In this document: one piece after another, positions 1-64,000 of the stretch
Layout of the letters: every line of letters begins with the position of its first letter
How positions within the stretch are numbered: position 1 is the stretch's first letter
DNA from: Steroidobacter sp.
GTDB taxonomy: Bacteria > Pseudomonadota > Gammaproteobacteria > Steroidobacterales > Steroidobacteraceae
Assembly: GCA_025929585.1 (NCBI GenBank)
Contig: JAICPY010000004.1
Coordinates: 31,830-95,829, forward strand
DNA length: 64,000 bases
Reading direction: 5' to 3'
Program-made: the position numbers and the translations under genes
Notes under the pieces: generated by a model
What the model was told of the DNA's origin: nothing
The model's database searches: none
The model's input: only the letters and a program-made list of their open reading frames with translations

Positions 1-945
1 CGTTCGATTGGTTCCTTGGTAAAGCCCGTCATTTATCTGGCTGCCGTGGAATCAGGCCGATTTCACGCAGCATCTATCATTGAAGACGGGCCGGTAGAAG
101 TGAAACTCTCGAACAATCGCACTTGGCGGCCACAGAACATCTCCGAGCAATACTACGGACCGGTGCCCTTGGTACGTGCACTCGCGCAGTCACTCAACCT
201 TGCAACCGTGCGGCTGGGCATGGAGGTCGGTCTGCCTGAAGTTACGCGTGAATTTCAGGAGCTCGGATTGCCGGAAGCGCCACCACAACTTCCTTCGGTA
301 TTGCTCGGGGCTGTGGATGTTTCGCCTTTCGAAGTCGCACAGCTCTATAACTCTCTGGCCAATGGCGGATTCAATGCACCGCTTCGCGCGGTCCGCGCGG
401 TCGTGGACGAGCAAGGCAAACCGCTGAAAGCGTTCGGCTTGGAGGTGACACCCGTTGCCGATCCCGCAGCTGTCTATCAACTCAACCGCATGCTCGTCCA
501 TGTCATGGATCACGGGACCGGCCGCGGTGCGCGGGCGTACTTGCCTGCAGATTTGGTCGTTGCAGGCAAATCAGGAACCTCTTCCGACTATCGCGATAGT
601 TGGTTTGCAGGTTTTTCAGGCAGCCACCTCGCGGTTGTCTGGATCGGGCACGACGACAACTCGCCCACCGGGCTCACTGGTTCTTCCGGATCGCTCGCCG
701 TCTGGGCGCGAGTGATGAAGGCATTGGGAACGACATCTTGGAACGCTCCAGCCCCTGAGACACTCGAAGAGACATGGATCGAGTTTCTGAGCGGCTTAGA
801 AGCCAAGCCAGGGTGCGGTGAAGATATCATTGCTGTGCCTCTGCCCAAGGGCACGGAACTTCCGTTCGCGCCCGGATGCGAAGTCGGCGTGTTCGATAAT
901 ATCGGCGAACGCGCGCGTGAATGGTGGCGGGGAATCACGCGGTGA
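1..945 (+). CDS. mrcB: Penicillin-binding protein 1B, C-terminal part (truncated by window start)
   Basis: Open frame from base 1 (RSIGSLVKPVIYLAAVESG...GKSGTSSDYRDSWFAGFSG); KTGT-like KSGTSS transpeptidase motif. Confidence 0.85.
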   Translation, partial: RSIGSLVKPVIYLAAVESGRFHAASIIEDGPVEVKLSNNRTWRPQNISEQYYGPVPLVRALAQSLNLATVRLGMEVGLPEVTREFQELGLPEAPPQLPSVLLGAVDVSPFEVAQLYNSLANGGFNAPLRAVRAVVDEQGKPLKAFGLEVTPVADPAAVYQLNRMLVHVMDHGTGRGARAYLPADLVVAGKSGTSSDYRDSWFAGFSGSHLAVVWIGHDDNSPTGLTGSSGSLAVWARVMKALGTTSWNAPAPETLEETWIEFLSGLEAKPGCGEDIIAVPLPKGTELPFAPGCEVGVFDNIGERAREWWRGITR

Positions 946-996
946 CGCTCGAGCGCTCGCGTACCTTTTGATTCTTACAGCTAGTCGAGATGCAGC

Positions 997-1521
997 ATGA
1001 GACGACTGATTGGTGTTGGCTTCGCGTTGTTCGCTGCTGCATGCACTGTGCCTCAACCGTACGAGCGGCCCGAACCGACATCTCCGGTTCCCTCGGAGCA
1101 GGAGCCAACGGTGGAAACGCAGCCCGGTTCACCTCCTTCGACTGTTGAACCACCTCAACCGCTCCCGGCGCCAGCGAGCCGTGAACCGGTGCTGAGCCCA
1201 GCGAGCCGCGCCCTTGTAACTCAGGCGCAGAAGCAGATGGTTGCCAAGGATTACTCGGTCGCAGCGGGTTCGATCGAACGCGCACTTCGCATCGAGCCCG
1301 GCAATCCACTGCTGTGGATTGAGCTTGCGAAGGTTCGGCAGGCGGAGGGCAACTACGTTCAAGCCGAGAACATGGCCCGCAAAGCAGTTTCGATGGCCGT
1401 TCAGGCGCCGAAAGCCCAAGCCCGAGCGTGGGAACTCATCGCTCAAAGCTATCGTGCACGGGGCAAGAATCTGGAAGCGCGCGAAGCCGACGCGAAGGCG
1501 GAATCTCTCGTACGCCGCTAG
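997..1521 (+). CDS. TPR-containing lipoprotein
   Basis: Lipobox-like FAAAC, Pro-rich linker, TPR-like repeats (AGSIERALRIEPGNPLLWIELAKVRQAEGNYVQAENMARKAV). Confidence 0.75.
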   Translation: MRRLIGVGFALFAAACTVPQPYERPEPTSPVPSEQEPTVETQPGSPPSTVEPPQPLPAPASREPVLSPASRALVTQAQKQMVAKDYSVAAGSIERALRIEPGNPLLWIELAKVRQAEGNYVQAENMARKAVSMAVQAPKAQARAWELIAQSYRARGKNLEAREADAKAESLVRR

Positions 1522-1714
1522 ACACATCGTCGAGGGCCACTCGTGTAACACAAAATCCCACTTTGGCCTTCGAATACGCGATTTCAGGAGCGTTTGGCCT
1601 CTTATATCTGGCTACTGAGATCTTGGGCGTTGCTGGCCTCCGCGAGTGGCGCTCCGAGGCAGATAAGTGCTGGGAAGTTCCGGTTTGACGTGCACTATGG
1701 ATCGAAGTGGGAAA

Positions 1715-2170
1715 ATGATTGCTCTTTTACAGCGCGTATCCGAGGCTTGTGTAGAGGTGGAAGGCCGGATCACCGGCCAGATCGCGACTGGGCTGCTGGT
1801 CTTCATTGCCGTTGAAAGGGGCGATTCGGAGGCGCATGCGGATCGGTTGCTAGAACGATTGCTCGGCTATCGGGTCTTTCAAGATGAGCTGGGCAAGATG
1901 AATCGAAGCCTTGCGGATGTGGGAGGCGGGCTGTTGCTCGTTTCCCAATTCACGCTGGCTGCGGATACGACGCGTGGCAACCGGCCGGGATTCAGTCCCG
2001 CGGCCAGTCCTGACGAAGGGCGACGGTTATTCGACTACTTTGCCCAAACGGCAAAGGTGCGCCACGGCATCGTGCAGACCGGCGAGTTCGGCGCGCATAT
2101 GCGCGTAACACTGACGAATGATGGGCCGGTGACGTTCTGGTTACAGGTAAACGGTTCGACGACAGGTTAG
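1715..2170 (+). CDS. dtd: D-aminoacyl-tRNA deacylase
   Basis: [23 protein letters not shown]...[17 protein letters not shown]...; internal ATG chosen over the longer ORF start. Confidence 0.9.
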
Positions 2171-2260
2171 CTCTCTCAGAGGCTTCAGGCCTGGCCCTTG
2201 TCACGAATCAACGCCATCTTTTGGCGTATCATCGGCCGCCTATCGAGCGGGAGAATCTGA

Positions 2261-2494
2261 ATGGGTATTGGCTTTAAAGAACTGCTGATCATCCTCGCGA
2301 TCGCGCTGCTCATCTTTGGAGCGAAGCGGTTGCGCACGATTGGTTCGGATTTGGGTGGGGCCGTGAAAGGCTTCAAGAAGGCCATGGGCGAAGGCGAAGA
2401 AGACGAGAACAAGCAGCTCACCGGCGAGAAGGACGCGGATTTCGATTCCACATCGGCATCGAACAAGGCCGAGAATAAATCCTCGAGCGTCTAA
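2261..2494 (+). CDS. tatA: Sec-independent translocase TatA
   Basis: [42 protein letters not shown]. Confidence 0.92.
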
Positions 2495-2514
2495 CTTAAC
2501 TGCACCCATCCGTC

Positions 2515-2883
2515 ATGTTCGAGGTCGGGTTCACCGAGATCATTCTGATCCTGGGGCTAGCGTTGCTCGTGCTTGGCCCGGAGAAGTTGCCGGGACTTGC
2601 GCAGAAAGTCGGGCGCTGGACCGGCCGAGCGCGCGCGATGGCCCGGCAGCTGCGCACGCAACTCGAACACGAAGTGACGCTCGAGGAACTCGCACGGTCA
2701 AAGCCGATGCAAGCGAGCACGCCTGAGCCGACACCAACGACGCCGCCGGCAGATCCAAGCTCCAGTCCGAGTGACACAGTCTCGTCGACGGCATCGCCGG
2801 TCGATGATGTAATCGATGTCGGCGCCGCGAATGAATCCGGTCACGCATCGCACGAACCGGTAACGACGAAAGCGGCGCAATGA
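2515..2883 (+). CDS. tatB: Sec-independent translocase TatB
   Basis: MFEVGFTEIILILGLALLVLGPEKLPGLAQKVGRW. Confidence 0.92.
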   Translation: MFEVGFTEIILILGLALLVLGPEKLPGLAQKVGRWTGRARAMARQLRTQLEHEVTLEELARSKPMQASTPEPTPTTPPADPSSSPSDTVSSTASPVDDVIDVGAANESGHASHEPVTTKAAQ

Positions 2884-3644
2884 GCAGCGATGGGCGCGAA
2901 CAACTCGCTGAAGGCTCGCTGATCTCCCATCTGGTCGAGTTGCGAGAGCGCCTGCTGCGCGCGGTCATCGCAGTCATCATCTTGTTCGTGCCCTGCGTAC
3001 TCGTCCAAGACCAGCTCTTCACGCTGGTGGCCACACCGCTGATCGAGAGGATGCCGCAAGGCACCTCGATGATCGCGACGAGCCCTGTCGCACCGGTCAT
3101 GGTGCCGTTGAAGCTTGCGTTCATGGCTGCGGTATTCCTAGCGATGCCCTATGTGCTGTATCAAGCATGGGCTTTTGTCGCACCAGGCCTTTACAAGAAC
3201 GAGAAGCGCTTTGCGATTCCGCTGGTGGTCTCCAGCATCGTGCTGTTTTACGCCGGCATCGCGTTTGCCTATTTCATTGTCTTCCCGTTGATGTTCGCGT
3301 TCCTGACGACCACTGCACCGCAAGGCGTGCAGATGATGACGGACATGGCGAATTATTTGGATTTCATATTGCTGCTGTTCTTCGCCTTTGGGGTCGCCTT
3401 CGAAATTCCGGTTGCGACAGTATTGCTCGCGTCGACCGGCATGGTGCGGATCGAAACGATGACCAAGAATCGCGGTTACGTGATTCTTGGCATTTTTGTG
3501 ATCGCGGCATTCCTTACGCCACCTGATGCGATTTCTCAGTCCTTCATGGCGATACCGATGTATTTGCTCTACGAAATCGGGATCGTCCTTTCACGCCTGC
3601 TGCTCAAGGAACGAGCAAAGCAGCAGGGAGCGGATGTGGCATAG
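2880..3644 (+). CDS. tatC: Sec-independent translocase TatC
   Basis: SHLVELRERLLRAV...; multiple TM; overlaps tatB by 4 nt. Confidence 0.95.
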   Translation: MSSDGREQLAEGSLISHLVELRERLLRAVIAVIILFVPCVLVQDQLFTLVATPLIERMPQGTSMIATSPVAPVMVPLKLAFMAAVFLAMPYVLYQAWAFVAPGLYKNEKRFAIPLVVSSIVLFYAGIAFAYFIVFPLMFAFLTTTAPQGVQMMTDMANYLDFILLLFFAFGVAFEIPVATVLLASTGMVRIETMTKNRGYVILGIFVIAAFLTPPDAISQSFMAIPMYLLYEIGIVLSRLLLKERAKQQGADVA

Positions 3645-3819
3645 AGAGTTATCGAACGACCTACGTTCTCGCTCTTTCATTTCGGCACCGTCTGGCTGGA
3701 CTGTATACATTCCTCTTCTTGCCGAGCCGCGCAGATATCGGTGAGACTCGCCCTCGCGACATCTTGAGTCGTACAACAATATTCAACCGCGCGAGCACCA
3801 CGCTGCGCGCGACTACGGG

Positions 3820-5316
3820 GTGGAGCAGACTCTTCTTATGAACGAAATCGCCGCGCGAGATTCGATGCAGGGTCCGCAACTCTTCGGCCATCCTCGCGGT
3901 TTGCTGACGTTGTTCCTCACCGAGATGTGGGAGCGCGCAACGTACTACGGCATGCGCGCGATCTTGATCTTGTTCATGACCGCTCTGATCGCGCAGGGTG
4001 GCCTGGGGTTGGACGACAAGACCGCAAGCTCTATCTATGGCCTGTACATCTCGGCGACTTATCTGTCCTCGCTGTGGGGCGGCTGGGTCGCAGATCGCTT
4101 GATCGGACAACAGCGCGCGATCATCTACGGTGGTGTATTGATCACGATCGGCAACGCGCTACTGGTCGTAAGCAACACCGGATTCTTTTTTGTCGGTCTC
4201 GCCATCATCGTGTTCGGAACCGGACTGCTCAAGCCGAACATCAGTGCGATCGTCGCGCAGCTTTATCCAGAAGGTGGCTCGCGGCGCGATGCAGGATTCT
4301 CCATTTTTTACATGGGCATCAACGTCGGTGCTTTTCTAGGCCAACTTCTAGTGCCGATCATCGCCGCAGCCGCGGGATGGAAAATCGGCTTCGTGGTGCC
4401 GGCGCTCGGAATGGCATTTGGCGTCTCGCAGTTCATTCTTGGCCGCAAGCATCTTCACAACGCGGGCGCTCAACCACCCGGACAGCCTGCAGGATGGTGG
4501 CCGGTATATGGGCTCGTGATCGTCGCGCTCATCATCGTCGTCCTTGGGTTTACAGGGACGGTCACGTTCAATCCCACCGCAATCGCAGTGACGGCCAATT
4601 GGGCCATGATCGCACTTGCGGCGGCGTATTTTGCTTACCTGCTTTTGTTCGCAGGGCTCGATCGTATCGAGAAGGGCCGAACGCTCGCGATGATTGCTTT
4701 GTTCATCGCTTGCGCGATGTTTTGGGCTGGCTTCGAGCAAGCGGGCGCATCTTTCACACTGTTCGCGGAGCGCTATACGGACCGCAACATTTTTGGCTGG
4801 GAAATTCCTGGTGGCGCAGTGCAAGGCGCGAACTCACTGTTCATCATCATTTTCGCTCCCATCTTCGCCTCGATATGGGTCGCGTTGGGCAGACGCAACC
4901 TCGACCCTTCGGCACCGGCGAAATTTGCGCTGGGTTTGATTCTGATGGGCATGGGCTTTCTGGTGATGTTCTTCGCTGCGGGCTTGGTCGTGAGCGGCGA
5001 GAAAGTACTGCCAACCTGGCTTTTGATCACCTATCTCTTTCACACGTTCGGTGAGCTGTGCCTAAGTCCAGTCGGATTGAGCTCGATGACGAAACTCGCG
5101 CCACCGCGCTTCGTGGGCCAAGTGATGGGAGTTTGGTTTCTCGCCACCGCGATCGGCAACAACTTGGCTGGACAGTTTGCAGGCGAGATCGATCCCAACA
5201 ATCTGCCGGCGATGCCTGGCGCGTATCTGTACCTATTCTGGTGGGGCACGATTGCAGGCCTGGTTCTACTCGCGCTTACGCCTTTCATCAAACGTCTAAT
5301 GGGCGGCGTGAAGTGA
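3820..5316 (+). CDS. POT/PTR-family peptide MFS transporter (GTG start; ATG at 3838 also possible)
   Basis: LTEMWERATYYGMRAILILFM, GTGLLKPNISAIV, FSIFYMGINVGAFLGQL: POT signatures. Confidence 0.88.
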   Translation: MEQTLLMNEIAARDSMQGPQLFGHPRGLLTLFLTEMWERATYYGMRAILILFMTALIAQGGLGLDDKTASSIYGLYISATYLSSLWGGWVADRLIGQQRAIIYGGVLITIGNALLVVSNTGFFFVGLAIIVFGTGLLKPNISAIVAQLYPEGGSRRDAGFSIFYMGINVGAFLGQLLVPIIAAAAGWKIGFVVPALGMAFGVSQFILGRKHLHNAGAQPPGQPAGWWPVYGLVIVALIIVVLGFTGTVTFNPTAIAVTANWAMIALAAAYFAYLLLFAGLDRIEKGRTLAMIALFIACAMFWAGFEQAGASFTLFAERYTDRNIFGWEIPGGAVQGANSLFIIIFAPIFASIWVALGRRNLDPSAPAKFALGLILMGMGFLVMFFAAGLVVSGEKVLPTWLLITYLFHTFGELCLSPVGLSSMTKLAPPRFVGQVMGVWFLATAIGNNLAGQFAGEIDPNNLPAMPGAYLYLFWWGTIAGLVLLALTPFIKRLMGGVK

Positions 5317-5339
5317 TCTACTCCATAGGAGATTGGCGC

Positions 5340-7184
5340 ATGAATTCGGATCGAGATCGGTTGATGCAGAGAATCTGCATGGCTTGCCGAACTGCTCTAG
5401 GCACGGCAATCGTCCTCGCCATTGCGGGATGTAGCCGAACCGAACAACCTGAACAAGCACGTGAAGATGCGCCTGCGTTCGTCGAGCGTATCAACCGCGA
5501 GATGGCGGAGCGCGGTCACGAGCTGGGCGCCGCAGCCTTCACGTATGCCACGTATATCAACCCGGATACGGAATTCTTGAATTCCAAAGCGAACGAGCGT
5601 TATCTCGAATATTTCTCGAATGCGGTAGAGCAGGCGAAGGCGTTTGAAGGTCAATCGTTGGATTCGACCAGTGCGCGAGCCATCAAGCTTCTCAAACTAG
5701 GTGTATCTGCACCTGCGCCAAAGGATCCGCAGAAGCGCGCGCAACTCTCAGCGCTCGCCTCGAAGATGGAAGGAATGTACGGCGCCGCGAAGTACTGCCC
5801 GCAAGGTCCTGAATCCTGCAAAGACCAAATCGAGCTCACGCAAACCATGGCCGAGAGTCGTGATTACGAGGCGCTCAAAGAGGCGTGGTCGGGCTGGCAT
5901 TCCACGGCGCGTCCAATGCGCGAGGAATACGCGAACTTCGTCGAGCTCGCCAATGAAGGCGCACGCGAACTGGGCTTCAGCGACTTGGGTGCGATGTGGC
6001 GCTCGAACTACGATATGCAGCCGGATGAGTTCACGCAGGAAGCCTCGCGCTTATGGGGCCAAGTGAAGCCGCTCTATGGGGCTTTGCATTGCTACGTGCG
6101 TGACAGACTGCAAGACACGTACGGTGAGGACAAAGTGCCGAGCGACAAACCTATCCCTGCGCACCTGCTCGGCAACATGTGGGCGCAGCAGTGGGCGGAG
6201 ATCTATCCGCTGGTCGAACCTTATCCTGGTGTCTCGGATCTCGATATCACCGCGGCGTTGAAGAAGCAAAAGTACGATGCGGTGCGCATCACTCGAGCAG
6301 CCGAAAGCTTCTATGTCTCTTTAGGCTTTCCGAAGCTCCCGCAGTCCTTCTGGGAGCGTTCGATGCTGACGAAGCCTGCCGATCGCGAGGTGCAATGCCA
6401 TGCGAGCGCCTGGCATATGGATGCGAACGAGGACGTTCGCATCAAGCAATGCATCGAGGCTACGCAGGAAGAACTGATGACGGTCTATCACGAGCTCGGA
6501 CACGTGTATTACTACCTCGCGTACAAGGACCAGCCGTATCTGTTCCAAAGCGGAGCGCACGATGGCTTTCATGAGGCGATTGGCGATACGGTCAATCTTT
6601 CGATGACGCCCGCGTACTTGCATGAGATCGGCTTGATTGGGCCCGTGAAGCGCAATGACCAATCGACGATCAATCAACAGATGAAGATCGCCCTGGATAA
6701 GATCGCGTTCTTGCCTTTCGGGAAGCTGATCGATGAGTGGCGTTGGAAAGTATTCTCAGGCGAGGTGAAGCCGGAGAACTACAACGCTGCTTGGTGGGAA
6801 CTGCGCGAGCAGTACCAAGGCGTATCCGCACCGGTGCCGCGAAGCGAGGAAGATTTCGATCCAGGTGCGAAGTACCACATTCCGGGCAACACGCCCTACA
6901 CCCGCTATTTCCTGTCCTTCATCTTGCAGTTTCAGTTTCACAAAGCGCTGTGCGAAGCAGCCGGTCACCAAGGACCGCTGCACGAGTGTTCCGTGTACGG
7001 CAACGAAGAAGCGGGTCGTCGCTTCCGTGAGATGCTTGCGATGGGACAAAGCCAACCCTGGCAACAAACACTCGAGAAGCTCACTGGCACGCGCGAGATG
7101 GATGCCTCCGCGATCACCGAATATTTCGCGCCGCTGTTGAGCTGGTTAGAGGAGCAAAACAAAGGCAAGCAATGCGGGTGGTGA
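5340..7184 (+). CDS. M2-family peptidyl-dipeptidase (ACE-like metallopeptidase)
   Basis: HELGH zinc motif in VYHELGHVYYYLAYKDQPYLFQSGAHDGFHEAIGD; lipoprotein-like N-terminus (AIAGC). Confidence 0.87.
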   Translation: MNSDRDRLMQRICMACRTALGTAIVLAIAGCSRTEQPEQAREDAPAFVERINREMAERGHELGAAAFTYATYINPDTEFLNSKANERYLEYFSNAVEQAKAFEGQSLDSTSARAIKLLKLGVSAPAPKDPQKRAQLSALASKMEGMYGAAKYCPQGPESCKDQIELTQTMAESRDYEALKEAWSGWHSTARPMREEYANFVELANEGARELGFSDLGAMWRSNYDMQPDEFTQEASRLWGQVKPLYGALHCYVRDRLQDTYGEDKVPSDKPIPAHLLGNMWAQQWAEIYPLVEPYPGVSDLDITAALKKQKYDAVRITRAAESFYVSLGFPKLPQSFWERSMLTKPADREVQCHASAWHMDANEDVRIKQCIEATQEELMTVYHELGHVYYYLAYKDQPYLFQSGAHDGFHEAIGDTVNLSMTPAYLHEIGLIGPVKRNDQSTINQQMKIALDKIAFLPFGKLIDEWRWKVFSGEVKPENYNAAWWELREQYQGVSAPVPRSEEDFDPGAKYHIPGNTPYTRYFLSFILQFQFHKALCEAAGHQGPLHECSVYGNEEAGRRFREMLAMGQSQPWQQTLEKLTGTREMDASAITEYFAPLLSWLEEQNKGKQCGW

Positions 7185-7291
7185 GGAAGAGTTTGCAGTC
7201 TGCTGTGCCTGATCTGCAGCAAGAAAGAGCGTACTGACTCCACTCATCAGCCCACGTGCCGAGCGTCACGACGACTCAAGAGAACAAAACT

Positions 7292-9229
7292 ATGAACACG
7301 ACTCCTGGCCCTCAGCTCACGCCGCGCGCCATTGTCCTTTCGATCGTACTCGCAATGATCTTGGCGGCGGCGAACACCTATCTAGGATTGTTCGCCGGCC
7401 TCACGATCGCCACCGCGATCCCTGCAGCCGTCGTTTCCATGGCGGTTCTCAGAGTGCTCGGTGGCGGTCATATCCTCGAGAACAACATCGTTCAGACAGG
7501 AGCATCGGCAGGCTCTTCGATCGCTGCAGGAGTGATCTTCACGATTCCGGCTTTGGTGATCCTCGGTTACTGGGACGACTTCAAATACTCCTGGGTGCTC
7601 GCGATAGCGGGGCTCGGCGGTGTGCTCGGCGTATTCTTCTCCGTGCCCTTGCGTCGCTCGCTTATCGTCGATCAGCAGCTCGCATTTCCCGAAGGCAAGG
7701 CGGCGGCAGAGGTCTTGAAGACCGGTGAGAATCCTTCTCAGGGCATCAAGGTGCTTGCCGGCGCTGCCGGTCTCGGCGGCCTCATCAAGCTGTTTGGGGC
7801 AAGCGGCTTGCGTCTGGTCCCTGATGCAGCAGCACACGGTTCCTTCGCAGGCAACGCGATCGCGTATATCGGAACGAACCTTTCGCCAGCGCTGCTGGGT
7901 GTCGGCTACATCGTCGGATTGAACATCGGCATCGTTGTGGTCGCGGGCGGCATCATTTCTTGGAATATCGCGATTCCCATTTTCAGCGCTTACTTTCTCG
8001 ATACTGATCCCGCGCTGGCGGCGACTGTTGCTGGCTTGCGCGCTGAGGACGCCGCGGGCGCGATCTGGAGTGCGAAGATTCGCTATCTCGGGGTCGGTGC
8101 AATGTTGATCGGCGGTATCTGGACCTTAGTGGCGCTGCGCAACTCACTGATGTCGGGGATCCGCAGTGGCCTCGCGGCAACGCGCGCGGGTGCGGCGAAG
8201 ATCGTAGACCATACCGAGCAGGACATGCCGATGCGAGCGGTGCTGGTCGGATTGGTCGTCTTCACATTACCTCTCGGCGCGCTGTATCACGCGATCGTGC
8301 GTGACTTCACCGTTTCGATACCGATGACCATCATCATGATCGTCGCGGGTTTCTTGTTCAGCTCAGTATCCGCGTACATGGCCGGACTGGTTGGCTCGTC
8401 TAACAATCCCGTTTCCGGCATCACGATTGGAACGATCTTGTTTGCGTCGCTCGTGCTCACGTTCTTGATGGGCCGCGATGCTTCGCTCGGTCCTGTCGCG
8501 GCCATCATGATTGGTGCCGTCGTTTGTTGTGCAGCGGCCATCGCCGGCGACAACCTTCAGGATCTGAAGTGCGGATACATGGTGGGCGCGACACCGTGGC
8601 GTCAACAAACGATGCTGGCGATCGGCGCGATTTCCTGCGCCTTGGTCATGGCTCCAGTACTCAACCTCTTGGCCAAAGCGTATGGCATAGGCGTGCCGAC
8701 TGAAGATCATCCCAATCCGTTGCTCGCTCCGCAGGCCACATTGATGGCTTCGGTCGCACGCGGATTGTTCGGCGGAGAACTACCGTGGAATTTGATTTGG
8801 ATTGGCGCGGCGATCGGTGCCGTCATCATTGCGATCGATGAGGTGCAAAAGAAGCGCCAAGCAAACTTCCGCGTGCCCGTGCTGGCTGCAGCGGTGGGAA
8901 TTTATCTCCCGCTGGATCTGACCGTGCCCATCTTCCTCGGCGGACTACTCGCACACATCGTGGAACGCACCGTGCACTCGCGCACCGGATCCACCGACGT
9001 GGAACGCATTCACCGCAGAGGCGTATTGTTCTCCGCGGGGCTCATCACCGGTGAGGCGTTGACGGGAATCATCATTGCGGCACCGATCGTGTACTCGGGA
9101 CGCGCTGACGTGCTTGCGTTACCGGCCAGCCTGCAGTTTGGAGAAGGCATTGGCCTGATTATTTTGGCGATTGTCGCTTATATGCTGTATCGAATCGCAG
9201 CCGCGAGCGCAAAGGAAATCACGCAGTAG
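7292..9229 (+). CDS. OPT-family oligopeptide transporter
   Basis: NTYLGLFAGLTIATAIPAAVVSMAVLR; VGSSNNPVSGITIGTIL; many TM segments. Confidence 0.88.
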   Translation: MNTTPGPQLTPRAIVLSIVLAMILAAANTYLGLFAGLTIATAIPAAVVSMAVLRVLGGGHILENNIVQTGASAGSSIAAGVIFTIPALVILGYWDDFKYSWVLAIAGLGGVLGVFFSVPLRRSLIVDQQLAFPEGKAAAEVLKTGENPSQGIKVLAGAAGLGGLIKLFGASGLRLVPDAAAHGSFAGNAIAYIGTNLSPALLGVGYIVGLNIGIVVVAGGIISWNIAIPIFSAYFLDTDPALAATVAGLRAEDAAGAIWSAKIRYLGVGAMLIGGIWTLVALRNSLMSGIRSGLAATRAGAAKIVDHTEQDMPMRAVLVGLVVFTLPLGALYHAIVRDFTVSIPMTIIMIVAGFLFSSVSAYMAGLVGSSNNPVSGITIGTILFASLVLTFLMGRDASLGPVAAIMIGAVVCCAAAIAGDNLQDLKCGYMVGATPWRQQTMLAIGAISCALVMAPVLNLLAKAYGIGVPTEDHPNPLLAPQATLMASVARGLFGGELPWNLIWIGAAIGAVIIAIDEVQKKRQANFRVPVLAAAVGIYLPLDLTVPIFLGGLLAHIVERTVHSRTGSTDVERIHRRGVLFSAGLITGEALTGIIIAAPIVYSGRADVLALPASLQFGEGIGLIILAIVAYMLYRIAAASAKEITQ

Positions 9230-9233
9230 CTTT

Positions 9234-9605
9234 TCAGCGTTTGCTGGTCATCACTTCGAACTTGCCACTGTCGCTGATGAGTCCTGAGGCCGCCCAGGAA
9301 GTGACACTGACCACAATCGATGCGCCGAGCGCGGTCCAGAAGCTGCTGATCTGAAAACCGGTCAGCAACCATGCAACGAGGGCGACCATCGCGGCGTTGA
9401 TCACGAGCAAGAAAAGACCCAACGTTAGCAGCGTCAGTGGCAGCGTTAGGATGACCGCGATAGGCCTGATGACTGCGTTGACAATTCCCAGCAGCAATGC
9501 GGCGATCAGCAACGTCGTCGCGCTGTCGAACTGCATGCCGGCAAAGATCTGAGTGGCGATCCACAAACCTGCCGCCACAATTGCAACGCGTAAAATGAAG
9601 GCCAT
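9234..9605 (-). CDS. Small four-TM protein, phage holin family IV-like (PF04020-type)
   Basis: NAVIRPIAVILTLPLTLLTLGLFLLVINAAM. Confidence 0.75.
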   Translation of the reverse strand: MAFILRVAIVAAGLWIATQIFAGMQFDSATTLLIAALLLGIVNAVIRPIAVILTLPLTLLTLGLFLLVINAAMVALVAWLLTGFQISSFWTALGASIVVSVTSWAASGLISDSGKFEVMTSKR

Positions 9606-9716
9606 CGTGACTTCCTCGAATCCAGTGATGAGGCGCTGAGTGCGGATGACGAAATAGTCGTGGTCGAGATTCTATTCTCACGGTGTCACCGCGTCACCTG
9701 ACCGCATAGCCAACGC

Positions 9717-10751
9717 CTACTGGGCGTCCGCTCCGCGCCGCAGATCTAGGTCCTGCTGCATTCGCTGGCTGGCTAGAATCATCAATTCCTTTGGATATAA
9801 ATGATCTGCCGGAAAGTTCGCTATACCGACGCTGACGTTCGCTCGGATCAAGCGATTAGCAACGGATACAGTGCCCGCATAAACCATATTACGGATGCGC
9901 TGAGCAACTGCCGTGGCGGTTTCCGTGTTGCATTCGATGCACAGCACGACGAACTCATCCCCGCCAAGTCGGGCAGCGATGTCGGAAGCTCGGACTGAAC
10001 GGGTTATCGCGGCGGCCACGGCATTGATGATCAAGTTGCCGGCTTCGTGACCGAGCGTTTCGTTGATGTGCGTAAGATTGTCTACATCGACCATCACGAG
10101 CGAGTAGGTTCGTCCGAATCGCTCTGCCTTGCGATGCTCCTGCTGCAATACGTTCTCGAACGCACGAAAATTGAGGAGTCCAGTCAATGTGTCCGTCGAG
10201 GCAAGGTCGCGAATTCGGCGGTCCGCGTGCTGCATCTTCTCAACCAATGTTGCGAGTAGCAGTGCCACGACGGCGCCAGGTGTGAAGACACTAACTAGCA
10301 GGACGCCGAACTCCGTACTTCTCAGATCGATCTGCGCAGTGAGCGAACCGAGCAAGAAACCCAGTGCCGCAATCAAGCCAGCAAACGCCACCACTGCCCA
10401 CCACCGCGCGAATACGATCGCCGCACCAGCAAGCGGCAGGGTGTAGAGCGCAGTCAGCGAGCTATGTATCGAACCGCTAGATATCGCTAGCAAGGTGATC
10501 GCAGCCGTCATCAGCAGAAGATCCGCGCATTGCTGGAGCACGCGTCGAGCTCGGATTACGGGTAGGACGTGAGCGAGCACGACTACGCAAGCGAAGCCGG
10601 CAAGCGTTGCGACGGCAAGCAGCGGATTCGTTATGGAGCTGGGCACAAAAGCGAACTGTAGGACACCGATCGCAAGCACGAGGAGTTGCAGCGCGATCAG
10701 TGCGCGCATCGAAAACCTCCGTCGAGGATCGGCGACCTGCGATGACAGCAT
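9717..10751 (-). CDS. Membrane-anchored GGDEF diguanylate cyclase
   Basis: N-terminal TM region; DTLTGLLNFRAFE...RLGGDEFVVLC canonical GGDEF. Confidence 0.88.
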   Translation of the reverse strand: MLSSQVADPRRRFSMRALIALQLLVLAIGVLQFAFVPSSITNPLLAVATLAGFACVVVLAHVLPVIRARRVLQQCADLLLMTAAITLLAISSGSIHSSLTALYTLPLAGAAIVFARWWAVVAFAGLIAALGFLLGSLTAQIDLRSTEFGVLLVSVFTPGAVVALLLATLVEKMQHADRRIRDLASTDTLTGLLNFRAFENVLQQEHRKAERFGRTYSLVMVDVDNLTHINETLGHEAGNLIINAVAAAITRSVRASDIAARLGGDEFVVLCIECNTETATAVAQRIRNMVYAGTVSVANRLIRANVSVGIANFPADHLYPKELMILASQRMQQDLDLRRGADAQ

Positions 10752-10844
10752 GAGCTTGATGGCCGTTCAGCGAGAAACTGCGGGCCATTGCGTACGGCCC
10801 AAATGTCTAACCCTCGCTAGACGCATCCGGCGGAGATTTGCACT

Positions 10845-12107
10845 TTATTCCGCCCGGCTTTGGCGGATGGTGCTCTGTTGCGTCAACAAGTTCAATGCGA
10901 TGCGCAACTCATAGTCATCCTGAAGCTTGCCGAATATTGGCGCACGCGAATCGGCAGCTTTGATCTCTTCTTCGCTGATGATGTGATCGGGCAAGATTCC
11001 TGTCTGGTGAATCGATGCGCCGGAAGGGGTGAAATAGCGTGAAGTCGTCAGTTTGATGGCCTGCCCATTCGACAAGGGCATGACGGTTTGAACCGAGCCT
11101 TTCCCGTAAGTTTTCTGCCCGACCAGCGTCGCGCGTTGATGATCGCGAAGCGCACCGGCGACGATCTCGGAAGCAGACGCGGAACCCGCATTCACTAACA
11201 CCGTCATTGGCGCCCCTTCGAGCATGTCACCGGCTTGGGCATCCATCTCGAACTTGGCGTCCGCGGCGCGTCCGATCGCGCTGACAATCACACCATCATC
11301 TAGAAAGATATCGGAGACCCCGACCGCGGCTTCAAGTACTCCGCCCGGATTGTTGCGCAGATCGAGCACGAAACCTGTGAGCGGAGCGCCGTTCTCTTTC
11401 TTGAGTGCGCTCAGCGCACGCTCGACATCGCGCGTGGTCGTCTCGCTGAAGTGCGAGATGCGTACGTATCCCAATCCCGGTTCCAGTAACGCGCTGCGCA
11501 CGCTATGCACTTGGACGCTCGCGCGCTCGAGCACGAATTCTAAAGGCTCGACCGTCTTGTCCCGCGTTATCGTAATCTTGACCTCGGTACCGCTCTCTCC
11601 GCGCATCCGATCGATGGTGTCATTCAGGTTCTCGGTATCGACCGGCACATCGTCCACAGCAACGATCATGTCCCCAGCGAGCACACCTGCCTGCGCGGCT
11701 GGCGAATCTTCGATCGCGTTGACGACGTTGACCGCGCCTTTCTCCAGCGTGACCTCTATGCCGACGCCCGAGTACTCACCTGAAGTGCTGATACGGACTT
11801 CATTGAATTGCTCTCGATCGAGATAGGCGGAATGCGGATCGAGATCGGCCATCATTCCGCGAATGGCAGCTTCGATCAGCTCTTTGTCAGAAACATCCTC
11901 GACGTATTCCTTGCGAACGTGCTCGAGCACTTCCGCAAGCAAGCGTGCGTCCTGCCATGGCACGGTCGAGGCGCGCTCGACCTTAGGTGCTGGCTCTTCG
12001 ACGCTGCGCTCTGCCTTGACGGTGCGTCCAATCGAGATGCCAAAGCCGAGCACGACTCCCAGCATGAGAATCATGGTCAGGCGAAATAGAACTGGCATTC
12101 GTGACAT
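10845..12107 (-). CDS. ctpA: S41-family C-terminal processing peptidase
   Basis: PDZ (GVGIEVTLEKGAVNVVNAIEDSPAAQAGVLAGDMIV) plus NAGSASASEIVAGALRDHQRATLVGQKTYGKGSVQ; start placed at MSRMPVLF. Confidence 0.9.
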   Translation of the reverse strand: MSRMPVLFRLTMILMLGVVLGFGISIGRTVKAERSVEEPAPKVERASTVPWQDARLLAEVLEHVRKEYVEDVSDKELIEAAIRGMMADLDPHSAYLDREQFNEVRISTSGEYSGVGIEVTLEKGAVNVVNAIEDSPAAQAGVLAGDMIVAVDDVPVDTENLNDTIDRMRGESGTEVKITITRDKTVEPLEFVLERASVQVHSVRSALLEPGLGYVRISHFSETTTRDVERALSALKKENGAPLTGFVLDLRNNPGGVLEAAVGVSDIFLDDGVIVSAIGRAADAKFEMDAQAGDMLEGAPMTVLVNAGSASASEIVAGALRDHQRATLVGQKTYGKGSVQTVMPLSNGQAIKLTTSRYFTPSGASIHQTGILPDHIISEEEIKAADSRAPIFGKLQDDYELRIALNLLTQQSTIRQSRAE

Positions 12108-12208
12108 GTGAGCGGATGGCTGCAGTGATGTTCCGAGATCAGGATAGAGCAGGAAGGGTCTGGGTTGAATGCGGCGGTGGCTGCAGCAATTTGCTGACGA
12201 GAACCACG

Positions 12209-14470
12209 TCACATTCCGGCGAAGCGAGCCATGCGCGGCGAACCGGAACTTCGCGTGATGCCGGGCGCGCCTCGTAGCAACTCCTGCAACACGATCTCCA
12301 GTGGACGCGGCCGGCCAATCGCGAAGCCTTGACCATAGTCGACGCCCAGCTTGGTTACCGCAGTCATGATCGCTTCGCTCTCGACACATTCCGCCGTGGT
12401 GCGCAACTTCATTGCATGCGCTAGTTGAACGATCGCGGTCACCATTGCCTGCGAGCGAGAATTGCCCGCGAGATCGCGGACGAGCTCGCCGTCAATCTTC
12501 AAATCCGAGACCGACAGCGACTTCAGATAGGTCAGTGAAGATAGACCGCGCCCGAAATCATCGAGCGCAATGCTATGTCCCAAATCCTGCAGCCGACGGA
12601 TAAGCATCTCGGCGCGCACGATATTCGCAACCGCAGCCGTTTCGGTGATCTCGAACGACAACATCGCGGAAGGCAATGCGTACTCGCGCAGCTTCTCTTC
12701 CAAGAAGATCGGGAAATCTTCATCGCCCAGCGATTGCCCGGAGATGTTGATCGCGAAATGCGCACCGAGATTCTCCAACGCCGGAGCGGCGGAGGACAGA
12801 ATCTCCAGCGCGTACTGCACAACCCAGCGATCGATGTCGGAAGCAAGTTGATATCGTTCGGCGGCCGAAAGGAATTTGTCGGGCGCGACACTTTCCCCGG
12901 CAGGATCGATCATACGCAGCAACAGCTCGAAGCGACGGGGCGGACCCTTACTGTTCAGCTGCGCAATGGGCTGCGCTTCCATACGGAAACGATCATTCGC
13001 GATGGCTTCGCGCAAGTTGCCGACGATCGTCACGTCTTCGTACCTGCGCACGATACTGCGATCCGCGTCCTGATAAGACTCTACCCGGCCGCGGCCACGA
13101 TCTTTCGCGGCTTTGCATGCGATCTCGGCAGCGGCAAGCGCGTGCGAGAGCGGAAGCTTTGTGCTCGGAACCGCAGCGACGCCAACACTCATGGACAACT
13201 CAATTTCCTTACCATCGTGTTTCATCATGGCTTTCGCCACATCCCGGCACAGACCTTCCATGAAAGAGTGCGCCGTCTGCAGCGAAGTTTGAGGAAAGAA
13301 GAGCGCGAAGCGATCGCCCGATATTCTCGCGGCAACGACATTAGGCGGCAGGTGCGTTCGCAGCGCATCTGCAGCGCGATGAATCACTTCATCGCCGACA
13401 TGCATCCCATGATTCTCGTTGACGACGTGCAGCCTATCTAGGTCGGCATAAGCCACGCAGTGGTGCGCTTCTGTGCCAAACGTCGCCAGAGTGGCAAGCG
13501 CCCGGTGCTCGAACGCCGGACGCGTCAGCAAACCCGTAGAAGGGTCATAAGCATTCTGTAGCACATACGCAATGCGGCGGGTCATCAGCTCGAGGATGCG
13601 CACTTGGCGCAGATCGAAGTCCGGGCCATCGACGTGCTTGGCAAGCATGAGCAGACCGGCGACATGATGACCGCCATGACGAACCGGACATGCGAGGATT
13701 TTGTAGGGCAGAGCGCCTAGAGGACTATTCGGTGGAGCCTTGTTCAGTAGCAGCGTGCGGCGCTGAACCTGAGCCCATGCAAACAAATTGCGCTGGGTCT
13801 TTTCGAGCAGCTCGCTGTTGACGGAGCGAGCCTTGCCTTCGAGCTCTGCCAAATGCGCCAGGGCGATCTTCTTGTCCGGGACTATCAATGCGCCGTATGC
13901 GCATTCCAGATGCGTGACGCAATTTCGTACCAGCATCTTAAAGTCGTCACTATCGCTCTCATCCGCTGCGCCGCTGGCATCGAGCAGTAGAGCCAGGTCG
14001 CCATCTCGCAAGGAGATGTCTTTGCGCAGATCACCGATGTTGTATTGGTTGATCAGCTCACGGCTGAGAACTTGAAGCGCAGGGCGCAGCAAGCCTTGCA
14101 TGAAAGAGAACGGGCGAGCACCACTGGAACCATCCTGCGAGGACACCGCGAGCGCACCCAGCAACTGTGAGCCGTCACGCAAGATGAAAACGTACGAGGT
14201 ATCTCCGCCGTCCCACGATCGCGCAAAGCCGTCTCGCTCTTCGGGATCGCACTGATCGTGGCGGGCCAGATTCAAAGCTTCTTCGACCAGTTGCGATAGA
14301 TCGTGTCCGTCGTAGCCATCGGACAACCACATCGGCATGCTCATGCGATCGTAGATCGCAATGCACACGGCACGGGGCATTAGCATCTTGACGAGCTGTC
14401 CGTACGGATCGAGCGAAGTCGAGAAGCTTTCCGCCTCTAGCGAATCTTCCTCGTGGAGTGTGCTCGACAT
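12209..14470 (-). CDS. GGDEF-EAL protein with degenerate GGDEF (SGDRF) and GAF-like N-terminus
   Basis: DPSTGLLTRPAFEHRALA...ARISGDRFALFF; FELLLRM; DDFGRGLSSLTYLKSL; ECVESEAIMTAVTKLGVDYGQGF. Confidence 0.85.
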   Translation of the reverse strand: MSSTLHEEDSLEAESFSTSLDPYGQLVKMLMPRAVCIAIYDRMSMPMWLSDGYDGHDLSQLVEEALNLARHDQCDPEERDGFARSWDGGDTSYVFILRDGSQLLGALAVSSQDGSSGARPFSFMQGLLRPALQVLSRELINQYNIGDLRKDISLRDGDLALLLDASGAADESDSDDFKMLVRNCVTHLECAYGALIVPDKKIALAHLAELEGKARSVNSELLEKTQRNLFAWAQVQRRTLLLNKAPPNSPLGALPYKILACPVRHGGHHVAGLLMLAKHVDGPDFDLRQVRILELMTRRIAYVLQNAYDPSTGLLTRPAFEHRALATLATFGTEAHHCVAYADLDRLHVVNENHGMHVGDEVIHRAADALRTHLPPNVVAARISGDRFALFFPQTSLQTAHSFMEGLCRDVAKAMMKHDGKEIELSMSVGVAAVPSTKLPLSHALAAAEIACKAAKDRGRGRVESYQDADRSIVRRYEDVTIVGNLREAIANDRFRMEAQPIAQLNSKGPPRRFELLLRMIDPAGESVAPDKFLSAAERYQLASDIDRWVVQYALEILSSAAPALENLGAHFAINISGQSLGDEDFPIFLEEKLREYALPSAMLSFEITETAAVANIVRAEMLIRRLQDLGHSIALDDFGRGLSSLTYLKSLSVSDLKIDGELVRDLAGNSRSQAMVTAIVQLAHAMKLRTTAECVESEAIMTAVTKLGVDYGQGFAIGRPRPLEIVLQELLRGAPGITRSSGSPRMARFAGM

Positions 14471-14708
14471 GTCTTTTAAGGAGCCCGATGACGGGCCCTT
14501 GATCCCCTATTGATGCGCTGGATCATCAGCCCATCAGGGCTCGGCTTCTTTGAAGTCCGCCGCACTTTTCGCAGCCCATGCGCGGCTTTACGTGCATTGA
14601 CACTTCGATTGCCGATGCGTCTCTCATCGCATCGCGCCCGGAACGAACTCGGATCCCGGAATTCAGTTTTCCTGATGGAATCCCTTAGCGGTGCTTGAGG
14701 GAATCCGA

Positions 14709-15866
14709 TTAGCGCCGCATCAGCCAGGTAGCCGGGTCTAAGGCCTTGCGCCCGTTGCGAATTTCCAGGTACAGGCCGGGTTTTCCTACGCCGGCTGCAT
14801 CGCCGACTGCAGACAAGACGTCGCCAGGTGCAACCCGATCCCCGACGCGGCGATAGAGTTGCTCATTATTGCCGTACAGGCTCATGTAGCCGCCCCCGTG
14901 GTCTAGTACCAACAAAAGGCCTAGGCCCGGCAGCCAGTCCGCATAGACGACTCTGCCGTGATAAGGCGCCCGTACCTGTGTCCCTCGTTCCGCTCCGATG
15001 ACCAACCCTTGCCACTTCAAGGGACCGCCTGCGCGCTGCTGCCCGAACCGGGCGAGCAAAGAGCCTTTTACCGGCCAAGGCAGTTTTCCCTTCACACGTT
15101 GAAAGGGCTGCTCGGCCAGCTCTGGAAATTCCTCGATTGCGCGACGCAATTCTTCGACCAGTTTTTCGAGCGAGCGTGCATCGCGCTGCAGCTTTGCTAG
15201 CTGCTCGCTGCGACTCTTGAGCTTTGATTGCACTTGCGCAAGCGTTTGCGCTCGACGCTGGCGCGCTCCGGCGAGTGACTTGACGTTCTGCTCGCTTTCT
15301 TCTTCGAGCACTCGTAAACGGCTTGCTTCAGCGGAAATATTCTCGTTGAGCAGATCCAAGTGCTCGAGCTCATCAGAGATACGCTCGATGCGCTCGGCTC
15401 GTGCCCGGCCGAAGTATCCGTAGTAGGCCATCATGCGTCCGAGGCGGGCCGGATCTTGCTGATTCAGCAAAAGCTTCAATTGCTCTTGGCGGCCATTCAT
15501 ATAGGCGGTGGCGAGCTCCGCGCTCAGTGCACCTCGCTGCGCTTCGATCTTGCGTCGAGTGTCGGCCTGCTCTTGTTTCAGCTCTGCGAGGCGGCGTTCG
15601 GCCGCAATGCGTTGCGAACGCACCGATGCGAGTTGCTCCCGCGCGCTTTGCACGGCCAACTCCGCCGATTTCAGTTGAGTTGCAAGCGCGTCTCGCCGCT
15701 CGGCATCCGCATGTATGGCTTTGCGGATAGACTCGATCCGTCCCCTGACTTGCTTGAGCTCGGCTTCCTTGCTATCCACGCCCGCCGCGTAGGCTTGAAA
15801 ACCCAGCAGGGGCAGCAACACTAAGGCCCAAAGGGCTGAACAGACCCCGGCTTTACGTCGGATCAT
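14709..15866 (-). CDS. envC: Murein hydrolase activator EnvC (coiled coil plus degenerate LytM)
   Basis: Long coiled coil; LPWPVKGSLLARFG...LDHGGGYMSLYGNNEQLYRRVGDRVAPGDVLSAVG. Confidence 0.87.
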   Translation of the reverse strand: MIRRKAGVCSALWALVLLPLLGFQAYAAGVDSKEAELKQVRGRIESIRKAIHADAERRDALATQLKSAELAVQSAREQLASVRSQRIAAERRLAELKQEQADTRRKIEAQRGALSAELATAYMNGRQEQLKLLLNQQDPARLGRMMAYYGYFGRARAERIERISDELEHLDLLNENISAEASRLRVLEEESEQNVKSLAGARQRRAQTLAQVQSKLKSRSEQLAKLQRDARSLEKLVEELRRAIEEFPELAEQPFQRVKGKLPWPVKGSLLARFGQQRAGGPLKWQGLVIGAERGTQVRAPYHGRVVYADWLPGLGLLLVLDHGGGYMSLYGNNEQLYRRVGDRVAPGDVLSAVGDAAGVGKPGLYLEIRNGRKALDPATWLMRR

Positions 15867-16035
15867 CGATGCTCATCCGCTCGGTATCCTCGCGAAGCCC
15901 GGCTGTGAGGACTTCAGCCGCTGCTATACTCTGCGGCCATTTTTGCAGGCCTTGATTCGATCCCATGGGGTGTTTACGAGCTCCTCGGCGGTCGCTGATG
16001 AATTATTGCCGCGCTTTTCTCATCAAGACACATAA

Positions 16036-16476
16036 ATGAATCGTCTGCTCGAGTACACCGCAAATCACCCCTACCTGGTCGCTGCCGCAGCGATCCTGTT
16101 CATTCTTACCATCATCGTCGAGTTCCGCCAGCGTGCCCGTGGTGGAAGCGTGATCGGGCCTAACGATGCGGTACGCCTCGCGAACAGCGGGGCTGCGATC
16201 CTGGATATCCGTCCACCTGCGGAGTATCAGGCGGGTCACATCATCGATGCCCGCAACGTGCCGGCCGCTGAGATCGCCTCCCGCGCCGAATCGTTGAAGA
16301 AATACAAAGAGAAGCCCGTGCTCGTCTATTGCGACAACGGCTTTGCGTCCGCTGCTGCCGCTCGTGCGTTGAAAGGATTGGGATTCACCAAAGTGGTTAC
16401 CCTGAGCGGCGGATTACAGAGCTGGCGGCAGGAGAATTTGCCGCTGGTCAAAGGCGAGGCAAAGAAGGGCAAGTGA
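16036..16476 (+). CDS. Membrane-anchored rhodanese-like protein
   Basis: N-terminal TM; AILDIRPPAEYQAGHIIDARNVP; VYCDNGFASAAAARALKGLGF. Confidence 0.88.
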   Translation: MNRLLEYTANHPYLVAAAAILFILTIIVEFRQRARGGSVIGPNDAVRLANSGAAILDIRPPAEYQAGHIIDARNVPAAEIASRAESLKKYKEKPVLVYCDNGFASAAAARALKGLGFTKVVTLSGGLQSWRQENLPLVKGEAKKGK

Positions 16477-16748
16477 TGAATGGCTCACCGGAAATCCTCA
16501 TGTACTCCACCACCTGGTGCGGGTATTGTCAGCGCGCGCGAGGACTCTTGGAGCGCAAGGGCGTCGACATTCGAGAGATCAAAGTTGACGAAGATCCCTC
16601 ACAGCGCCAAGTGATGATGGAAAAGAGCGGCGGGCGGCGCACCGTGCCGCAGATCTTCATCGGTGAGCGCCATGTGGGCGGCTACGATGATTTGGCCGCT
16701 CTCGAACGAGCGGGGGAACTTGATAAGCTGCTCGCGAAAACCAGCTAA
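16476..16748 (+). CDS. grxC: Glutaredoxin 3
   Basis: MYSTTWCGYCQRARGLLERKGV; TVPQIFIGERHVGGYDDL. Confidence 0.9.
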   Translation: MNGSPEILMYSTTWCGYCQRARGLLERKGVDIREIKVDEDPSQRQVMMEKSGGRRTVPQIFIGERHVGGYDDLAALERAGELDKLLAKTS

Positions 16749-16848
16749 CGGCGGCAGCTAGTACTATTCGGCGGCGGTTGTCAGTCGTGGGCGATCGTCA
16801 ATTCCGTTCCAACAACTACGCGACGAACGCGACAGAGGATTTACGACA

Positions 16849-17349
16849 ATGGTTGATGAAGTACCCGCTGCAAACGGCCAGGCCGCCGATCCGAATGCGC
16901 CGCAGTTTGCACCTCAGGCCGTGTATCTGAAGGATGTGTCCTTCGAAGCACCAGCCGGCCCACGCGTGGCTCCCAATACGGGCAATCCCACGATCAATCT
17001 GAACCTGAACACTTCGGTCAACGATCTCGGTGGAGAGCTCAAAGAGGTCGTGCTCACGGTTCGCGTCGAGGCTCAAGCTGCTGAAAAAACCGTGTGGCTG
17101 ATCGAGCTGCAGCAGGCGGGCGCCTTCGGTATGCGAAACGTTCCTCAACAAGACCTACAACGTCTCGTCGGGATTTTCTGCCCGAATTACTTGTTGCCCT
17201 ATGCACGCCAGGTAATCTCGGATCTGCTGACGAAGGGCGGCTTTCCTCCGTTTCTGCTTCCGCCGGTGAACTTCGAACAATTGTTCGTGCAAGCGGCCAT
17301 GCGCGCGCAGCAGCAGCAAGCGCAGGCATCGACCTCGCCTGCCAATTGA
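16849..17349 (+). CDS. secB: Protein-export chaperone SecB
   Basis: VYLKDVSFEAPAGP; NYLLPYARQVISDLLTKGGFPPFLLPPVNFEQLF. Confidence 0.95.
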   Translation: MVDEVPAANGQAADPNAPQFAPQAVYLKDVSFEAPAGPRVAPNTGNPTINLNLNTSVNDLGGELKEVVLTVRVEAQAAEKTVWLIELQQAGAFGMRNVPQQDLQRLVGIFCPNYLLPYARQVISDLLTKGGFPPFLLPPVNFEQLFVQAAMRAQQQQAQASTSPAN

Positions 17350-17355
17350 CGCGTT

Positions 17356-18384
17356 ATGGGCGATGCGTCTGGGGATCACACGTCCGCTAGGCAAGTCGCT
17401 GTGCTGGGGGCCGGTTCTTGGGGAACGGCCCTCGCCATCCAACTCGCGCGTACGTCGCGTCGCACGCTCTTGTGGGGCCGTGACCAAGCGCATTTAGAAC
17501 AACTGAAAGCGCGCCGCTGTAACGAGCGTTATCTTCCGAGTGCGGCGTTTCCAGATGCCCTAGATATCGAGGCGGATTTGGCTCGCGCGGTACGCGCCAG
17601 CGATATCGTTCTGGTGGCCGTACCGAGCCACGCTCTGCGCGGGACGCTCGAATCCCTCGCGGCTCACCTTCCTGCTAAGGCACGAGTGGCATGGGCGACA
17701 AAGGGATTTGAGCTCTCGACAGGATTACTTCCGCACGAGGTCGCTAGAGCTGTACTCGGCGAGAGCGTGTCCCTCGCCGTCATCTCCGGACCCACGTTCG
17801 CGATGGAAGTCGGTGCGGGCTTGCCGACCGCAATGACGGTTGCATCGAGCGATGAGGTCTTCGCAAAGGAACTCGCCGAAAGCTTATCCGCACACAACTT
17901 CCGCGCTTACACCTCGAGCGATATCGTTGGTGTGGAAGTTGGTGGTGCGACCAAGAACGTGCTGGCTATCGGCGCCGGTATTTCGGATGGACTTGGCTTT
18001 GGAGCGAACACGCGGATTGCGCTCATCACTCGCGGGCTGGTTGAGATGACGAGGCTCGGCTGCGCGCTTGGATCTCGCAAGGAAACGTTCATGGGGCTTG
18101 CGGGTCTTGGCGACCTGGTACTCACGTGTACCGACAATCAATCACGCAATCGAAGGTTTGGATTGAGCCTTGCTTCGGGCGACAATATCGAAGCTGCGCA
18201 ACGCTCCATAGGTCAAGTGGTGGAGGGCGTGCCGGCCGCGCGCGCAGTGCGAGAAGTTGCTCAACGAGTGGGGGTCGAGATGCCGATCTCGGAGCAGATC
18301 TATCGCATCATCTACGAGCAAGTATCGCCTAAGGACGCCGTCAAGGAACTGATGACTCGCGCACTGAAGCCCGAAGACGCTTAA
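17356..18384 (+). CDS. gpsA: Glycerol-3-phosphate dehydrogenase [NAD(P)+]
   Basis: VLGAGSWGTALAIQLA; SGPTFAMEVGAGLPTAMTVAS; GLGDLVLTCTDNQSRNRRFG. Confidence 0.94.
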   Translation: MGDASGDHTSARQVAVLGAGSWGTALAIQLARTSRRTLLWGRDQAHLEQLKARRCNERYLPSAAFPDALDIEADLARAVRASDIVLVAVPSHALRGTLESLAAHLPAKARVAWATKGFELSTGLLPHEVARAVLGESVSLAVISGPTFAMEVGAGLPTAMTVASSDEVFAKELAESLSAHNFRAYTSSDIVGVEVGGATKNVLAIGAGISDGLGFGANTRIALITRGLVEMTRLGCALGSRKETFMGLAGLGDLVLTCTDNQSRNRRFGLSLASGDNIEAAQRSIGQVVEGVPAARAVREVAQRVGVEMPISEQIYRIIYEQVSPKDAVKELMTRALKPEDA

Positions 18385-18392
18385 CGCAACAA

Positions 18393-18854
18393 CTAGGCTT
18401 CGAGAAACCCGAGTTGTCGCCATGCCTCATAAACGAGGACGGCAGCAGCGTTGGAAAGATTCAAACTGCGATTGCCTTCGCGCATGGGAATACGGAGTCG
18501 CTGCGCGAGCGGACAATCTTCGATGATCTGCGTGGGCAACCCGCGCGTTTCGGGCCCAAAAACAAAAGTGTCTGCTTTGACAAACCGCACTGAGTCGTAG
18601 CGCACCGATCCTTTCGTCGAGACCGCGAACCAGCGAGGAGAACCGAGCGATGTGAGGCATTCCTGCAGCGAGCCCCAGGCATGCACATTCGCGAGTAACG
18701 CGTAATCCATTCCGGCTCGGCGCACAGCCTTCTCGCCGATATCGAAGCCGAGCGGCCGTATCAGATGCAGGTGCGATCCGGTGTTGGCGCACAATCGAAT
18801 GATATTGCCGGTATTGGGGGGAATCTCCGGCTGATACAGGACGACGTTGAACAT
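18393..18854 (-). CDS. trmL: tRNA (cytidine/uridine-2'-O)-methyltransferase, SPOUT family
   Basis: MFNVVLYQPEIPPNTGNIIRLCANTGSHLHLIRPLGF; FGPETRGLP; IPMREGNRSLNLSNAAAVLVYEAWRQ. Confidence 0.92.
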   Translation of the reverse strand: MFNVVLYQPEIPPNTGNIIRLCANTGSHLHLIRPLGFDIGEKAVRRAGMDYALLANVHAWGSLQECLTSLGSPRWFAVSTKGSVRYDSVRFVKADTFVFGPETRGLPTQIIEDCPLAQRLRIPMREGNRSLNLSNAAAVLVYEAWRQLGFLEA

Positions 18855-18949
18855 GATTAAGGGAAGGTCGGCTTTCAAGGGCTCCAGCGCAAACGAGGCA
18901 GCTTGGGCTAAACTACATTCTCACTGAAGACCGAGCTGCTCGCGCGTCC

Positions 18950-19900
18950 ATGTTGTCACTCGCATTTTGTGGCCTGAAGTTCGATTCGCCCATCGTGCTG
19001 CTATCAGGCTGTGTCGGGTTCGGCGAAGAATACACTCGCGTCGAAGGCTTCTCGAACAAGGACGCAGGCGCGATCGTGCTCAAAGGCACTACCCGTGAGC
19101 CGCGGCTGGGCAATCCACCACATCGCGTTTACGAAACCCCGATGGGCATGCTGAATGCGATCGGTCTGCAGAACCCTGGCGTCGAGCAGGTCGTTACGAG
19201 AATCTTGCCGACGCTCGACTTTAGCGAAACACGCTTCATCGCGAATGTTTGTGGCTCCACTATCGAAGACTACGTCGAGGTCACGCGCCGTTTCGATGAT
19301 TCACCGATCGACGCGATCGAGATCAACATCTCCTGCCCTAACATCAAGGAAGGCGGAGTTCAGTTCGGTAACTACCCTGAAATGTCGGCGCGAGTGGTTG
19401 CAGCTTGCCGTGCGGTAACCAAGAAGCCGCTGATTACCAAACTTTCGCCGAATCAAACCGACATTCGCGAGAACGCGCGTTATTGCATCGAAGCGGGAAG
19501 CGATGCTTTGGCCGTCATCAACACCGTGATGGGCATGGCGATCGATATCCATGCTCGACGTCCGGTAATAGGCAATGTGCAGGGCGGCTTGTCAGGGCCC
19601 GCAATCAAACCGATTGCATTGCTGAAAGTACATCAGGTCTATGAAGTCGCGAGCCGTCATAACGTCCCTATCATCGGACAGGGAGGGATTTGTTCTGCGC
19701 AGGATGCTCTGGAATTCTTGATAGCAGGTGCATCCGCCGTCGGGGTGGGCACTGCGTTGTTTTACGATCCTCTGGTCTGCAAGAAGATCAACGATGGGAT
19801 CGCGGCGTACTTACAGCGCCACAAACTGGGCTCCGTGGCCGACCTCGTCGGGACATCGAGCTCCCATTCGACGCTCGCACAGCGTTCGCAAGCCTGCTAA
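18950..19900 (+). CDS. pyrD: Dihydroorotate dehydrogenase, class 1-like
   Basis: NIGLQNPG-type motif (NAIGLQNPGVEQ), EINISCPNIKEGG, GGLSGPAIKPIAL, GQGGICSAQDALEFLIAGASAVGVGTALF. Confidence 0.85.
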   Translation: MLSLAFCGLKFDSPIVLLSGCVGFGEEYTRVEGFSNKDAGAIVLKGTTREPRLGNPPHRVYETPMGMLNAIGLQNPGVEQVVTRILPTLDFSETRFIANVCGSTIEDYVEVTRRFDDSPIDAIEINISCPNIKEGGVQFGNYPEMSARVVAACRAVTKKPLITKLSPNQTDIRENARYCIEAGSDALAVINTVMGMAIDIHARRPVIGNVQGGLSGPAIKPIALLKVHQVYEVASRHNVPIIGQGGICSAQDALEFLIAGASAVGVGTALFYDPLVCKKINDGIAAYLQRHKLGSVADLVGTSSSHSTLAQRSQAC

Positions 19901-19902
19901 CG

Positions 19903-21300
19903 CTATTCGTCATCCATCGCAAGCTCTTTAAGCTTGCGGGTGAGCGTATTTCGGCCCCACCCGAGCAATCGCGCTGCTTCTTGGCGACCACCTTCCGCCT
20001 TACGAAGTGCAGCTCGAATCAATGTACGCTCGAACTCCGGCATCGCATCGTCCAGTAGCGGCGTTTCACCCGCGTTCAAACGCTTCTCGGCCCAACTGCT
20101 CAGCTGTCGCGTCCACTCGTCTTGAAGGATCGATGGACTAGGCAACCCGCCGAGATCGACTGGAATGTCTTCGGCCTTGATCTCGCGTCCGGGGGCGGTC
20201 ACCGTCAAACGGCGGCAGGCATTGACCAGCTGACGCACGTTGCCGGGCCAATCGAAGTTCGCAAGCGCCGCCGCCGCTTCAGGCGTCATAGTCTTCGCCT
20301 CAACGCCAAGCTCGACCGCAGCGGCTCCGAGGTAATGTATCAAGAGTTCGGGTATGTCTTCGCGTCGGGAGCGCAGCGGCGGTACTTCGATTCGGATCAC
20401 GTTCAAGCGATGAAGCAGATCTTCGCGGAAGAGACTCTGCTTCACTCGCTCTTCGAGATCTTGATGCGTCGCTGCGATCACGCGCACATCGACTCGAACT
20501 GGAACCTGGCCACCGACGCGATAGAATTCGCCCTCCGCGAGCACACGTAATAACCGTGTCTGTAGTTGCGGCGACATGTCGCCGATTTCATCGAGAAACA
20601 ACGTACCGCCATCAGCTTGCTCGAAGCGTCCTCGGCGTAGAGCGTCGGCTCCGGTGAAAGATCCCTTCTCGTGGCCGAACAACTCCGACTCGAGTAGATC
20701 TGCGGTGAAGGCAGAGGTATTCAGCGCGATGAACGCTTTGCTTGCTCGGGGGCTATGCCGATGGAGGGCTCGAGCGACGAGCTCTTTTCCCGTGCCGGAT
20801 TCACCTGTGATCAGCACAGTCATACTGGATCGCGACAGGCGTCCGATGGCACGGAAAACCTCTTGCATCGCGGGCGCGTGCCCGAGCATCTCAGGAATCC
20901 GCCGAGCCTCACTCGTTGTTTCCTCAACGCGCACACTTTGTTGTGCGGCGCGTCTCACCAAGTCGACGGCTTGATCGATATCGAAGGGCTTCGGCAGATA
21001 CTCGAAAGCGCCGCCCTGATAGGCCGCAACTGCGCTATCAAGATCGGAGTGCGCAGTCATCACTATGACTGGAAGCTCCGGTTGACTGACGCGAATATCA
21101 GTCAATAGTTCGAGACCACTGCGTCCTGGCATGCGAACGTCGGTGATCAAAACATCGGGGCGATCGCGGCGTAATGCGGCCAGCGCGGTATCTGCGTGAT
21201 CGAAGGCAGTAGGAACCATGCCTCCCTGGCGCAGCGCTTTCTCAAGGACCCACCGAATTGAGGCGTCGTCATCGACGAGCCAGACGTTAAGAGGCTTCAC
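19903..21300 (-). CDS. ntrC: Nitrogen regulator NtrC (sigma-54 dependent)
   Basis: Receiver domain, GESGTGKELVARALH, GAFTGA-type loop KGSFTGADALRRGRFEQADGGTLFLDEIG, Fis-like C-terminus. Confidence 0.94.
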   Translation of the reverse strand: MKPLNVWLVDDDASIRWVLEKALRQGGMVPTAFDHADTALAALRRDRPDVLITDVRMPGRSGLELLTDIRVSQPELPVIVMTAHSDLDSAVAAYQGGAFEYLPKPFDIDQAVDLVRRAAQQSVRVEETTSEARRIPEMLGHAPAMQEVFRAIGRLSRSSMTVLITGESGTGKELVARALHRHSPRASKAFIALNTSAFTADLLESELFGHEKGSFTGADALRRGRFEQADGGTLFLDEIGDMSPQLQTRLLRVLAEGEFYRVGGQVPVRVDVRVIAATHQDLEERVKQSLFREDLLHRLNVIRIEVPPLRSRREDIPELLIHYLGAAAVELGVEAKTMTPEAAAALANFDWPGNVRQLVNACRRLTVTAPGREIKAEDIPVDLGGLPSPSILQDEWTRQLSSWAEKRLNAGETPLLDDAMPEFERTLIRAALRKAEGGRQEAARLLGWGRNTLTRKLKELAMDDE

Positions 21301-22411
21301 TGGTTTCCGGGACGTTAAAAGGCAATAGGATCGTGAAAATGGTCCGGCCGGGCCGGCTCTCGAATTCGATCAAGCCGTCATGTCTAGCGACGAGATCCTG
21401 CGCGATGGCAAGGCCAAGACCGGTTCCATCGCTGCGACCCGTAACAAGCGGGTAGAACAAAGTTTCGCGCAACGCTTCGGGCACGCCTGGACCGTCATCT
21501 TCGAACTGCACGCTCGCGACGACGCGATGACGGCGAGCCCCGATGTTCACGTTCGTGAGCGCCCGTGTGCGCAAGATGATTCGTCCACTAGAGGATCGTC
21601 CTTGTCCAATCGCTTGGAGTGCGTTGCGCCCCAGGTTCAGCATCGCTTGAATGATCAGGTTTCGATCCAAGCGCAGCGGCGGCAGACTCGGGTCATAGTC
21701 GCGATCGATAGTCACCGCGGGCGCATCCGCCGCGAGCAGATGTCCGACGTGCTGCAATAGTTCGTGAATGTTGATGAGCTCCTTGCGGGGAGCGTGCCCG
21801 GGCCCTAGCAGGGCATCGACGAGTGCAACAAGCCGATCTGCTTCGCTGATGATGATCGAGGTGTATTCGCGCATCGAAGCATCTGCGAGCTGGCGGGCGA
21901 GCAACTGAGCTGCACCTCGCAATCCTCCGAGAGGATTCTTGATCTCATGCGCCAGTTGACGAATCATCAAGCGGCTGCCGCCGATCTGGGTCAGCAGCGC
22001 TGTTTCACGTGAGATGCGTTGATGCTGCGTGGCATCTGTCATTTCGATGACGACCGCTGAAGAAACGGAGGAATCTTCGAATGGCGCGACCGTGCAGTCG
22101 ACGACGAGCTCCTCCTCTCCATAGATGGGCCGCAATGACAACTCGCGACGCGAATACGGTCGCCATAGTTCTAGAGCTCGTTCGATCACTGCATCGAGTG
22201 CGGATGCATCCGCCACGAGCTCACGAAGAGGTCGGCCGCGTGCTTGATTGCGGCTGACGCCAAACAGCGTCTCGGCCGCCACGTTCATGAACACGACCGT
22301 GTGGGTGCGATCCGCAATCAAAACGCTAGTGCTGAGTCCATCCAGAATGCGTGCCGCTTCAATCATCGCGTGGTGATGCAATGTAGAAGCTTGCGCGGCG
22401 ATCATATGCAA
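21287..22411 (-). CDS. ntrB: Nitrogen regulation histidine kinase NtrB
   Basis: PAS then RQLAHEIKNPLGGLRGAAQLLARQ; HATPase motifs; 14-nt overlap with ntrC. Confidence 0.93.
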   Translation of the reverse strand: MHMIAAQASTLHHHAMIEAARILDGLSTSVLIADRTHTVVFMNVAAETLFGVSRNQARGRPLRELVADASALDAVIERALELWRPYSRRELSLRPIYGEEELVVDCTVAPFEDSSVSSAVVIEMTDATQHQRISRETALLTQIGGSRLMIRQLAHEIKNPLGGLRGAAQLLARQLADASMREYTSIIISEADRLVALVDALLGPGHAPRKELINIHELLQHVGHLLAADAPAVTIDRDYDPSLPPLRLDRNLIIQAMLNLGRNALQAIGQGRSSSGRIILRTRALTNVNIGARRHRVVASVQFEDDGPGVPEALRETLFYPLVTGRSDGTGLGLAIAQDLVARHDGLIEFESRPGRTIFTILLPFNVPETSEAS

Positions 22412-22490
22412 CCCGCTGAACGGGCAGCCGCACCTCGAGTCTTACGCGGCGCCGATAACGGCACCACGGAGACAGGATCAGGACCGATCT

Positions 22491-23192
22491 TTAGGGCTTC
22501 TTGGGTCCGGGTTTGATCGGCTTGATCGGACGGTTCGTCGAAGGATCGACACGAACGTTCTCGCCATTGAGAGCGGCGTAGGAAGGTTGACTGGTTAGAA
22601 GCTTGTTCGCTGCACCGGTGCGCGGGCGAGGTTTCGGCGGTGGGCGCAAGGCCGGGCCGACCGGCGGGTTGGCGATGGAGGCTTGCTGCACCGAGAATCG
22701 GACAGGTGCGGTTTCTTGCAGGCGCTTGCCACTTCGATCGTTGATGACGGCAATTACTGTGTGCAGCCCGCGAGCAATCTCGGTTAGAGAGTAGTCCGTG
22801 GTCGATCCGGTCGCGCTTTCCACCAACCGCCCATCTAAGTACAGATGCACCGTGTGACCGGGCTGAAGTGCCGGATCGATTCGAATGTTCACGTCTACTA
22901 CACCACCGGTATTGATGATGTTGTCGCCCTCTGCCGGCTTCCAAATTTCGAAGTTGCGATAGGCAGGCCCAGGATCGTTCTGCGGCGATCTCGGCGACGT
23001 TGAAGACATCGAGGAGGACGAGGTCGCATCGGCGGGCGCCGACGAACCGACATTCAGTTCCATTCGAGTCGCGCCGGGTACGGCTCGATCCGAATAGTGC
23101 GTCACGCCCTTGTCGTCCACCCACTTCCAGACAGTCTGGCCGGCGAAGACAGGCATCGCGAGCATCGCGAGCAGTAGAAGCGTTGTACGCAT
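22491..23192 (-). CDS. DUF4124-domain exported protein
   Basis: Signal peptide then QTVWKWVDDKGVTHYSDRAVPGA. Confidence 0.8.
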   Translation of the reverse strand: MRTTLLLLAMLAMPVFAGQTVWKWVDDKGVTHYSDRAVPGATRMELNVGSSAPADATSSSSMSSTSPRSPQNDPGPAYRNFEIWKPAEGDNIINTGGVVDVNIRIDPALQPGHTVHLYLDGRLVESATGSTTDYSLTEIARGLHTVIAVINDRSGKRLQETAPVRFSVQQASIANPPVGPALRPPPKPRPRTGAANKLLTSQPSYAALNGENVRVDPSTNRPIKPIKPGPKKP

Positions 23193-23280
23193 GACAGCAG
23201 AGCATATCCGCTTCGCCTCGGCCTTACAAAAGGGGTGACGGCACAATGTGAACGCCGTCACCGAGCTACCCCGTGAAGCA

Positions 23281-23310
23281 GGCGCCAGGCCGGAGGACCT
23301 GGCGCCTTTT
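23281..23310. terminator. Strong GC hairpin GGCGCCAGG-ccggagga-CCTGGCGCC followed by TTTT on the + strand
   Basis: Perfect 9-bp arms between glnA stop and DUF4124 gene start. Confidence 0.65.
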
Positions 23311-23315
23311 GATGC

Positions 23316-24728
23316 TTACACGCTGTAGTACAACTCGAACTCCAACGGATGCGTCGACATTCTGACCTTGGTCACTTCCTGCATCTTCAATGCGATGTAC
23401 GCATCGATAACGTCGTCAGTAAACACGCCGCCTGCTTTCAGGAATCCGCGATCCGCATCCAGCGATTGCAGGGCCTGCTCCAACGAGTAACACACTTCAG
23501 GAATGTTCTTCGCTTCCTCTGGCGGAAGATCGTAGAGATCTTTGTCCGATGCATCGCCTGGATGAATCTTGTTCTGGATGCCGTCCAGTCCAGCCATGAG
23601 CATCGCTGCAAATGCGAGATATGGGTTGGCGGTGGAATCCGGAAAACGTACTTCGATGCGACGGCCCTTTGGATTTGAAACCCACGGGATACGAATTGAA
23701 GCGGAGCGATTGCGAGCGGAGTACGCCAGCATCACGGGCGCTTCGAAATGCGGCACCAAGCGCTTGTAGCTGTTCGTGCTCGCGTTCGTGAAAGCATTGA
23801 TCGCCTTCGCGTGCTTGATGATGCCGCCGATGTAGTAGAGCGCGAGATCCGAAAGCCCTGCGTACCTATCGCCGGCGAAGAGCGGCTTGCCATCCTTCGA
23901 GATGGATTGGTGCACGTGCATGCCGCTACCGTTGTCGCCCACGATTGGCTTCGGCATGAATGTGGCTGTTTTACCGTACGCATGTGCCACGTTGTGGATT
24001 GCGTACTTGAGCATCTGCACCTCGTCAGCTTTACGCACGAGCGTGTTCGCATTGACGCCGATCTCGCACTGACCCGCTGTTGCGACTTCGTGGTGATGGA
24101 CTTCGACCTTCATTCCCAATTCTTCGAGTGCCATACACATGGCTGAACGAATGTCTTGGAACGAGTCGACAGGAGGAACCGGGAAATAGCCGCCCTTGAC
24201 GCCCGGACGATGCGCCTTATTGCCGTCCTCGTATTGCTTGCCCGAGCTCCACGCAGCTTCAACAGATTCGATGTCGAAGAAGGAGCCGGCCATCGTCGTG
24301 CCGTAACGCACGTTGTCGAAGATAAAGAACTCGTTCTCCGGTCCGAACAGCGCACGATCGCCGATTCCCGTCGATTTCAGGTAGGCCTCCGCGCGCTTTG
24401 CGAGTGAACGCGGATCGCGGTCGTAGCCCTGCATCGTCGAAGGCTCCAGGACGTCACACCGGATGATCAGTGTGGTCTCCTCGAAGAACGGATCTACGAC
24501 GGCGGTCGATGCATCTGGCATCAAGACCATGTCGGATTCGTTGATGCCCTTCCAGCCCGAGATCGACGAGCCGTCGAACATCTTGCCGTCTTCAAAGAAG
24601 CTTTGATCAACGGTATGAGCGGGAACGGTGACGTGCTGCTCCTTACCGCGCGTATCCGTAAAACGCAGATCCACGAACTTGACTTCCTTTTCCTTCAACA
24701 TGCTGAGAACTTCAGCGGGGGTCGTCAT
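23316..24728 (-). CDS. glnA: Glutamine synthetase, type I
   Basis: [89 protein letters not shown]. Confidence 0.96.
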
Positions 24729-24817
24729 GAGGTCTCCTCCGGTAGACGGCGAATTGGGTTGCCTCGGGCCGCTCGCCGCTGCGAACCGGAGGGTTATGGA
24801 GTCTGGCTCGCGAAATT

Positions 24818-24832
24818 GCAGGAACCATGCCA
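24818..24832 (-). promoter_or_regulatory. Candidate sigma-54 promoter of glnA (TGGCATGGTTCCTGC)
   Basis: -24 GG and -12 GC at correct spacing, about 90 nt upstream of the glnA ATG. Confidence 0.6.
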
Positions 24833-24928
24833 TCGCACCGTGATGGCGCAAATCACAGTAGTAGAGCGGTTTCGTGAGCCGTAGTTACAAAAGCCCGGCA
24901 CCATAGTAGAGCGTTTCCAAGCTATCCA

Positions 24929-24945
24929 TGCACTGATTTTGTGCA
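24929..24945. promoter_or_regulatory. Candidate NtrC enhancer site TGCACTGATTTTGTGCA
   Basis: Exact TGCAC-N7-GTGCA palindrome about 100 bp upstream of the sigma-54-like promoter. Confidence 0.7.
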
Positions 24946-25026
24946 TGCGGGGCGATTTGGAAGCCAGCGGCGGGTTCTACGCCCAAGCTATACTCGCGCG
25001 CTCTTTACTTATCTGTATCGCCAACA

Positions 25027-25944
25027 ATGTCGAGAAAACGGCCCGAACCTCCTCGAACCTTCCAAGACTTGATCTTTGCGTTGCAAAGCTACTGGTCGAG
25101 GCAAGGCTGCGTAATCCTTCAGCCGTACGACATGGAGATGGGAGCCGGCACCTTTCACACCGGCACATTGCTTCGAGCTGTCGGGCCGGAGCCCTGGAAT
25201 GCGGCCTATGTGCAACCTTCGAGGCGCCCTACGGACGGTCGTTACGGAGACAACCCGTTTCGCCTCCAACACTACTACCAGTTTCAGGTGGTACTGAAGC
25301 CATCTCCGGAGAATATCGTCGATCTATACCTCGGATCACTCGAATTTCTGGGTTTTGATCCGCTCACGCATGACATCCGACTGGTCGAAGACAATTGGGA
25401 GTCTCCAACGCTCGGTGCCTGGGGTCTGGGCTGGGAGGTTTGGCTAAATGGCATGGAGGTCACTCAGTTCACGTACTTTCAGCAGGTCGGGGGGCTGGAC
25501 TGTCGACCCGTCATGGGCGAGATCACCTATGGCCTGGAACGCCTCGCCATGTACCTGCAGGGCGTGGAAAGCATCTATGACATCCTCTGGGCGGACACAC
25601 TGACGGGCTCGGTCACGTACGGCGACGTGTATCACCAGAACGAGGTCGAGCAATCAAAGTACAACTTCGAGTTGGCGGACACTGCACAGCTCTTCAGGCA
25701 CTTCGACGAACACGAGGCAACGTGCAAGTCCCTCCTCACGAACGGGCTTGCTCTGCCGGCCTACGAGCAAATGTTGAAGACCTCCCACACCTTCAACTTG
25801 CTCGACGCTCGCAAGGCCATTTCCGTCACCGAACGTCAGCGGTTCATCTTGCGAGTTCGGGCGCTCGCCAAGGAAGTAGCGCAAACCTACTTCAACACGC
25901 GTGAAGCTCTCGGTTTTCCCATGCTGAAGGCTGCCTCCCGGTAA
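25027..25944 (+). CDS. glyQ: Glycyl-tRNA synthetase alpha subunit
   Basis: [64 protein letters not shown]. Confidence 0.96.
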
Positions 25945-26009
25945 GAGCACGCAAACCGGTTTGTTGACGAGACTATGAAGAATTTCAGCAAAGGGAATAT
26001 CGGCGGCCG

Positions 26010-28085
26010 ATGAGCAAACGCGATTTTTTGGTTGAGATTGGCTCAGAAGAACTGCCGCCGAAGGCGCTGTTCGCCATGGCGGCAGCCTTCGCGGACGGAA
26101 TTACCCGTGAGCTTTCCAATGCATCCATCTCACATGGGGCGGTGCAATGGTTCGCGACGCCTCGGAGAATGGCGGTACACATCAACGCGGTTGCTGATCG
26201 TCAGCCGGATCAGCGGATCACACGGCTCGGGCCGGCGATCGCGCAAGCATTCGATCCTTCCGGCCAACCGACAAAAGCTGCTTTAGGATTCGCTGCCTCG
26301 TGTGGTACGCAGGTCGAATCGCTCCAGCAGGTCGATGGTCCGAAGGGACGGGTATTGCAGTACGTCGGCAGCAAAGTCGGTGCGCAAACTACTGCTCTAC
26401 TACCTGACATTGTTAACGCGTCGTTACGCACGTTGCCTATCGCACGGCGAATGAGATGGGGTGCTGGTACGGAAGAATTCGTAAGGCCGGTACATTGGAT
26501 CGTGATGCTCTTCGGAGCGAGCACCGTCGATGCCCAGATACTTGGGATTCGCACCGGCAAAGCATCGCGTGGACATCGGTTTCATGCGCCGCGCGAGATC
26601 GTGATTCGATCCCCTGCATCGTACGTTTCTTCATTGGCGAAAGCGTACGTCCTTGCGGATGTCTCGGAGCGCCGGGAGCGAATTCGCCTCGCAGTGACGG
26701 ATTTGGCGCAATCGCTCGGCGGCGCGGCGGTAATCGATCCAGCTCTTCTGGATGAAGTGACTGCTCTTGTGGAGTGGCCAGTACCGATCGCAGGTCGCTT
26801 TGATGCTCAGTATCTCGAGCTACCGCAAGAAGTCCCGATCGCAACGATGCAGGATCATCAGCGATATTTCCCGGTGCGAGATGCTTCGGGCCGACTGATG
26901 AATTCTTTTATTACGGTCGCGAATATCGAAAGTCGTGATCCGAGCAAAGTCAGGGACGGCAATGAGCGCGTCGTGCGCCCGCGGCTTGCCGATGCCGCAT
27001 TCTTTTGGCGAGTTGACCGTAACGAGAGACTCGCGGCGCGATGCGAGAGCCTGAAGACGGTTACCTTCCAAAGCCAGCTCGGATCTTTGTTCGATCGAAC
27101 GCAGCGAATGGCTCAGCTCGCCGGTCGGATTGCATCTAACGTTGAGGCGGATCCCGCATTGGCCCAACGCGCGGCTCACCTCAGTAAATGCGATCTGCTC
27201 ACATCGATGGTAGCGGAGTTTCCCGAACTTCAGGGCACCATGGGCAAGTACTACGCGGAGCATGATGGCGAGGCCCCCGAGGTCTTTAGGGCGCTTGAAG
27301 AGCAGTACTTGCCTCGTTTCGCGGGAGATCGTCTGCCTGAGACAGCGACTGGACGCGCACTTGCATTAGCGGACAAGCTAGATTTAATCGCCGGTATTTT
27401 CGCAATCGGCCAAAAACCAACAGGTACCCGCGATCCGTACGGGCTGCGACGTGCGGCACTAGGTATTTTGCGGATCTGTTCGGAGGCGCGGCTCGATCTG
27501 GACTTGCGTGAGCTCGTGAACAATGCGGTAGCGTTGCAACCTATCGCGGCTGCTGAAGGGGTTGGAGAGGAAATCTGGCTCTATATTGCTGAACGTCTGC
27601 GCGGTACCTACTTGGAGTCGGATCCTGCCGTGACGACGGAGATGTTCGACGCTGTACTCGCATCGCAAACGAGCTCACCGATAGATATCGACTCCCGCTT
27701 GCAGGCGCTGAAAGCGTTTCTCACGTTACCGCCCAGTATCAGTTTGGCGAATGCGAATAAACGCATCGCAAACATTCTGCGCAAGGCAGGCGCGATTGAA
27801 GGCACTCAAGAGGTCGACCGCTCCAAATTGATCGATGCAGCCGAGCAAACTCTGTACGACCATCTCGTGGCGCTTGAACCCTCTGTGACGAAGGCATTCG
27901 CCCATCGCCAATACGAACGCGCATTGACCGAGCTTGCGCAACTCAAAGAGAACGTCGATGCATTCTTCGATTCCGTCATGGTAATGACCGAAGATGCCGA
28001 GCTTCGTGCGAATCGGCTCGTATTGCTGTCCAAGATCCGGGAGCTGTTCCTGCGTGCAGCGGATTTGTCCAAACTTCCGGGATAG
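26010..28085 (+). CDS. glyS: Glycyl-tRNA synthetase beta subunit
   Basis: RDFLVEIGSEELPPKALFAMAAAFADGI; ALADKLDLIAGIFAIGQKPTGTRDPYGLRRAALGILRI. Confidence 0.96.
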   Translation: MSKRDFLVEIGSEELPPKALFAMAAAFADGITRELSNASISHGAVQWFATPRRMAVHINAVADRQPDQRITRLGPAIAQAFDPSGQPTKAALGFAASCGTQVESLQQVDGPKGRVLQYVGSKVGAQTTALLPDIVNASLRTLPIARRMRWGAGTEEFVRPVHWIVMLFGASTVDAQILGIRTGKASRGHRFHAPREIVIRSPASYVSSLAKAYVLADVSERRERIRLAVTDLAQSLGGAAVIDPALLDEVTALVEWPVPIAGRFDAQYLELPQEVPIATMQDHQRYFPVRDASGRLMNSFITVANIESRDPSKVRDGNERVVRPRLADAAFFWRVDRNERLAARCESLKTVTFQSQLGSLFDRTQRMAQLAGRIASNVEADPALAQRAAHLSKCDLLTSMVAEFPELQGTMGKYYAEHDGEAPEVFRALEEQYLPRFAGDRLPETATGRALALADKLDLIAGIFAIGQKPTGTRDPYGLRRAALGILRICSEARLDLDLRELVNNAVALQPIAAAEGVGEEIWLYIAERLRGTYLESDPAVTTEMFDAVLASQTSSPIDIDSRLQALKAFLTLPPSISLANANKRIANILRKAGAIEGTQEVDRSKLIDAAEQTLYDHLVALEPSVTKAFAHRQYERALTELAQLKENVDAFFDSVMVMTEDAELRANRLVLLSKIRELFLRAADLSKLPG

Positions 28086-28091
28086 AAACGC

Positions 28092-28811
28092 GTGCAACTG
28101 CTTCGATCGGTGCTGTTCACGACATTCTTGTTCGTAAGCACCTTCATCTATGCCGTCATCGTGCTGCTCGTCGGGTGGTTGCCCCACGAAAGGCTTTACG
28201 CTGTGGCGAGATCCTGGTCTAAAACCCAACTATGGATGTTGAGGGTATTGTGCCGACTGTCGTACTCGATTGAAGGCACCGAAAACATCCCCGCCGGCGC
28301 TCACATCTCCATGTGGAAGCATTCCTCGGCCTGGGAGACGATTGCACAAGCAAGTATGTTTCCGCCCCAGTCGTGGGTCCTGAAACGTGAGCTGATGTGG
28401 ATTCCGGTGGTCGGCTGGGCTGTACGTTGCCTCAAGCCAATCGCTATCAATCGAAAGGCTGGCACCACCGCTGTCAACCAGGTCGTAGATCAAGGCCAAT
28501 GCCGGCTCCAAGCTGGGTTGTGGATCCTGATCTTTCCCGAGGGCACGCGCGTCGCGCATGGCGAGCAACGCAAATACGGCATCAGCGGCTCGCTTCTAGC
28601 GTCGCGTGCCGGGTGCAAGATCGTGCCGGTTACGCACAACGCGGGCCTTTATTGGCCCCGCCGAGGTTGGATGAAGCGTCCGGGCGTTATCCAGGTACGC
28701 ATAGGGCCGCCCATCGATGCAGCCGGAAGGGAGCCTCGCGAATTGAACGAGCAGGTGCGAGCGTGGATAGAAGGCGAGCTTGCGCAGCTCGCCTCAGTTA
28801 AAAATATCTAA
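28092..28811 (+). CDS. plsC: 1-acyl-sn-glycerol-3-phosphate acyltransferase (GTG start)
   Basis: SMWKHSSAWETIA (HX4D-like variant), IFPEGTRVAHGEQRKYGISGSLLA. Confidence 0.85.
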   Translation: MQLLRSVLFTTFLFVSTFIYAVIVLLVGWLPHERLYAVARSWSKTQLWMLRVLCRLSYSIEGTENIPAGAHISMWKHSSAWETIAQASMFPPQSWVLKRELMWIPVVGWAVRCLKPIAINRKAGTTAVNQVVDQGQCRLQAGLWILIFPEGTRVAHGEQRKYGISGSLLASRAGCKIVPVTHNAGLYWPRRGWMKRPGVIQVRIGPPIDAAGREPRELNEQVRAWIEGELAQLASVKNI

Positions 28812-28861
28812 ACGTTTGAGGTCCACATTTGTGCTGCAGGTTCAGGTATGTTTTATTTTAT

Positions 28862-32372
<3,511 letters not shown>

Positions 32373-32400
32373 TCCGTGACTCTAGTGCACGCGACCAACG

Positions 32401-33498
32401 TCACAGGCGCATCGGCATCACAACGTATTTGGCCTCAGGCATAGCCGAAGACGTCAGCAGGCAGCTGTTATTCGAATCGGTTAACCCAACCTCAATCGTC
32501 ACGCCATCCAGAGCTGCAAGCGCATCGAGGAGATAATTGACGTTGAACCCGATCTCCATCTCCTCGCCGACGTAAGTGACATCCAGCTCTTCCTCAGCCT
32601 CTTCTTGCTCGGGATTATGCGATTGAAGCGTCAGTACACCAGGCTTGAGCGATAGCCGGATTCCGCGGTACTTCTCGTTGGAGAGGATTGCCGCTCTTTG
32701 AAGCGCCGCTCGCAGGATCTCCCGATCAGCACCTACTTTGCGTGTTGGGCTCGCTGGAATCACGCGCCCATACTCCGGAAAACGCCCGTCGATCAGTTTC
32801 GAGGTAAACCGAATAGTGCCAATTTGTGCGCGGACATGATTTGTACCAATCACAAGTTCAACCGCATCCTCACCTGTGAGCAGTCGCTGTAGCTCCAGCA
32901 CGCCTTTGCGCGGAACGATAACTTGCTGCACCCCTGAGGCCGTGGAGTCCATGGCCGCTTCGCAGAACGCGAGACGATGCCCGTCCGTGGCTACCGTCTT
33001 GAGCGTTTTGCCATCTGACTCGAGGAGCATCCCATTGAGGTAGTACCGCACATCCTGTTGCGCCATTGAGAAGTGAGTCTTCTCAAGTAGCCGTTTCAGA
33101 GAACTCTGAGAGATCGTTAAGCTCTGTTGAGCTTTAATGTCCTCGACCGTCGGGAACTCGGAGGCGGGTAACGTAGCGAGTGTGAAGCGGCTTTTGCCAG
33201 AGCGCACTGTCGCCTTCTCGCCCTCCACGTTGATGGTGACCTTCGCCCCATCCGGCAACGCTCGGACAATGTCGAGCAGCTTGCGTCCCGGCAAAGTGAC
33301 CTCACCCGCCTGCTGCACATCCACCGATGCTGTGGCAACGAGCTCCACCTCCAGGTCCGTTGCGGTAAGGGAGATCTGCTCGCTTCGAGCCACAACGAGG
33401 ATGTTCGCGAGAACAGGCATCGTCTGGCGACGCTCGACCACCCCAATAATCGACTGCAGGGGACCTAGAATCGCCTGCCGTTCTGCACTGACCTTCAT
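32401..33498 (-). CDS. dnaN: DNA polymerase III beta sliding clamp
   Basis: MKVSAERQAILGPLQSIIGVVERRQTMPVLANILV; VVMPMRL C-terminus. Confidence 0.96.
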   Translation of the reverse strand: MKVSAERQAILGPLQSIIGVVERRQTMPVLANILVVARSEQISLTATDLEVELVATASVDVQQAGEVTLPGRKLLDIVRALPDGAKVTINVEGEKATVRSGKSRFTLATLPASEFPTVEDIKAQQSLTISQSSLKRLLEKTHFSMAQQDVRYYLNGMLLESDGKTLKTVATDGHRLAFCEAAMDSTASGVQQVIVPRKGVLELQRLLTGEDAVELVIGTNHVRAQIGTIRFTSKLIDGRFPEYGRVIPASPTRKVGADREILRAALQRAAILSNEKYRGIRLSLKPGVLTLQSHNPEQEEAEEELDVTYVGEEMEIGFNVNYLLDALAALDGVTIEVGLTDSNNSCLLTSSAMPEAKYVVMPMRL

Positions 33499-33720
33499 CG
33501 TTGCCACCGCTTGCCAATCTTAAAAATATGAATAGATATTTAAGAATTTATGATTATTGAAGAGGCCGCCCAAATCTGTGGATAACCTCTATTTTGCATT
33601 TACTATCAACAATTTACGTACCTAATAACCAGTCCCGTATTCTCCGGTCGACCTTGTAGGATTACTGTTCAGTACCTGTGGATAGATTTGGCCCTTCCCT
33701 ACCTCACAGCTTATCCACAG
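33499..33720. promoter_or_regulatory. Candidate oriC: AT-rich dnaA-dnaN intergenic region with three DnaA boxes
   Basis: TGTGGATAA at 33577-33585, TGTGGATAG at 33677-33685, TTATCCACA at 33711-33719; AT-rich stretch 33520-33562. Confidence 0.7.
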
Positions 33721-35058
33721 TCATCCAGCTAGGGTTCTCAACAGGTTTGAGTAGTCCTCGCTCGTGCGAGTATTCGACTCTCTGAGCTCCTTGATCACCC
33801 GGCACGCATGAAGCACCGTCGTGTGGTCGCGCCCGCCGAAAGCATCGCCGATTTCGGGAAGGCTGTGGCTGGTTAGCTCCTTCGCTAAGGCCATTGCGAC
33901 CTGTCTCGGGCGTGCAATCGATCGACTGCGCCTCTTCGACAATAGATCCGCCACCCGAATTTTGAAGTACTCCGCGACCGTCTTTTGGATGTTCTCGATT
34001 GTTACCAGCCGATCCTGTAACGCCAACAGATCGCGCAGCGCCTCTTTCGCGAACTCCATGGTAATCGCACGTCCAGTAAATTGGGAATTGGCGACAACCC
34101 TGCGCAGGGCCCCTTCGAGCTCACGCACATTGGATCTAATCCGCTTGGCGATGAAGAAAGCGACTTCCTCAGGTAGATCCACGTGACTGACAGCTGCCTT
34201 GCTCATCAGGATCGCCACGCACGTCTCCAACTCCGGCGGTTCGATCGCAACAGTGAGACCCCACCCGAACCTGGACTTCAGTCGCTCCTCGAGACCGTCC
34301 ACTTCTTTCGGATAACGGTCGCACGTAAGGATGATCTGCTGCTGACCTTCGAATAGCGCGTTGAAGGTGTGGAAGAATTCCTCTTGCGAGCGATCCTTTC
34401 CCGCAAAGAATTGGATGTCGTCGATCAGCAAAGCATCGAGCGATCGATAGGCCGTCTTGAAGTCGTTGATCGTGTTGTGCTGGAGCGCTTTCACCATGTC
34501 ACCGACGAAACGCTCCGAGTGCACGTAGGCGACTCGCGCCCGCTCGTTACGGACCCGGATCATGTTGCCGACGGCATGCATCAGATGCGTCTTCCCGAGC
34601 CCCACGCCGCCATAGATAAACAGCGGGTTGTAAGCGCGTCCCGGGTTTTCTGCCACTTGAACCGCCGCGGCGCGAGCAAGCTGATTGCTCTTGCCCTCCA
34701 CGAAATTCGTAAAGGTGAAATCCGGGTTCAGGCGGCTTCCGAGCATTATCGGAGGCTCTTTCGCCAGGGGCTTAGCAAACGTCGGAATGGGCGCGGAGAC
34801 GGGCGGAGCTACCGCACGAGATCCCACCTCGAGGATGACGGAGGGCGCTGGGTCGGTCCCTACAGAATCGACGAGCTCCGAGATCCGTCCTGCTACGTTC
34901 TCATTCACCCAATCGACGACGAACCGATTCGGAGCGAGCAACCTCAAGGTCCGGCCGTCCTCGACCGCTTGGAGCGGCCGAATCCAGGTATTGAATTGTT
35001 GTTCGGGCAGCTCTGCCTCCAATTGAACGAGACAGCGACGCCATAACGAACCCTGCAC
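33721..35058 (-). CDS. dnaA: Chromosomal replication initiator DnaA (GTG start preferred)
   Basis: [60 protein letters not shown]; conserved N-terminus begins at V([29 protein letters not shown]). Confidence 0.95.
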
Positions 35059-35143
35059 GGTTTCGTCCCCTAATCGAGCGTTAAAAAGTTTTCTGCGTGA
35101 GGCAGCGCGAGAGAGGGGCGAGTCTATACCGAGCCGGCAAAGG

Positions 35144-35152
35144 TTATCCACA
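35144..35152 (+). promoter_or_regulatory. DnaA box TTATCCACA upstream of dnaA
   Basis: Exact consensus 9-mer in the dnaA-rpmH intergenic region. Confidence 0.7.
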
Positions 35153-35287
35153 GCTCCGGCGAGCGGAAAGGAAACTTTACTGCGTGCCGCGCGCTTGACA
35201 CCCTCAGGCTCGCTGCGTACCCTTGCCGGCCTTTCTTTCGGCCCACCATGTGCTTGTTTTAGCGCAAATTTCGCGGCGAGTCTCATC

Positions 35288-35422
35288 ATGAAGCGCACTT
35301 ATCAACCCAGCAAAATTCATCGGCAGCGAACTCATGGATTTCGTGCGCGCATGGCAACCCGTGGCGGACGCGCGATATTAGCGCGGCGTCGAGCCAAGGG
35401 CCGCAAGCGCTTGTCGGTATAA
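35288..35422 (+). CDS. rpmH: 50S ribosomal protein L34
   Basis: [44 protein letters not shown]. Confidence 0.98.
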
Positions 35423-35441
35423 GACGCGATCAGTTCGCGTC
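35423..35441 (+). other. Hairpin GACGCGA-tcagt-TCGCGTC directly after the rpmH stop
   Basis: Perfect 7-bp inverted repeat between rpmH and rnpA. Confidence 0.6.
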
Positions 35442-35463
35442 GCGTGCTCTTTCGACACCCGGT

Positions 35464-35838
35464 TTGCAAGTCCACACGCGGCCGTTCACACCGGCACAAC
35501 GTCTCCGGCACAAATCCGAATTCGATCGCGTCTATAAGGACGCTCGACGCTTCTCCGATCATTTCTTCGCCGTGTTCGCACGGAACAGTGAAGGGTCGCA
35601 GCCTCGGCTTGGTCTTTCAATCGCTGCTCGTATCGTTGGGAATTCGGTCCGCCGCAATCGAGTCAAACGACTGGTTCGCGAATCGTTTCGCCTTCATCAG
35701 CATGAGCTGCCTGCTGTGGATATCGTGGTCAACGCGCGCGCCGGTGCGCGTGATGCGGACAACGCAGCCATTACGCACAGCTTGGAAAAACATTGGCAGG
35801 CAGTGACAAAAAAATGCGCCGTGCCCTCACGCTCTTGA
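35464..35838 (+). CDS. rnpA: Ribonuclease P protein component (TTG or other alternative start)
   Basis: [50 protein letters not shown]. Confidence 0.93.
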
Positions 35839-36053
35839 TTCGGTTGTATCGCTACATCATCAGCCCGCTGCTCGGGCCGAATTGCCGCTTCTACCCGACG
35901 TGCTCTTGTTATGCCGAACAGGCCATCCATATCCATGGCGCGCTGCGCGGCAGCTTGCTCGCCGTGCGCCGTATTTCGCGCTGTCATCCATGGAATGCGG
36001 GCGGATATGACCCAGTGCCCTCGAATCCTGATCTGAAGTCCGTTCATGGATAA
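35814..36053 (+). CDS. yidD: Membrane protein insertion efficiency factor YidD
   Basis: [39 protein letters not shown]. Confidence 0.95.
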
Positions 36054-37731
36054 CCAACGAGTCTTTGTGTGGGCAGCACTCGCCCTAGTGCTGTGGCTGA
36101 ACTATCTGGCCTGGCAGCGTGACTATGCGCCCGCGAGTGCCCCGCCCTCGGCAAGCAGCATCGAAACACCGGTTCCTGCCGATAACAACACTCTGCCCGA
36201 CTTACCGACGCAGCAAGGTGCACCCACGAACGCTGTCAATGGCACAGCTACGCAGGCCCAAGATACCGATGCGCAGTCGGATCTCGGGCAGGCGTCGAGA
36301 ATCCGCGTCACCACCGATGTATTGTCAATGGACATCAGTACTCGCGGCGGAGAACTGGTACGCGCCGAGTTGCTCGAGTATCCCAAGGTGAAGAATCAGC
36401 CGAACATACCCGTACGGCTTTTCGATGCTTCGAGCGAAGGATTGTTCGTTGCTCGAAGCGGACTCCGAGCGGTAGACGCGCCTGCCGAACCTACGCATCT
36501 CGCGGTGTTCGACAGTGCAGCAACTGAATATCGATTGAAGGAAGGCGCAGAGAAGCTGGAGGTGCCCCTCACGTGGAGCGATGGCCAAGGCGTGACCGTC
36601 ACGAAGACCTATACCTTCTATCCCGGCACGTATCGCATCGACCTTCGGTATGACGTGCAGAACGACTCAGGGAAGGACTGGAAGGCCGCTTCGTACGTAC
36701 AAATCGTGCGCCACTACGAAGAGGTGGAGCGTTCGTACTTTAAGGTCGAGACGTATGCGTATCGCGGCCCGGCCATTTACGACGGCGAAGCGTATCGCAA
36801 GCTAGATATCGAAGATGAAGAGGATCGTGCTTTCAAAGGAACGATCCAAGGTGGCTGGATCGCCGCTCTCCAGCATCACTTCGTGGCTGCCGCGGTACCG
36901 CCTGTTGACGCTACTTACGATTACACGATCGGTGTAAATCCGAACAACGATTACACCTTGGCATACCGAGGACCTCTGCATACGGTCCCGGCGGGCAGCT
37001 CACAAACTTTCAAGGAAACGCTTTTCGTCGGTCCGAAGCTTCAACGCCAACTGGAAGCGAGCGGCCCGCGTCTGGAGCTGGTTGCCGACTACGGCAAGCT
37101 GACGATCCTCTCGCAGCCGCTCTTCTGGTTGCTCGAGAAGGTACATAGCTTCATCGGAAATTGGGGGTGGGCGATCGTGATCGTCACCTTTCTGATCAAG
37201 CTGGTGTTCTACCGACTCACTGCTGCGAGTGGGCGTTCGATGGCGAAAATGCGCAATCTGAGTCCGCGCATCAAAGCAATACAAGAGCGCTACAAGGACG
37301 ATCGCGAGCAACTCGGCCGGCAGATGATGGAGCTGTACAAGCGAGAGAAGATCAATCCGCTTGCTGGCTGTTTGCCGATCCTGATTCAGATCCCGTTCTT
37401 CTTGGCGTTCTATTGGGTGCTGCTGGAAAGCGTGGAGATGCGCCAAGCGCCCTTCCTTGGCTGGATCACGGATTTGTCTTCTCGTGACCCGTTTTTCATC
37501 CTGCCGGTTCTCATGGGCGCCGCGATGTTCGCGCAGTTCAAGCTGCAGCCAATGCCAAGCACGGATCCGATGCAGGCCAAGATCTTCGCTTTCATGCCGA
37601 TCATCATGGCGGTGACAATGGCTTGGTTCCCCGCGGGCTTGGTGCTGTACTGGCTTACGAACACATTGCTATCGATTGCGCAGCAGTGGCGCATCAACAA
37701 GCTTGTCGAGGCGGAACAAAAGAAGACCTGA
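36046..37731 (+). CDS. yidC: Membrane protein insertase YidC
   Basis: [65 protein letters not shown]. Confidence 0.96.
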
Positions 37732-37777
37732 GCGCAGTCTTGTTAGTGTCTGGAATATTTGGGGACACACTTTCGAC

Positions 37778-39136
37778 ATGAAGGCCCCGCAGTCGAGCGA
37801 CACAATAGCTGCGGTCGCGACCCCACCGGGTCGAGGCGGGGTCAGCATCGTGCGTCTCTCCGGTCCCGCAGTTCCGCAGATTGCTCCGCAGCTGCTGGGT
37901 CATTTGCCGGCGCCTCGATTTGCCGCGCTACGTACCTTTCTCGGCGAAGACGCCACGCCGCTCGATAGCGGCATCGCACTTTATTTCCCCGCGCCGGCGT
38001 CATTCACGGGGGAGGACGTTCTAGAGCTCCATGCACATGGTGGTCCGATCATCACGGATCTGTTGCTTGCGCGAGTCCTAGGTCTCGGCGCACGTTTGGC
38101 GCGGCCCGGCGAGTTCTCCCGCCGTGCGTTCCTCAACGATAAGTTGGATTTGACCCAGGCAGAGGCGATCGCCGATTTGATCGACAGCGGATCGGTCGAA
38201 GCGGCGCGAGCCGCATTGCGATCGATGCAAGGCGAGTTCTCGGATGCGGTCCGATCGCTCACCGAAGCAGTCATCGAAGCGAGAATGCATGTGGAAGCGG
38301 CAATCGATTTCCCCGAGGAGGAGATCGATTTTCTGGCCGATACGCAGCTGCACGCGCGAGTGCATAACGCGATTACGTTATGCACTCAAATCATCGCAAA
38401 CGCGCGGCAAGGCGCATTGCTGCGCGAAGGCATGACCATCGTCATCGCCGGCAAGCCGAACGCAGGCAAATCGAGCCTTCTCAATCGCCTGGCTGGATAT
38501 AGCGCCGCCATCGTCACGGATATTCCAGGTACTACTCGGGACATCTTACGAGAGCGAATCCACATCGACGGAATGCCTTTGCACATCCTCGACACGGCCG
38601 GATTGCGTGAAGAAACCGACGTAGTCGAAGCCGAAGGTATTCGGCGCGCGCGCGATGAAATGCAAAAAGCCGATCGCATCTTGTACGTCGTCGATGCAAC
38701 TGCTGGGGCGAGCGTACAAGCGATCGAAGCGGAGATTTGCAGTTTGCCCTCTCGAGTACCCGTCTCGATCGTCATCAACAAGATCGACCTCATCGGTGTG
38801 AACTCCCGATACGAACAATCGAGCCCGCCGCGAATCGAACTGTCTGCGACAAGTGGCGAAGGCATGGACTTGCTGCGCCAGCACCTCAAAGAGTGTGTCG
38901 GGTTCCAGGGTGCGGAAGCGGGCACTTTATCGGCGCGCCGGCGTCATCTTGATGCGCTCGCGCAAGCCGATCGGCATTTGAGCGAAGCAGCGCATCAACT
39001 CAAGGAGCGGCGAGCGGGCGAACTAGTAGCCGAAGAACTGAGACAAGCTCAACGTGCGTTGAATGAGATCACCGGAGAGTTCACCTCCGATGATCTTTTG
39101 GGTCGGATCTTCAGCAGCTTCTGCATCGGCAAGTAA
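37778..39136 (+). CDS. mnmE: tRNA modification GTPase MnmE
   Basis: [39 protein letters not shown]-terminal FCIGK. Confidence 0.97.
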
Positions 39137-39142
39137 CGCCGC

Positions 39143-39598
39143 ATGATGCTCGCGGCGCCGATCGTTCGTTGGGTAAGCGAAAGATGGCTCGGTCGACCAG
39201 TCGAAGCGCCCGCCGCTTTCGTCGCCGCATTGGCACAGATATTCGAGCAACCGGTTGATCACGTGCGAATATTCGAGTGCTCTCCTTATGCTCGATGGCA
39301 CGCTGGTGCGAGAGCCACGACTCGTCGAAACAGAATACTGCTGAGCGGCCCGGCGAATGGCTTCTGGTCGGATCCGGAGTTGGTGCTACACGAATACTTC
39401 CATGTCATTCGCCAATGGCAAGCTGGACGATTGACCATCCTGCGTTACACGATTGAGGCGCTGCAGCGCGGCTATTGGCTCAATCGCTATGAGATCGAAG
39501 CGCGCGCCTTTGCGTCTCATCATTTGTGCCAACTGCAAGAGCTTCTGAATCAGCAATCGTCCAATCGACCGTTCCCGTTCGCCACACGGCACTGCTAG
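39143..39598 (+). CDS. Hypothetical protein with HExxH motif (putative zinc-peptidase-like)
   Basis: [44 protein letters not shown]. Confidence 0.6.
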
Positions 39599-39657
39599 CA
39601 TGGCTTCCTCCGGCGCGCGCCGAACCATTTCAAGAAGATTCATCAGAGGACCGAGCA

Positions 39658-40731
39658 ATGATTTCCCACACCAGTCGTACTTTTGGATCACTGCTGAGCG
39701 TCACGATCGCCGCCCTAGTGTGCGGAGCGGCCCAAGCGGACGTCACCATTGAGGAGCGCATGTCCGTCAGTGGCGTTGGGATAATGAAGATGATGAATAT
39801 GAGCGGCCGCACTGTGACCGCTATCTCCGATACGCGAGCTCGCACCGATAGCGATTTGCAATTCGAGTCCGGGATGATGCGCACCCTCGCTCGAGGAGCA
39901 GGTCAGGGCAGTGAAATCGTTCGTTTGGACCAAGACACGATGTATTCGCTGGATAACAAGAAGAAAATCTACACAGAGACGACATTTGCCGAGCGTCGCG
40001 CCGAAATGCAGAAGGCGATGGAGCAAGCGCAAAAGGGCCAAGCCTCGCAGCAACAAGCCGCCTCCGGCGTGGATGAGTCTGAGTGCGAGTGGTCCGAGCC
40101 AAAGGCCGAAGTTACACGCACCGGAGAGAAAGCCACGATCGCCGGACATGCGGCAGAGCGAGTCACCGTGATGGCAACACAGTCGTGTAAGAGCAAGAAG
40201 ACCGGAGAGATCTGCGACTTCGGGTTGATGCTCGATCAATGGGTGGCACCGAACGTCGAGGCCTCAACGGAAGCACAGAACTATTACAAAGCCTATGCGG
40301 AAAAAATGGGCTTCGGTGCCACTGCGTCGCGCGACTTCGCGGAACGCGCGCAATCCATGTTCGGGCGCTATGAGGGAATGTGGAAGGAAGTCGGCGCGAA
40401 GATGAAGGACATCAAAGGCTATCCGGTTAAATCCAGCTTCGGATTGGGCGTGGGTGGCCCGTCATGTCAACGCACACAAGAGACTCAGGCACAGGGGGGG
40501 CCAGCTTCGCCGCCGAGCCTGGGAGGTGCGCTGGGCGGTGCCTTGGGCGGTATGTTTGGCAAGAAAAAGGCCAGCGAACCCGCCGCGGCGCCTACACCTG
40601 CACCTGCCGCGCTGCCCGGTGGGCTCATGCCGCTGATGACGGTCACGACCGAGCTCGTATCCGTCAACACAAACCCGATCGACGCGAGCACTTTCGAGGT
40701 ACCCGCGGGCTACAAAAAGGCCTCTCGCTAG
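39658..40731 (+). CDS. Exported DUF4412-like protein
   Basis: Signal peptide; TIEERMSVSGVGIMKMMNMSGRTVTAISDTRARTDSD...; Gly/Pro/Ala-rich C-terminal segment. Confidence 0.65.
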   Translation: MISHTSRTFGSLLSVTIAALVCGAAQADVTIEERMSVSGVGIMKMMNMSGRTVTAISDTRARTDSDLQFESGMMRTLARGAGQGSEIVRLDQDTMYSLDNKKKIYTETTFAERRAEMQKAMEQAQKGQASQQQAASGVDESECEWSEPKAEVTRTGEKATIAGHAAERVTVMATQSCKSKKTGEICDFGLMLDQWVAPNVEASTEAQNYYKAYAEKMGFGATASRDFAERAQSMFGRYEGMWKEVGAKMKDIKGYPVKSSFGLGVGGPSCQRTQETQAQGGPASPPSLGGALGGALGGMFGKKKASEPAAAPTPAPAALPGGLMPLMTVTTELVSVNTNPIDASTFEVPAGYKKASR

Positions 40732-40785
40732 AGGCGTTTGTACAACTTGACTTGGCAGGATTCGTGAGTAATATGCGCGCCCCCG

Positions 40786-40927
40786 GTTGGGCCGGGACAG
40801 GTTCGGCGGCCGCATGCTCGCACCGCAAAGCCTCCAAGGCGAATCTGAAAAATGCGCGCTAGTTCTCTGGGATGACTTGCCGGGCGCGCCGGCTCAGCAA
40901 GTCAGGTGCGAGCCCATTGGCCCCAAC
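40786..40927 (+). ncRNA. Candidate structured leader RNA upstream of the Flp pilin gene
   Basis: Nested perfect stems: GTTGGGCC/GGcCCCAAC, GCTCGCACC (40816-40824)/GGTGCGAGC (40905-40913), GACTTGC (40874-40880)/GCAAGTC (40897-40903). Confidence 0.5.
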
Positions 40928-40929
40928 GA

Positions 40930-40962
40930 AACCCCTGGTCGGGAAACCGGCGAGGGGTTTTG
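40930..40962 (+). terminator. Rho-independent terminator-like hairpin AACCCCTggtcgggaaaccggcgAGGGGTTTTgt
   Basis: 7-bp perfect outer stem, inner GGT/ACC, followed by a T-run. Confidence 0.65.
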
Positions 40963-41145
40963 TCTAACTGCACCCGCAAAACGCGCCAACACAGGACCGC
41001 GCTCCTCCACCTTCCTATCGCTAATCAGCGGGAACGCATTTTCTCTGCGTTCACACAGATATTCGTATCGCCCACGCTTTGCCTGCTTCGTAAGGTGTCG
41101 TCACGGGAAATAGCTCCCGCACGAATCGCATACAGGGAGAGATAC

Positions 41146-41436
41146 ATGAACACGCGACGGATCGCAGCGAAAAAACGATGGCAGTTCGGACAGGGTATGA
41201 GCGAGTACATCATCATCACGGCGCTCGTCGCAGTCGCTGGCATCGGCCTCTTTGCGGCGTTTGGTGACGTTCTGCAGAATCAGATGGCCGGTATGAGCCG
41301 CGAGATGGCGGGACAGTCCGGAAGCCAAGACATTACCGATGCGCAGACCTCCGCGACCGCCGCCCAAACCCGCGCTCAGCAAGCGGACAGCCTAGCCACT
41401 TATAACCAGCAGACGAACGCGTCTGGCGGAAATTAG
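41146..41436 (+). CDS. Flp-type pilin
   Basis: RWQFG|QGMSEYIIITALVAVAGIGLFAAFGD: class IVb prepilin cleavage site with E+5/Y+6. Confidence 0.85.
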   Translation: MNTRRIAAKKRWQFGQGMSEYIIITALVAVAGIGLFAAFGDVLQNQMAGMSREMAGQSGSQDITDAQTSATAAQTRAQQADSLATYNQQTNASGGN

Positions 41437-41485
41437 CGCGACGGTTCAAAAACGCGACGGTAGCTGCTGCGAACCTTGATGCCCT

Positions 41486-42718
41486 ATGAGCGCGATCTCC
41501 GCCTCCTCACGTTGGCACGGTCAAGCTGGCCAAGTGGTTCCCGTCGCACTCTTTGGCCTTCTAATCGCTAGTGCGGCGCTCGTTCTCATGTTCAATACGA
41601 GTCAGAAAGTCACCGAAAAGTCGCAGGTCGCGAACGCCGCGGATGCTGCCGCATATAGCGGTGCAGTCTGGACGGCTCGGCACTTGAATTTCATGGCCTA
41701 CACGAACCGAGCAATGGTCGCGAACCACGCCGCCGTCGGGCACTTCGTTTCGTACGTGAGTTGGATCAGGTACGTGCACGACTCGATCGAATACATCGAT
41801 CGCGTGACGCAATGGATTCCCTATGTAGGGCAGTACATCGACACGGTGGAGGAGATCGCAGAGCAGGTTCGAGAAATCACGGAGCAGTCCGCAGAGATCG
41901 CGGTACCTGCCATCGACGCCTGGAACGCCAACTTTCGAGCCGCGCAGGCCGAAACGCAGGCTTCTCTCGCACTGAATAACCTCACCGAGCTGATGCGCGA
42001 AACCGCCCGATCCTACGACGACACGATTCGTATCAATGATAGAGACGAGCTCGCCGCACTACCGAGCGAGATCCGAACGTTGATCGATGGCAATGTGCTG
42101 AGCCAGCTGGTATCGGTGCCCTCGTTCGTGCGCCGTTATACCGCGTCGAACGATCGCGGGAGCGTGCAGGAACTCATCGGCGCGAGTTTGACGGCGAACG
42201 CCGACATCGAACGCTGGATCGGCGGCGAGCGCGGATGGCGCGAAAGCGGGATCGGTTTTCGGCTCCGCAAACGCGGTAGAACAACTACCACCCAATCAGC
42301 GAACGGTGCAGATTGGCGTGCGAGCGACGAGCTGCAATACAGCACCCGTCGGCTGTTCGGCTGGAGCAGTTGGCGCCGCATAGGCGAAGAGACCAGCACC
42401 GCAAATGCAACGGAGTTCGACTCGGACTACTCGGGGGTTCCCTCCTACTACAACGTTGCAGGTGCGCCCGCGCACCAATCCTTGCAGATTGCAGCGATCG
42501 CAACGAAGCGCCAGACGCAGGTGCACACAGCCGATCTGCTCGGCATGACAGCGCAGCGCTCACCTATCGCTGTGGCTGCGCTTGCACGCGTACAGTTTAG
42601 GCGCCCCTCGGGAAATGCATTTGCCGCGCTTGCGGCCAACGAACGCGAGTACGCCCACCTATTCAATCCCTTTTGGGAGGCCAAGCTGGCTCCAGCCAAT
42701 TTGGATTTCGCTCGATGA
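41486..42718 (+). CDS. TadG-like pilus assembly protein
   Basis: GQVVPVALFGLLIASAALVLMFNTSQKVTEKSQVANAADAAAYSGAVWTARHLNFMAYTNRAMVANHAAVG. Confidence 0.7.
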   Translation: MSAISASSRWHGQAGQVVPVALFGLLIASAALVLMFNTSQKVTEKSQVANAADAAAYSGAVWTARHLNFMAYTNRAMVANHAAVGHFVSYVSWIRYVHDSIEYIDRVTQWIPYVGQYIDTVEEIAEQVREITEQSAEIAVPAIDAWNANFRAAQAETQASLALNNLTELMRETARSYDDTIRINDRDELAALPSEIRTLIDGNVLSQLVSVPSFVRRYTASNDRGSVQELIGASLTANADIERWIGGERGWRESGIGFRLRKRGRTTTTQSANGADWRASDELQYSTRRLFGWSSWRRIGEETSTANATEFDSDYSGVPSYYNVAGAPAHQSLQIAAIATKRQTQVHTADLLGMTAQRSPIAVAALARVQFRRPSGNAFAALAANEREYAHLFNPFWEAKLAPANLDFAR

Positions 42719-43596
42719 GCTCACGCATTCGCAGATTGGACCTGCGCACTCGCCATACAGGCAACGCCATTGCGGAAACACTCATCGCATTGCTGGCGCT
42801 TGCTCCATTGATCGCCGGCATACCGCTGCTAGGCAAACAGATCGATATCAAACAGAAGAGCTTCGATGCAGCTCGCTACTCGGTCTGGGAGCGCGTGGTC
42901 TGGCGTAGCATCGGGACGACAAACTCAAAAAGCGAAGAAGACATACGCCTAGAAACGCGCGACCGCGTACTTGGCGATCCGCGCGATGGCGTGTCCAATC
43001 TCGAGTCGCTTCGCAGCGCCGGTATCACCGAAAATCCCCTGTGGCGCGATAGTAAGCAGCAACGCCTGGTGGACTATCAGCGAGAGCAGGCCGGACTCGC
43101 GATCGACTTCAACGAGCGTCAGGCACCGGTAGACGTCGGCTACTTTCTGGTGCCCGGTATCGCCCATGGCGATGGCCCGATCGCGACCATCGGCGGTCTC
43201 CTAAGAGTTGAAGACTTGAAGCTTGCACGCCGGACCTTTGCAACCACGGATCTGCAACTAGGTGTCAGATCGATTCTTCACAACGCAGCGCAAGTGCCAC
43301 GCACGCTGGGTAGACGAGGCGAAGCCGACGACGAGTCGGAATCAATATTACATCGAGCGCGCGCAGCGATTCTGAGTGACGCCTGGTCGGCGAGCGACGA
43401 AAACGATTTTCGGCGGCGCATAGATTGGGTCACTACCGATGAGCTCATTGAGACGCTCGAACTGCCGGCGCGCCCGATCGGGTCGATGGCACTTGGCAAG
43501 GGCGAGTTGCTGTATGGCGAAGGCCAGTTCGGGTGGGACCCGAGCTTGGACGTGAATTCGGCGGCACTGCCCCGAGCGTATGTGACGCGTGATTGA
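42715..43596 (+). CDS. TadE/F-like pseudopilin protein
   Basis: RHTG|NAIAETLIALLALAPLIAG prepilin-like N-terminus; ATGA overlap with preceding gene. Confidence 0.6.
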   Translation: MSSRIRRLDLRTRHTGNAIAETLIALLALAPLIAGIPLLGKQIDIKQKSFDAARYSVWERVVWRSIGTTNSKSEEDIRLETRDRVLGDPRDGVSNLESLRSAGITENPLWRDSKQQRLVDYQREQAGLAIDFNERQAPVDVGYFLVPGIAHGDGPIATIGGLLRVEDLKLARRTFATTDLQLGVRSILHNAAQVPRTLGRRGEADDESESILHRARAAILSDAWSASDENDFRRRIDWVTTDELIETLELPARPIGSMALGKGELLYGEGQFGWDPSLDVNSAALPRAYVTRD

Positions 43597-43600
43597 AGTC

Positions 43601-44302
43601 ATGATCCGCATCGGCTTCGTTTCCATCGCTCTGTTCTTCGCTTGCTCGATACAAGCAAGCACATTGGCGAGAACGACCGCTGAGTTTCCCGAAGTGCCTG
43701 CGCCACCGTCGGGTGAGGCGCAGTGGGTGGCCAAGAGTATGCGCCTCAACGGATTGCCGATGACACTCAAGTCCTTCCACTCACGAATGAATCCAGACGC
43801 AGTGCTCCATTACTACGACTCCTGGTCGAAGCATCGAGGCAGTTCAGCGAGTACCCGCTCGTCGAGCATGGATTGGCAAATCCTGGCACTGAAGTTCGAA
43901 CAGTTTTTTATCACCATCCAGGCGCGTAGCTCGGATGAAGGAAGTCATGGAACCATTGCCGTGAGCCCGAGCTTGTCTCGAGCGTCAGTTCAACTCGAGA
44001 CTGGGTTCCCGATACCAGCTTCGACGAAGATCGTGAATCTGCAGCAGTACGATGATCGTGATGCACAAGCTGAGCACATCAGTCTTTCGAGTAAACGTCC
44101 GCCCCACATCGAGGCTCGCGCGTTCGTACAACTCCTTGGAGGCAATGGGTGGTCGGTAATCCGTCAGCAGCGAATGCAAGACATCGCTCGTGGATACGTT
44201 ATCGAAGCGCAACTAGGTGCTCAACAAGCTTTGCTGACTATCTTCCCTGATCGCGTAGATGGGAGCTCCACAGCCGTCATCATCGTATGGAGAAAGTCAT
44301 GA
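43601..44302 (+). CDS. Hypothetical exported protein in Tad locus
   Basis: Signal peptide MIRIGFVSIALFFACSIQAS; co-directional within the Tad cluster; GTG start at 43589 also possible. Confidence 0.6.
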   Translation: MIRIGFVSIALFFACSIQASTLARTTAEFPEVPAPPSGEAQWVAKSMRLNGLPMTLKSFHSRMNPDAVLHYYDSWSKHRGSSASTRSSSMDWQILALKFEQFFITIQARSSDEGSHGTIAVSPSLSRASVQLETGFPIPASTKIVNLQQYDDRDAQAEHISLSSKRPPHIEARAFVQLLGGNGWSVIRQQRMQDIARGYVIEAQLGAQQALLTIFPDRVDGSSTAVIIVWRKS

Positions 44303-44315
44303 GAGATGTCCCTCT

Positions 44316-44462
44316 ATGAGGATGCTGCGAGGATGGAGCTCAACTGAGTACCTAGCCGTGTTGCTGGGCTTGCTCGTAGTCTGGCGCGGTGCCCAGGCTG
44401 TGCTCGCATTGGTTAGAGAACATCATCACGAATTCTCCTGGGCGCTGATGATCCCTTTTTGA
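44316..44462 (+). CDS. 48-aa single-TM protein with Flp-type prepilin motif
   Basis: MRMLRG|WSSTEYLAVLLGLLVVWRGAQAVLALVREHHHEFSWALMIPF. Confidence 0.6.
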   Translation: MRMLRGWSSTEYLAVLLGLLVVWRGAQAVLALVREHHHEFSWALMIPF

Positions 44463-44498
44463 TTCAAGCCCGCAGTCGAACGCTCAAGGAGGAGCAAG

Positions 44499-45293
44499 AT
44501 GAAAGGGACAGTCGTTACGGTATTGATGTTGAGTGGCGCACTCGGTGCGGGTTGCGCAGCCGCCTACTTCGCAAACAACTATATCGAGCACACGGTTGCG
44601 CAGCGTCGCTCCGAGCTCGACGCACAATACTCGCCAGTAAAAGTCGTGGTTGCCGCCACCGATTTATCGCCGGGTATGCCTCTGTCCAGCAAAACGGTCG
44701 CGATTCGAGATGTTCCGCATGCCTTCCTCCATGCTGAAGCGGTGCTGGCAGACCAATGGCGTTCCGTCACAGGTCGTGTTCTTGCTCGGCCGTTGCGCAG
44801 TGGCGAGCCCGTTCTGATCTCGCACCTCGCAGAAGACTTGAGCGCGGGATTCTCATCGCAGCTCGCACCTGGAATGCGTGCTCTAACGATTCCCGTAGAT
44901 GAAGAATCTTCGATCTCCGGCATGCTGGCGCCTGCCGATCGTATCGACCTCTTCTTCACAACGACCAGCGGCAACGAAACCGTCACGCTGCCGTTGCTGA
45001 TGAACGTCCCTGTGATTGCAACGGGTGTTCGCACTTTGGCGAACGAGACGCACATAGGCAACGAACGAATGGGTCAGTACCGGACAGTGACAGTATCGGT
45101 GACACCCGTGGATGCTGCAAAGATCACGCTGGCCCAAGACGCAGGCAAGATCACCATCACACTGCGTCAGCCGCAGGACGCCGCCGAGATCGCGATCGCT
45201 CGCATCACCAAGGACACGATTCTAAATGGCCCTCGGCTTGCGAGAACCATCATTCCGCGTCGACGCATCGAAGTCATTCTAGGCGGAATGTAA
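44499..45293 (+). CDS. cpaB: Flp pilus assembly protein CpaB/RcpC
   Basis: VVVAATDLSPGMPLSSKTVAIRDVP (SAF-type), RVLARPLRSGEPVLISHL, GMRALTIPVDEESSISGMLAPADRIDLFFT. Confidence 0.88.
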   Translation: MKGTVVTVLMLSGALGAGCAAAYFANNYIEHTVAQRRSELDAQYSPVKVVVAATDLSPGMPLSSKTVAIRDVPHAFLHAEAVLADQWRSVTGRVLARPLRSGEPVLISHLAEDLSAGFSSQLAPGMRALTIPVDEESSISGMLAPADRIDLFFTTTSGNETVTLPLLMNVPVIATGVRTLANETHIGNERMGQYRTVTVSVTPVDAAKITLAQDAGKITITLRQPQDAAEIAIARITKDTILNGPRLARTIIPRRRIEVILGGM

Positions 45294-45296
45294 GTC

Positions 45297-46508
45297 ATGA
45301 AACTAAGCCATGGAGGGCAGCAAGCAATGGCTAGCAAGCCGGATTCGATCGCGCGAACGATCCAAGTCGTAATGTGTCTGGCTCTTTGCACGCTCTCTCA
45401 GGCGCTCTGGGCGCAACCCGTCACATTCGAGGCTGCACCCGCGAGCGTCCTGACAATCCCGCAAGGTCAAAGTCTGCTAATGCGTTATCCGGACGCAAAG
45501 CGCGTGGCCGCCGGCGATGGCAATGTGATTGACGTGAAGGTATTCGAAGACACGCGCGAGATTCTGGTGCTCGGTAAACACGAGGGCGTGACCGATCTGC
45601 GAATTTGGGACCGCGACGGGTCCACCATTGCCTATCTCGTTAGAGTGCTGGGCATTGCGGACCCCGCGCCCACTCCTCCGGGATCGACGCTGGAGGCGCA
45701 GTCCACGATCTTGATCAAAGCCAAGCTCATCGAAGTGAAGAAAACCGCGCTGCGGGACATCGGCGTGGACTGGGCCGATATCGCGGCAGGTCCCATTTTC
45801 GGGACACTGGATGAGTTCGTCACCAATGAGCACTTCCGCATCATTCCCGAAGGCGTCGAAGGTCTTTCAGGTTTACCGTTGGACCTCGGCACGAACAATC
45901 ACTACTTCGCAATGACGACGGTCGTCGAATCGGTGATCAACTTGCTCGTCAATAATGGCGATGCCCGGCTCCTGGCGGAACCGACGCTGACGTGCATCAA
46001 CGGCGGGCAAGCAGACTTCCTTGTCGGCGGTGAAGTACCAATACCGGTGCAGAACCAAGACGGCGCATTGAACGTCATCTTCAAGCAGTTCGGCATCATC
46101 CTGAACGTAGAGCCGCGGGCAAACGAGTTAGGTCTCATCCGGACGAAGGTGGGAGTAGAAGTCAGCAGCGTAGACAAAGCGATTTCGGTGCTAGGCATTC
46201 CAGGGTTTGCCACGCGTAAGACCAACACCGAGATGAATGTGCAAAGCGGCGAGACGATGATCGTTGCCGGGCTGTTCAGCTCCGAGGATGCGAAGACCGT
46301 TGCGAAGGTGCCGGGCTTAGGATCGATTCCCATCCTTGGGGAGCTGTTCAAGTCACGCCAATTCCGTCGCGGTGAGAGCGAGCTTGTGGTGCTGGTCACT
46401 CCGCAGATTATCGGGCCGGACGCTGAAAGTACCAGGGGAGGTACGCAGCGATACGAGCAGCTCAAGAAGGAATCCGAAGAGCGTTTGAAATTCGATCTCG
46501 GCGATTGA
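45297..46508 (+). CDS. cpaC: Type II/III-type secretin of Tad system (RcpA/CpaC)
   Basis: LTIPQGQSLLMRYPDAKRVAAGDGNVIDVKVF; NNGDARLLAEPTLTCINGGQADFLVGGEVPIPV; VPGLGSIPILGELFKSRQFRRGESELVVLVTPQII. Confidence 0.9.
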   Translation: MKLSHGGQQAMASKPDSIARTIQVVMCLALCTLSQALWAQPVTFEAAPASVLTIPQGQSLLMRYPDAKRVAAGDGNVIDVKVFEDTREILVLGKHEGVTDLRIWDRDGSTIAYLVRVLGIADPAPTPPGSTLEAQSTILIKAKLIEVKKTALRDIGVDWADIAAGPIFGTLDEFVTNEHFRIIPEGVEGLSGLPLDLGTNNHYFAMTTVVESVINLLVNNGDARLLAEPTLTCINGGQADFLVGGEVPIPVQNQDGALNVIFKQFGIILNVEPRANELGLIRTKVGVEVSSVDKAISVLGIPGFATRKTNTEMNVQSGETMIVAGLFSSEDAKTVAKVPGLGSIPILGELFKSRQFRRGESELVVLVTPQIIGPDAESTRGGTQRYEQLKKESEERLKFDLGD

Positions 46509-46527
46509 CCGCCCTGGGAATTGACCG

Positions 46528-48240
46528 ATGAAAGAGGCACAGGCAAGCGTGATCGAGCTACAAGTTGCGGTACCCGGACAGGACCCACATGTTCGTGCTT
46601 ACCCTGCGGGCGAGTACGTCATCGGCAGGGGCTTCAATGCGGACATTCGTCTTCGTCACGATTCAGTAGCGAAGCGCCACGCTGTTCTATGTGTGGAGCA
46701 TCGGCAGAGCAGCATTCGAGATCTAGGGAGCGCGGATGCGGTACGTAGAAACGGAGTGGTCGTATCTTCCTTCGCGCCAGCAAATAGCGGTGACACCTTC
46801 GCCATCGGCGAATGTGAACTGCTGGTCGTGAGAGTCTCAGAGCGTGTCACTTCTAGCGTAGCCGTCGCGGGCACCGCGGAAACTCCGACGAAAGTCTATG
46901 CGGTCCAACAGGCGCAGGAGCCGATGAGTGTCGACGAACTGCAGCCTCTCAAGGAACGACTGCAAGAACTCGTGCTGCGTGAGCTCGATCTGTTTCGACG
47001 GACAGCGCTCAACACCTTGTCGAGCGCCGACCTTCGCAACGAGGCGCGCGAAGCCATCGAGATGTTGATCGACTCGGGCAACATCGAGTTGCCGAGCTTC
47101 GTGGATCGTTCCCGATTCGTACGGGAAATGACCGCCGAGATCATGGGGTACGGACCGATCGAACCTTACCTCGCCGATGATTCTGTTTCCGAAGTCATGG
47201 TCAACGGTTCGGCTCAGATCTACGTCGAACGCGAAGGGCGGCTATATCAGGCGACTGCTCGATTCACGAGCAATGACTCTTTGATGCGCGTGATCGAGCG
47301 TATCGTCTCGCCGCTCGGCCGTCGAATCGATGAAGGCGTGCCGATGGTCGATGCGCGTCTCCCCGACGGCTCGCGCGTCAATGCCATCATCCCGCCACTC
47401 TCGCTCGTCGGTCCAATTCTAACGATTCGAAAGTTCTCTAAGCGCCGTTTTTCCATGGAGAGGCTGGTGGAGATCGGCGCATTGACCGAGCAGATGGCCG
47501 AGTTCTTGAGAATCTGCGTGCGATATCGCAAGAACATTCTGGTTTCAGGTGGCACGGGTTCGGGAAAAACCACATTCTTGAATGCCTTATCCGAATCGAT
47601 TGCGAGTGATGAGCGCATTGTCACGATCGAAGATGCCGCGGAGCTTCGACTCGTACAGCCGCACGTGTTGTCGTTGGAAGCGCGGCCCGCAAACGTCGAA
47701 GGGCGCGGCGAAATCACCATCCGTGAGCTCGTGCGCAATGCATTACGCATGCGCCCGGATCGAATCATCGTTGGCGAGTGTCGTGGCGGCGAAGCGCTCG
47801 ACATGTTGCAGGCAATGAATACAGGTCACGATGGTTCGCTCACGACAGGACACGCGAACTCGCCCCGCGATCTACTCTCCCGCTTGGAAGTGATGGTTCT
47901 AATGGCGGGAATGGATTTGCCGGTGCGCGCAATTCGCGAACAAATATCCTCTGCCGTGGACATCGTCGTTCAGCAGACCCGATTCAGCGATGGATGCCGT
48001 CGAGTGACCTCAATCGTCGAAGTCGATGGTATGGAGGGCGATGTGATCCTCACGCAGCCTCTATTCGCATTTAAACAAAAGGCAATCGGGTCACAGGGGG
48101 AAATCATTGGGCAACACGTGGGGTTCGGACAGGCGCCCAGCTTCTACGAGAAACTGGAGGAATCAGGCATCGCGCTTGATCGGTCGATCTTTGGATATGC
48201 GAGCGCCACGAGCGAGCGGAGCTCGATCTATGATCGATGA
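46528..48240 (+). CDS. cpaF: CpaF/TadA pilus ATPase with N-terminal FHA domain
   Basis: FHA: YVIGRGFNADIRLRHDSVAKRHAVL...RRNGVVV; ATPase: NILVSGGTGSGKTTFLNALSESI, MRPDRIIVGECRGGEALDMLQAMNTGHDGSLTTGHANS. Confidence 0.92.
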   Translation: MKEAQASVIELQVAVPGQDPHVRAYPAGEYVIGRGFNADIRLRHDSVAKRHAVLCVEHRQSSIRDLGSADAVRRNGVVVSSFAPANSGDTFAIGECELLVVRVSERVTSSVAVAGTAETPTKVYAVQQAQEPMSVDELQPLKERLQELVLRELDLFRRTALNTLSSADLRNEAREAIEMLIDSGNIELPSFVDRSRFVREMTAEIMGYGPIEPYLADDSVSEVMVNGSAQIYVEREGRLYQATARFTSNDSLMRVIERIVSPLGRRIDEGVPMVDARLPDGSRVNAIIPPLSLVGPILTIRKFSKRRFSMERLVEIGALTEQMAEFLRICVRYRKNILVSGGTGSGKTTFLNALSESIASDERIVTIEDAAELRLVQPHVLSLEARPANVEGRGEITIRELVRNALRMRPDRIIVGECRGGEALDMLQAMNTGHDGSLTTGHANSPRDLLSRLEVMVLMAGMDLPVRAIREQISSAVDIVVQQTRFSDGCRRVTSIVEVDGMEGDVILTQPLFAFKQKAIGSQGEIIGQHVGFGQAPSFYEKLEESGIALDRSIFGYASATSERSSIYDR

Positions 48241-49090
48241 GGCATCGTTCGATGCGAGCACACGCTGGGTCGCGATCAGCTGCGTGATTGCGCTGGTCGG
48301 CTTCATCTTCTTCATCGCGCATCAACTTATCCGTGGTTACGAACGCACCTTCGTTCGTAACGTAGGAGCGACGCTCAAGTACAACTTCATCGTCGCGAAT
48401 CCTCAGTCCTTGTTCGCGTTAAGCGTCATCAGTACTTCTGTTGCGGCTGCGATCGCTTACCTGCTGATTGGACCTGTTGGCACGGTGGCCGGGTTGATCG
48501 GTGGCATTGCCGCACCGCGTATGATCGTGAGCGTAATTCGCAAGCGCCGCGTGAAGCGGTTTGTCTATCAATTGCCCGATGCGCTCCTCGCTCTCAGCTC
48601 AACCCTTCGCGCCGGATCCAATCTGACCAAGGGACTCGAGTTGCTCGCGACTCGGCAACCCGCACCGCTAAGTCAAGAATTCACGATCGTGCTGGCAGAG
48701 CATCGCGTCGGACGCCATCTCGCCGATGCGCTAAGCGCGATGCACCAGCGCGTCGACACACCGGAGATCGAGCTCATGAATACGGCGATGAACGTGTCGC
48801 GCCGCGTCGGCGGAAATCTAGCCGATACGTTGGAATCATTGGCGAAGACACTGCAGGAGAAAGCACACATCGAGGGCAAGATAGACGCCTTGACCTCAAT
48901 GGGCCGGGCGCAAGGTTGGGTCGTCGGGCTGTTGCCTGTCTTCATCGCTTTCGTTCTGTATCAGCAGCAACCTGAGCGCATGAGCTTGCTCTTCACGCAA
49001 TGGTATGGGTGGGTCGTGCTCGCCGTCGTGGCAATCATGATGAGCATTGCCGCGTGGATGATTCGCAAGATCGTCAACATCGACGTGTGA
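48230..49090 (+). CDS. tadB: Type II secretion F-family protein TadB
   Basis: YQLPDALLALSSTLRAGSNLTKGLELLATRQPAPLSQEFTIVLAEHRVGRHLADALSAM; overlaps cpaF. Confidence 0.88.
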   Translation: MIDEASFDASTRWVAISCVIALVGFIFFIAHQLIRGYERTFVRNVGATLKYNFIVANPQSLFALSVISTSVAAAIAYLLIGPVGTVAGLIGGIAAPRMIVSVIRKRRVKRFVYQLPDALLALSSTLRAGSNLTKGLELLATRQPAPLSQEFTIVLAEHRVGRHLADALSAMHQRVDTPEIELMNTAMNVSRRVGGNLADTLESLAKTLQEKAHIEGKIDALTSMGRAQGWVVGLLPVFIAFVLYQQQPERMSLLFTQWYGWVVLAVVAIMMSIAAWMIRKIVNIDV

Positions 49091-49128
49091 TCCGATCACC
49101 GCATACACACACAACAAATGGGTTTGGC

Positions 49129-50028
49129 ATGGACGCCTATATCGCACCGATCCTGATCGCATTCGCATGCAGCGTAGTGCTGGCGATTCCCGTCGCGTTG
49201 CGTCGGCGAGCAGCACAGCCTGAAGAACGAGATGCAGCATGGCGCGATCGGTTGCCGCTCGCATTGCGCGCACTGCGTCCCCTGCTCAGGTGGTATGCGA
49301 GCTCGATCGATGAAGAATTGCCCTCATCCAAACGTGAAGTCATCCAAACGCAGCTCAATGCCGCCGGCGCGAGCTATTTACTAACGCCTGCAGAGCTCAT
49401 CGTGGTTCGGCGTGTAGCAGTCGTCGTGGGACTGATGTTGGCTCTGTACCTGGTCTTCATCATGGAGCTGCAAGATCCTTTGTATCTCGCCATGACGGGG
49501 AGCCTCGTGCCGTTTGCCTATCTGTACCCCGATGTTTGCTTGCGGGATTCGGTGAAGCGAAGACAAGCGCGCTTCGAGAAAGAGTTTCCGTTCTTTCTCG
49601 ATGTACTCGTGCTCGGAATAAAAGCCGGACTGACATTCTCGAGCGCGATCGAACAATCAACCGACCAACTCCGCGACGGGCCGGTGAAGGAGGAATTTTC
49701 ACGGTACCTGCGTGAGGTTCGTACCGGGGTCACGCGCAGAGCTGCTCTGGATCGACTCGCGGATCGCGTAAGGTTGCCTGCGGTTACGAACTTCACCGCT
49801 TCCGTCTCGCAAGCGGAAGAAACCGGAGGGTCTTTGGGAGAAGTCCTGGCCGATCAGGCAAGACAACGACGCCAGGAGCGTTTCCTGCGAGCAGAGAAAC
49901 TGGCGAATCAAGCGCCGGTGAAGATGCTGTTTCCGCTGATCGCGCTGCTCTTTCCGATCACGTTCATCATCATCGGCTTTCCAATCGTCATTCAACTCAT
50001 CGACGCAGGTGCCTTCGAGATCTTTTGA
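49129..50028 (+). CDS. tadC: Type II secretion F-family protein TadC
   Basis: FPFFLDVLVLGIKAGLTFSSAIEQSTDQLRDGPVKEEFSRYLREVRTGVTRRAALDRLADR. Confidence 0.88.
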   Translation: MDAYIAPILIAFACSVVLAIPVALRRRAAQPEERDAAWRDRLPLALRALRPLLRWYASSIDEELPSSKREVIQTQLNAAGASYLLTPAELIVVRRVAVVVGLMLALYLVFIMELQDPLYLAMTGSLVPFAYLYPDVCLRDSVKRRQARFEKEFPFFLDVLVLGIKAGLTFSSAIEQSTDQLRDGPVKEEFSRYLREVRTGVTRRAALDRLADRVRLPAVTNFTASVSQAEETGGSLGEVLADQARQRRQERFLRAEKLANQAPVKMLFPLIALLFPITFIIIGFPIVIQLIDAGAFEIF

Positions 50029-50051
50029 CTAGAGTAAGTAGGGAGACAAAT

Positions 50052-50513
50052 ATGAGAGTGGCAGCACTCAAGACCCAGGATGGGCGTTTGATTGTCCGAC
50101 GCGCGCGATTCGCTCGTTCGTTTAGGGAGCGGCTGATCGGGCTGCTAAGCGCACGTTGCCTTTCGGCGGATGAAGGACTCCTGCTGAGTCCCGGCGGGAG
50201 TATCCACACCTTCGGCATGCGCTATCCGATCGATGTTCTATTCCTCGATCGACAGCTCAGAATCCTGCGCGTGTCACGATCGCTCCGTCCCTGGCGCCTG
50301 TGCTTGGCGCCGGCGCAAACGAAGCACGTTCTGGAATTGCGTGCGGGCACACTCGAAATCCTGAAGCTCAAGCCGCATACATTTATATGCGTCGATCCTG
50401 AGCCCGAGGTTCCGAAAGATGCGGGTTCGAACGTCACTGCAAAGTGTGCGCCGGTGCTGACCTTTTCGTTGAGAATTCCCAACAACGACGGCCGAGAATC
50501 CAAGCACCAGTAG
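50052..50513 (+). CDS. DUF192 family protein
   Basis: RLIGLLSARCLSADEGLLLSPGGSIHTFGMRYPIDVLFLDRQLRILRVSRSLRPWR. Confidence 0.8.
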   Translation: MRVAALKTQDGRLIVRRARFARSFRERLIGLLSARCLSADEGLLLSPGGSIHTFGMRYPIDVLFLDRQLRILRVSRSLRPWRLCLAPAQTKHVLELRAGTLEILKLKPHTFICVDPEPEVPKDAGSNVTAKCAPVLTFSLRIPNNDGRESKHQ

Positions 50514-50695
50514 GCGACTGACGCAGCGCAGCCGCCGAGCGATTAGTCTGAAGGCACGCCGCGGCCTTCGATGTAGAAGCCATATTTTGGCAATCCTTCG
50601 TTCCAGGCTTTACCGGTACTTGCCCCTTTGCCGTATTGCCCAGTACTGCGTGGAGTTCTAGCTTCACTTCGGCACTGGCGCATAAGGAGGCAGTC

Positions 50696-50845
50696 GTGCG
50701 TTACGTTCTCATCGATGCGAAGCAGCATGATCCTCTCAGCTTGCCCACCGAGCTTGGAACGAAGCCGAGCCAATGGGCAGCCGTCTGCAGCGCACTTGCC
50801 TTCGCGACGTTATGGATTGTCGCGGAGCTGCTCAATCGAGTTTGA
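50696..50845 (+). CDS. 49-aa putative membrane protein (GTG start)
   Basis: Shine-Dalgarno AAGGAGG 5 nt before GTG; C-terminal TM WAAVCSALAFATLWIVAELLNRV. Confidence 0.45.
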   Translation: MRYVLIDAKQHDPLSLPTELGTKPSQWAAVCSALAFATLWIVAELLNRV

Positions 50846-51875
50846 AGCTGAGTTTGAGTCGATAGGTCGCTTTAGGGCAGTTACTGCGCATCACCATTTC
50901 GCTGACTGCTTTCACGGCGGCCTGATCGAGTGCGGGAAACATGCTGCTCGCGACCGCGCGAACGTTCGTCGGATTGCTTGCCTTACCCGCCAGGGTGAAC
51001 TCGACCGTGACTGGACCTTCTTCGCCAGCGGTGCGCGAGGCAGCAGGGTAATAATCGGCAATCGCGACGGGCTTTACGACCTCGTACTTGCAATTCGCGG
51101 GTGTATCCAACGGCGGCAACTTGGCGCGCGGCGTGCACACTGCATCGAACACTGAAGCGCTGGTATCGTCTTTCGCGAGACTTCCTGCGACTACTTGGCT
51201 CGAGCGAGGCACGACCAGTGCTTGCGCCTGCGCCTTTACATTGCCGGCGATGTCAGCGCCGTCATAGGTGATCTGTCCCTTGCATTCAAGGGTCTCATCC
51301 GACTCGTTGACTACCACGACAGCGCGATAAAGACATTGCAGACCGTTGCCGCAAGCACGCGAATGGTCATCTCGTGCGAGTAGATAAAGCCACGAGCCGG
51401 AAGGCAGGTCAAAACGATGCCCGGAAGATTCGATGACCATTTGCTCGGCCGTAGGCGTGGTGGCAGTACGATTTGCTGCCGCAGCGAGATGTTTCGAGCA
51501 ATCGGCAGGTTTGACTGACGTACCGCCACCGCTGGTCTTGAATGTGTCGAGCTGCTCGTTGAAGCAGTTCGCAAGCCCACTGACCTCGTCGGCCGCAGCG
51601 TTGTGAGCAGCGGCATAGGTCTCGTTGAGCTTGGCTTTCTCAGCATCCTCTTTGCCGATCGACTTCTGCCCCAGTTCCCCTTGTAGGCAACCAACATACT
51701 TGGAGACCGCGTCGGCGAATCCCACTACCTGTTTCTGCGCGGCTGCCATTTGCTCGGCGTTGGCGGTCTTGCCATCCGGCACTTCAAAAGCGGGCCGCGG
51801 CCGGGTGCAATCCGCCCAAGCTCCGCTCATCGACATCGTCAACGCAATCGCCGCACCTACTCTCGCCAAGTTCAT
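50832..51875 (-). CDS. Exported protein with TonB-like C-terminal domain
   Basis: Signal peptide; EEGPVTVEFTLAGKASNPTNVRAVASSMFPALDQAAVKAVSEM. Confidence 0.65.
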   Translation of the reverse strand: MNLARVGAAIALTMSMSGAWADCTRPRPAFEVPDGKTANAEQMAAAQKQVVGFADAVSKYVGCLQGELGQKSIGKEDAEKAKLNETYAAAHNAAADEVSGLANCFNEQLDTFKTSGGGTSVKPADCSKHLAAAANRTATTPTAEQMVIESSGHRFDLPSGSWLYLLARDDHSRACGNGLQCLYRAVVVVNESDETLECKGQITYDGADIAGNVKAQAQALVVPRSSQVVAGSLAKDDTSASVFDAVCTPRAKLPPLDTPANCKYEVVKPVAIADYYPAASRTAGEEGPVTVEFTLAGKASNPTNVRAVASSMFPALDQAAVKAVSEMVMRSNCPKATYRLKLSFKLD

Positions 51876-52016
51876 CGCATAAGCCTCGCAATTAGCAAGG
51901 CGCGATTGTCAACGATCATGCCGTCCGAAGCGAGCGGAACGGTCGTTCTAGTAGTTTTCGGTGAAAATCCCAGAAGAGCTCAGCGATGCTTGGCTTAGCG
52001 CGCGGGCGCCTAATTC

Positions 52017-53282
52017 CTATTCTGCTGTACAGCCTTTGCGCGGATTGAGTTGAGCAATCGCCTTGCAAGCATTGATCGAGACAACTCCCCCGTGGGAAGT
52101 CTCGTGTTGGTCCATCGAGGCCTGCAGAATCCGGATGATTTCGCCCGTGCCGAGTCGACGATTCAGCTCGAGCAGTAAAGCAACGACGCCGGAGACCTGA
52201 GCGGTTGCCAATGAAGAGCCGGAAGCAAAGTCATAGTGGCCTTGAGGAACGAGCGTCACCAGATCGCGCCCCGGTGCCCGCAGCAACTCCTCGTTGAGGT
52301 TCTGCGTTTCTGATTCGGCGACCGCGATCACGTTCTGCAAACCTGCTGGAAACGTGTTCGAAGAGACCTCTTTGCCCGCTGCACCGACGACAATGGCTCT
52401 GGCCTCGATGGCTTTCTCCACTAGGGCAGTCAGCAAGGGATCGGCGGGACCAATGAGGCTCAAGTTGATTATCTGCGCCCGCGCAGCGATGGCGCCTGCG
52501 AGTGCCTGCGCCAGCGTAAAAGAATTGCATCGCCCACCATTGGACGCGTCATCATGCCAACACGCCTTGAACGAAAGTAGCTTCACTTCGGGCGCAACTC
52601 CAACGATCCCGATACCGTTGTTCGCAGCGGCTGCGATCAGCCCGGCGACCTGCGTTCCGTGGCGATCACTGCGCAAAGTATCCAGATTGGCATCGACATA
52701 GTTTCCGCCCAGCGTAACGCGGCCAGAAAAATCGGGATGATCCAGATCGACGCCAGTGTCGATCACCGCGACACGGACGCCATGACCTTTGCTGTACCGA
52801 TGAGCATCACGTACCCCCAAGGCACGCACGTTCTCCTGCAACTTGGCGTACGGATCGTCGTATTCCGAAGAGGCCGATGCGAACTCATTCAAAGGCTGTG
52901 CGATGAGAACGCGATCGTTTTGTTGCAAACGCTGCAGCACGTCGTTGCGCGAAGACCCTGCGGGAATTCGAAACACGATGCAATGCACTTGCAGTTGTTC
53001 AATCGGCCATTCCGAGACTGAGGTGAGCCCATAGTCGCGGCTCAAGTCGTTCACGATCGCGAGCGCGGCGGGACTGGCCCGATAACCGCCGCTTTGATAT
53101 CCACGCGAGGTACCGCCTACCGTCCCTGAACGCGCGGATTGCGGGTTCGCGATAGTGACGACGATGAAGTGTTCTGGCTCAGCCAGCGCCTCTGCCGGCA
53201 TCAACGTCGCAGCCGCTGAATTCGCCATCATTCCGATGAGTGCAAATGCTGCACTCGCGATTGCGATCAAAGTTGCACGCAT
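52017..53282 (-). CDS. S8-family (subtilisin-like) serine protease, exported
   Basis: Catalytic motifs VAVIDTGVDLDHPDF (Asp), RHGTQVAGLIAAAANNGIGIVGVAPEVKLLSFK (His), SGSSLATAQVSGVVALLLEL (Ser). Confidence 0.9.
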   Translation of the reverse strand: MRATLIAIASAAFALIGMMANSAAATLMPAEALAEPEHFIVVTIANPQSARSGTVGGTSRGYQSGGYRASPAALAIVNDLSRDYGLTSVSEWPIEQLQVHCIVFRIPAGSSRNDVLQRLQQNDRVLIAQPLNEFASASSEYDDPYAKLQENVRALGVRDAHRYSKGHGVRVAVIDTGVDLDHPDFSGRVTLGGNYVDANLDTLRSDRHGTQVAGLIAAAANNGIGIVGVAPEVKLLSFKACWHDDASNGGRCNSFTLAQALAGAIAARAQIINLSLIGPADPLLTALVEKAIEARAIVVGAAGKEVSSNTFPAGLQNVIAVAESETQNLNEELLRAPGRDLVTLVPQGHYDFASGSSLATAQVSGVVALLLELNRRLGTGEIIRILQASMDQHETSHGGVVSINACKAIAQLNPRKGCTAE

Positions 53283-53296
53283 ATGGATCTCAGAGC

Positions 53297-53965
53297 CTAT
53301 TGGCTAACGGGCTCGGCGAACTGGACATGCGCATTGGCTCGCAGATCGGTTGCGATCCGCTCCGCTGAGATCTCTTCAGTCGTGTCTGCAAGTGCGGCTG
53401 TGAAGACGCCGGCGCCACGGGGGCCCCCGACAAGCTCTAACTGATGCCGCGCTAGAATTTCAGTGACATCAGCCATGGAGGTGTCCGCGGTGAAGACCAG
53501 CCGGACTGCAGGTCCAAGTGGGCGAACTTCACCGTTCGTCACTGTTTTGAACTCGCCACGCAGCTCCTCGCTGTTGTTTAGCGCCGTGACCCCGAGCAGC
53601 GCAAGGCCGATGGCCTGCACGATCACCGCAGCAGCAAGCCATCGCACAGTTCGGCGAGGCGCGGTGCCCGCGACGCGAACCGGTGCAACGTCTTCATCGG
53701 CTGGCACCGCGCTTTCCGACGCTTCGATTCGGGTCCACAGTTTCGCGAACGCGCGCTGCTCGGACGAAGCATAGGATGGCAGCGAATCCCGCATTTCCTT
53801 CGCGAGCGGCCGTTGCGTCTCGAGCTCACGGCGACATTCCTCGCAGGATTGAACGTGCAACTCTACCCACTCGCGATCTTCCGCTGCGATGCGACCGTTG
53901 ATGAGAAAAGGCAGAAGGGCCCAGGCTTCGGCATGGGTATCAGGAATTCGGCCGGAATGGCTCAT
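53297..53965 (-). CDS. Transmembrane zf-HC2 anti-sigma factor with subtilase-propeptide-like C-terminal domain
   Basis: HVQSCEECRREL zinc motif; TM RWLAAAVIVQAIGLALLGVTAL; C-terminal IATDLRANAHVQFAEPVSQ. Confidence 0.78.
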   Translation of the reverse strand: MSHSGRIPDTHAEAWALLPFLINGRIAAEDREWVELHVQSCEECRRELETQRPLAKEMRDSLPSYASSEQRAFAKLWTRIEASESAVPADEDVAPVRVAGTAPRRTVRWLAAAVIVQAIGLALLGVTALNNSEELRGEFKTVTNGEVRPLGPAVRLVFTADTSMADVTEILARHQLELVGGPRGAGVFTAALADTTEEISAERIATDLRANAHVQFAEPVSQ

Positions 53966-54567
53966 GTGAAATCTCCACTGCCGCCTGCGAGAGCCGGCAA
54001 GACATTCTTCAAAGTCTCGCGTGCGCGAAACAAACGCGTTTTTACGGTGTTGACGGGGCAACTCAAGATCGTGGCAATTTCCTCGCAAGAGTGCCCCATC
54101 GTGTAGGTGAGCTCGAGCGCGAGCCGCTGTTCCAGCGGCAACTTATCGAGTCCCTGCTGGATCCACTGGCTGCGCTCCTCGCCTTGGGCACTAGAGGGAG
54201 TGGAAATCATGTCTTCTGAAATCGGCTCGCTCCCAACGGGGCGAAGGCGCTCGCGGCGCAGCGTATTCAACGCGCGACGGTAAGCGATGCCGATAATCCA
54301 AGTGGACAGTTGCGAGGCGCCGCGGAACTCGGACGCTTTCGTCCATACGACCCAGAAGGTGTCGTTGATGATTTCTTCGATGTCCTCGCGGCGCATCGAC
54401 ATGCGGCTCAACAAACGTGTAAGTCGTTGATAGTAAATGCCGTAGAGCTCCCGAAAAGCGGCCTGCTCGCGCTTTTCAGCGATGCGGGCCAACAATTCCC
54501 GCTCTTGCTGATCGGTCAGAGCTGACCGCAAGGGGGCGGGAGCGGTATCGATGCTTTTGAGAGCCAC
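53962..54567 (-). CDS. ECF-type RNA polymerase sigma factor
   Basis: Region 2 ELYGIYYQRLTRLLSRMSMRREDIEEIINDTFWVVWTKASEFRG; region 4 LPLEQRLALELTYTMGHSCEEIATILSCPVNTVKTRLFRARETLK. Confidence 0.9.
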   Translation of the reverse strand: MALKSIDTAPAPLRSALTDQQERELLARIAEKREQAAFRELYGIYYQRLTRLLSRMSMRREDIEEIINDTFWVVWTKASEFRGASQLSTWIIGIAYRRALNTLRRERLRPVGSEPISEDMISTPSSAQGEERSQWIQQGLDKLPLEQRLALELTYTMGHSCEEIATILSCPVNTVKTRLFRARETLKNVLPALAGGSGDFT

Positions 54568-54652
54568 GGCGCACCTCGTTTGGAACGTTCGCAGCGTATG
54601 TAACCGGCCTGTGCGATCTGGTTCCCCATCGCATGAGGATTCTGCCGCGTCG

Positions 54653-55435
54653 CTACGGGACTATGCCGAATCGATACAGGAGGGTGACAGCAATTCGTTC
54701 ACCGGCTGCTCGGGTACTGAAGATGCGCTCTGCCGTGTCATCCGCGCCGAGCACCGCTAGATGCAGTTCGATCGGCGAGAAGTTCGCCGAAAGGGTCGCA
54801 CCCCAATAGTCATAGTCATCCGCATAAATCTCTTCCAATACGTATCGGCCTACGCCGACCGAGACCGACCAGCGCGTTGAGAGGGCATGACGTGCCGATA
54901 CTTCGAGCGCCCACGTATCGCCTGTCGAGATTCCGGGCGTTGAAGCGATCGATTCTGTGTTCGGCGAAAAGGTAGCGGAGAAGAATACTGTGCTGCGAAC
55001 GCCCAACGTCGCGGTGAACTCATCACGATCGTATTCAGCGACGCGCGGATCGTCGGGGTACATGTAATGCGTGTAGCGTAAGTCAGCCGAGACCCATTCA
55101 TTGAAACCGTGCTGATATCCGGCCCACAGATCGACTTCTGCCGCCGGGCTTGGACCCGGGTTGGGATTGGTTGTCGAGACAAACGTGCCCACATATGCCC
55201 CGACCGGGAACTCAACATCCAAACTTGCCTGTAAGGCCGGATCGCCGCGCGTATACGACAGTCCTCTAAAAACGAAGTCTGAGGTTGCGCCGATCGATCC
55301 CGTGACGCTTGTTTGCGCGAGTGCAGCAGGAGCCAAGAGCAAGCTTACGCATGCACCGACGCACGCGAGACAGCAACGTAGATATATAGAGAGTCGTTGC
55401 ATAGGCGGCCGTGCCATCGTTCTTGTGAGCGCCAA
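54653..55435 (-). CDS. TorF-like putative outer-membrane porin
   Basis: Signal peptide; SVTGSIGATSDFVFRGLSYTRGDPALQASLDVEFPVGAYVGTFVSTTN. Confidence 0.75.
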   Translation of the reverse strand: MALTRTMARPPMQRLSIYLRCCLACVGACVSLLLAPAALAQTSVTGSIGATSDFVFRGLSYTRGDPALQASLDVEFPVGAYVGTFVSTTNPNPGPSPAAEVDLWAGYQHGFNEWVSADLRYTHYMYPDDPRVAEYDRDEFTATLGVRSTVFFSATFSPNTESIASTPGISTGDTWALEVSARHALSTRWSVSVGVGRYVLEEIYADDYDYWGATLSANFSPIELHLAVLGADDTAERIFSTRAAGERIAVTLLYRFGIVP

Positions 55436-55530
55436 ATACTAACAGCTCACGCTCCCATCTCCGAGCACGCCGATGCGCCATGCATGTAAAGAATTGCTCG
55501 CGCTCCTCGTCGCAGCGCAAACCGGTGCGT

Positions 55531-55890
55531 TCATCGACCTCCAGTTGTGAGCGCGAACGACAATTGGTCTTTCTCTGCGATCCCTAGTTTTTGGACTACT
55601 CCCGCGTGCAGCTCGCAAGCCGTACGAGCACCTGCAGCGACCGCGATTCTGCCGGGCTCCAGATGCTCCACGACTCGGATAACCGCGCCATCGAAATCGC
55701 AGAAGATGACGTCGATCGAATAGCGCATGCCAAAAGTGTGGACACTCGCGCACGGAGAAATCCACAGTGCCTCGGACGCACCCAAATCCGGACGACCCAG
55801 CAGGCCGCGCGCTCGCTCAATGAACGTCGTGCAGCGGGCAACGTTGACACTGCAGGGCTCTCCATTGACTACCAACACGCCACGTTGCAT
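55531..55890 (-). CDS. DUF192 family protein (second copy)
   Basis: ERARGLLGRPDLGASEALWISPCASVHTFGMRYSIDVIFCDFDGAVIRVVEHLEPGR. Confidence 0.8.
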   Translation of the reverse strand: MQRGVLVVNGEPCSVNVARCTTFIERARGLLGRPDLGASEALWISPCASVHTFGMRYSIDVIFCDFDGAVIRVVEHLEPGRIAVAAGARTACELHAGVVQKLGIAEKDQLSFALTTGGR

Positions 55891-55966
55891 TACGACTCCC
55901 TTCTTAGAACGTCACTGCGATCATATCCGTGGCCGTGAACGTTCGTGCGCCAGCACGAGCGGCCAT

Positions 55967-56251
55967 TTAGTTAGAAGGCATCGATCGATCTTCAGAGTTC
56001 GTTTGCTCCGTAACGAGACGAGACGGATCGCGTACTTGCGCTGAGTTGCCCCGATTTCCTGAGCGCTGAGGGGGCATCGATTTGATTTGCGCGGCGGGCT
56101 CATCCCCAGAAGTGGCGACAGGGCGTTCAGGTAGCCGCCATGCATCGTCGAATGCAGCGTACAAACCTACGGCGCCGCTCGCGATCAGCGACACGATGAC
56201 GATGTACTCGGTCATCCCTTGGCCTCTAATGCCTCGACAAAGCGAACTCAT
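55967..56251 (-). CDS. Orphan Flp-type pilin-like protein
   Basis: RGIRG|QGMTEYIVIVSLIASGAVGLYAAFDDAWR prepilin motif. Confidence 0.72.
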   Translation of the reverse strand: MSSLCRGIRGQGMTEYIVIVSLIASGAVGLYAAFDDAWRLPERPVATSGDEPAAQIKSMPPQRSGNRGNSAQVRDPSRLVTEQTNSEDRSMPSN

Positions 56252-56379
56252 GACTGGACTCCTCCTATGCAACCCGACACCAGACACCCGCGTGGATTCT
56301 CCAAACGTTCAGTGCATGAGTTGCGCAAGCCGCGGAGTTGGTTTCAGTCGCGCACGTGTAGGACTTTCGTGATGCAAGC

Positions 56380-56403
56380 CGTGCAAATGATCCGGTTTGC
56401 ACG
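56380..56403. promoter_or_regulatory. Operator-like inverted repeat CGTGCAAA-tgatccgg-TTTGCACG
   Basis: Perfect 8-bp arms, 8-bp spacer, in divergent flp-like/GH3 intergenic region. Confidence 0.55.
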
Positions 56404-56435
56404 CGCGGGCGGTCGACCAGTAGGCTTAGCGCCTC

Positions 56436-58769
56436 GTGTCAGCATTCATGTCTAAGCACCAACGGTTACCTCCTCGCATGCAACGTTACGACCAAGAGCA
56501 CTCTTCGTTGAGCTCATTTCCGATGTTCGTGTCCATCGTACTGAGCGCTCTTATTGCGCAACCCGTGTTCGCTCAGGAGGCAGACAAGGTGAAGAACCAG
56601 GAGGCATACATCGATGGCTTGATCGAACGCATGACGCTCGAAGAAAAGGCTGGGCAACTCACGACGTATGGCGATGAAATTCGTTTGTTGAATCCGGACA
56701 TCAATCCGGACGTCAACCGCCGCAAGGGCGAGGATTTGATCAAAGAAGTGCGGGCGGGTCGCGTCGGCTCGCTATTCAATGGACGGGGAGTGAAAGGGGG
56801 CCGCCTGGCGCAAAGCGCCGCGCTTCAATCTCGTCTAAAAATTCCGTTGTTGTTCGGTGCGGATGTGATTCACGGATATCGAACCGTGTTTCCAGTTCCC
56901 TTGGCGGAGGCGGCGAGCTTCGAGCCGCAGCTGGCAGAGCGCACGGCGCGGGTCACGGCGATCGAAGCGACGGCGGCTGGGTTGCATTGGAACTTCGCCC
57001 CGATGGTCGACATCGCGCGTGATCAGCGTTGGGGTCGAGTCGTAGAAGGATCGGGAGAAGATGTCTATCTAGGCAAATTGTTCGCGGCTGCGCGTGTCCG
57101 GGGCTACCAAGGTGAAAACTTAGCGAACGAGGATTCTATGCTCGCGACGCCGAAGCATTTCGCCGCGTACGGCGCGGTTTCCGGGGGGATGGACTACAAC
57201 ACTGTCGACATCTCACCCCAGACGCTGCGCGAAGTGCATTTGCCTCCGTTCAAAGCAGCATTCGATGCGGGCGCACTTTCTACTATGAGCTCCTTCAATG
57301 AGATCAACGGCGTGCCGGCTTCGGCCAACCGCGAGCTACTCACCGACATCTTGCGCGGCGAATGGGGATTCAAGGGATTCGTGGTCTCCGATTACACCGC
57401 GGATATGGAATTGATCGCTCATGGTTACGCTGCAAATGAGCGCGAAGCAACGAAGCTTGCGTTTCTCGCGGGGGTCGACATGAGTATGCAAAGCGGCTTC
57501 TACATCAAACATCTGCCTGCGTTAGTCAAAGCGGGTGAAGTGCCGATGGCAGCGCTGGATGATTCCGTGCGCCGCGTGCTGCGCTTGAAAGCCGCACTCG
57601 GGCTTTTCGACAATCCATATCGTTCGCTCGATTCCGAGCGTGAGGCTGCCGACATAGGCAAGCCAGAGCATCGGGCGCTCGCACGTGATGCCGCGCGCAG
57701 ATCCATCGTCTTGCTGCGCAACGTCAACGATGTGTTGCCGCTGAACAAAACTTCGAAGATTGCGCTGATCGGTCCGTTTGCCGAGGATCGCCATCACCTG
57801 CATGGCCCCTGGACGTTGTTCGCAGATGCAAAGGAGGCGATTACGGTCGCCGCAGGAATTCGCGCTGCTCTGGCCGACGCGTCGCAGCTGGAGATCGTGC
57901 AAGGATCGAACGTGGAGAAACCCATCAAGGGCGGCATCGATGCAGCTGTGGAAGCTGCGAATCGAGCCGACGTCGTCGTCCTTGCGATCGGCGAGATTCA
58001 CGAGATGTCCGGCGAAGCGCAGTCGCGTACCGACATTGTTGTGCCTGCCGCACAGCAGGTGTTGGCCGAAGCAATCGCAGCGACCGGTAAACCTATGATC
58101 GTGCTGCTGCGCAATGGCCGCGCACTTGCGCTGCAAGGAGCAGTGCGAGATGCCGATGCGATATTGGTAACTTGGTTCTTAGGCTCCGAGATGGGCAATG
58201 GCATTGCCGATGTCTTGTTCGGCGATTACAACCCCTCCGGCCACTTGCCCGTGAGTTTTCCGCTGGAGTCCGGACAGCAACCCTATTACTACAACCATAA
58301 ATCAACGGGGCGCCCGTTCATCCGCGGCGAAGCACCCGAATTCAAAGCACGTTATCGCGAGGCACCTAACGAGGCGCTCTATTCCTTTGGCCACGGCCTG
58401 AGCTATTCGAAATTCAAATACGATCCTGTGAAGCTGAGCTCGAAGCGAATGGCTTGGGATGGATCGATTACGGTCAGTACACGCATCACGAACACCAGCT
58501 CTCGTGCCGGTGAAGAAGTCGCGCAATTGTATGTTCGCGATCGAGTTGCGAGCTCTACTCGACCGGTACGCGAGTTGAAAGGCTTCAAGAAGATCAGGCT
58601 CGATCCCGGGCAAAGCGAGCAGGTGAGCTTCACGCTGACGCGCGCTGATCTGCAGTTCGTGGGCGCGGATCTGCAATGGATTGCCGAGCCGGGCGCATTC
58701 GATGTTTGGATCGCGCCATCATCGGTTCAAGGCACGCGTGAATCGTTTGAACTGGAACGCGCGAAGTGA
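56436..58769 (+). CDS. Glycoside hydrolase family 3 beta-glucosidase (BglX-like)
   Basis: IPLLFGADVIHGYRTVFPVPLAEAASFEPQLAERTARV; GFKGFVVSDYTADMELI; C-terminal Fn3-like domain; alternative ATG at 56448. Confidence 0.9.
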   Translation: MSAFMSKHQRLPPRMQRYDQEHSSLSSFPMFVSIVLSALIAQPVFAQEADKVKNQEAYIDGLIERMTLEEKAGQLTTYGDEIRLLNPDINPDVNRRKGEDLIKEVRAGRVGSLFNGRGVKGGRLAQSAALQSRLKIPLLFGADVIHGYRTVFPVPLAEAASFEPQLAERTARVTAIEATAAGLHWNFAPMVDIARDQRWGRVVEGSGEDVYLGKLFAAARVRGYQGENLANEDSMLATPKHFAAYGAVSGGMDYNTVDISPQTLREVHLPPFKAAFDAGALSTMSSFNEINGVPASANRELLTDILRGEWGFKGFVVSDYTADMELIAHGYAANEREATKLAFLAGVDMSMQSGFYIKHLPALVKAGEVPMAALDDSVRRVLRLKAALGLFDNPYRSLDSEREAADIGKPEHRALARDAARRSIVLLRNVNDVLPLNKTSKIALIGPFAEDRHHLHGPWTLFADAKEAITVAAGIRAALADASQLEIVQGSNVEKPIKGGIDAAVEAANRADVVVLAIGEIHEMSGEAQSRTDIVVPAAQQVLAEAIAATGKPMIVLLRNGRALALQGAVRDADAILVTWFLGSEMGNGIADVLFGDYNPSGHLPVSFPLESGQQPYYYNHKSTGRPFIRGEAPEFKARYREAPNEALYSFGHGLSYSKFKYDPVKLSSKRMAWDGSITVSTRITNTSSRAGEEVAQLYVRDRVASSTRPVRELKGFKKIRLDPGQSEQVSFTLTRADLQFVGADLQWIAEPGAFDVWIAPSSVQGTRESFELERAK

Positions 58770-58849
58770 TGAGGTGATGACGACAGAGATGCGAAAGAAG
58801 TCGTAAGCATGACATCATCATGATCTCTCAGGGCGCACAGACTATCTAT

Positions 58850-60946
58850 CTAAGCCCAGAAATCTCGGAGCTTCGCGGCGACATCGATGCGAGCGGATGA
58901 TGCACTCGTGGTCGCGGAGGCGGAAGGCATTGAAGGCCATCCTCTTTGCTCGAAGTAAGCGAGCAAAGCAGCGCTCATGAAGCGGCTGCGAGCGCCGTAA
59001 ACATGCGCATCGCCGGTTCGCTGTTGTTGAGTAATGTAGTACTTGAGCGGCGCAATGAGCTGCAAATCTTCTTTTGCGCGTGTCATCGCAACGTACAACA
59101 ATCGTCGCTCTTCTTCTATCAAGTCCGGCCGGCCGGTCGCGTGCTCGTTCGGGAAGTTGCCATCGGCCACATTGAGTACGTAAACCGAATCCCATTCCTG
59201 CCCCTTGGCGGAATGCACGGTCGACAGAATTAGATAGTCCTCATCTTTGAGAGGATCGCCTGCCAAATCACCTGCAGCTTGCGGAGGGTCCAAGGTCATC
59301 TCGGTTATGAATTGCTCTCGATTCGAAAACTGACTCGCCAGGCGCTGTAATTGTTCGATGTCGCCGGCGCGAACGTGCGCGGCATCGTAGATCCGCTCGA
59401 GCTGTGGTCGATACCAGGCATGAACCTGCTCGAGCTGACCCACCCATTCACGCGAAGCAGCTAATGTGTGCAATAACCGCATCAGTGATTGCCAGTCCTC
59501 GCTTGCCGCAATGGGCATTTGATACTGCGCAAGAGTCGACCATGCATAGCCGCTCGCCTCGAACACCTTCATGCAACGATCCGCATTCGAAGGTCCGACA
59601 CCGGGCAATAGCTGCAGCACCCTGAATCCTGCGATTCGGTTGCGTGGGTTATCCGCCCAACGCAGCACAGCCAACACGTCCTTGACGTGCGCCGCTTCGA
59701 GAAACTTGAGACCGCCATACTTCACGTATGGGATGTTTCGTCGCACGAGCTCGAGCTCCAGCGCATCGCTGTGATGTGAATTTCTGACGAGCACGGCTTG
59801 TCGTCGCAAGAGTGTCCCTTGCTCGCGTGCGGAGAGGACTTGCTCAACGACATATAGGGCTTGCGCTTGGTCATCTTGGACCGTGACGTAGAGCGGTTTG
59901 CGCTGGGAAAGGCGATCCGAGCGAAGTTGCTTTTGATATTGTCGAGTGCTATCGAGCATCAAGGCGTTCGCGGCATTCAGAATCGGCTGAACCGATCGAT
60001 AGTTGTGCTCGAGCGCGATGATGGTTGCGGGCGGATCGAAGCGGCTTGGAAACTGCAAGATGTTCTCGACGCTCGCCGCTCGAAACGAATAGATCGCTTG
60101 CGCATCATCGCCGACGACGCACAGCCCGGCGCCGGTCGGCTTGAGCGCGAAAACAATCTCCGCTTGCAAAGTATTCGTGTCTTGGAATTCATCGATCAAT
60201 ATGTGGCTGTAGCGCGCACCCACTTCGCTCGCCAATGCCGGCTCCTGTACGAGGATGTGCCAATACAGCAGCAAGTCGTCGTAATCCAATAGCTGCTGGC
60301 TTTGCTTGATCTCGACATAGCGCCGAAACAAACGAGTCAGTTCCTCTGACCAGTCGGTACACCACGGAAAGGCTTCATCCAAAGTGTCCTGTAACGATCG
60401 CCGGCTGTTCACACGGTGCGAATAGATCGCAAGACAAGTGTCCTTGCGCGGAAAACGTTTGTCCTTCTTCGATAGTCCGAGCTCTTGGCGCACGAGATCC
60501 ATCAGGTCCGCGGCATCGCCTCGATCCAAGACACTGAAAGAAGGATCGAGCCCCACCACGTGTGCGTATTCGCGCAGCAGGCGATTGCCCACCGAGTGAA
60601 ATGTGCCCGACCAGAGCGCACGTGCCGCGTTCAGATGGACGTTCGCTTCGGGATTCAACTGCAACGTCTCGGCGACAATGCGTTCAGCTCGCCTGAGCAT
60701 CTCCTGCGCCGCGCGTCGAGTGAACGTCAGCAACAGAATGCGTTCGGGTGGCACCCCGTTGATCAGCAAGTGCGCTACACGATGCGCGAGCGTATTGGTT
60801 TTTCCCGTGCCCGCACCCGCAATGATGAGCAACGGACCGGCTTCGAAACCTGAAGCACTGGTTCGTCCATAACTCGCGGCTTTCTGCTGCCGTTCGTTGA
60901 GGCGTCGATGAGGGCCGAGCTTGGATTCGTCGACTTGGGCGTTCAT
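58850..60946 (-). CDS. UvrD/Rep-family ATP-dependent helicase
   Basis: LLIIAGAGTGKTNTLAHRVAHLL; LLLTFTRRAAQEM; ILIDEFQDTNTLQ; TVHSAKGQEWDSVYVLNV; RRLLYVAMTRAKEDLQLI. Confidence 0.92.
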   Translation of the reverse strand: MNAQVDESKLGPHRRLNERQQKAASYGRTSASGFEAGPLLIIAGAGTGKTNTLAHRVAHLLINGVPPERILLLTFTRRAAQEMLRRAERIVAETLQLNPEANVHLNAARALWSGTFHSVGNRLLREYAHVVGLDPSFSVLDRGDAADLMDLVRQELGLSKKDKRFPRKDTCLAIYSHRVNSRRSLQDTLDEAFPWCTDWSEELTRLFRRYVEIKQSQQLLDYDDLLLYWHILVQEPALASEVGARYSHILIDEFQDTNTLQAEIVFALKPTGAGLCVVGDDAQAIYSFRAASVENILQFPSRFDPPATIIALEHNYRSVQPILNAANALMLDSTRQYQKQLRSDRLSQRKPLYVTVQDDQAQALYVVEQVLSAREQGTLLRRQAVLVRNSHHSDALELELVRRNIPYVKYGGLKFLEAAHVKDVLAVLRWADNPRNRIAGFRVLQLLPGVGPSNADRCMKVFEASGYAWSTLAQYQMPIAASEDWQSLMRLLHTLAASREWVGQLEQVHAWYRPQLERIYDAAHVRAGDIEQLQRLASQFSNREQFITEMTLDPPQAAGDLAGDPLKDEDYLILSTVHSAKGQEWDSVYVLNVADGNFPNEHATGRPDLIEEERRLLYVAMTRAKEDLQLIAPLKYYITQQQRTGDAHVYGARSRFMSAALLAYFEQRGWPSMPSASATTSASSARIDVAAKLRDFWA

Positions 60947-61075
60947 GGCACATCGGATTGGGTTGATCTGCGGATAATGGCCCAAAACTGTATATAAAAA
61001 CAGAAGACGCGATCATCGCGTGGAACGCAGCTCGCGGAGCGAACGTTTGGTCGCAGGGTATTTCGAGAGGTTTGA

Positions 61076-61228
61076 ATGAAGGCGCTGTTCTGGATCGGTC
61101 TTGCGCTGGTGATTTGCTGGGGCGTTCTTTGGCTCGGCATCAAGATCGCCGTTGGCGCCATCCATCTGTTGTTGCTGCTGGGTGTGATCCTGATCGGTTG
61201 GGGGCTGCTTCGACGCGGAGCTTCATGA
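61076..61228 (+). CDS. 50-aa two-TM membrane protein
   Basis: Translated by hand: MKALFWIGLALVICWGVLWLGIKIAVGAIHLLLLLGVILIGWGLLRRGAS; 4-nt overlap with the topoisomerase gene. Confidence 0.65.
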   Translation: MKALFWIGLALVICWGVLWLGIKIAVGAIHLLLLLGVILIGWGLLRRGAS

Positions 61229-62307
61229 GCAGCACAGCTAGCGAACTCTCGCCGACGCTCGTTCAAGCGAAGCGGCATGCACGCAAGAGCCGTCTAGTGT
61301 ACGTGTCCGACACCGAGCCAGGCATTCGCCGCAAACGCGCGGGAAAAGGTTTTCAATATCTGGGCCCGAACCGTCGTCCGATCACCCACCCTCGAACGCT
61401 GCAACGCATTCGTAGTCTGGCGATTCCGCCGGCATATACGGATGTGTGGATTTGCTCGAAAGACCGCGGACACCTTCAAGCAACCGGACGAGATGCTCGC
61501 GGGCGTAAGCAATATCGTTATCACGCGGACTGGCGCACGACTCGCGATGAAGGCAAGTTCTCCCGCATGGTTGAATTCGGTTCGCGCCTGCCGAGCCTGC
61601 GGCGAAACCTCAAGCGGGACCTAGCACTGCCTGGCCTACCGAAGAACAAAGTCCTCGCGCTGATCGTAACGTTATTGGATGAGACGCTGATCCGAGTCGG
61701 CAACGAGGAGTACGCACGCACGAACAATTCGTATGGCGTGACCACGTTGCGCGATCGCCATGCGAAGTTCAAAAGCGATGGGCGTGCGCTCTTGTGTTTT
61801 CGCGGCAAAGGCGGGCGCGAGCACGAGCTGCATTTGGACGACCGACGCCTGGCGCGCGTGATCAGGCGATGCCAACAATTACCAGGTCAGCAGCTCTTTC
61901 AATATCTCGACGATGAAGGCCGTCGTCAGGCAGTCGACTCTGGCATGGTCAACGAGTACTTGAGAGAGACGATGGGTGCCGAGAGTGGAGCGGTCGAAGG
62001 CTTTACGGCCAAAGACTTCCGGACCTGGGGTGCTACGGTTCGGGCGATAGCCTATCTCGCCACTCAGATTTGCGATGACGAAGTCACCGAGCGAGCGTAC
62101 AACCGCTGCATCGCCGCGACCGCCAAGGACGTCGCGAGCGCACTTGGGAATACTGCCGCCGTTTGCCGTAAGTCCTACATCAATCCTATTGTCTTCACGG
62201 CCTGGCGCTCACGATTGATCGAGCAAGTGGTTCCGCGAACAAGGCTTCCGCCTCGACGCCTGGAAAAGCTGACGTTGAAGGTTTTGAAGCGGGCCAAGCG
62301 GATGTGA
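61225..62307 (+). CDS. DNA topoisomerase IB (eukaryotic/poxvirus type)
   Basis: GFQYLGPNRRPITHPRTLQRIRSLAIPPAYTDVWICSKDRGHLQATGRDARGRKQYRYHADW; FTAKDFRTWGATV. Confidence 0.92.
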   Translation: MSSTASELSPTLVQAKRHARKSRLVYVSDTEPGIRRKRAGKGFQYLGPNRRPITHPRTLQRIRSLAIPPAYTDVWICSKDRGHLQATGRDARGRKQYRYHADWRTTRDEGKFSRMVEFGSRLPSLRRNLKRDLALPGLPKNKVLALIVTLLDETLIRVGNEEYARTNNSYGVTTLRDRHAKFKSDGRALLCFRGKGGREHELHLDDRRLARVIRRCQQLPGQQLFQYLDDEGRRQAVDSGMVNEYLRETMGAESGAVEGFTAKDFRTWGATVRAIAYLATQICDDEVTERAYNRCIAATAKDVASALGNTAAVCRKSYINPIVFTAWRSRLIEQVVPRTRLPPRRLEKLTLKVLKRAKRM

Positions 62308-62404
62308 GCTCCTGATTGCGCGCCTTATGTCTGCCTGCGGGCCTGGATTACGGATTTCCCAGGCAAGTTCGTTAGAATACGCGCCCTCCTGAAAAGGCAG
62401 TTCT

Positions 62405-64000
62405 ATGCGCTTCCCCGATCAATTCGACGTCATAGTCGTCGGCGGCGGTCACGCCGGCACCGAGGCGGCCCTTGCGGCCGCCCGGATGGGTTCGCGCACG
62501 CTGCTGCTGACTCAAAGCATCGAGACGCTCGGCCAGATGAGTTGCAATCCAGCCATCGGCGGGATCGGCAAAGGTCACTTGGTGAAGGAAATCGATGCGC
62601 TCGGCGGCGCGATGGCGTGGGCTGCCGATCGGGCAGGCATTCAGTTTCGCACCTTGAACGCAAGCAAGGGTCCGGCAGTGCGTGCCACCCGCGCTCAAGC
62701 AGATCGAATGCTGTACCGGCAGGCGGTACGCGGTCTGCTCGAGAACCAACCGAATCTCAGTCTGTTTCAACAAGAAGTGGCTGATCTGGTGCTCGAAGGC
62801 GAGGCTGTTCGAGGAGTCGTCACGCAAACGGGCATCGAATTTCGCGCGCGTGCGGTTGTGCTCACCGTCGGCACGTTCTTGGGCGGCAAGATTCACGTCG
62901 GGCTGACTCACTATCAAGGCGGGCGCGCGGGGGATCCGCCTTCGAATCGTCTGGCCGAAAAGCTGCGCGCTTTGCCCTTTCGAGTGGGTCGGCTCAAGAC
63001 TGGTACGCCACCGCGCATCGACGGGCGTTCGATCGACTACTCGCAGTTATTGGCGCAGCCGGGTGATGAACCCGTGCCGGTATTTTCTTATCTTGGTCGA
63101 CGCAGTGATCATCCGCGACAGATCGTCTGCCACATCACAGCGACGAACGAACGCACACACGAGATCATCCGAGCTGGATGCGATCGCTCGCCGATGTTCA
63201 CGGGCGTGATCGAGGGAATCGGTCCTCGCTACTGCCCATCCGTCGAAGACAAGATTCATCGATTTGCCGACAAGAGCTCGCATCAAATCTTCATCGAGCC
63301 GGAAGGGCTGAACACTCATGAGATCTACCCTAACGGCATCTCGACCAGCTTGCCGTTCGATGTGCAGTGGGCGCTCGTGCGCTCGATCAAGGGATTTGAG
63401 AAAGCGCACATCACGCGGCCGGGTTATGCGATCGAATACGATTATTTCGACCCGCGCGACCTGAAAGCCTCTCTCGAAACGAAATTTATCCAACGGCTGT
63501 TCTTCGCAGGTCAGATCAATGGCACAACCGGTTATGAAGAAGCCGGTGCGCAAGGCATTCTGGCTGGAATCAATGCGGCGCTGAGTGTGCAGGACCGGGG
63601 AACCTGGTCGCCACGTCGTGATGAAGCTTACATCGGTGTGCTCGTCGACGATCTGATTACTCGCGGCACGACCGAGCCTTATCGCATGTTCACGAGCCGC
63701 GCTGAGTACCGCTTGCTGCTGCGAGAAGACAATGCCGATTTTAGACTCACACCCAAGGGAAGGGAGTTGGGCGTCGTCGACGATGTGCGCTGGCGTTTCT
63801 TCGAATCCAAACGCGATGCGACGTCCGAAGAGCTCAAGCGCTTGGAGCAAGCCGTCGTACAGCCCCATGACGTGAACGAAGCCGAATCTACCGAGTTGCT
63901 CGGCACGACATTGACGAAGCCTGCTCATGCATTCGATCTATTGCGCAGGCCAGAAGTGTCCTACGCGGCACTGACGCGTATTTCGAAAGTCGGCAGCCCG
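62405..64000 (+). CDS. mnmG: tRNA uridine-5-carboxymethylaminomethyl modification enzyme MnmG (truncated by window end; absent from ORF track)
   Basis: Translated by hand: [68 protein letters not shown]...; frame open to the edge. Confidence 0.97.

Follow-up and report, generated by a model that had tools for sequence, protein, structure and literature searches.

Among described systems, the RseA/DegS/RseP pathway (sigma-E) resembles the locus studied here in joining an ECF sigma factor, an anti-sigma factor with one transmembrane (TM) helix and an envelope protease, in our case a proposed one, for the first cut outside the membrane; an RseP-family protease encoded in the genome and an outer-membrane barrel complete the likeness. 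Unlike in that pathway, a prodomain-bearing S8 subtilase, and not a PDZ trypsin-like enzyme, is the proposed site-1 protease here, it is encoded with the anti-sigma factor, and the anti-sigma factor carries both a relative of the prodomain and a copy of the protease junction. In the CRISPR-linked CalpL/CalpT/CalpS system, a cytoplasmic Lon protease activated by cyclic oligoadenylate cuts the anti-sigma factor and the sigma factor is released; a dedicated protease is encoded with the anti-sigma factor there too, but there is no prodomain mimicry. The prodomains of pro-subtilisin and fervidolysin (N-pro) and the I9-type inhibitor POIA1 share the beta-alpha-beta-beta-alpha-beta fold and the PF22148 matches described below, and this prodomain fold is known for inhibition in trans, but in our locus a domain of this kind makes up the periplasmic end of an anti-sigma factor embedded in the membrane. 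RsgI9 has a subtilase-like domain, but the sigma factors paired with RsgI proteins are of the SigI type, and we know of no RsgI protein that mimics a prodomain and has a separate S8 gene as its partner. The RsgI proteins of Clostridium thermocellum are presented as transmembrane anti-sigma factors that sense substrates and act through regulated intramembrane proteolysis (RIP; PMC12203970). ECF54-type loci, which have subtilase, carboxypeptidase and CHAT neighbours and for which proteolytic control was proposed, likewise place an ECF sigma factor next to a subtilase, but are described as having no anti-sigma factor (PMC8999054). Both anti-sigma RIP and trans-acting prodomains have precedents; the literature searched contained neither the two combined nor any description of this wiring, the main ECF classification lying outside the scope of the search and an existing ECF group number being possible.

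The locus lies in a 64,000-nucleotide stretch of a Steroidobacter sp. genome, hereafter the window, to which the coordinates refer; all its features given below are on the minus strand. As the preliminary description had it, three co-directional genes nearly abut, with exact ORF coordinates: the sigma and anti-sigma genes overlap by ATGA and the anti-sigma gene is separated by 14 nt from that of an S8 protease. The sigma gene (53962..54567) starts with GTG and encodes 201 aa matching Sigma70_r2 and Sigma70_r4_2 in Pfam, that is, an ECF sigma factor of regions 2 and 4 only. The anti-sigma gene (53297..53965) encodes 222 aa comprising a zf-HC2 zinc-finger domain (residues 13-45, 53831..53929; PF13490, E 2.7e-6), one TM helix at about residues 106-130 (53576..53650; residues 106-135 in the AlphaFold (AF2) model), in which the mid-helix Gln117 is conserved (41/44 homologues), and a periplasmic part of ~90 residues that ends in a prodomain-like C-terminal domain (CTD; residues 153-220, 53306..53509). 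Pfam and AF2 identify the two products as an ECF sigma/class I (zf-HC2) anti-sigma pair, and an orthologue of the sigma factor adjoins the CTD-bearing anti-sigma homologues that were checked. Two relatives of the anti-sigma factor (L022 and L026) have lost the zinc-finger residues and kept the CTD. The third gene (52017..53282) encodes a 421-aa subtilase with a Sec signal, a PF00082 match (E 2.1e-32) and the full D/H/S triad, in agreement with the intact secreted S8 protease reported earlier. Absent from that report were a TorF barrel as fourth gene, a sigma promoter and the loss of the oxyanion Asn of the protease. Directly downstream of the protease, positions 50832-51875 encode a secreted product whose C-terminal domain is of the TonB type, and a second complete TorF-sigma-anti-sigma-S8 module is found on another contig of the same genome (G000:C35:70500-77340; L021, L108).

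The claim that a propeptide-like domain follows the TM of the anti-sigma factor was borne out. AlphaFold, with 23 orthologues, predicted a beta-alpha-beta-beta-alpha-beta arrangement for residues 153-220 (pLDDT ~95), so the ferredoxin-like propeptide fold was indeed found after the TM. Foldseek placed the furin-bound PC1/3 prodomain first among PDB structures (probability 1.00, E 0.014), and pro-subtilisins occupied ranks 10 and 12 (probability 1.00). Since E-values were modest across the top matches (~0.01-0.05) and general ferredoxin-like folds (ACT, EF1B) scored close to prodomains, the predicted fold by itself would not decide prodomain identity. These scores, together with the existence of orphan loci without S8 (see below), can be counted for a reading in which the CTD is one of many ferredoxin-like periplasmic sensor domains, its prodomain likeness arose by convergence and the adjacent S8 gene has a role of its own. 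We consider that reading very improbable, in view of the near-universal S8 linkage amid rearranged gene order, the motif covariation presented below, and a resemblance, at the level of sequence too, to both PF22148 and the prodomain of the partner. PF22148 (Fervidolysin_NPro-like) was matched by 17/23 anti-sigma homologues (best E 2.5e-6), and a Pfam search with the window's own CTD alone gave no match. In the genome to which the window belongs this profile had four weak matches only: the anti-sigma factor and the protease of the paralogous module, and two ORFs also matching the S8 profile. The CTD profile aligned with that of the adjacent protease prodomain at E 5.6e-5 in the first set and, over 44 loci, at E 7.1e-7 (hhalign, probability 92%), with a score of 36.1 as compared to 18.6 for the best of 200 shuffles. 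A PDB sequence search with the CTD produced one weak match (E 0.27) to a serine proteinase chain of 112 aa, which is probably a propeptide; this was not taken as proof. Both the ferredoxin-like fold and the family-profile match of a subtilase prodomain were thus found, the latter via homologues and the partner prodomain, and these comparisons show kinship between the CTD of the anti-sigma factor and the prodomain of its partner protease. The protease has its own version of the domain, as had also been proposed: its residues 39-130 (52893..53168) form a beta-alpha-beta-beta-alpha-beta prodomain in AF2, with no Pfam match.

Homologues of the anti-sigma factor proved to be generally linked to S8 proteases, as the preliminary description required, with few exceptions: some orphans, and a single case linked to a caspase-like gene. 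Among 60 relatives, those full-length homologues whose flanks were long enough adjoined both sigma and S8 genes, some contigs ending too early for neighbours to be judged. In an even sample of Pseudomonadota, 34/399 genomes matched at E <= 1e-8, which places the module in about 8% of the genomes sampled, and S8 lay beside sigma/anti-sigma in all of the new loci inspected (27/27). The protease alignment, a fairer query for linkage than that of the anti-sigma factor, was searched against 84,980 species genomes, and its nearest relatives (~32% identity and up), from Gammaproteobacteria, Burkholderiales, Sphingopyxis, Rhizobiales, Desulfobulbaceae and Acidobacteriota, were mostly encoded after a sigma factor and a CTD-bearing anti-sigma factor. 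The exceptions came from the class sample. Three related loci, L157, L158 and L160, set between dnaK-dnaJ-dapB and carAB, encode a sigma factor and a CTD-bearing anti-sigma factor (at 5373-6050, 5053-5742 and 4751-5419, respectively) with no S8 adjacent, and two of the three genomes gave no S8 match anywhere, so that the CTD can be kept for some reason other than an S8 partner. L164 also had no adjacent S8. In L159, a caspase-like secreted protein (5581-6975, C14-type by motif) follows sigma/anti-sigma in the place of S8, which looks like an exchange of one protease class for another.

The fourth gene of the module in gamma/beta lineages encodes a TorF-family (Gcw_chp) outer-membrane beta-barrel (54653..55435; TIGR02001, 5.6e-33; PF09694, 7.4e-22). 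Such a barrel was found beside the module in those close relatives whose flanking DNA was long enough, as well as in most Burkholderiales-type loci, its position varying between upstream, downstream and convergent; that the neighbourhood was kept yet gene order rearranged argues for a functional tie of TorF to the module. Fixed membership of torF in the sigma operon was considered and dropped, as in most close relatives the promoter sits between torF and the sigma gene. This conserved promoter, TTGAACC-N15-GGTACTCA, detected by enumeration and then with a weight matrix, usually precedes the sigma gene and was found across Gammaproteobacteria, Burkholderiales and Acidobacteriota, with scores typically of 15-25 against a 99% null of 10.6, the matrix having been built from some of the same sites that it scored. 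The window's copy, with a putative -35 element GGGAACC (54620..54626) and a putative -10 element GTTACATA assigned by the weight matrix (54597..54604), has diverged and scored 11.9, just above that null. An exact-pattern scan of 15 genomes returned 11 matches versus 2 for the reversed control, several of them preceding sigma. In three genomes (L186, L187 and L189) a match precedes the same TIGR03118-family secreted protein, which is likely a regulon member. Single matches were seen before a putative lipoprotein (L191) and a protein with a CxxCH haem motif (L192). The promoter is predicted to be autoregulatory in most of the lineage, and was counted in favour of the explanation that we consider best.

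The protease model resembles pro-subtilisin E and fervidolysin, and its PDB matches include the POIA1-subtilisin complex 1v5i. In the S8 catalytic domain (residues 166-381, 52140..52787) the triad D175/H208/S357 is intact, and it is invariant in 22 aligned proteases; at the position of the oxyanion-hole Asn155, the window's enzyme has Lys304 (codon at 52371-52373). PC2 also deviates at this position. Across the family, loss of Asn155 parallels the occurrence of a TorF neighbour: the residue is replaced in TorF-linked proteases, D/H/S remaining invariant (one alignment, L125, is ambiguous), and kept in the Rhizobiales/Motiliproteus type, and no TorF neighbour was seen in the flanking DNA examined of lineages with Asn155. 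Loss of the oxyanion-hole Asn weakens the claim of normal catalysis and not that of S8 ancestry, and because of it turnover by the TorF-linked proteases, the window's included, may be very poor; combined with an invariant triad, it suggests that catalysis is slow or conditional, or that the protease serves as a sensor. Its co-occurrence with TorF is what speaks for regarding the protease as a pseudo-enzyme-like sensor that hardly turns over, with binding or release of the CTD, gated by TorF, exposing the juxtamembrane site to another protease. We judge this distinctly unlikely: a pseudo-enzyme would not be expected to keep its D/H/S triad invariant, and the match of the anti-sigma factor to the protease's own junction, described next, suggests that the protease is the enzyme. 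A lipobox marks many Steroidobacter-type orthologues as lipoproteins; a fixed lipoprotein anchor for the protease was discarded, the window's copy having no lipobox.

Just outside the TM, the anti-sigma factors carry a motif, [FY]xTL[ST], which in the window reads F139-K-T-V-T143 (53537..53551) and is our proposed site-1 cleavage site. Its first residue, Y/F139, is present in 44/44 sequences and is among the most conserved columns, and AlphaFold left residues 135-144 disordered. The motif was spotted by eye before the statistical test. The segment of the whole protease that best matched it was the post-prodomain junction 'PLNxFxTLSS..YNDPY' (score 9.43, the next scoring 5.80), represented in our protease by F134-A-S-A-S138 between prodomain and catalytic domain (52869..52883), a proposed self-processing site. 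Moreover, position 3 of the motif co-varies between the two proteins (T/T in Steroidobacter types, A/A in Oxalobacteraceae types, G/G in Janthinobacterium and P/P in some distant types), and in 66 non-redundant loci this covariation topped all 69,541 anti-sigma/protease column pairs. In the same loci, anti-sigma 139-145 with protease 134-140 was the top of 67,357 window pairs, a scan in which all pairs share the same phylogeny; covariation was likewise seen in 55 loci. Within the oxyanion-less type alone the motif/junction pair ranked 5 of 77,013. The match was weak in Asn-retaining proteases (p 0.09) and absent in Rhizobiales, and covariation was not significant in the new loci alone, mostly Rhizobiales (p 0.10). 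In the orphan anti-sigma factors without S8, the motif is degenerate.

Simple copying of the prodomain fails to explain the motif, because it precedes the domain in the anti-sigma factor and follows it in the protease. Subtilisins prefer an aromatic P4, a small P2 and a hydrophobic P1 residue, and on this general specificity [FY]xT(L/V)↓(S/T), the arrow marking the cut, reads as a subtilisin-like site. A conserved juxtamembrane motif that is predicted to be disordered and covaries with the protease junction points, on sequence and AF2 evidence, to cleavage of the anti-sigma factor at this segment. The relationship could also run in the reverse direction: the CTD would mainly serve the co-expressed protease, as an inhibitor or chaperone holding it folded and silent at the inner membrane, the anti-sigma factor would be cut by DegS or a different site-1 protease, and the partner protease would be an output of the regulon. 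Subtilase prodomains are classical foldase-inhibitors, the sigma, anti-sigma and protease genes stand together behind the sigma promoter in most loci, and by Pfam the CTD is more prodomain-like than the protease's own matchless prodomain, all of which is in keeping with such a role. Nevertheless, it would leave unexplained why a juxtamembrane segment that is not part of the CTD should copy the protease junction and change along with it, and we regard it as rather unlikely.

We consider it probable, if far from certain, that this is an envelope-signalling module in which the anti-sigma factor receives its site-1 cut from the partner subtilase. This reading draws on the homology of the CTD, the S8 linkage, the match and covariation of the motif, its degeneration in the orphans, the promoter, and the presence of the site-2 protease family in the same genome (Peptidase_M50, E 3.2e-68); counted against it were the loss of Asn155, the orphans without S8, the weak motif match in the Asn-retaining type and its absence in Rhizobiales. 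As the preliminary description inferred, the CTD may be a decoy or inhibitor, and protease binding or cleavage would release the sigma factor. In the mechanism that we propose, the CTD would dock on the mature protease as a trans prodomain, either holding it inactive or positioning it, until an envelope signal, in which the TorF barrel probably has a part in TorF-linked lineages, triggers the system. The protease would then cut the anti-sigma factor within the motif (F139-K-T-V142↓T143 in the window), the shortened anti-sigma factor would be degraded by an RseP-type site-2 protease, and the sigma factor so freed would transcribe the operon that encodes it together with the genes of a few secreted proteins. 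More tentatively, and with somewhat less than even confidence, we picture the module as a zymogen rewired as a switch, in which prodomain and self-cleavage site of the partner protease are both present in the anti-sigma factor, so that cutting the latter repeats maturation in trans, the whole being adapted to slow catalysis and tied to TorF.

Many ECF pathways lack an identified site-1 protease; in this case sequence allows a prediction of the likely enzyme, of its docking domain and even of the bond that is cut, and the module is testable with ordinary bacterial genetics. It also gives a context to the conserved TorF neighbour and, if the proposal is true, the parts of a zymogen would have been reused as a signalling interface.
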